DNA from: Pseudomonadota bacterium
GTDB lineage: Bacteria > Pseudomonadota > Alphaproteobacteria > CADEGL01
Assembly: GCA_027619995.1 (NCBI GenBank)
Contig: JAQCGR010000006.1
Coordinates: 1-34,242 of the forward strand
Direction of reading: 5' to 3'
Length of the DNA: 34,242 nucleotides
Shown here: positions 1 to 34,242 of the stretch, in pieces
Layout of the letters: each line of letters starts with the position of its first letter
How positions within the stretch are numbered: the stretch's first letter is position 1
Translations under genes and position numbers: made by a program
The notes under the pieces: model-generated
The model's input: the letters and a program-made list of their open reading frames with translations, nothing else
Databases searched by the model: none
What the model was told of the DNA's origin: nothing

Positions 1-44
1 TGAATCAGAAATCCCGATCCAACGGAATCCCCTATTTCGATTCA
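1..44 (-). terminator. Possible stem-loop terminator after metH part 2
   Basis: Read on the minus strand downstream of the metH stop, TGAATC-GAAAT and ATTTC-T-GATTCA form an 11-bp inverted repeat with one bulged base around a 21-nt loop. Any T tract would lie beyond the window edge, so it cannot be judged. It is the only structure seen after the operon. Confidence 0.3.
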
Positions 45-62
45 CGCAGATCGGATGATGCT

Positions 63-2744
<2,682 letters not shown>

Positions 2745-2747
2745 CGT

Positions 2748-3812
2748 TCAGGCCATCGCCGTAAAGGGTTCGAGGCCGGAGAGGCGCATGCGCCGTTCGA
2801 CCAGGGGAATTTCGCGCGGCGCCGCGCTCGTCGCCGCCTTGGCAATCGCACCGATATGCGCCGGCGTCGTGCCGCAACAGCCCCCGACCATGTTGACCAG
2901 GCCCGAGCGGGCCCATTCGCCGACCATCGCCGCGGTTTCTTCCGGTGTCTCGTCGTATTCGCCCATCTCGTTCGGCAGACCGGCATTCGGATAGCAGCAG
3001 ATCCGCGTATCCGCCACCCGCGATAGATCCGCGAGATAGGGCCGCATTTCCCCCGCGCCCAGGGCGCAGTTGAGGCCGACGGTCATCGGCTTGGCGTGCC
3101 GCACGGAATGCCAGAAGGCTTCGATCGTCTGGCCCGAAAGATTGCGCCCGGACAGATCCGTGATCGTGCAGGAAATCATCAACGGCAGATCCTCGCCCCG
3201 CTTCTCGAAGAGTTCGAGGACGGCGAAGATCGCCGCCTTGGCATTCAAGGTATCGAAGATCGTTTCGATCAGCAGCGCATCGACGCCGCCATCCATCAGC
3301 GCGGCAGCCGCCTCGCCATAGGTTTCGCACAAGCCATCGAAGGTGACGTTGCGATAGCCCGGATTCTCGACATCGGGCGAAAGCGAGGCCGTCCGGCTGG
3401 TCGGCCCGATGGCCCCCGTGACGAAGCGCGGGCGCGATGGATCGGCTGCCGTGGCGGCGTCCGCCGCCGCCCGGGCGAGGCGCGCGCCCTCGCGATTGAT
3501 CTCGGCCACGGAGGCCTCCATGCCGTAATCGGCCTGGGAGATGCGCGTGGCGTTGAAGGTGTTGGTTTCGAGCATATCGGCGCCGGCGGCGAGAAACTCG
3601 TTATGGATCTCGGTCACAATGTCCGGCCGGGTCAGGTTCAGCAGATCGTTGTTGCCCTTCAGATCGCTCGGCCAATCGGCGAAGCGCTTGCCGCGATAGT
3701 CCGCCTCCTCCAGCCGATAGGACTGGATCATCGTCCCCATTGCGCCGTCCAGAATCAGGATGCGCTCGTCAAAGGCGGCGTCCAGCGCCGCCCGCCTCTT
3801 CTCTGGTGTCAT
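2748..3812 (-). CDS. metH: Methionine synthase, N-terminal homocysteine-binding part (MetH1)
   Basis: This 354-residue protein equals the N-terminal homocysteine S-methyltransferase (TIM-barrel) domain of MetH. It opens with [10 protein letters not shown] (21-30). The three Zn-binding cysteines are visible as C249 (GLNCALG) and C312-C313 ([11 protein letters not shown]), so it should activate homocysteine as the thiolate. It must work together with the protein of the next gene, which holds the folate and cobalamin domains. The ATG at 3812 (MTPEKRR) is chosen because an in-frame extension up to 3914 runs into the end of metF and adds sequence unlike the family. It lies 34 nt after the metF stop and 3 nt before metH part 2. 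A lone homocysteine methyltransferase is the alternative, but the context makes a split MetH much more likely. Confidence 0.95.
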
Positions 3813-3846
3813 CGGCTGTCCTTCGTGCTCGTCGTCCGGTCCACTG

Positions 3847-4785
3847 CTATTCGACCACCGCGGTTCGCCCGACCGCGCCCGAAGGTCGCATGCCGAGAAT
3901 GTGGCAGATCGCAAAGGTCAAATCGGCCCGGTTGAGGGTGTAGAAATGAAACTCGTCGATGCCGTTGGCCTGCAACACGCGGCATTGCTGCGCCGCCACG
4001 GTCGCCGCCACCAGTCGGCGCGTCTGCGGATCCTCGTCCAATCCGTCGAACAGTTCCGACAGCCAGCGCGGCACGCCCGCGCCGCAGGCTTCGCTGAACC
4101 GTTTGACGGTCGCGAAATTGGTGACCGGCAGGATGCCCGGCACGATCGGCACCGTGATTCCAGCCGATCGCGCCCGATCGAGAAAGCGCAGGAAGACCTG
4201 TTCGTCGAAGAAATACTGGGTGATGGCCCTTCTCGCGCCCGCGTCGATCTTGCGCTTTAGGTTGTCGAGATCGCCCTCGAGGCTGGGCGAATCGGGATGC
4301 ATCTCGGGATAGGCCGCGACGCTGATCTCGAAATCGCCGATCCGGCGCAGGCCCTCGACCAGATCCGCGGCCCGCGCATAGCCTTTGGGATGAGGGCTAT
4401 AGCCCGATTGCCCTTCGGGTGGGTCGCCGCGCAGGGCGACAATATGGCGGATGCCGCTGTTCCAGTAATCCTGGGCGACCGCATTCACCTCGTCCTTGGT
4501 CGCCCCCACGCAAGTCAGATGGGCCGCGGCCGTCAGGTTGGATTCCGCCGCTATCCGCCGCACGGTGTTGTGGGTGCGTTCCCGCGTCGTGCCGCCGGCC
4601 CCGTAGGTCACCGAGACGAAGCGCGGCGCCATCGGTTCGAGCCGTTGCACAGCGCGCCAGAGTGTCTCCTCCGCCTCCGGTGTTTTGGGCGGGAAAAATT
4701 CGAACGAGACATTCAGCCGCACCTCCGACGGGAGGGCGTAGGCGGGCATTTCGACTCGCTCCGCAAAGGTTCGGTTGGGCGTCAT
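3847..4785 (-). CDS. metF: 5,10-methylenetetrahydrofolate reductase
   Basis: MetF is a cytoplasmic FAD enzyme that reduces methylenetetrahydrofolate to 5-methyltetrahydrofolate, the methyl donor of MetH. The 312-residue length is normal for the bacterial enzyme. Visible motifs: FEFFPPKT at 28-35 (with the conserved Glu29), [12 protein letters not shown] at 60-71, and ALRGDPPEG at 117-125 (with the conserved Asp121). The start at 4785 overlaps the regulator stop as ATGA, a sign of translational coupling; an internal ATG at codon 13 is less likely. It lies directly between the ArsR-methyltransferase regulator and metH, so the operon makes methyl-folate and then uses it. Confidence 0.97.
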
Positions 4786-5759
4786 CGGCCCGCCTCCTTG
4801 GGAAGTTTAGGCAGTTCGGCTGGCGCCTGCACGGGTGACCGGGCACGCCAGATACAGACGGTTAGCGGATCTCCGGGCAGGTGCATCGTGTCCTCCATTT
4901 CGAATCCGGCCGCTTCGAACCATTGCTGAACCTGGCCCTCGTAAAAGCCGAGGCGGCGATGGGCATGATCGGCGCGCAGTTGTTCGAGTTCGTGAGGCGC
5001 GAAATCGATCACCAGGGCGTGGCCACCGGCGCGCAGGACGCGGAAGACCTCGCGCAACGCCGCCTGTGGGTTCTCGGCGAAATGCAGCACCTGATGAAGC
5101 GTCGCCATATCGAAGGAATCGTCCGGCAGGGGCAATTGATACATGTCGGCCTGACGCAGCGCACAATTGCGCAGGCCCGCGCGCTCCAGATTGACCCGGG
5201 CGACCGCGAGCATCTCGCGCGATAGATCGATGCCCAGGCCGCGGCGGAGCACCGGGCCGAGCAGTTCAAGGACACGGCCTGTTCCCGTGCCGATATCGAC
5301 CAGCATTTCCGGTTTGATATCGGAAACGATTCGGGACAGGGCCGCTTCAACCTCGGCCTCATCGACATGGAAGGAACGAATCTCGTCCCAATGCGCCGCG
5401 TTGTCGCGAAAATAGTCCGCGGCGGCCTCGCCACGGGCCTGAATGATTGCCTTCAGGCGCTCCCGATCGACGGTCACGACGGGGTCCTCGGGCGGAATGA
5501 AGGCGAGCAGGGCCTCGGACAACCGCATGCCATCCGCGTCGCCGGTCATCCGATAGAAAACGGAAGTACCCTCCGGCGCGCGGTCCAACAGGCCTGCGTC
5601 GCATAAGACTTTCAAATGACGGGAAACTCGCGGCTGACTCTGGCCCGCGATCTGGGTCAGTTCCCCCACACTCAGATCCGCTTCCGCGCATAATGCGAGC
5701 AGGCGAAGCCGTGTCGGCTCCGCCGCGGCCCGCAACTTGATGAGAAGGGCGTCCAGCAT
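4782..5759 (-). CDS. ArsR-family regulator fused to a SAM-dependent methyltransferase domain
   Basis: This is a 325-residue two-domain protein. Residues 1-75 form an ArsR-type winged helix (EPTRLRLL, then the recognition-helix region SQPRVSRHLKVL at 41-52). Residues about 115-310 form a class I methyltransferase fold with motif I LVDIGTGTG at 153-161 and GLGIDLS at 174-180. It is the first gene of the metF-metH operon and overlaps metF by 4 nt. SahR is a described ArsR-family regulator of methionine-cycle genes that senses S-adenosylhomocysteine; the context and the SAM/SAH-binding domain suggest a similar role here, but that is inference. No metal-binding cysteine pair typical of arsenic sensors is evident. 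The ATG at 5759 (MLDALL) is preferred over one 21 nt upstream because ArsR domains usually begin this close to the first helix. Confidence 0.9.
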   Translation of the reverse strand: MLDALLIKLRAAAEPTRLRLLALCAEADLSVGELTQIAGQSQPRVSRHLKVLCDAGLLDRAPEGTSVFYRMTGDADGMRLSEALLAFIPPEDPVVTVDRERLKAIIQARGEAAADYFRDNAAHWDEIRSFHVDEAEVEAALSRIVSDIKPEMLVDIGTGTGRVLELLGPVLRRGLGIDLSREMLAVARVNLERAGLRNCALRQADMYQLPLPDDSFDMATLHQVLHFAENPQAALREVFRVLRAGGHALVIDFAPHELEQLRADHAHRRLGFYEGQVQQWFEAAGFEMEDTMHLPGDPLTVCIWRARSPVQAPAELPKLPKEAGR

Positions 5760-5783
5760 GAGACCGCCACGGTGCTCCAAACG

Positions 5784-5818
5784 AATGAGATATTCAATAA
5801 CAATATAAATATATCATT
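5784..5818. promoter_or_regulatory. Inverted repeat upstream of the ArsR-methyltransferase operon, candidate operator
   Basis: AATGAGATATT (5784-5794) and AATATATCATT (5808-5818) match as an inverted repeat at 10 of 11 positions with a 13-nt spacer. It ends 25 nt before the regulator start codon and sits in an AT-rich patch unlike the surrounding DNA. ArsR-family dimers bind AT-rich dyads of this kind near their own promoters, so autoregulation is a reasonable reading. AT-rich DNA makes chance palindromes more likely. Confidence 0.5.
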
Positions 5819-6257
5819 ATGTATTAACCGAAAAAAGCCTTTCGCGCGGCGTGACGCACTTGTTTTCCCGATCGTTCCTGGCATGGAGCCCAGCCCCACT
5901 AAATCGCCGCAGATCAGTGACTTAATTCCCCCCCGGACCCCCCTGTGGCCACTCCGCAACAGTGCGCCTCCGTTGACCCGAGCGCGGCGCGAGGTCGCTG
6001 GTCTTTTTCGATGGCCTATGGTACCCAAATCATCAAATGAGACGGGTGCGTATTTTGATGGGCCGCGTTGCGTTAGGATTTTATTGATTAAAGGCCGTGT
6101 GAATCTGGCAAGGCCAAGTTGCCGAACAGGCCTAGTACTAAGTCCACGTCGGGCTTGAACATTGGGGGGAAGAATGATCCGGCAACCCATCGCATTTTGC
6201 CAGGCAGCCGATCGGAAGAAACAAAAACTAAACCGAAATTTGGGTGGTTCCGCTGCT
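5819..6257. other. Divergent intergenic region between the met operon and mlaA
   Basis: About 440 nt separate the minus-strand regulator from the plus-strand mlaA. Both operons must be promoted from here, but no convincing -35/-10 pair could be singled out. A run of eight C at 5928-5935 and further C tracts lie inside. The open frames across it look random. No SAM-II, SAM/SAH or SAH riboswitch core was recognised. A strong purine tract (GGGGGGAAGA, 6164-6173) precedes an ATG at 6174, in frame with mlaA. Confidence 0.4.
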
Positions 6258-7127
6258 ATGCGCTCAAGGATGCTTTTTGACCTCACACCCCGGCTGGCTG
6301 GCATATTCGCCGCCGCCGCGCTGCTTGCGGCCTGCACGGCGACGCCGCCGACCGATCCGGAAGCCCTGGCCGCCTACGAGGAAGCCAATGATCCGCTTGA
6401 GCCGACAAACCGCGCGATCTTCGATTTCAACCAAGGATTCGATCGCGCACTTCTGAAGCCCGCCGCGGAAGGCTATCGCGAAATCTTCCCCGACGGCGTG
6501 CGCAGCAGCATCAACAATGTGCTGCACAATGTCCGTTCGCCCGTGATTCTGGCCAACGACATCCTGCAAGGCGAAAGCGTTCGGGCCGTCGAGACGATAA
6601 CGCGCTTCGCGGTCAACACAGTCCTCGGCATGGGCGGACTCTTCGACGTCGCTGGCCAGTACGGCATGGAACGTCATACCGAGGACTTCGGCCAGACCCT
6701 GGCGGTCTGGGGCTTCGGCGAAGGCTTCTATTTGATGCTGCCGGTCTTCGGCCCATCCAATCCGCGCGACACCGTCGGCCTCGTGGTTGACAGCTTCATC
6801 GATCCCCTCGGCTATTTCGTATCCTTCCCGGTCACCTTCGGCCGCAGCGCGGTCGAGGGCATCGACAAGCGGTCCCGGGCTCTGGAGCCGTTGGATGAGA
6901 TCGAGCGTACCTCGGTCGACTTCTACGCCACGATAAGAAGCCTTTACAGGCAGCGTCGGGAAGACGAGATTCGCAACGGCGAGCCCGGTGGAAACATACC
7001 GGCGCCGAGCATTTCCTTCGAGTTCCTCGAGGATGAGGAAACCTTGCCCGTCCAACCCGCGGCTGGCGTGACCATCGGCGAGAATGCTCGACCGAAGAGC
7101 AACGAAGTTTCAGAACTGATGCGGTAG
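6258..7127 (+). CDS. mlaA: MlaA (VacJ) outer-membrane lipoprotein
   Basis: MlaA sits in the outer membrane with porins and removes phospholipids from the outer leaflet, handing them to periplasmic MlaC. From the ATG at 6258 the protein has 289 residues with a lipoprotein signal: hydrophobic stretch LAGIFAAAALLAAC, lipidated Cys26. Family hallmarks follow: EANDPLEPTNRAIFDFNQ, the NVRSPVILANDILQG region, a glycine-rich GMGGLFDVAGQ, and FGPSNPRDTVGLVVD. An in-frame ATG at 6174 has a better ribosome-binding site (GGGGGGAAGA) but would put about 40 charged residues before the signal sequence, so 6258 is kept with moderate confidence. The stop is 4 nt before mlaC. mlaD, mlaE and mlaF are not in the window. 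Confidence 0.93.
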   Translation: MRSRMLFDLTPRLAGIFAAAALLAACTATPPTDPEALAAYEEANDPLEPTNRAIFDFNQGFDRALLKPAAEGYREIFPDGVRSSINNVLHNVRSPVILANDILQGESVRAVETITRFAVNTVLGMGGLFDVAGQYGMERHTEDFGQTLAVWGFGEGFYLMLPVFGPSNPRDTVGLVVDSFIDPLGYFVSFPVTFGRSAVEGIDKRSRALEPLDEIERTSVDFYATIRSLYRQRREDEIRNGEPGGNIPAPSISFEFLEDEETLPVQPAAGVTIGENARPKSNEVSELMR

Positions 7128-7131
7128 CACC

Positions 7132-7770
7132 ATGCAAATACGCAAATTATTGATCGTCGCCCTGGTCGTCGCGCCACTGACCGCTTTCGGTTTTGGCAGT
7201 GTCCTTGCGGAAATCACCCATGACGGCGCAGGCAAGTTCATCCAGGGACTCGGCGACCGTGCTCTCGAGGCCATCGCCAACGAAAATGTGACCAAGGAAC
7301 AACGGGACAAGCACTTCCGTGAGATTCTGGCGGAGGGCTTCGACGTCCCGGCGATTGCGGCATTCTGCCTCAAGCAGTACTGGCGCAAGGCAACGCCGGA
7401 GCAACGCGAACGGTATGTAGCCCTGTTCACGGATCTCATCGTGCAGACCTATTCCGCACGCCTCAAGTCGATCTATAACGGCGAAACCCTTTCGGTCCGT
7501 CAGGTCGTTTCCGACGGCAAGAATGGCGCGATGGTGCAGAGCGAAATCAGGGCGCCAGACGCTGGAAATTCCGGCGTCCGGGTCGATTGGCGCGTTCGCA
7601 GCCCCAACGACAACTACAAAATCGTCGACGTGCTGGTGGAAGGTATCAGCATGGCGATCACGCAACGCGACGAGTTCGCCGCCGTGATCCAAAGCAAGAA
7701 TGGCGATATCGACGCCTTCCTCGACACCTTGCAGGAAAAAGTCATCAAATTGGAAGGCAGCGGCGCCTAG
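7132..7770 (+). CDS. mlaC: MlaC periplasmic phospholipid-binding protein
   Basis: MlaC shuttles phospholipids between MlaA at the outer membrane and the MlaFEDB ABC complex at the inner membrane. The 212-residue protein has an N-terminal signal peptide (about 1-26, cleavage likely after SVLA) and the family core: DVPAIAAFCLKQYWRKATPEQ, LIVQTYSARLKSI, then VRVDWRVRSPNDNYKIVDV, where YKIVDV(L/I)VEG is a typical strand motif. It starts 4 nt after mlaA and is followed by a strong terminator, so mlaA-mlaC form a two-gene unit. The ABC transporter genes must be elsewhere in the genome. Confidence 0.94.
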   Translation: MQIRKLLIVALVVAPLTAFGFGSVLAEITHDGAGKFIQGLGDRALEAIANENVTKEQRDKHFREILAEGFDVPAIAAFCLKQYWRKATPEQRERYVALFTDLIVQTYSARLKSIYNGETLSVRQVVSDGKNGAMVQSEIRAPDAGNSGVRVDWRVRSPNDNYKIVDVLVEGISMAITQRDEFAAVIQSKNGDIDAFLDTLQEKVIKLEGSGA

Positions 7771-7810
7771 ACGCGGGCTTGCCACCGAGACAGGTTCAGT
7801 CTCGTTCAAC

Positions 7811-7840
7811 CCGCCGCCCCCAAGGGGCGGCGGTTTTCGT
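7811..7840 (+). terminator. Rho-independent terminator after mlaC
   Basis: A perfect 10-bp GC stem, CCGCCGCCCC (7811-7820) with GGGGCGGCGG (7824-7833), has a 3-nt loop and is followed by TTTTCGTTT. It lies 40 nt after the mlaC stop and 29 nt before the end of the convergent ettA gene, so it separates the two units. Confidence 0.9.
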
Positions 7841-7869
7841 TTGGATCCCCGTCAGCCGGACAGCGGACG

Positions 7870-9549
7870 TCAGCGGGTCAGCGGCTTGTATTTCAGGCGA
7901 TGCGGCTGGTCGGCGTCCGACCCCAGGCGGCGATGGCGGTCTTCCTCATAGGCTTGATAGTTGCCTTCGAACCATTCCACATGGCTATCGCCCTCGAAGG
8001 CGAGAATATGGGTCGCAATGCGATCGAGAAACCAGCGGTCATGGCTGATCACGACCGCGCAGCCCGGAAACTCGAGCAAGGCGTCCTCCAGGGCCCGCAA
8101 GGTATCGACATCCAGATCGTTGGTCGGTTCGTCGAGGAGCAGGACATTGGCGCCCGATTTGACGATGCGGGCGAGATGCACGCGGTTCCGCTCTCCGCCC
8201 GACAGCTGGCTGACTGGCTTCTGCTGGTCCGAGCCGCGAAAGTTGAACGAGCCGACATAGGCTCGGCTTTGAATCTTCCGTTTGCCGAGTTCGATTTCCG
8301 CCTGGCCGTCGGAGATCACCTCCCATACGGTCTTGGACGGATCGAGATCGTCGCGGGTCTGATCGACATAGCCGAGCTTCACGGTATCGCCGATGCGAAG
8401 CGATCCGCTATCGGGTTTCTCCTCGCCGGTAATCAAACGGAACAAGGTGGTCTTGCCGGCACCGTTCGCGCCGATCACCCCAACCAGGGCTCCGGCCGGG
8501 AGCTTGAGCGACAAATCGTCGATCAGCAGCCTGTCGCCATAGCCCTTGGCCAGACTGTCGGCCTCCAGCACCAGATCGCCCAAGCGCGGGCCGGGCGGGA
8601 TCACGATTTGCGCTGAATCGGGTGCCTTGTCGCGGCTATCCGCGACGAGTTGGTCGTAGGCATTGATGCGCGCCTTGCTTTTGGCCTGCCGCGCGCGGGG
8701 CGACTGGCGAATCCATTCCAATTCGCGCTGCAGGGTGCGCTGGCGGGCGCTTTCTTCCTTCTCCTCCAGTTTCAGACGGCTTTCCTTCTGTTCCAGCCAG
8801 GAGGAGTAGTTGCCCTCGTAGGGGATGCCATGGCCGCGATCCAGTTCCAGGATCCACCCCGCGACATTGTCCAGGAAATAGCGGTCATGGGTGACCGCAA
8901 CCACAGTCCCCGGATATTTCGCCAGGAACTGTTCCAGCCAAGCCACCGATTCCGCGTCCAGATGATTGGTCGGCTCGTCGAGCAGCAACAGGTCGGGCCG
9001 CTGGAGCAACAACCGGCATAGCGCCACGCGCCGGCGTTCGCCGCCCGACAGCTTGGTGACATCCGCATTGCCCGGAGGACAGCGCAGCGCGTCCATGGCG
9101 ATCTCGACCGTTCGCTCGACTTCCCAGCCGTCGACCGCGTCGATTTTGTCCTGGAGTTCCGCCTGCTCGGCGATCAGGGCATCCATCTCGTCCGAGTCGA
9201 GTTCCTCACCGAAGCGCATGCTCACCGCCTCAAAGCGATCGAGCAGGGCCTTGATCCCGCCAACCCCGTCCATGATGTTGGCCAGAACGTCCTTGCCCGG
9301 ATCGAGATCGGGCTCCTGGGACAGAAAGCCGATTTTCACGCCGTCCGCGGGCCAGGCCTCGCCGTTAAATTCTTGATCCAGGCCCGCCATGATTCGCAGC
9401 AGGGTCGATTTGCCCGAACCGTTCAGGCCGAGCACGCCGATCTTGGCGCCCGGCATGAACGACAGCCAAATGTCTCTCAAGACCTGCTTGCCGCCAGGAT
9501 AGGTCTTGTTCAGACCCTTCATGACGTAGATGTACTGATAGGAGGCCAT
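7870..9549 (-). CDS. ettA: Energy-dependent translational throttle protein EttA (ABC-F)
   Basis: This 559-residue soluble ABC-F protein binds the ribosomal E site and gates the first elongation cycle according to the ATP/ADP ratio. It has two ATPase domains: Walker [10 protein letters not shown] (41-49) and GANGAGKTT, two LSGGER signatures, and Walker [13 protein letters not shown] and [11 protein letters not shown]. Between them is the linker (PtIM) with the ARQAKSKAR basic patch that is characteristic of EttA. The length is standard (E. coli 555). There are no membrane segments, so it is not a transporter. It lies downstream of a LysE-family gene on the same strand with a gap of about 100 nt and probably has its own promoter. 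Confidence 0.96.
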
Positions 9550-9650
9550 ACACGCGGTTCCTGATGTGATGGAGGCGCGCCTTTCTAGCCTATGGCGTCA
9601 CCGTGCGGCAATCTCCGCGCGCGCGACCCCGCCGGAAGGTCTGTCGCGGC

Positions 9651-10268
9651 TCACATCTCACGCAACAAGAGGCCCGCCGCAACGATCAGCAGGACGCTGC
9701 CGATCGCGCGATCGACCAAGGCGGCATGTCGCCGCAACCAATCGATGCCGCCGGTGCCGGCCAGAACCAAGGCGACGAGGACATACCAACCCATGTCGAT
9801 CGCGCCGGTCATCAGAGCCATCGCGCCCTTCTCCTCCCACCCGGCTTCGGCGTGGATGAATTGGCTGAACAGGGCCAGGAAAAAGGCGGCAATCTTCGGA
9901 TTGAGAAAGGCGATGACGAAGCCTTCGGCGAAGCCCCGCGCGCCGCGAGAGGGGGCCGGCACCCTCGCCGCCTTCTCCGGCCCGAAGCTCGAGCGCCAGA
10001 GCCGGAAGCCGAGCCAGATCAGAAACCCGGTCCCAGCCCAATTGGCGACCCTAAACAAGGCCGGATCGGCTGCCAGCAGGGCTGCGAGCCCGGTCACGGC
10101 GGCAAGGGCATAGAACCCGACGCCGATCCCGTGGCCGATGCCGGCCATGACCCCCTGGAGCCGTCCGCCCGCGACGGTGTTGCGCAGGACCACGGCGAGG
10201 CTGGGACCGGGCGACATGGCACCTAGAATGCAGACCGCCGCGATCTGGAGCCAGGCAGCGAGATCCAT
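9651..10268 (-). CDS. LysE/RhtB-family amino-acid exporter
   Basis: This 205-residue inner-membrane protein has about six hydrophobic segments and the family pattern near its N-terminus (MSPGPSLAVVLRNTVAGG, then GIGHGIGVGFYAL), with IAFLNPKIAAFFLALF in the middle. LysE/RhtB proteins export amino acids or small metabolites by proton antiport; the substrate cannot be read from sequence. The start at 10268 is chosen over one at 10271 because GGAG lies at better spacing. The gene is divergent from a TetR regulator (218 nt apart), a common arrangement in which the regulator controls the exporter. Export of a compound sensed by that regulator is inferred. Confidence 0.88.
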   Translation of the reverse strand: MDLAAWLQIAAVCILGAMSPGPSLAVVLRNTVAGGRLQGVMAGIGHGIGVGFYALAAVTGLAALLAADPALFRVANWAGTGFLIWLGFRLWRSSFGPEKAARVPAPSRGARGFAEGFVIAFLNPKIAAFFLALFSQFIHAEAGWEEKGAMALMTGAIDMGWYVLVALVLAGTGGIDWLRRHAALVDRAIGSVLLIVAAGLLLREM

Positions 10269-10391
10269 CATGTCTCCGCTAGAATCGGGGCGATCACTTC
10301 GCCGGGAGTCTAACGCAATCGCGACGGAGGCGCCCAATTGCGGCGCTTCGACCTGTCGCATTTCGAGCCTCTCCGCTACACTCAATTAAAC

Positions 10392-10405
10392 TGAATTATG
10401 ATTCA
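10392..10405. promoter_or_regulatory. Small inverted repeat between the LysE and TetR genes, candidate operator
   Basis: TGAAT-TATG-ATTCA is a perfect 5-bp dyad with a 4-nt spacer, in the only AT-rich part of the 218-nt divergent region. It lies 85 nt before the TetR start. TetR dimers often bind short dyads placed this way, but the match is short and could be chance. Confidence 0.35.
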
Positions 10406-10489
10406 CTACTGCTTCCGCACCCTCCTGCGAACCGAATCGGCATGCGGCGGGCAGGGCTTCGAACACAGTGCAAACAATAGGCGGCAGCC

Positions 10490-11143
10490 ATGGCGGATAC
10501 AGCCGGACCGACGGAACAGCCTGCGGCGCGCCGACGGGGAAGACCCCACAGGCGCGAGGCCTCCGAACAGAAACGGCGGGCGATATTCGACGCCGCCGTG
10601 AAGGTCGTGGGGCGCCGCGGCTATGCCGAGGCCAGCGTTGCGCGCATTACGACCCAGGCCAAGGTCGCCCAGGGCACCTTCTATCTCTACTACAAATCCC
10701 GCCAGGACCTGCTTGACCAGCTTCTTCCCGCGCTCGGCGAAGAAATGCTGGCCTTTATCCGGGAGCGGGTCAGCGGTGTGGACGGGCTGGTCGAACGAGA
10801 AGAGCAGCGTCTGCGCGCGTTCTTCGCCTATATCGATCAACGGCCGGAACTATACCGAATCCTGCACGAAGCCGAGACCTTCGCGCCCGAGGGCCACAAG
10901 CGCCACTACAAGACGATCGCAGACGACTACATTCGCGCCCTCGCTCGGGATTTCCGGAGGGCAGGCATGGCGGCCCGCAGCGAGGCGGAACTTGAAGCGA
11001 CGGCCTATATCCTGATGGCGGCGCGCGACTATCTCAGCATGCGCTACGCCCATTGGGCGGGACAGGGAGAGCAGCTGCCCGAAGCCGTCGTCCAGACCTA
11101 CATTCACATCGTCCGGGGCGGTCTGTTCGGCACCGCCGGGTGA
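10490..11143 (+). CDS. TetR/AcrR-family transcriptional regulator
   Basis: This 217-residue regulator has a TetR DNA-binding domain at about 25-75: KRRAIFDAAVKVVGRRGY, then the recognition helix in VAQGTFYLYYKSRQDLL. The remaining helices form the ligand and dimer domain, whose ligand cannot be inferred. The first 25 residues are Arg/Pro-rich and probably disordered. The start at 10490 has GGCGG upstream at good spacing. Divergent from the LysE-type exporter, it is most simply a repressor of that gene and itself. It could also act on the downstream PAS-domain gene, 78 nt away on the same strand. Confidence 0.92.
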   Translation: MADTAGPTEQPAARRRGRPHRREASEQKRRAIFDAAVKVVGRRGYAEASVARITTQAKVAQGTFYLYYKSRQDLLDQLLPALGEEMLAFIRERVSGVDGLVEREEQRLRAFFAYIDQRPELYRILHEAETFAPEGHKRHYKTIADDYIRALARDFRRAGMAARSEAELEATAYILMAARDYLSMRYAHWAGQGEQLPEAVVQTYIHIVRGGLFGTAG

Positions 11144-11221
11144 TTAACCAATTCTTTCGAGGTCTCGTCCAGACTCCGCCTGACTGACGCGCTGTCACCC
11201 TCCTGGAATTGAGCCGCCACA

Positions 11222-12235
11222 ATGAACGATCAATCGAGCAAATCTCGGGACCGCTTTGCCGCCTTCGCGCTGAGCGGCGCCGACGTTCTTCTGGAAACCG
11301 ACATGAACGGCCGCGTGCTGTTCTCCACCGGCGCAACGGGGTCCCTTATCGGCTATTCAGCGGAATTGATGACGGGACGGCTGCTCACCCAGATCATGGT
11401 CCCTGACGATGCCGACATGGTGCGCGAGGTCCTGGACCGGGTCGCAATCACCGGCCGGGTGACCGGCATGATCGTCAATGTCGCGCGGGTCGACGGCAAA
11501 CATTACCCGTTCTCTCTGTCCGGGGTGAGTGTCGTGGAGATGAAGGGCGCACTCCATTTCACCATGGCGCGGCTCAAGGGCCTGTCGGCCAAGATCGCGT
11601 TCGAGCCCGGAGTCGTCGATGCCCGCGTTTTCATGAATCTGGCGAACGACCTGATTGGGAGCGGCGCTACGGCCGGGGATTCGAACGCCCTGACCTTGAT
11701 GCAGTTCGACGCCCCCACCCTTTACAACCGCATGACTCCCGAGCAGCGCAAAGCCTTCGAGAACAGCCTGACCGGCCATCTCAGGGCCTGGTCCCTGGCC
11801 GGAGCCTCGATAACGCGTGTGGCGGACGGAAAATACGGCTTCATGCACGAAGACTCGCCGCATGTTCCGACAAAGACCACCGAGCGGATCGAGGCACTGT
11901 CGAAAGAGCACGACCCGACCGGCCAAGGCGTCCCCGTGCAGGCCCGCACCATCGACCTGAATCTGCCCGAAGCGTCCAGCGAGGTACGTCTGGCCGCGTT
12001 CGAAACGGTTTTCAAGCAATTCGAGACGGACGGGGTCAGCACCTTGGATCGGACGTCCTTGAGCGGGCTCGTCATGAAAGGCATCAAGCGGTTGCTGGGC
12101 GGTGGTGTCAAAAAATCCCAGGAAAGAATGTCGGTCGTCCCCCCCCGGAGGCAGACCGACGCCGGGAGTTCAGGCGGCGGGCCGGGTCGGCCCCCAAGCC
12201 ATTCAAAGCTCGAGCCTGCGCAACCGGGCGCTTGA
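11222..12235 (+). CDS. PAS-domain protein with a degenerate GGDEF-like region, no EAL domain
   Basis: This protein has 337 residues. Residues about 10-115 resemble a PAS sensor domain (ADVLLETDMNGRVLFSTGA, GYSAELMTGR, then paired strands). Residues about 120-290 look like a degenerate GGDEF domain: ALTLMQFD where the metal Asp strand lies, and GKYGFMHED where an active enzyme has GGDEF, so no cyclase activity is expected. Proteins of this build usually continue into an EAL phosphodiesterase domain. Here the protein ends after SGLVMKGIKRLL with a low-complexity Pro/Gly/Ser tail. A C8 tract at 12139-12146 begins the tail; beyond it another frame stays open to 12317. It may be an EAL-less descendant or carry a frameshift. 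No signal peptide or membrane segment is seen. Function unknown. Confidence 0.72.
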   Translation: MNDQSSKSRDRFAAFALSGADVLLETDMNGRVLFSTGATGSLIGYSAELMTGRLLTQIMVPDDADMVREVLDRVAITGRVTGMIVNVARVDGKHYPFSLSGVSVVEMKGALHFTMARLKGLSAKIAFEPGVVDARVFMNLANDLIGSGATAGDSNALTLMQFDAPTLYNRMTPEQRKAFENSLTGHLRAWSLAGASITRVADGKYGFMHEDSPHVPTKTTERIEALSKEHDPTGQGVPVQARTIDLNLPEASSEVRLAAFETVFKQFETDGVSTLDRTSLSGLVMKGIKRLLGGGVKKSQERMSVVPPRRQTDAGSSGGGPGRPPSHSKLEPAQPGA

Positions 12236-12310
12236 ACAACGCTCGACGCGCAAACAGGCGCTCGACAAGAACGCACCGGTATACGAGCGAAAGAAGAACG
12301 CGGAAAACGG

Positions 12311-12338
12311 CTACTGATTCCGGGCTACTGATTCCGGG
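12311..12338. repeat. Two-copy 14-bp tandem repeat
   Basis: CTACTGATTCCGGG occurs twice in direct succession (12311-12324 and 12325-12338). It lies in the gap between two convergent genes and contains the TGA that closes the alternative frame behind the PAS gene. It looks like a recent slippage duplication. Confidence 0.85.
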
Positions 12339-12367
12339 CGGTTCGACCTGGATCCCGTCGATACGGA

Positions 12368-12856
12368 TCAATCGCCGCAGAACCTGTCGATCATTTTTTC
12401 GATGGCCTGGACAAGGACGAGGATGTTGTCGTCCGGCTGGCCCAATTTCATCGCCTTGATGACCGATTCGATGGCGAAGATAAGCGCGCTCAACACGTCC
12501 TGCCGCGTCGCGGCATGCGCGGATCCGTGATGGTAGAGGCGGTGGACGGCCCTGACGACATGGGCCGCCTCCTTGCGTGAAAAGACTTCGAGCTGAACCA
12601 GAAGTGCGCTTGAGAACTTCGCAACGTAGTCGATCTCGCCGCTGGTGATCGACTCCCGGTTCTTCAGCACGTTGGTCAGCTGGATCTGCAGATTGCAGAG
12701 ATCCTCGAAAATAAGACCGATCGCCTTGGCTTCGACCGTCTCCAAGCCGCGATCATAGGCCCGAGCCATGTCGGCGAAGGTGAGGTTCTTGTCCCATTTC
12801 ACCTTCCGGCGAATCTCGTCGGGCGAGAGATAGACCTGATGCGCCCGGCCGCTCAT
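12368..12856 (-). CDS. Hypothetical helical protein coupled to a receiver-domain gene
   Basis: This 162-residue protein is not recognised. It appears all-helical and soluble, with no signal or membrane segment. Features: LSPDEIRRKVKWDKNLTFAD near the N-terminus, a central helix pair (IGLIFEDLCNLQIQLTNVL and SALLVQLEVFSRKEAAH), and a His-rich turn VHRLYHHGSAHA at about 104-115. Its ATG overlaps the stop of the upstream receiver protein as ATGA, so the two are translated together and probably act together. A phosphotransfer or phosphatase-like partner of the receiver is possible, but no HPt motif can be claimed. Codon use is like that of its neighbours. Confidence 0.8.
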   Translation of the reverse strand: MSGRAHQVYLSPDEIRRKVKWDKNLTFADMARAYDRGLETVEAKAIGLIFEDLCNLQIQLTNVLKNRESITSGEIDYVAKFSSALLVQLEVFSRKEAAHVVRAVHRLYHHGSAHAATRQDVLSALIFAIESVIKAMKLGQPDDNILVLVQAIEKMIDRFCGD

Positions 12857-13416
12857 ATCTTCTGCCCGATACTGTGCTGACGAGGCCCGCGACCGGCGCC
12901 GGAGCGCCGTTCCTCGCTGTCGAACTCGACTTTCTGGCGGCGGCGATCCGGCCCGAAATATTGTTCGAGCTCGACGAAGGCGGTGCGCTCAGTGGCCACC
13001 CGCGACAAGGCGGTATAGACCGAATAGACGGAGGCTGGCTTGGCGATCACCCCGTTTAGGCCGCTGTCGCGTGCACGTTCGACAAGGCCGCGCGTCGTCC
13101 GTGCCGTGAACATGATGATCGGCAGCATGCGATTCGTGCCGACCTCCCCCTCACGGATCAGCCTCGTCATTTCCAGGCCGTCAAAAGGTTCCATCTCGTG
13201 GTCGATGATCAGGATATCCGGCATCTGGATCTTGAACAGGTTCAGCATTTCGTCGGGCCGGGCGAAGAACTTGCACTGCCGTATGTTCATGCTGAACAGG
13301 ATGATCCGGTGGCTCGGGCGGTAGTTGTCGACATAGAAAATTCGCAGCCGAGACATGTCCCAGAGTCCCGTGCGGCTCTTCGGCGTTGCTGATTTTCTTT
13401 CGGCCGACATGATCAT
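12853..13416 (-). CDS. Receiver-domain (CheY-like) response regulator without a recognised output domain
   Basis: This protein has up to 187 residues. A receiver domain starts at about residue 22: RIFYVDNYRPSHRIIL (acidic residue in the first loop), phospho-acceptor Asp in DILIIDHEMEPFDGLEMTR, the Thr switch in IIMFTARTT, and the conserved Lys in GVIAKPAS. The C-terminal 40 residues are basic and polar (GPDRRRQK...EERRSGAGRG) with no DNA-binding fold. The YVDN in place of the usual DD pair and the long basic tail make it atypical. Possible starts are 13416, 13410 and 13356, none with a clear ribosome-binding site; 13356 (MSRLRIFYVDN) would give the usual receiver start. It lies 13 nt after a small membrane-protein gene and overlaps the next gene by 4 nt. 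No histidine kinase is nearby. Confidence 0.88.
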   Translation of the reverse strand: MIMSAERKSATPKSRTGLWDMSRLRIFYVDNYRPSHRIILFSMNIRQCKFFARPDEMLNLFKIQMPDILIIDHEMEPFDGLEMTRLIREGEVGTNRMLPIIMFTARTTRGLVERARDSGLNGVIAKPASVYSVYTALSRVATERTAFVELEQYFGPDRRRQKVEFDSEERRSGAGRGPRQHSIGQKI

Positions 13417-13429
13417 TTACGCGCGCGGC

Positions 13430-13759
13430 CTATTCCCAGCCGCGCCGACCGAGGGTCTCGGCGAATCCCATCAGTTCCAATGAGCCGAAGACGGCCAGGC
13501 CCCCGATCGTAAGAATGACGGCAGCCAGCAGCAGGATGCTCAGCAGCGTTTCGCAAGTCCGCCGCAGGTCGCCGATTCGCGAAGACGATCGGTGGGCGGC
13601 GCGGCCATTGGCAACCCATAGAAAATGTATCTCAAGGCTACCCAGACGAACGGACCGCCGCCGTAGGATAAACCGGGCTTTCGGCATCGCCGTGGGCGCA
13701 GAGATGCGCGCCGAGCCTTCCGTCACCAGCGAGGCCGGCATGGCCGCGGGGTGGTTCAT
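13430..13759 (-). CDS. Small predicted membrane protein upstream of the receiver gene
   Basis: This 109-residue protein has one clear membrane segment at about 72-94 (SILLLAAVILTIGGLAVFGS) after a basic, probably cytoplasmic N-terminal part (FILRRRSVR, DLRRTCET). No family is recognised. The ATG at 13759 has GGGAG at ideal spacing, better than the GTG one codon before, which argues for a real gene. Its stop is 13 nt before the receiver gene, so it would be the first gene of a three-gene unit. It might anchor or sense for that unit, but nothing in the sequence proves it. Being short, it could still be spurious. Confidence 0.6.
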   Translation of the reverse strand: MNHPAAMPASLVTEGSARISAPTAMPKARFILRRRSVRLGSLEIHFLWVANGRAAHRSSSRIGDLRRTCETLLSILLLAAVILTIGGLAVFGSLELMGFAETLGRRGWE

Positions 13760-13923
13760 CACATTCTCCCGTCTTTCACTCGGCGCCGATCGACGGCGCC
13801 CATAACGACGGGAAAGTTTCGATCAAAGCGCCTAACAAATGGTTATTCGAGAAGAGAGAATGCGTCGTCGCCGCAGCATCGACTATCCGCCCAAGCTTTC
13901 CGGCTAAGGCCCCGCGATAGAAC

Positions 13924-13960
13924 TTGACTTCGATACTCCAGCCAACATATCTGGAGTATC
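13924..13960 (+). promoter_or_regulatory. Promoter-like site overlapped by a perfect 10-bp inverted repeat
   Basis: GATACTCCAG (13932-13941) and CTGGAGTATC (13951-13960) form a perfect dyad with a 9-nt spacer. A good -35 (TTGACT, 13924-13929) precedes it, and a weak -10 (TATCTG, 13948-13953) lies 18 nt further on inside the dyad. A protein bound there would block the promoter. It points toward the rnk-like gene, which starts about 280 nt downstream, and backs onto the three-gene receiver unit. Confidence 0.5.
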
Positions 13961-14243
13961 ATGATGATCGTCCTGCCCACATTCGCCCGTCTCAGACGAT
14001 TGGGGTGCTTTGCCGCAGATGGCGGGCTCCCGAGCTAGCGCGGGATTCGCGACGGCCATCCTTCGGGCTCGGGGCAGTTCACACAGCCCATAGATCAACA
14101 TTCACCTGTCCGACGGCCTGTTTGCCGGTCGGGTGGGTTTGATCGCTTTCAGCGCCCCAAACAGAATTCCGCCTCGCGAAGATTCCACTCCGGATCGGCC
14201 TTTGGATCGATCCGCCAACCATTTCAACGAACAGGTGCATGCA
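13961..14243. other. Gene-free leader upstream of the rnk-like gene
   Basis: The approximately 480-nt stretch 13760-14243 holds the palindrome and promoter-like site near its middle. From 13961 to 14243 nothing further is supportable: short frames in it lack ribosome-binding sites and family resemblance. If transcription starts near 13960, the rnk-like mRNA has a leader of about 280 nt. Confidence 0.4.
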
Positions 14244-14666
14244 ATGACCGCAAATCAGACGCTGTCGCCCGTCATCCTGACGAACCAGGATCATGAGCGG
14301 CTTTCCGCATTCGTCGCCAGCCGACCCGGCCCACCGGCCGATTCCTCGGAGCTTCTGGAGATGGGTCTGAATCGAGCCAGGATCGTCGATCCGACCCAGA
14401 TTCCGCCCAATGTCGTCACCATGAACAGCCGGGTGATCGTTCGCGACGAAGGAAGCGGCAAGACGCAGATCTTCACGCTCGTCTATCCAGGCGAAGCGGA
14501 TATCTCGGTCGGCAAGCTTTCGGTTCTGACGCCGGCCGGCACGGCCCTGATCGGCCTGGCCCAGGGCGAGGTCGCGACTTGGGTGACCCGGGATGGTCAG
14601 ACCAAGAAATTGACTATGGTCGAAGTCCTGTATCAACCCGAGGCGGATGGACGATTCGACCTCTAG
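14244..14666 (+). CDS. rnk: Rnk-like nucleoside diphosphate kinase regulator (GreA/GreB C-terminal domain)
   Basis: This 140-residue cytoplasmic protein is built like Rnk: a short helical N-terminal part (about 1-50, with ILTNQDHERLSAFV typical of the family) and a GreA/GreB-type C-terminal domain with NVVTMNSRVIVRDEGSG, TLVYPGEADISVGKLSVLTP and the signature GTALIGLAQG. Rnk binds RNA polymerase and in E. coli affects nucleoside diphosphate kinase and alginate-related regulation. The short N-terminus lacks the long GreA coiled coil, so it is not a transcript-cleavage factor. The ATG at 14244 follows AGGTG. In-frame upstream codons to 14133 look noncoding. It is followed directly by a strong terminator and appears monocistronic. 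Confidence 0.9.
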   Translation: MTANQTLSPVILTNQDHERLSAFVASRPGPPADSSELLEMGLNRARIVDPTQIPPNVVTMNSRVIVRDEGSGKTQIFTLVYPGEADISVGKLSVLTPAGTALIGLAQGEVATWVTRDGQTKKLTMVEVLYQPEADGRFDL

Positions 14667-14672
14667 AAAACG

Positions 14673-14710
14673 ACACCCCACAGCCGGGATACCGGCTGTG
14701 GGGTGTTTCA
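14673..14710. terminator. Bidirectional terminator between rnk and homospermidine synthase
   Basis: A perfect 15-bp stem, ACACCCCACAGCCGG (14673-14687) with CCGGCTGTGGGGTGT (14692-14706), encloses a GATA loop. On the minus strand it is followed by CGTTTT, on the plus strand by a shorter TTCAT. It lies between two convergent genes and can serve both. Confidence 0.88.
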
Positions 14711-14738
14711 TAGGCGGTGCGGCGAAACGGACCGGCCG

Positions 14739-16229
14739 CTAGGACGAGACGCTGCGCCTCGGCTTGTAGGCAACGTCGCCTTGGCCAAGCACCGTGTCCT
14801 GCACCAGGACATTGGAGAACTGCCAAGGGTCATCGCGGTCGATATCCTCGGGAAACAGCGTTTCCTCACGGCCCGTGACCGGCGTCCAGTCGGTATAGAC
14901 GCCGACAACCGGACCAAGATAGGGCCGCTGCACATCCAGACAGCGCAGGAAGTCGATCTCGTCTGCCTCGACGATCCCCGCTTCAGGATTTTCCAACGCC
15001 CAGACCATGCCGGCCAGCACGGCGGAGGTCACCTGCAGGCCGGTCGCGTTCTGATAGGGCGCCAGCTTGCGGGTTTCCTCGATCGACAGTTGCGAGCCAT
15101 ACCAATAGGCATTGCGATCATGGCCGTAGAGCAGGACGCCCAGCTCGTCGATGCCGTCGACAATATCGGCCTCGTCCAGGATCGTGAAACTGTCCTGCGC
15201 CTTCCATTGCCGCCCGGCGAATTCGTGCAACGACAGGATCGCGTCGTCGCAAGGGTGGTAGGCGTAGTGGCAAGTCGGCCGGTAGACCGTCTTGCCCGCC
15301 CGCCGCAAGGTGAAGTAATCGGCGATCGAGATCGATTCGTTGTGGGTCACCAGGAAGCCGAGCTGTCCGCCCGCCGTCGGTGTCCAGGATCGCACGCGCG
15401 TTCCCGCGCCCGGCCGAGCCAGGTAGATCGCCGCGCCGCAGCCGCCCTCATGACGGTGACCCTCGAACGGCAGAGCCTTCTCATGCGTTCCCCAGCCGAG
15501 TTCGGCCGGCTGCAGCCCCTCGGAGACGAACCCCTCGACCGACCAGGTATTGACAAAGGTGCCGCGCGGCTTCGGGTTGCGCGCGCGCTGGGTATCGCGC
15601 TCGGCGATATGGACACCCTGCACGCCGACGCGCTGCATCAGCAGCGCCCAGTCCTCGCGATGCGAGGGGGTGTCGGCCTCGACACCCAGATCCGCCGCCA
15701 GGTTCAGCAGCGCCTGCTTGACGAGCCAGGAGACCATCCCGGGATTGGCGCCACAGCAATTCACTGCCGTCGGGCCGCCCGGCCGGCGGCGCCTCAGATT
15801 CAACACGCTTTCCCGCAAAGCGTAGTTCGAGCGCTGAGCGATTTCGAGCGACGGATCGGCGTAGTGACCCAGCCAAGGCTCCGCCACGGTATCGATGTAG
15901 AGCGCGCCAGCGTCCTTGCACAGCTCCATCATCGCCGTCGAAGACACATCGACCGAAAGATTGACCAGAAAGGCCTGTTCGTCGTCAACGTCGAGCAGCG
16001 GCATCAGCAGGTCGCGATGATTCTCGCGCGTGACGGCCGCCGTGACGAACGCGGCACCCATCGCTTCCACCATGTCCCGGTCCGAGTCGTTCGGGTCGAT
16101 CACGGTAATCCGTGCCGGGTCGCAGGCGATATGCCGCAGGATCAAGGGCAAGGCGCCACGGCCGATCGAGCCGAAGCCGAGGATGACGATGGGCCCGTCG
16201 AAACGGGCATGGATGGGCCAGTCAGTCAT
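14739..16229 (-). CDS. hss: Homospermidine synthase
   Basis: This 496-residue NAD-dependent enzyme makes sym-homospermidine from two putrescines (or putrescine plus spermidine) in the cytoplasm. It has an N-terminal Rossmann fold with GFGSIGRG (18-25) and VIDPNDSD after the second strand, followed by the family core: AVNCCGANPGMVSWLVK, THNESISIADYF, CHYAYHPCDDA and AYWYGSQLSIEE. The length is normal for the bacterial enzyme (about 475-500). It is the last gene after an ornithine decarboxylase, which supplies putrescine, and a GNAT gene. Homospermidine as a main polyamine is typical of alphaproteobacteria. The saccharopine dehydrogenase-like fold is the only alternative, and the Cys/Tyr motifs argue against it. 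Confidence 0.95.
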   Translation of the reverse strand: MTDWPIHARFDGPIVILGFGSIGRGALPLILRHIACDPARITVIDPNDSDRDMVEAMGAAFVTAAVTRENHRDLLMPLLDVDDEQAFLVNLSVDVSSTAMMELCKDAGALYIDTVAEPWLGHYADPSLEIAQRSNYALRESVLNLRRRRPGGPTAVNCCGANPGMVSWLVKQALLNLAADLGVEADTPSHREDWALLMQRVGVQGVHIAERDTQRARNPKPRGTFVNTWSVEGFVSEGLQPAELGWGTHEKALPFEGHRHEGGCGAAIYLARPGAGTRVRSWTPTAGGQLGFLVTHNESISIADYFTLRRAGKTVYRPTCHYAYHPCDDAILSLHEFAGRQWKAQDSFTILDEADIVDGIDELGVLLYGHDRNAYWYGSQLSIEETRKLAPYQNATGLQVTSAVLAGMVWALENPEAGIVEADEIDFLRCLDVQRPYLGPVVGVYTDWTPVTGREETLFPEDIDRDDPWQFSNVLVQDTVLGQGDVAYKPRRSVSS

Positions 16230-16262
16230 GGCTGGGTCTCCTTCGGTTATTAGTGTACGGCG

Positions 16263-16850
16263 CTAGCGCGCGCTGGCATGGGTCGGGTTCGAGTGTCGTT
16301 CCATAGGAAAGGACGAATGAAGGGCGGCGATTGCCGCAACGTCTGGCTGGCTTTCGACTGGACCGCTCGCGGATACGATGCCGCGGGCGCCAGTCAAGGA
16401 TCCCGACAACAGCTCAAGGCCGAGGAAACGCTCGAGCTCGACCGGGCCGGGCATGGCCAAGCCCTCGGTCAGGGACCGGCTGAAGCCGAAGCGCGTGTAA
16501 TACGGCGCGTCGCCGACCAGCAGGATCGCCCCATGGCCCAGGCGCTCCGCCTCGGCCAGGCCATGGCGCATCAGCAGCGCGCCCAGGCCCTGGCTCTGCC
16601 GTTCGGGCGTCACCGCGACCGGCCCGAGAAGCAAGGCCGGGCCGGCCGAGCCGGCCGTGACATGCCAGAGCCGCAGGGTTCCGATCAGGCTTTCGCCCTC
16701 GAGCAACGAAAAAGCCAGCCCTGACGCCGGATTCCGGTCGCGACGCAGCAGTTCGCAGGTCTTGCGATGCCGCGCGGGGCCGAAACAGCGGTCGAGCAGC
16801 GCTTCCCGGGCGGGCCGATGGGCCGGCGTCTCAGGCAGCGAGCGCGGCAT
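16263..16850 (-). CDS. GNAT-family N-acetyltransferase
   Basis: This 195-residue protein has a YhbS-like GNAT fold: GTLRLWHV strand, LLGPVAVTPERQSQGLGALLMRHGL (acetyl-CoA pyrophosphate loop QxxGxG), then ILLVGDAPYYTRFGFSR. The ATG at 16850 has GGGGAG at good spacing and overlaps the last 20 nt of the decarboxylase gene, so the two are cotranscribed. Its place between ornithine decarboxylase and homospermidine synthase suggests a polyamine or precursor substrate, for example acetylation that limits polyamine excess, but the sequence does not identify the acceptor. Frames upstream of 16850 lie inside the decarboxylase and are not part of it. Confidence 0.9.
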   Translation of the reverse strand: MPRSLPETPAHRPAREALLDRCFGPARHRKTCELLRRDRNPASGLAFSLLEGESLIGTLRLWHVTAGSAGPALLLGPVAVTPERQSQGLGALLMRHGLAEAERLGHGAILLVGDAPYYTRFGFSRSLTEGLAMPGPVELERFLGLELLSGSLTGARGIVSASGPVESQPDVAAIAALHSSFPMERHSNPTHASAR

Positions 16851-17994
16851 CGCTCTCCCCTCCCACGATATAGGTGGGCAGAGGGACGAAGCCGTTGAAG
16901 GCCACAGAGGCATAGGTCGAGGTATAGGCGCCCGTCGCCTCGATCAGCAGCTCGTCGCCGATCTGCAGCGACAAGGGCAACGCATAGGGTGTCTTCTCGT
17001 ACATCACATCGGCCGAATCGCAGGTCGGCCCGGCGATGACGCAAGGTGCCGTCTCGCCGCCGTCGCGCGGGGTGCGGATCGGATAGCGGATGGCCTCGTC
17101 CATCGTTTCGGCCAGGCCGCCGAATTTGCCGATGTCGAGATAGACCCAGCGCGCCTCGTCCTCGGCGGACTTGCGCGAGATCAGCACGACCTCGGTCTTG
17201 ATCACGCCGGCATCGCCGACCATGCCGCGACCGGGCTCGATGATCGTGGCGGGCAGGCGATTGCCGAAATGCCGGGTCATGGCGGCCTGAATCGCCTCGG
17301 CATAGGCCATGGTGGCCGGCACGTCCTTGATATACCGGGTCGGGAAACCGCCGCCGAGATTCAGCATCGACAGGTTGATGTTCTTGTCGCCCAGAGCCAC
17401 GAAGACTTTCTTCGCGTCGCCGACCGCCTTGTCCCAGGCCATCAGGTCGCATTGCTGCGAGCCGACATGGAAGGACAGGCCACAGGCATTCAGGCCCAGG
17501 CGATGGGCGCATTCCAGCACGTCGACCGCCATGTCGGTATGGCAGCCGAACTTGCGCGACAGCGGCCATTCGGCCCCTTCGCCATCCGTCAGGATGCGGC
17601 AGAAGACGCGCGCGCCGGGCGCCTGGCGGGCGATCTTCTCGACCTCCTCGACGCAATCGACGGCGTAGAGGCCCACGCCCAGGGCATGGGCGCGCGCGAT
17701 GTCGCGTTCTTTCTTGATCGTGTTGCCGTAAGAGATCCGGTCGGGCGTGGCGCCCGCCGCCAGGGCCATCTCGATTTCGGCCACGGAGGCCGTGTCGAAG
17801 CAGCAGCCGAGGGAGGCCAGCAGCGCCAGAATCTCCGGCGCGGGGTTCGCCTTGACGGCGTAATAGATGCCGGTCGCGGGAAAGGCCTCCGCGAGATGCT
17901 GAAAGTTCCGTCGCACGACGTCGAGGTCGACGACGAGGCAAGGCCCGTCCGGTCGCTCATTGGCGAGGAAATCGATGATGCGCTGGGTGGTCAT
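16831..17994 (-). CDS. Ornithine decarboxylase (PLP fold type III)
   Basis: This 387-residue cytoplasmic enzyme converts ornithine (possibly also lysine) to putrescine (cadaverine). It shows the alanine-racemase-like barrel of eukaryotic-type decarboxylases: PLP lysine K48 in YYAVKANP, HVGSQ at 176-180, NLGGGFP at 212-218, EPGR at 253-256, and the catalytic Cys325 in GPTCDSAD. The short length lacks the wing domain of E. coli SpeC, as usual for this fold. It heads an operon with the GNAT gene and homospermidine synthase, so its putrescine probably goes to homospermidine. Ornithine and lysine use cannot be told apart here. A structured leader upstream can hide its GGAG ribosome-binding site. 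Confidence 0.93.
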   Translation of the reverse strand: MTTQRIIDFLANERPDGPCLVVDLDVVRRNFQHLAEAFPATGIYYAVKANPAPEILALLASLGCCFDTASVAEIEMALAAGATPDRISYGNTIKKERDIARAHALGVGLYAVDCVEEVEKIARQAPGARVFCRILTDGEGAEWPLSRKFGCHTDMAVDVLECAHRLGLNACGLSFHVGSQQCDLMAWDKAVGDAKKVFVALGDKNINLSMLNLGGGFPTRYIKDVPATMAYAEAIQAAMTRHFGNRLPATIIEPGRGMVGDAGVIKTEVVLISRKSAEDEARWVYLDIGKFGGLAETMDEAIRYPIRTPRDGGETAPCVIAGPTCDSADVMYEKTPYALPLSLQIGDELLIEATGAYTSTYASVAFNGFVPLPTYIVGGESDAALAA

Positions 17995-18290
17995 GCGCCT
18001 GTCTCCCGTACAGAAAACCGCAATGCCGGTTTCGGTCGTACAGGGCTGCGCTACGGAGACGCAGGATCCCGCTCGGGGCCGATACGCGGCGTTACCGGGT
18101 TCTCCGCGCGAACGGGAACCCGAGGTTTCAGCCTTCAGATTGGAACGGGAAACCCGCTCCGCACGTGGGGCAATGAGGGTGTGCCTCTTCAGTGTCGCCG
18201 GTTTTTGGACAACCAGACTGAGACCAAAAAAGCCCGCACCGTCGTTGCTTTAAGACGCCAATCCCTGGAAAGGGATATTTGCCGGCGTCC
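17995..18290 (-). ncRNA. Structured leader of the ornithine decarboxylase operon, candidate speF-type RNA
   Basis: Hairpins seen (plus coordinates): 18001-18010 with 18052-18060 (nine pairs, one bulge), which buries the GGAG of the decarboxylase; inside it 18015-18020 with 18027-18032; a competing helix 18005-18011 with 18038-18045, which also covers part of the same site; 18096-18102 with 18116-18122 (seven pairs); 18124-18129 with 18149-18154; and a double stem 18254-18259/18284-18289 around 18261-18266/18271-18276. A speF leader RNA is known upstream of such decarboxylase genes in alphaproteobacteria. The position fits, but identity with that family was not verified. Mutually exclusive helices over the ribosome-binding site suggest translational control, perhaps by polyamines or ornithine. 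Confidence 0.55.
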
Positions 18291-18497
18291 ACGGGCACGT
18301 GCGAATTAGGGCAATCGTTACGTAGGGCTTTTGCGAGTCGCGATCAAGAGAAAAATGGATAGATTCCGAACAAATTTTGAGCCGCCGGCCCGCCGTCGAG
18401 CTGACGCAATGCTTCGGTGGATTGAGGCGGCATACAAGGGTCGACGAAAGGGGTGACCAGAGGAAACGCCCCGGCTGGGCCGGTACCCCAGTTATCC
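18291..18497. other. Gene-free region between tamB and the decarboxylase leader
   Basis: About 200 nt without a plausible gene. It probably holds the decarboxylase promoter, but no clear pair of boxes stands out. A small GC hairpin (CCGGC 18471-18475 with GCCGG 18479-18483) lies just after the tamB stop and on the minus strand is followed by GGCGTTT, a weak terminator candidate. Confidence 0.35.
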
Positions 18498-21400
18498 TCA
18501 ATAATCCCACTCAACCTTGACGCCGACATTGCTGTCACCGCTCTGCCCGACCTTGCTCGTCACCGAGACATGAGGGATCACCTCAATCTCCACGGTCGCA
18601 CCCTGACTGTTCGCCAGGGTACCCTGCTCGACGCCCACGAACACGCCGTCGGCGATGTATTTTCCCGCCTGGACGGTCGCGCCGCCTGCGTCGTCGCCTT
18701 CGCTGCCGCCGCCGTCGACTCGAAGAACATCGACGCCGAGAAAGCGCCGGCCCATATCCAGGATTCCGGGGCTTCCATCTCCGGTCAGATCCCGCACAGC
18801 AGCCGCCAACTGAACCGCCTCGATCGTGCTGAGCCGCGCCGACGAGCGTCCGAACAGGAGACGGGAGAGAATTTCGTCCTGAGGGAGTTCGGGGGTCGAT
18901 GTCAGTTTGATCGCGGGATTCGCTGCCGTGCCGGTCAGCGTCACGACGACGGTCAGGTCATTGGCTTCGGTTCGCGTGCGAATATTCAAGGTCAGGATGA
19001 TCTCGCCCGAATTGCCCTGGGCGATCTGTATCCTGCTCGGCTGCAGATCGAACTCCTTGGTCAGAAGCGACAGTCGGCCCCGAATCGACGAAAGCTCCCC
19101 GAGAATCTTCGGGCTGTCCGCCGTACCCGATATCCGGAAATCCCCCGACCATTCGGATTCCAAGCCTCGGCCCCGGACGAACACCCGCTCCGGCATCGAG
19201 ACCCGAAGATCGATCTCAAGCGATTCGGGTCCGGCATCCGGCGTTTTCAGCGTCGTCTCCGCCGTCGTCGAGGTGGCGAGTTCCCCGCTGTCTCCATCCT
19301 GCTCGACAACCCCGAGTGTGACCACGGAGGGCGGAAGTTGATTCACCAAGCGGATTTCGGCCTCCCGCACCGTGATTTTCCCGGAAAGGCGCGTGCCGTC
19401 GGCGATTTTCGCCAGTTTGAGATCCGCGTCGGTCGCGGCGGTTACGTCATCCCGGCGAACCACAATGAAATTGTTGGCCGCGATCGCGAACTCGACTCCC
19501 TGGGTCGGTTGATCCAGGGAAATGGCGCCGCTGCCGCTGATTCGGCCCGCTCCTCCATCGGTCGCCGACAAGCTAGAGAGAACGAGCCTTCGACCCTCTG
19601 CATCAACGCGCAAGTTGAGCGAACGAACGATCGTGCCGGCGACAAGATGCTCGTAGCTCCCATCGCTCAGTGATACGAAACCCGCGAGCATGGGTTTCGA
19701 GACCGTTCCATCGACATCGAGCGCGATCTCGGCCATGCCGGTCAACCGTTGATCGTCGAGCGAAGTCAGAAGAAACAACGGTCCGATCGCACCACTCCAT
19801 CGTATCGTCCCCGATAACGGGCCGTCCGGCGGAACGACCGGCGTCATGGTTTCGGAATCCAGACGCAGGGGAAAAGTCATGCTCGAAGTGAGCGGCTGGT
19901 CGGAAAACCCGGACAGGGCGAGCTGCGCCTTCACTTCGGCATTCCGCCAATCGGCATCGAGGACAACGTCCACGAGCGGGACGGTTTCGGCGGCCGAGGT
20001 CCTGACATCCGAGAAGTGTATGCGGACCGATGCAGTGGGTTCCCGCATCGAGCCCGCCAGATTGATATGGCCGGACACCATGCCGCCGATATCCTGATCC
20101 GGGACGACGAGTCGCGCCAACGATAAAGGCAGTTTCTGAATCTCGACATCGCCGGAGAACCGATTCCGAGCGATCGCCGCATCGGCGGTGATGCGCCCCC
20201 CGGCCACGCGGAGATCGAGATCGGACACCTTGATGTCGCCTGGCTGCCAACTCAATGTCGCGGGCGAAGCCAGGCTGATCTTCTCGCGTTGAAGTGTGGC
20301 ATCAAACCGGGAAAGACTGAGCGAGACACCCTTCCCGACGGCCGAAACCGATCCGGTCGTCGCCAGAGTGAAGGGGGCGAAAGACTTGCCTTTGGCATCC
20401 AGGGAAATATCGGCCTTCTCGGCATTGCCCGACCCCGTGAAGGAAAGCGAATCCACTTCGGTCATTCCAGCCCTGATGCCTTCGGCATTGAGCGTCACTG
20501 TCCCGCCAAGCGATGGACCGAGGGTGATTCGAGCGTCGGCGGTTGCGCCGTCAACCTCGACGGGCGCGCCGCCTTCGGCCGATTCGATCACGATATTCCG
20601 GATCGCTATCTTGGCGTCGGCCGCCTGGACGTTTTTCTTCCCTGAAAAGCGAATATCGAGACGACCACTACCGCTACCCTCGATGCCTGCGAGGGCCATT
20701 AACGGCCCGAGCTTGTCCAAATCGCCGGCGAGTTTACCGGTCGCCGGCCCACCGTCCATCGGCACCGAAATCGCGCCGTCGACACGCGAACCCGCGGCTG
20801 TAATGCGCAAGGGATCGAAGCGAAGGACTTGTTCCACCACCCCGAAGGATGTCGTCACGCCGACAGCTCCCTGCCGCGGCGATGCGGAGATTTCGAACCG
20901 GCCCCGTGGCGCCGAAACGGCCGTTTCAACTTTTGCCTCGGCGCGGACAGTCCCGAGCGCTTGGCCGGACAGTCGGACGGAAGCCACGGAAAGAGAGGCC
21001 ATCGCGGTCGGATCCGCGACGTCACCGGTCACAGTTCCCGAAAGCGTAAGATCGCCGCTCGCCGGAACACCGAACGCGGCGGCCACGGCAGCAAGGTCGG
21101 GCACGCGGAGTTCGTAATCCCCCTCCACGGTTTTCGCATCGGGCGACAAGGTCGCGAGCGCTGTCAGGACGCCGGCTTTCGCCTGCAATTCGAACCAAGC
21201 ATTCTTCATGCCCTCCGAATCGGTCGAAACCGCACCATCGATGGTCGTGAGATCGCCGAATATCGCGGAGAGCGGCAAGCCCTCCGCATCCACCTTGCGC
21301 AGCTGCCCGCGAAGGCTGGCTTTGATCGAGCGCAAATCGTCGGCAACGGTGAAATCGGCTTCCAGATCGGCCGCACCCATCACCGGCGCGCCGACGAACG

Positions 21401-22916
21401 GCGACAGGGCCGCCAGATCCTTGGCCTCCAGACGGGCTGTCCCATGCGATGCCAAGGTTTCGAGGTCCGCTTCGAACGAAGCGCTGGCTGTCATCGTCGG
21501 CGTCGCGAGCTCGAACGAAGATAGGTTCGCCGATCCCGCCGCAAGATCGACCCGCCCTTCGCCCTCGAACGTAAGAGGGGCAGCGAGCTTCTCCGCCGAC
21601 AAGGAATCCGACACGATCTCGGCCACCCGGCCACGCGTCTCGAAGCTCGCTTGAATCGGCCCCTGATCGATGGGCCGTTCCGGCTTCAGGACGAGGTCGA
21701 AGGATAGATCGCGCAATACGGCCTGCGGCAGCGCGACGCTATCGGCGCGGGCGGTGATTTCGATGACCGGCTTCAGCATCGGACCCACGAAGGTCGCATC
21801 CAATCGCGCACCGACCGTCTTCGCCGGCGCGGTCAAGACATCCAATGCGGTGCCGTCGGTGACGACCACTTCCGCGGTGCCCTCGACCGTCTGGGCCTCT
21901 ATATCCAGGTCCGCCGCGACGGTCGCGGCCAGGGCCGAGGTCGTGACGGAAAGCGTGTCTATCCTGACGGTCGTTTCCCCTGTCGTTCGTCCTTCGAACA
22001 GGAATTGAACGCCGTCCCGTGCGAGCGGCTGCATGTCCGGGGGCATCAGATCGGGCGCGCGCAGGGACGAGGCGATGCGCAGGGCCATCTGCCCGTCCGG
22101 GCGGCTGATGCCGATATCCGCGGTCAGCTCCGCGCGATCCCCGATCGTGCCCCTCAACGTGCCGGCCCAATCGTCGAGCGGACCCTCGCCGCTGAAGGTC
22201 ACGGCCAGAGGCAGTGGCGGCGAAAACCCGGCCGCCGTTGCGATGAGGCCCCCTTCGGGTTCCTCTGCCTGGGCCTCGACGGCGAGGATATCGGTTCCCG
22301 GATCATAGGCGGCATCAAGGACGAGGCGGCTTTTCGGCCCGTCGAGCCGGGTGACGGCAAGCCGGGTCACTGTCCGACCACCATCGCCGATCCGCGCTTC
22401 TCCTTCCGCCCGGATGGTCGCCGCCTTGCCGAGAACCGCTTCGCCGAGGACGACCGGCGACGCCAGGAATTTCTCAATAGAGACCCCGATCGGCAGGGCC
22501 GGCCATTGGAAGGGTTCAGCCGGTGTGGCGGAGGGTTCGCCTGGTACGGGCGCCCGAACAACCGTCACGCCGTCGGCCTCAAGCAAATCAACGCTGAATT
22601 CGCCCAGGAATAGCCGCAGGGGATTCCAATCGAGCGTGACCCGATCGATGGTCAGCCAGGTGCCGTCACGATCCGCGACATCGAGATCCTGGAGAACTAT
22701 CACCCCCGGCAATGGACCTTCTAGGCGGCTGAGACCCACCTGCGTCTCGCCCGGGACGGAAATCTGGTCGACGATGGTGGCCGCAAGCCACGCGCGCCCA
22801 CTTTCCGTTCCTCCGACGAAAACGGCCGCCGCCGCGACAAGCAGAATCAACCCGAGCAGGCCCGCGCCCAGATAGGCCGCGAACCGGAAAACACGACGCC
22901 CTGCGCTCGAATTCAA
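18498..22916 (-). CDS. tamB: TamB, translocation and assembly module subunit (AsmA-like)
   Basis: This 1472-residue inner-membrane-anchored protein spans the periplasm. It has one N-terminal membrane segment (about 14-33, YLGAGLLGLILLVAAAAVFV), a very long run of beta-rich repeats forming a hydrophobic groove, and the C-terminal TamB (DUF490) domain ending in an aromatic residue (VKVEWDY). It works with the outer-membrane protein TamA; AsmA-like proteins are thought to move phospholipid to the outer membrane, besides the reported role in autotransporter assembly. The start is a TTG whose last bases overlap the tamA stop as TTGA; upstream in-frame codons lie inside tamA and are rejected. Length and order are typical for a tamAB pair. 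Confidence 0.93.
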   Translation of the reverse strand: MNSSAGRRVFRFAAYLGAGLLGLILLVAAAAVFVGGTESGRAWLAATIVDQISVPGETQVGLSRLEGPLPGVIVLQDLDVADRDGTWLTIDRVTLDWNPLRLFLGEFSVDLLEADGVTVVRAPVPGEPSATPAEPFQWPALPIGVSIEKFLASPVVLGEAVLGKAATIRAEGEARIGDGGRTVTRLAVTRLDGPKSRLVLDAAYDPGTDILAVEAQAEEPEGGLIATAAGFSPPLPLAVTFSGEGPLDDWAGTLRGTIGDRAELTADIGISRPDGQMALRIASSLRAPDLMPPDMQPLARDGVQFLFEGRTTGETTVRIDTLSVTTSALAATVAADLDIEAQTVEGTAEVVVTDGTALDVLTAPAKTVGARLDATFVGPMLKPVIEITARADSVALPQAVLRDLSFDLVLKPERPIDQGPIQASFETRGRVAEIVSDSLSAEKLAAPLTFEGEGRVDLAAGSANLSSFELATPTMTASASFEADLETLASHGTARLEAKDLAALSPFVGAPVMGAADLEADFTVADDLRSIKASLRGQLRKVDAEGLPLSAIFGDLTTIDGAVSTDSEGMKNAWFELQAKAGVLTALATLSPDAKTVEGDYELRVPDLAAVAAAFGVPASGDLTLSGTVTGDVADPTAMASLSVASVRLSGQALGTVRAEAKVETAVSAPRGRFEISASPRQGAVGVTTSFGVVEQVLRFDPLRITAAGSRVDGAISVPMDGGPATGKLAGDLDKLGPLMALAGIEGSGSGRLDIRFSGKKNVQAADAKIAIRNIVIESAEGGAPVEVDGATADARITLGPSLGGTVTLNAEGIRAGMTEVDSLSFTGSGNAEKADISLDAKGKSFAPFTLATTGSVSAVGKGVSLSLSRFDATLQREKISLASPATLSWQPGDIKVSDLDLRVAGGRITADAAIARNRFSGDVEIQKLPLSLARLVVPDQDIGGMVSGHINLAGSMREPTASVRIHFSDVRTSAAETVPLVDVVLDADWRNAEVKAQLALSGFSDQPLTSSMTFPLRLDSETMTPVVPPDGPLSGTIRWSGAIGPLFLLTSLDDQRLTGMAEIALDVDGTVSKPMLAGFVSLSDGSYEHLVAGTIVRSLNLRVDAEGRRLVLSSLSATDGGAGRISGSGAISLDQPTQGVEFAIAANNFIVVRRDDVTAATDADLKLAKIADGTRLSGKITVREAEIRLVNQLPPSVVTLGVVEQDGDSGELATSTTAETTLKTPDAGPESLEIDLRVSMPERVFVRGRGLESEWSGDFRISGTADSPKILGELSSIRGRLSLLTKEFDLQPSRIQIAQGNSGEIILTLNIRTRTEANDLTVVVTLTGTAANPAIKLTSTPELPQDEILSRLLFGRSSARLSTIEAVQLAAAVRDLTGDGSPGILDMGRRFLGVDVLRVDGGGSEGDDAGGATVQAGKYIADGVFVGVEQGTLANSQGATVEIEVIPHVSVTSKVGQSGDSNVGVKVEWDY

Positions 22917-24766
22917 AACGCCTGCCCGATGCTGACGTAGAACTGGAAACTGTCGTCGCTCTTGCGGCCGTTGATCGGGAAGGCGAAGTCGACCCGGAAG
23001 GGCCCCAACGAAGTGTAATAACGGACACCAATTCCGCCCGCCCAAAGCAGGTCGAGACTATCGGGACTGCTGCTGTCGTAGACCATCCCGCCATCGATGA
23101 AGGGCACGATTCCGATCGTATCCGTCACCATGACGCGCATTTCGGTGCCGACCTCGACGAGGGAGTTTCCACCCTCCGGATCGCCGTTGCTGTCCAGCGG
23201 CCCTATCTTCTGAAATGCGTAACCTCGGACACTGCCGCCGCCGCCCGAATAGAATCGTTTGGTTGCGGGTATGGATTGGGACCCGGCCCCCTGGATGGTG
23301 CCGATCTTCGCCCGGCCGGCGAGAACGTAGCGCGCCGCTTCGTCGAATGCGTAATAGGTCGATCCTCCCACCGTCGCATTCACGAAAGCGACATTCCGTT
23401 CGAGCGTTCCGTAATAGGGCGTCAACGAGAGCGCCAGGCGAGATCCCTCTGTCGGATTCAGCAGGTCGTCCGTGTCGTCGCGCGACGCCTTGAGGGGCAG
23501 GCCGAACAGCAACACGGTGGAATCCACTTTGTTCTCGGTGATGATCGAATATTCCGCGGAGACGCCGGGCGAGACCCGCCAGTGATCGAAGAGAGGGCGG
23601 TCCAGCGCGACGCCCGACAGGACGGTCTGCTCGTCGAAGGCGTCAATCGTCCGCCGCACGCCGGAGAGATTCGCCTTGAGGTTCTGATCCAAAGTCAAGA
23701 AATGCGGCTTGTTGAAATCAAGCGTCAGACCCTGCTCGATCTGCGCGACGGTGCCGGTGATGCGAAGCTTCTCATTCTCCGAAAAGAGATTGCGGTGTTC
23801 CCAGAACACCTCGGCGCGACCGCCCTCCGTGCTGGAATAGCCGAGGCTGCCGCCGAAGGACCGGTGCAGCCGTTCGCGGAGCCGGACCGTCAGGGGAATG
23901 TTACCGACCGAATCGACGGCCTCGCCGTGCTCTATCCGTGCCGTTTCGAACAGCTCGGTATTGGCCAAGCGTGTCCGTGCCTTATCCACTTCGTTCTGAT
24001 CGTACTCGTCGCCGAACCCGAGCGGCACCAGCCGGCGGATATAGTCCTCGTTGACGCTTTCCAAACCATCCACCGCGATCGCGCCGTAATTGGCGCGGGC
24101 AGCCTGATCGACCGTGAGAGTGACTCGAATGGTTTTTTCGTCGTGGTCCACGACGGCCTTGCGATCGCCAACGACGGCCAAGGGATAGCCGCCTTCTTCC
24201 AGGCGCCGAACGACCAGGCCCTTCGCATCGACGATCCTCGCGGCCTGCGCCCGCTGGCCCAGGTCCAGATTCAACGCGGACGGTTCACATTTGGGACAAA
24301 CCGGCTTCTCCGTGCCGGTGTAGACGATGTCATAGGCCGTCAGCGCATAGACCGGCCCGGTATTGATCTTGAACAAGATATCGATCGGAGACGCATCCCG
24401 GTCGATCTCGTAGGAAATATCGCCGGCATAATAGCCCTCCGACCGCAGAGCGGTGCCGAAGGTCTCCTTGTCCCGCTCCGCGCGCCTTTCGAGCCGCGAG
24501 AGGGTGAGCGGCAGGTTATCGTTGAGCCGGCGTAGCTCGGATGATTGTTCGAGCAATCCCTCAAGGCTCGCATCCCCGATGACGTTCAGTTTGACGCTAT
24601 AGGGGATGCCGGCCGGATCACCGACACCGAGGGTGGAGTCGGGGAGCCCCGCGTCATCGGACTCTCCGAATACGGTGCCGCAGGCCGTCAACGACAGCGC
24701 CATCAGAACGGCCAGACCCCATTGGACTAGCCTGTGTCGAATGCACCCCTCGCTACGCATCATCAT
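22913..24766 (-). CDS. tamA: TamA outer-membrane BamA-family protein, with a lipobox
   Basis: This protein has about 617 residues. After the export signal come POTRA-like domains (about 55-290: GYYAGDISYEI, RLEEGGYPLAVVGDRKAVVD, YDQNEVDKARTRLANTELF) and a C-terminal 16-strand barrel of the Omp85 family (GGGSVRGYAFQKIGP is the lid-loop VRGY motif; the end is FQFYVSIGQAF with terminal Phe). It partners TamB, encoded next with overlapping codons. Unusually, the signal ends in LSLTAC, a lipobox, so the protein may be lipidated. The true start is uncertain: 24796, 24766 or 24760 all lack a good ribosome-binding site. 24766 is taken because 24796 lies inside a palindrome and would lengthen the signal. 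Confidence 0.9.
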   Translation of the reverse strand: MMMRSEGCIRHRLVQWGLAVLMALSLTACGTVFGESDDAGLPDSTLGVGDPAGIPYSVKLNVIGDASLEGLLEQSSELRRLNDNLPLTLSRLERRAERDKETFGTALRSEGYYAGDISYEIDRDASPIDILFKINTGPVYALTAYDIVYTGTEKPVCPKCEPSALNLDLGQRAQAARIVDAKGLVVRRLEEGGYPLAVVGDRKAVVDHDEKTIRVTLTVDQAARANYGAIAVDGLESVNEDYIRRLVPLGFGDEYDQNEVDKARTRLANTELFETARIEHGEAVDSVGNIPLTVRLRERLHRSFGGSLGYSSTEGGRAEVFWEHRNLFSENEKLRITGTVAQIEQGLTLDFNKPHFLTLDQNLKANLSGVRRTIDAFDEQTVLSGVALDRPLFDHWRVSPGVSAEYSIITENKVDSTVLLFGLPLKASRDDTDDLLNPTEGSRLALSLTPYYGTLERNVAFVNATVGGSTYYAFDEAARYVLAGRAKIGTIQGAGSQSIPATKRFYSGGGGSVRGYAFQKIGPLDSNGDPEGGNSLVEVGTEMRVMVTDTIGIVPFIDGGMVYDSSSPDSLDLLWAGGIGVRYYTSLGPFRVDFAFPINGRKSDDSFQFYVSIGQAF

Positions 24767-24791
24767 TTGAAGAAATCCACATCGGAGGCGT

Positions 24792-24813
24792 TTCATCTGC
24801 CGACGCAGATGAA
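24792..24813. promoter_or_regulatory. Perfect 22-bp inverted repeat upstream of tamA
   Basis: TTCATCTGC (24792-24800) and GCAGATGAA (24805-24813) pair perfectly with a CGAC spacer, 26 nt before the preferred tamA start. It could be a protein-binding dyad or a hairpin in the tamA leader RNA. Confidence 0.5.
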
Positions 24814-25100
24814 CGCAGACGAAGTTCGTTACGAAAACTCAGCCCTCGGATCCGGATTGGGAGACTGCATCGCCTCTCGCGCCCAGGCCGTGAGGCGGTC
24901 AAAAAATGCAGCGTGACGCCAAGAATGACCGTCACCCTATGACTGCGACGATCAAACCATCGATGGCGTGTTCCAACTTTAACCTATATCGCTTTCTTGA
25001 AACGACCAGAAGAAAACTGGCGCAAGATTTATAGGCATGCCGCTCGGAAGCATTGCCTGGACGGCATCTTCCCGGAAAGGCAAAGGCCCGCCCTGCGACC
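24814..25100. other. Gene-free region between the flavin monooxygenase gene and tamA
   Basis: No plausible gene in about 290 nt. Two weak inverted repeats are present (CGCCTC 24871-24876 with GAGGCG 24892-24897; GTGACG 24913-24918 with CGTCAC 24930-24935). The tamA promoter should be here. No clear terminator for the monooxygenase gene was found. Confidence 0.35.
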
Positions 25101-26453
25101 CTACTGTCCAAAGACCGGATTGCGCGCCGTCTTGTACCGATTTCGGCTCGGCTTCAAACCCAGATTCTCTCTCAAGGTTCGACCTTCGTATTCGGTACGG
25201 AACAGGCCGCGCCGCTGCAGTTCCGGGATGACCAGTTCGACGAAATCCTCGCACCCGCCGGGCAGATGGGTAGGCGTGACGTTGAACCCGTCGCAGGCTT
25301 CGCCGTCGAGCCATTCTTCCATCACATCAGCGATCTGGTTGGCCGTCCCGATAACACCGAAACCCGCCTTTCCGGCAATCTCTTCATAGAGCTGGCGGAT
25401 GGTCGGTTTCTCATCCCGGACCCGGGCAAGAAGACTCTCGCTGATGCTGCGCACCTCATGCGGGCCCATGGCGTCCAGCGGAACGGGGCCGTCGATCGGA
25501 TAGCCGGAGAGATCGCCGAAGGTGCTGTGCAACCGGGCCAGCCCCACCATCGGGTCGAGCAAATCCTGAAGCTGGTCGAATTTCGCGCGGGCTTCCTCGG
25601 CGGTCCGCCCGACCACGGGGCTCAGCGCCGGCAGTATCTTCAGGTCGTCCTTCTCCCGCCCGAACTTCGCCATGCGGCCCTTCACATCGGCGTAATAGGC
25701 CTGCGCCGCCTCGATCGAGGCGGGGACGGCATAGACGACATCCGCGGTCGCCGCCGCGATCTCGCGGCCCTGCTCGGAGGCGCCCGCCTGCACCAGCACC
25801 GGATGGCCCTGAGGCATGCCGCCCACGTTCAACGGCCCGCGGACCGAGAAATGCTTCCCCTTATGGTTCAGAACATGGGCCTTGTCTTCGTCGTAGAACC
25901 GGCCCCCCTCCTTGTCGAAGACGAAGGCGTCCGGGTCCCAGCTGTCCCACAGGCCGGTCACCACATCGACGAATTCCAGCGCGCGTTCGTAGCGTGTGTC
26001 GTAATCGACATGCTCCTCGCGATTGAAATTCCTGGCTTCGGCTTCGGACCAGGAGGTGACCATGTTCCAGCCGGCCCTCCCGTTGCTGATCAGGTCGAGC
26101 GTCGCGAACTTCCGGGCGATGTGATACGGCTCGTTGTAGGTGGTCGAGGCGGTCGTCACGAGCCCGATATGCTCAGTCACTACCGCGAGGGCCGGCAGCA
26201 AGGTCATCGGCTCCATCTCGACGATCTCGAAGCCCGACCGCGCCAGGGAGCCCTTGGGCGCGTCCCGCTCGCGGATGCCGATCCCGTCGGCGAAGAAGAC
26301 CATGTCGCATTTGCCGCGCTCGGCGGCCTTGGCGCTGCGGGCGTAATGCTCGAACCGGAGCGACCCGTCGGCAGGAACATCCGGATGCCGCCAAGCCGCC
26401 GGGTGATAACCGAGACCGCGGATCGACATCCCGATATGCAGTTTCTTACGCAT
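25101..26453 (-). CDS. NtaA/SnaA/DszA-family flavin-dependent monooxygenase (LLM class)
   Basis: This 450-residue soluble TIM-barrel enzyme uses FMNH2 from a separate reductase. Family traits: MRKKLHIGMSIRGLGYHPAAWRHP at the start, EPMTLLPALAVVTEHIGL, STTYNEPYHIARKFATLD, SNGRAGWNMVTSW, HPVLVQAGASEQGREIAA, and FNVTPTHLPGG near the end. The family includes nitrilotriacetate, dibenzothiophene-sulfone and dimethylsulfide monooxygenases; which substrate is used here cannot be told. The start has GGGGGAT upstream. It follows the homocysteine methyltransferase gene on the same strand with a 149-nt gap. That neighbour and the molybdoenzyme across the divergent promoter make an organosulfur substrate attractive but unproven. 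No flavin reductase gene lies in the window. Confidence 0.92.
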   Translation of the reverse strand: MRKKLHIGMSIRGLGYHPAAWRHPDVPADGSLRFEHYARSAKAAERGKCDMVFFADGIGIRERDAPKGSLARSGFEIVEMEPMTLLPALAVVTEHIGLVTTASTTYNEPYHIARKFATLDLISNGRAGWNMVTSWSEAEARNFNREEHVDYDTRYERALEFVDVVTGLWDSWDPDAFVFDKEGGRFYDEDKAHVLNHKGKHFSVRGPLNVGGMPQGHPVLVQAGASEQGREIAAATADVVYAVPASIEAAQAYYADVKGRMAKFGREKDDLKILPALSPVVGRTAEEARAKFDQLQDLLDPMVGLARLHSTFGDLSGYPIDGPVPLDAMGPHEVRSISESLLARVRDEKPTIRQLYEEIAGKAGFGVIGTANQIADVMEEWLDGEACDGFNVTPTHLPGGCEDFVELVIPELQRRGLFRTEYEGRTLRENLGLKPSRNRYKTARNPVFGQ

Positions 26454-26602
26454 GTCATCCCCCTTGCGGCCGCCTCACAGACCCCACCACCCAATCTTAA
26501 GACCGGCCGCCGGGAAATGAACCACGCGCCGTCCTGATCGCGAACCGGGCGCGCCTCCCTGCCCGCATGCAACTCGAAAGCCCGCCGCGACGGCAACGGC
26601 GC

Positions 26603-27487
26603 CTACCGCTCGATCGCCCTGTCCTGATCCAAGTCCGCGCGGAGGCGCAGAATATGGGCCGGCCCGATGCCGCAACACCCGCCGACGATCTCGGCGCCGG
26701 CGGCGCGCCACCGAGCCGCATAATCCGCATAATCCGCGGGCGTCAACTCGCGCAGATCGCGCAGATTGTCGCCTTCCCGCTTCCAATCCTTGGCGATCGG
26801 CACGAAGGCATTGGCATAGGCCCCGATACGCAACCCGGTCATGGCCCGCAGGCGCGGCAGCGCCTCGGTGATGGCACCGGCATCGCAGCAGTTGAACAGC
26901 ACCGCCTCGACTGGAATGCCGTCCAGGGCGGCGAGGGCCGCCTCCACCGTCTCGCCGCTGCGCAGGAGGCCGTCAGCCTCGTCCCGCAGGGTCCAGGACA
27001 CCCAGACCGGCTTGCCGTGCGGCGCGGCGGCACGCGCCGCGGCAGCCGCTTCGGCGGCGCTCGACATGGTTTCGCAGATGAACAGGTCCACGCCAGGCGA
27101 GAGATGCGTCCCGATCTCCGCGTAGTCCGCCACCATGGAAGCGGGGTCCTGGGCATTGGGTTCATAGCTCGCACGCAAGGGCGGCAGGGAACCTGCGATA
27201 CGCGCACCCGTCTTGCCCGCCTGGGCGCGTGCGTCTTTCGCCACCGCGACGGCGAGGCGCGTGATGTCCCCCAGCCTGTCGCGCAGGCCGGTTTGCGCCA
27301 GACGCGGCGGCGTGACGGTGTAGTTCCAGGTGGTGATCACATCCACCCCGGCGTCCAGATATTCCCGGTGCACGTCGCGCACCGCCGCCGGCGAATCGAT
27401 CAGGGCCTGCGCCGAGGACCTGGCATTGGTATTGAGCCCCCGCGCCCGAAGCTCCTGGCCCATCCCACCATCAAGCAACACCGTCAT
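26603..27487 (-). CDS. Homocysteine S-methyltransferase family protein
   Basis: This 294-residue cytoplasmic TIM barrel is of the BHMT/MmuM type. It opens LLDGGMGQELRARG, has TWNYTVTP where the family has its second strand motif, GSLPPLRASY, and the Zn-binding cysteines in LFNCCDAG and GGCCGIGPAHI. It should move a methyl group from a donor such as S-methylmethionine, a betaine or a sulfonium compound to homocysteine or a similar thiol. It is too distant from MetH1 in the same window to be a recent copy. The ATG at 27487 has GAGG at good spacing; a much longer in-frame extension upstream is antisense to the DapA-like gene and is rejected. It heads a likely two-gene unit with the flavin monooxygenase. 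Confidence 0.92.
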   Translation of the reverse strand: MTVLLDGGMGQELRARGLNTNARSSAQALIDSPAAVRDVHREYLDAGVDVITTWNYTVTPPRLAQTGLRDRLGDITRLAVAVAKDARAQAGKTGARIAGSLPPLRASYEPNAQDPASMVADYAEIGTHLSPGVDLFICETMSSAAEAAAAARAAAPHGKPVWVSWTLRDEADGLLRSGETVEAALAALDGIPVEAVLFNCCDAGAITEALPRLRAMTGLRIGAYANAFVPIAKDWKREGDNLRDLRELTPADYADYAARWRAAGAEIVGGCCGIGPAHILRLRADLDQDRAIER

Positions 27488-27645
27488 CGACCGACCTCGC
27501 TGCAATCCGACACCGCCCGATTTGCCGCACCGGCGCCCGCAAAAGCCTAGGCGCCCGGCAATCGAACGACGAGTCCGAATTCTCGAGCAAGGCGCGGCGG
27601 CCGGGCGGCTCGACGATTGCCGTCTACCCCCATCGGAGCCACGAT

Positions 27646-27659
27646 GAGGTGATAACCTC
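27646..27659. promoter_or_regulatory. Inverted repeat in the divergent promoter region of the methyltransferase and DapA-like genes
   Basis: GAGGT-GATA-ACCTC is a perfect 5-bp dyad with a 4-nt spacer in the 249-nt divergent region, 78 nt before the DapA-like start. It could be the site of a shared regulator, but no regulator gene is adjacent and the repeat is short. Confidence 0.3.
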
Positions 27660-27736
27660 GTGGCAGAATCATGCCGCGGCGGACTTGCCCTTGGCCAAGC
27701 CGTTCCCGTGTAATGAAACTGCGGAAGGATAATGTC

Positions 27737-28639
27737 ATGGATCCAAAGGGCGTTTACCCGATCCTGCCCACGCCCTTCGACGATGCGGGCAAGGTCGATC
27801 TCGAAAGCATGGAACGGTTGATCCGTTACCAGAACGAGGTTGGCGTGAACGGTGTCAACATCATGGGGTTCATGGGCGAGTCGCACAAACTGGCCAATGC
27901 CGAGCGCAAGGACATCATTCAGGTCACGATGGAAACGCGCCGCCCGGGGCTCGAGGTCTGGGTCGGCATCCGCACGATGGGAACGATGGGCGCCATCGAG
28001 CAGGCCGTCGAAGCGGAGCAGCTTGGGGTCGATGCGGTGTTCGTGGCGCCGGTGAGCATCCAGAACGACAACGCCATCAATGCCCATTACAAGGCTATCC
28101 ATGACGCCGTGAAGATTCCCGTGGCGCTGCACGACCTGCCCGATATGTTCGATTCTATCGTCATGTCGCCCGAGTTGATTGCCCGGATGGCGAAAGACGG
28201 CGTGTCGAACTACATCAAGCTCGAAGAGATTCCGACCGGTCCGAAAATCACGAAAACCATGGCTCTGGCCGACGGCAAGATGGGCATTTTCGGCGGGCTG
28301 GGCGCCGTCTACTTCCTGGAGGAACTGGAACGAGGCGCGAAGGGCATCATGTCCGGCTTCTCCTTTCCCGAAGTGCTGGTCGAAATTTTCCGGCTTTTCG
28401 CGGGAGGCGACCGGGACGGCGCCGCCGCTGCCTTCGACAGATACGCCTCGCTCTTTCGGTACGAGTTCCAGCCGGCGATCGGGCTCGCCTTCCGCAAGCA
28501 CGCCTATAAGAAGCGGGGAATCTTCAGATCGGACTTCATTCGGCCGCCGACCGCGGTCGTGGATCACTATACGATCGAAGAATTCGAACGAGCCGTCCTC
28601 AGAGCAGGATTGTCCTTCGATCCGCCTCGTCTATCGTGA
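27737..28639 (+). CDS. Dihydrodipicolinate synthase / N-acetylneuraminate lyase family protein
   Basis: This 300-residue (beta/alpha)8 class I aldolase-type protein has PILPTPFDDAGKVD at the start, the carboxylate-binding motif GFMGES (44-49) and the Schiff-base lysine K161 in YIKLEE. The Tyr of the usual YNxP motif, a proton shuttle in DapA, is His132 (HDLP), and GFMGE replaces GTTGE, so true DapA activity is doubtful. A lyase, aldolase or dehydratase acting on another 2-oxo acid is more likely. The ATG at 27737 has AAGGAT upstream; an upstream in-frame start gives an unfamily-like extension. It is 102 nt before the molybdoenzyme gene on the same strand and probably forms a unit with it. Confidence 0.9.
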   Translation: MDPKGVYPILPTPFDDAGKVDLESMERLIRYQNEVGVNGVNIMGFMGESHKLANAERKDIIQVTMETRRPGLEVWVGIRTMGTMGAIEQAVEAEQLGVDAVFVAPVSIQNDNAINAHYKAIHDAVKIPVALHDLPDMFDSIVMSPELIARMAKDGVSNYIKLEEIPTGPKITKTMALADGKMGIFGGLGAVYFLEELERGAKGIMSGFSFPEVLVEIFRLFAGGDRDGAAAAFDRYASLFRYEFQPAIGLAFRKHAYKKRGIFRSDFIRPPTAVVDHYTIEEFERAVLRAGLSFDPPRLS

Positions 28640-28741
28640 CATGGTGGGGTAGAGCAGCGATGGTCTGTGAAATTGACCGGAGACCGTTTCGTGGCAAGAC
28701 CTTCGGCGTATTCATGGCACCAACGACTTCGGAGACTGATC

Positions 28742-31027
28742 ATGAATCATGAAACCCGTGGGCATCTGACCAACAGCCATTGGGGCACCTACCGGGTCGA
28801 GGTTCGGGACGGGCGCGTGGCGGCGCTGCACCCCTTCGAGGAGGATCTCGATCCCTCGCCCATCGGAAACGGAATCATCGATGTCCTGGAAGGGCCCACC
28901 CGGATCACCGCGCCGATGATCCGCAAGAGCTGGCTGGAAGGCGGTCCCGGGACCGCGGGCGACATGCGCGGCCGGGATACCTTCGTCGAAGTGAGTTGGG
29001 AGGAGGCCAACCGCCTGGTCGCCGCCGAGCTCAATCGCGTCAGGCGAGATCACGGCAATCAAGCGATCTTCGCCGGGTGCTACGGCTGGGCCAGTTCGGG
29101 CCGGTTTCACCATGCACCGGGCCAGCTGAAGCGGTTCTTGAATTGCATCGGCGGCTACACTGCCTCCGTCAACACCTACAGCTACGCTGCCGCCGAGGTC
29201 GTGGTGCCGCACGTCCTGGGCAACTATGTGGGCCATCTCGACATGTCGACCACCTGGGATTCGATTGCCGAGAATTGCGAGCTGTTCGTCGCCTTCGGCG
29301 GCCTGCCGTTGAAGAACGGCCAGGTTTCGTCCGGCGGGACCGGTGTTCATGTACAGAAAGCTGGTATGAGCGAGGCCCATCGCGCCGGCGTGCGCTTCGT
29401 CAATATTTCCCCGCTGCGATCCGATGTAATGGACAAGGCGGAAGCCGAATGGCTGGCGCCCCGGCCGTCCACCGACACGGCGCTGATGCTCGGCCTGATG
29501 CATGTGCTGATGACCGAAGGGCTTTGCGACAAGGTCTTTCTCGACCGCTATACCGTGGGCTTCGATCGCTTCGCAGCCTATCTCGACGGATCGACCGACG
29601 GTGTCGTGAAAACGCCGGAATGGGCGTCGGAAATCTGCGATCTGCCCGCGGACACGATCCGGGACCTGGCGCGGCGCATGGCCGCGCATCGGACGATGAT
29701 CTCGATCTCCTGGTCCCTCACCCGGCAGGATCACGGCGAACAGCCCTACTGGGCGGCGATCGTCCTGGCCGCGATGCTCGGTCAGATCGGGCAGCCCGGT
29801 ACGGGCATCGGCTTCGGCTATAGCTGCGTGAACACGACGGGCCTGAGCCGCAGGCACTTGCACTTCGCTTCGCTGCCGCAGGGCCAGAATCCGGTGCGCG
29901 ATTTCATTCCTGTCGCGCGCATCGCGGATTTGCTCGAGAAGCCCGGCCAGTCTTTCGACTATAACGGCAAACAATATACCTATCCCGATATCCGCCTGGT
30001 CTGGTGGGCCGGCGGCAATCCGTTCCACCATCATCAGGATCTGAACCGCCTTCGCGGCGCCTGGGCCAAGCCGGAAACCATCATCATCAACGAATGGTGC
30101 TGGAACGCGACCGCGCGCCATGCCGATATCGTCCTGCCCTGCACCACGCCGCTGGAACGCACCGATATCGCCATGTCGCCGAAAGATCCCTATCTGGTGG
30201 CCATGGACCAGGCCATCGCGCCGGTGGGGCAGGCCCGGAACGATCATGACATCCTGCGCGGCATCGCAGCCGCGATGGGCGTGGAAGAGGCCTTTACCGA
30301 GGGCCGCAGCGCCGAGGAATGGCAGCGCTGGATCTACGACATTTCGCGTCAATCGGCCGCCCGCGAGCGCGTCGAGATGCCCGATTGGGAAACCTTCCAA
30401 TCCAATGGCGTGTTCAAGGTGCCCGCGCCCGACCGTCCCACGATCATGATGGAGGCGTTCCGGGCCGATCCGGACGCGAACCCGCTCAAAACGCCCAGCG
30501 GGAAAATCGAGATTTTTTCGGAAACCGTGGCGGGTTTCGGCTACGAGGATTGCCCGGGTCATCCGGCGTGGATAGAGCCTCTGGAATGGCTCGGCCAGGC
30601 GCAGGGCTACCCGCTGCACCTGCTCTCCAACCAGCCGCGCAACAAGCTGCATTCGCAACTCGATCACGGCTCCGTCAGCCGCGCCGACCGGATCGACGGT
30701 CGCGAACCGGTCACGATGCATCCCGACGATGCCGCCGAACGCGGTCTCACCGCCGGCCAGGTCGTGCGCCTGTTCAATGCCCGGGGCGCCTGTCTTGCCG
30801 CGTTGCGCATCAGCGACGATATCCGTCCCGGCGTGATCCAGATTGCGACGGGCGCGTGGTTCGATCCCGACGGCACAACCTGCCGCAACGGCAACCCCAA
30901 TGTGCTCACCCCCGACAAGGGAACGTCGCGGCTCGCCCAAGGCCCGAGCGCCAACTCATGCATGGTCGAAGTCGTCGGCGAAGTTGGGGACATTCCCGAG
31001 GTGCAGGCCTATCTGCGGCCAAACTGA
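28742..31027 (+). CDS. Molybdopterin-dependent S/N-oxide reductase, BisC/DMSO-reductase type
   Basis: This 761-residue protein belongs to the DMSO reductase family, Ser-ligated branch. CYGWASSGRFHHAPGQLKRFLN at about 113-134 carries the Ser118 that aligns with the Mo ligand, and GGYTASVNTYSY follows. Molybdopterin-binding segments (WWAGGNPFHHHQDLNRL, INEWCWNATARHADIVLP, LLSNQPRNKLHSQLDH) are intact. There is no N-terminal Fe-S cysteine motif and no twin-arginine signal, so it is cytoplasmic, like biotin sulfoxide reductase BisC, and unlike periplasmic TorA/DorA. Likely substrates are sulfoxides (biotin, methionine or dialkyl) or N-oxides; a hydroxylase acting in reverse is also possible. The start at 28742 has GGAG seven nt upstream. 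It follows the DapA-like gene. Confidence 0.92.
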   Translation: MNHETRGHLTNSHWGTYRVEVRDGRVAALHPFEEDLDPSPIGNGIIDVLEGPTRITAPMIRKSWLEGGPGTAGDMRGRDTFVEVSWEEANRLVAAELNRVRRDHGNQAIFAGCYGWASSGRFHHAPGQLKRFLNCIGGYTASVNTYSYAAAEVVVPHVLGNYVGHLDMSTTWDSIAENCELFVAFGGLPLKNGQVSSGGTGVHVQKAGMSEAHRAGVRFVNISPLRSDVMDKAEAEWLAPRPSTDTALMLGLMHVLMTEGLCDKVFLDRYTVGFDRFAAYLDGSTDGVVKTPEWASEICDLPADTIRDLARRMAAHRTMISISWSLTRQDHGEQPYWAAIVLAAMLGQIGQPGTGIGFGYSCVNTTGLSRRHLHFASLPQGQNPVRDFIPVARIADLLEKPGQSFDYNGKQYTYPDIRLVWWAGGNPFHHHQDLNRLRGAWAKPETIIINEWCWNATARHADIVLPCTTPLERTDIAMSPKDPYLVAMDQAIAPVGQARNDHDILRGIAAAMGVEEAFTEGRSAEEWQRWIYDISRQSAARERVEMPDWETFQSNGVFKVPAPDRPTIMMEAFRADPDANPLKTPSGKIEIFSETVAGFGYEDCPGHPAWIEPLEWLGQAQGYPLHLLSNQPRNKLHSQLDHGSVSRADRIDGREPVTMHPDDAAERGLTAGQVVRLFNARGACLAALRISDDIRPGVIQIATGAWFDPDGTTCRNGNPNVLTPDKGTSRLAQGPSANSCMVEVVGEVGDIPEVQAYLRPN

Positions 31028-31328
31028 CGGGCTATAGCGAGGAAGTGGAACTTAGAACCAGGGCCCGGCCAGATCCTCTGCCCGATCGGGAGCGCCTCCA
31101 AAGCCAAAGGCGGCGTCTACAAACCGCCGATGCAGCGCTTGATCGGCGTTCGCGGACCCTTGTCCGATCCGAAGCCCGCCCGGATATGCTTAGCGGTTAA
31201 CTGGTGTCGCGATTTGTCGCTGCGCCGATGCCGGCCGATGCGTTTGTCGGCAGCGGACACCCGATCGCCTTCCGCCCAACAAGCCCCGAAGCAAGAATTG
31301 CCTGAAGCAAGAACTGAAGGACGCCAAC
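31028..31328. other. Gene-free region between the molybdoenzyme and ACR3 genes
   Basis: About 300 nt with no plausible gene. A small dyad (CGGAC 31153-31157 with GTCCG 31162-31166) and a near-tandem repeat GAAGCAAGAA, twice 16 nt apart just before the ACR3 start, are the only patterns. The second copy ends in GAAGGA, which is the ribosome-binding site. No ArsR-type dyad was recognised. Confidence 0.35.
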
Positions 31329-32375
31329 GTGTCGGTATTTGATCGTTTTCTCTCGCTCTGGGTCGCGCTGTGCATCGTTGCCGGCGTGGTCCTGGGCACT
31401 CTGTTCCCCGGCTTTTTCCAGACCGTCGCCGGCTGGGAATACGCCTCGGTGAACCTGGTCGTGGCGGCTCTCATCTGGGCGATGGTCTACCCGATGATGG
31501 TCGCGGTGGACTTCTCCAGCCTGCGCCATATCCACAAACGTCCAAAGGGTCTGGTCATCACGATCGTGGTGAACTGGCTGATCAAGCCCTTCACGATGGC
31601 CGCGCTGGGTGTCCTGTTCTTCAAGCATGTCTTCGCCGACCTGATCGCACCGGCCGATGCGGAGCAATATATCGCGGGCCTCATTCTTCTGGGCGCGGCC
31701 CCCTGCACGGCGATGGTCTTCATCTGGTCGCAACTGACCCGGGGCGACGCCAATTACACGCTCGTTCAGGTGTCGTTGAACGACGTCATCATGATCTTCG
31801 CCTTCGCGCCGATCGTGGCCTTGCTGCTGGGCGTCACCGATATCCAGGTTCCTTGGCAGACGCTGCTGCTCTCGGTCGCCCTCTATGTGGTCATTCCCCT
31901 CGCGGCGGGCGCGGCGACGCGGCTCATCCTGACCAGCCGGACCAATGCCGCGCAGGGCGACGCCGCGGTCGCCCGCTTTACGGGGATCGTCAAACCCTTC
32001 TCCATCCTCGGCCTGCTTGCGACCGTGGTGCTTCTGTTCGGATTTCAGGGGCATGTCATCCTCGACCGGCCGCTCCTGATCGCCCTGATCGCGGCCCCGC
32101 TCCTGATCCAGTCCTACGGCATTTTCGTCATCGCCTATGGCGCGGCCTGGATGTGGCGTGTGCCCCACAATGTCGCGGCGCCCTGCGCATTGATCGGCAC
32201 GTCGAACTTCTTCGAACTGGCTGTCGCCGTTGCCATCGGCCTGTTCGGCCTCAACTCGGGCGCCGCGCTCGTCACGGTCGTCGGCGTCCTCGTGGAAGTG
32301 CCGGTAATGCTGTCCCTCGTCGCCTTCGCGAACCGCACACGCAACCACTTCCCGGCCAGCGACGAGAGGCAATGA
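31329..32375 (+). CDS. ACR3-family arsenite efflux transporter
   Basis: This 348-residue inner-membrane protein has about ten membrane segments (bile-acid:sodium symporter superfamily). ACR3 proteins export arsenite, and sometimes antimonite, by proton antiport. The catalytic Cys126 lies in [15 protein letters not shown] and the conserved Glu in [26 protein letters not shown] is another family stretch. The GTG start at 31329 follows GAAGGA. No arsenate reductase or separate ArsR gene is adjacent, so it stands alone behind the molybdoenzyme gene. Another anion as substrate is possible, but the two key residues favour arsenite. Confidence 0.94.
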
Positions 32376-32543
32376 CACTTTCAGTCGATCGGTTGGGGCG
32401 GAGAGATTCCGGGGCCATCTAAATCTGACCCCAATTCGGCGCAAGCGACGTCGCTATCCGCCTGCGAAAGACCATTCCGGGTCTGGCTCCGCGCCAAGTT
32501 CGCACTGCCAACTCGCGATGTCGGGGCTCGACGGAAAAGCCCG

Positions 32544-33566
32544 TTACCTAAGCGAAATCAACGAAAGCACTCGATCAATGTCAGGCGACGGCGAGGCTGC
32601 GACCTCGAATTCCTCGGGCATGTGGCCCACGCCGATGAAGGTGATAACATCCTCGTAATCGGGAATTACGAAGGCTTCCCGCAGCTGCTTATCCCGGTCG
32701 CAATCCTCCGACCAGTTCAGCATGCAGGTGCCCAAGCGCGAGGCATGCAGCGCGTAGACCAGCGACATGGCGAACAATCCTCCGTCGATCCAGCCCTGGT
32801 TGCGCTCTCCGATCGTGTCGAACTCGCGGAGATCGACCGTTACCACCAGCACCGCGCCCAACTTGTGACCGAAGCCGCGGTTGCCGTTGTGATAGCTGAG
32901 CAGTTGGTTCCGCAGTTCGGGTTCATAAGCGACATGGACACGGCGCATCTCGCGATTGCAGACCTTCGGGGATTTGATTGCCAATCGCACGGCATTCTCG
33001 ATCGCCTCGGGGGCGACTGGTTCGCCGGTATAGTGCCGCACGCTGGAGCGAGTCTGAATGAAGCGGCTGAAATCGAAATCCGTGGCCGCCTCGATCTGCT
33101 TTCGGGTCCATGGGGTCGCGCCGCCGGGGAAGGTCTTGCCCGCCATGTCCTTCGTGAAGGCGCGCAACTCATCCTCGAACTCGGCCGGCAGGGGCAGGGC
33201 GCGGTCGTCGTGGTATCGCACATAGGACTGGATGCAGCCGCGCGCGCCCTCACTGGCGAAACGCGCCTCGCCCACGCGTTCCAGCTCGGTGATGGCCGCC
33301 AGAATCGGGCGAATCTTGTCGAGGCCAAATCCCGCCCGGGTATCCTCCATCGCCAACCCCTTCTCGATGGCGTGATAGGCCGATGTCAGATAGGCCGCCA
33401 GGGCCACAGGGTCCTGGCTGACATCAATGGTGCTGGAGTGTTTCAGGTACCGCCGCATGTCGTAGTCGTAATTCCGCTTCGCCTCGGCCAGGTCGGCCTT
33501 GGGAGTGTAGTTCCGGCGAGCTTCCGTCAAATCGACCGGCTGGGGCCGAATCACACTGTCAGGCAT
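32544..33566 (-). CDS. Nitroreductase-family protein with an N-terminal extension
   Basis: This protein has 340 residues. The C-terminal half (about 165-330) is a nitroreductase-like flavin domain: RSSVRHYTGEPV at 173-184 (FMN phosphate site), SPKVCNREMRRVHV, HKLGAVLVVTVD, GGLFAMSLVYALHASRLGTCMLNW and GVGHMPEEFEV. The N-terminal 160 residues are helical and polar (AYHAIEKGLAME, RYHDDRALPLP); similar extended nitroreductases are often found near polysaccharide genes, from memory. The substrate is unknown. GAGG lies 8 nt before the ATG. It stands alone, with a transposase remnant directly upstream, so it may be the edge of an acquired or rearranged segment. Confidence 0.87.
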   Translation of the reverse strand: MPDSVIRPQPVDLTEARRNYTPKADLAEAKRNYDYDMRRYLKHSSTIDVSQDPVALAAYLTSAYHAIEKGLAMEDTRAGFGLDKIRPILAAITELERVGEARFASEGARGCIQSYVRYHDDRALPLPAEFEDELRAFTKDMAGKTFPGGATPWTRKQIEAATDFDFSRFIQTRSSVRHYTGEPVAPEAIENAVRLAIKSPKVCNREMRRVHVAYEPELRNQLLSYHNGNRGFGHKLGAVLVVTVDLREFDTIGERNQGWIDGGLFAMSLVYALHASRLGTCMLNWSEDCDRDKQLREAFVIPDYEDVITFIGVGHMPEEFEVAASPSPDIDRVLSLISLR

Positions 33567-33640
33567 TTGGCCGGCCTCAAGAGTGATGGACGCGGTTGGG
33601 CATTGGCACGTTAACTGCCGCGGTCACGGCTGTCGAAGGC

Positions 33641-33799
33641 GCCATGGCTCGCGTCAGGGATATCAGGACCTTGCAAGGGTTCGCCTCCACACACGCCTCG
33701 ATCCACTACTATTTCAACCGCGACCGTCATCTTAGCCGAAGGATCACTATCAAAGAGAACCGCCCTGCCGCCCTAGCCGAATGGTACCAACTGACCGCC
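33641..33799 (+). pseudogene. C-terminal remnant of an IS6-type transposase
   Basis: About 53 codons read AMARVRDIRTLQGFASTHAS, then IHYYFNRDRHL and PAALAEWYQLTA. This is the typical end of IS6-group transposases (pattern MxRFRxxxxLQKFASVHAxxxNHFNxxRHL...RAAALAEW). The catalytic DDE part is missing, and the reading frame continues without the usual stop into unrelated sequence. It is a decayed fragment left by an old insertion or rearrangement. Confidence 0.72.
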
Positions 33800-33896
33800 T
33801 ATGCCACCCCAGTCTACGGCTTTTCGAGATCAGCCCGCTTTCCTCCGACAGCGCCAGTTATGTTACGATTTTTGTAGTAATTTTTTGGAGGCATTT

Positions 33897-34205
33897 ATGA
33901 CTTCGAACACCGAATGGCAACTTTCTGGAAATGCCGCAGAATTATATGAAGCATATCTTGTTCCCACGATTTTTGTTCCTTGGGCGCAACGCATTCTTAG
34001 CGAGAATGTACCGCAGAGCGGTGACAATATTTTGGACGTGGCGTGCGGCACCGGTATTGTTGCGCGAATGGTGAAAGCTCGGGTTGGCGCGCTCGGCCGT
34101 GTGGTTGGCGTGGATCTGAATCCCGGAATGTTGGAAGTAGCAAGAACAATTTCTGCGGGTGGATCGATTGAATGGATTGAAGCGGATGTTGTCCAAATTC
34201 CCTAA
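33897..34205 (+). pseudogene. Truncated class I SAM-dependent methyltransferase
   Basis: This frame has 102 residues starting with ATG after a perfect GGAGG at 5-nt spacing. It shows motif I (LDVACGTG, 46-53), the acidic strand GVDLNPGML (71-79) and the following EADV motif, that is, only the first part of a UbiE-like methyltransferase that normally runs to about 200-280 residues. The frame ends at TAA (34203-34205) exactly where sequence resembling an insertion-sequence end begins, so it was most likely cut by that insertion. The gene is clearly lower in GC than the rest of the window (many TTT, ATT and AAT codons), a sign of transfer. The short product would lack the second half of the fold. 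Confidence 0.7.
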
Positions 34206-34242
34206 GAGCCGTTCCGGAAAGTTTGAATCTAGGTTGAATGTG
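34206..34242. mobile_element. Possible left end of an IS5-group insertion sequence
   Basis: GAGCCGTTCCGGAAAG directly follows TAA at the point where the methyltransferase frame breaks. IS5-group elements (IS1031 and IS427 types) often have ends beginning GAGCC and duplicate short targets such as TNA or CTAA. The window ends after 37 nt, so neither the transposase nor the other end can be seen. Confidence 0.35.

Follow-up and report, generated by a model that had tools for sequence, protein, structure and literature searches.

The closest described relative of the leader analysed here is the speF leader RNA (Rfam RF00518; Corbino et al., 2005, PMC1273637), which is the same RNA in the same gene context. 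In the 2005 publication, a stem close to the transcription start carries a large insertion, and after it comes a long stem-loop with bulges, about 80 nt in size; the last 150 nt of the leader were given no assignment. Ornithine, lysine, meso-diaminopimelate, putrescine, cadaverine and spermidine showed no binding to speF in vitro (PMC1273637); the statement in a first-pass annotation of the present locus that the speF ligand is not established agrees with this paper and with PMC11477304. A 148-nt RNA overlapping RF00518 has been sequenced in S. meliloti (PMC2873474). The second described element, αr45 (RF02347; SmrC45/SmelC706 of S. meliloti), has the same sequence, hairpin and U-run as the structure called fold A below. 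It was described as a separate small RNA, the only published cases being S. meliloti and Bartonella (PMC7717549), whereas here it forms the 5' end of the leader and one of its strands covaries with speF.

Translational riboswitches with anti-Shine-Dalgarno (anti-SD) sequestration likewise consist of a multi-helix junction followed by a segment able to mask the Shine-Dalgarno sequence (SD). The present leader differs from them in having no known ligand and in carrying, in addition, a terminator-like fold that shares strands with the junction. The speFL system of E. coli also controls ornithine decarboxylase through a leader, but it is peptide based, whereas the leader described here has no ATG.

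speF and αr45 in the decarboxylase leader

The window (the whole stretch of DNA analysed, 34,242 nt) carries an operon encoding (i) an ornithine/lysine decarboxylase (16831-17994, ATG at 17994; COG0019-type ornithine decarboxylase), (ii) a GNAT acetyltransferase (16263-16913, the longest open reading frame, overlapping the end of the decarboxylase gene) and (iii) a homospermidine synthase (14739-16229). These genes, and all leader features given below, lie on the minus strand. The predicted promoter, TTGATC-17-TACGTA (18319-18347), has a position conserved in the alignment, and a promoter-like TTG-17-TA..T pattern precedes αr45 in the aligned homologues; the window copy is weak and a consensus promoter scan makes no call there. 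Transcription is predicted to start at about 18312, giving a leader of 318 nt (18312-17995).

An Rfam scan of the window placed αr45 (18228-18312; 58.5 bits, gathering threshold 40) 9 nt upstream of speF (18086-18218; 53.3 bits, gathering threshold 37) on the same strand. The speF identity had been claimed from gene context, with a run of the RF00518 covariance model proposed as a check, and this match bears it out: the score exceeds the gathering threshold and the element is positioned upstream of a COG0019-type ornithine decarboxylase gene. Moreover, the long bulged stem with conserved outer pairs of the 2005 model is found, as helix P3, in the window as well as in 50 sequences of the alignment. 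Several stems further upstream had also been noted as features of the leader. The double stem among them (18254-18289) is real and equals the distal helix of αr45 (P2, 18253-18290), which is contained in the predicted folds and comprises top covarying columns, but these stems are not separate features, since they are parts of RF02347 and RF00518. The helices proposed at the start site fall downstream of the RF00518 end.

Homologues were collected through the decarboxylase protein (80 loci) and through the Rfam models (further loci), so that about 140 related bacteria were compared. The αr45 core TCGCACGTGCC precedes the decarboxylase gene in 142 of the 145 loci with this gene, the αr45 5' core does so in all 20 hold-out genomes, and the gap between αr45 and speF is 8-9 nt in each of 12 sampled genomes with both Rfam families. 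A joined αr45+speF model gave matches of 95-145 bits, in a single copy per genome, in 46 of the 398 genomes of a phylum sample, all belonging to one class. RF00518 alone is sometimes under its cut-off; in one genome (G192) it scores 31.6 bits, compared with 108.5 bits for the joined model. Weak RF00518 matches also occurred where the decarboxylase gene is absent (L159 and L160); the one at L159 is probably false, as the stretch around it looks like coding sequence. In Thalassospira australica, about 280 nt are inserted in the speF core between UUGCC and GUGCGG.

Because strands are shared between two exclusive folds, and because of covariation with the SD (both described below), αr45 and speF probably belong to one transcript that can adopt two exclusive folds and mask its SD. 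We consider it likely that the leader is one regulatory RNA that the databases file as two families.

The decarboxylase of the window is 86-88% identical to genes of other families (L101 and L141). The other members of its own family (genomes G001-G004) have no leader match, and of the decarboxylase they carry no more than a 53%-identical version or fragments that are more distant; in the family members L163 and L164, the reading of each 53%-identical match contains one TGA. Either the operon and its leader (14739-17994 plus the leader) were horizontally transferred or the contig was wrongly binned. Three records titled Sphingomonadales, Kuenenia and Bacillus subtilis (L029, L037 and L056, respectively) have leaders and decarboxylases resembling those of named alphaproteobacteria, and are probably contaminated or mislabelled assemblies.

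Predicted exclusive folds of the αr45 and speF strands

For an RNA ending at the U-run, the predicted minimum-free-energy structure is fold A (-32.4 kcal/mol), closed by the pairing of GCCC (18312-18309) with GGGC (18235-18232) and then followed by U6. The near-invariant 12-mer TTCGCACGTGCC (18294-18305; 142 of 145 loci) is in part a hairpin arm in fold A and provides the 5' strand of helix P1 (18305-18296) in the alternative fold B. As a terminator, fold A is weak: the hairpin and U6 are present, but the adjacent stem is short, with four pairs beside the U-run, a terminator scan makes no call, and the U-run is interrupted in many rhizobia. Compensatory support for fold A comes only from two related species (L142 and L143). 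These are the most divergent members of the set, in which GCCC/GGGC is swapped for other paired sequences and hairpin III (see below) is not recognisable. A pairing of the U-run with loop I was discarded, as by inspection it is not kept in homologues.

When the RNA reaches 18158, the predicted structure is a three-way junction (fold B; -63.0 kcal/mol, z = -3.4), closed by pairing of TTCGCACGTG with CACGTGCGGA (P1; 3' strand at 18158-18167). The long helix P3 of this junction uses a strand composed of GCAA, GA, GGUG and GCUUUUUUGGU (18223-18248), which serves fold A as 3' arm and U-run, and fold B as the 5' strand of P3. Its 3' strand, composed of ACUGAAGAGGC, CACC, UC and UUGC (18170-18193), is supported by covariation, pair counting and the decarboxylase tree, and hairpin I (18198-18216), with the 7-nt loop GUCCAAA (18210-18204), forms the tip. 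The P3 strand GCAACGACG...GGGCUUUUUU is the same strand that also closes the αr45 hairpin.

A covariation scan of 72 non-redundant leaders gave two long-range pairs among its top three, with z-values of 19.3 and 17.5, which are not to be read as probabilities because column pairs of the coding region that are not base pairs also score high, from relatedness alone. Both link the internal loop of the αr45 3' strand (GGUG, GUAG, GUAA, GGAU and so on) to speF (CACC, CUAC, UUAC, GUCC and so on, respectively), and RNAalifold extends both into P3, the strongest base-paired covariation outside the αr45 stem. Pair counting for P3 showed 96.8% of cells paired and 59 double-changed cells, compared with 20.8 in shuffles (0 of 500). 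The helix scored 0.234, versus at most 0.072 for slid versions of it. On the decarboxylase tree, the 5' side of P3 requires 7 changes, the 3' side 7 and the joint state 9; therefore several of these changes coincide. All six core pairs of P1 are present in 133 of 141 loci, and P1 shows no covariation because it is almost invariant. Strands common to folds A and B are nearly invariant as well, as a double constraint would predict. In constrained folding, whose energies disregard pseudoknots and proteins, fold B was more stable than fold A in 67 of 69 species, by a mean of 10.3 kcal/mol.

We regard P3 as supported by covariation, and P1 by invariance and predicted energy. On sequence comparison and modelling, the better-supported candidate for the conserved exclusive pair is the αr45 terminator versus the speF three-way junction, roughly 18312-18158. 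Fold B would be unable to antiterminate the same polymerase, because its 3' strand is made after the U-run.

We read the 2005 description of speF as corresponding to P2 and P3, i.e. to fold B, and the αr45 model as corresponding to fold A. The current RF00518 structure contains neither P1 nor P3, and its pairing of GGCA with UGCC is compatible with fold A but not with fold B; unlike the leader model proposed here, it also includes neither the SD pairing nor hairpin III. We found no publication joining fold A (αr45) with fold B (speF), the 2018 motif update (Greenlee et al., cited in PMC7266159) being outside this comparison.

Region II and the Shine-Dalgarno sequence

The GGAG of the decarboxylase SD had been located within GGGAGAC (18001-18007) in the first-pass annotation, and the SD segment ACGGGAGAC (18009-18001, minus strand; 6 nt before the ATG at 17994) was confirmed. 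Base-pair probabilities pointed to the segment directly after P1 as its partner. This segment, region II (18131-18157), comprises a hairpin GCGGG/CCCGU and the anti-SD GUUUCCCGU (18153-18145). In the window, GUUUCCCGU and ACGGGAGAC form nine pairs with no bulge (-15.0 kcal/mol for the 9-bp core), a stronger and covarying pairing that the earlier list of SD partners had missed.

The own-species duplex energy of region II with the SD was -17.14, whereas permutation of the SDs gave -15.47 (sd 0.33; 0 of 20,000 permutations, a kind of test that only partly removes relatedness). In the same test other leader segments gave z-values of -1.6 to +2.2, and a scan sliding relative to P1 had a single peak (z = -6.5) at +2 to +24 after P1. 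The signal persisted when the six nearest relatives served as the comparison (p = 0.001) and when 15 divergent representatives were compared with one another (p = 0.0006), and it dropped off on both sides of the SD. Because region II had been chosen after seeing the base-pair probabilities, the test was run on a hold-out of 20 further genomes, where own duplexes averaged -13.74 versus -12.37 for permuted ones (p = 0.0027); these genomes are not fully independent, because several are close to genomes already used. Hairpin II alone showed a modest gain over shuffled sequence (-5.0 versus -3.9).

The leader thus combines a structured domain and an expression platform that both have covariation support, as in a riboswitch-type element. 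Coevolution of the two segments supports masking of the SD by region II (approximately 18157-18131) as its putative partner.

Proposed mechanism and alternative explanations

The explanation that we find probable is that of one leader RNA with the exclusive folds A and B and masking of the SD, in which a signal of polyamine status would set the state of the junction. After the polymerase leaves the promoter, the αr45 part would fold as the predicted terminator-like hairpin (fold A), an early and leaky terminator, and some transcripts would end at the U-run as the αr45 small RNA, an ending known from published work in other species. Such premature ending would constitute a second, earlier layer of control. 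On read-through, speF sequence would capture the hairpin 3' strand together with the U-run, GUGCGG would pair with the 5' arm thus released, and the resulting three-way junction (fold B, the read-through fold) would exclude fold A. Region II would then act as a switchable mask, folding into a short hairpin of its own in one state and covering the SD by base pairing in the other, and the junction state, as set by some polyamine-status signal, would most likely decide between the two. The direction of switching and the ligand are points that we only infer.

A more specific form of this mechanism is possible, if doubtful, namely a two-level riboswitch. Its receptor would be αr45 plus speF, sensing an operon product absent from the 2005 tests (e.g. 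homospermidine or an acetylated diamine); control would be exerted at the αr45 terminator and then at region II and the SD, and the αr45 "sRNA" would be an attenuation product.

Other readings take the hairpin loops as their starting point. Hairpin III (18046-18064; loop CTCCGTA at 18058-18052) lies beyond RF00518 and has a loop of the form CUCCANN (CUCCGUA in the window). Its stem covaries in 43 species, with double changes at all six pairs (66 cells versus 24.9; score 0.662 versus 0.225); these 43 sequences exclude a Mesorhizobium-like group, in which the loop is kept and the stem register differs, and a few divergent sequences with no recognisable hairpin. The close relative L141 has no hairpin III. 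Hairpins I and III bear like 7-nt loops, NUCCANN (18210-18204 and 18058-18052), on unrelated stems, the window loop III having G for A; the CUCCAAA loop of some species equals the anticodon loop of tRNA-Trp. It is rather unlikely that an RNA-binding protein, and not a small molecule, reads these NUCCANN loops and sets access to the SD, and we know of no candidate protein for them. Binding to the loops would not account for the internal positions that are conserved in P1 and P3, even though loop III hardly varies while its stem covaries freely, loop I has the same UCCA core and the published ligand tests were negative (PMC1273637).

That αr45 acts in trans, as an Hfq-bound small RNA pairing with the decarboxylase mRNA leader and repressing or activating it, seems quite unlikely. 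The pairing partners are on one transcript, separated by a nearly constant distance of about 50 nt, folding in cis is strongly favoured energetically, and no second promoter was seen by inspection between αr45 and speF (in the 8-9-nt gap and the αr45 3' half). Covariation is nevertheless unable to separate cis from trans, and αr45 was detected as a separate RNA in Bartonella, where the transcript carrying speF exceeds 700 nt, while the S. meliloti copy co-precipitates with Hfq (PMC7717549).

A translational switch had previously been placed at the start site itself, with loop III (18060-18052, GTCTCCGTA) and the strand 18045-18038 competing for the SD. Of this proposal, mutually exclusive pairing and a maskable SD were retained, but the helices named are not the conserved ones, and as formulated it is very improbable. 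Both pairings can be drawn in the window: the first has nine pairs with a single bulge (duplex energy -11.8 kcal/mol), and the second, with 18011-18005 (-11.8), excludes it. The CUCC of the loop is complementary to GGAG, which is present in most SDs. When the covariation of these helices was checked in homologues, as had been suggested, loop III and the SD did not covary in 71 species (12.86 with the own SD versus 12.88 with the SDs of other species; z = +0.5), predicted pairing of the SD to loop III averaged 0.002, and 18045-18038 was not the conserved partner. Windows directly upstream of the SD gave z of about -5, a signal that was traced to the 5' flank of the SD when the segment was split; the SD core itself had no own-species match in the windows just upstream (z = -0.5 to -0.9 for the nearest). 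A local hairpin at the start codon was rejected on this ground, the 5' flank having some match.

A leader peptide sensing ornithine in the manner of E. coli speFL can hardly apply, since despite the same gene function (PMC7815308) the window leader contains no ATG anywhere, no conserved short reading frame was found, and by inspection, conserved TTG/GTG codons are followed by frames that shift from one species to the next.

The speF leader has been an orphan riboswitch candidate since 2005, and αr45 a small RNA with no known function. An untried ligand or the wrong fold may be the reason for the failed binding tests. A joint αr45/speF RNA with exclusive folds and an SD-coevolving segment, as proposed here, gives exact mutations and construct boundaries.
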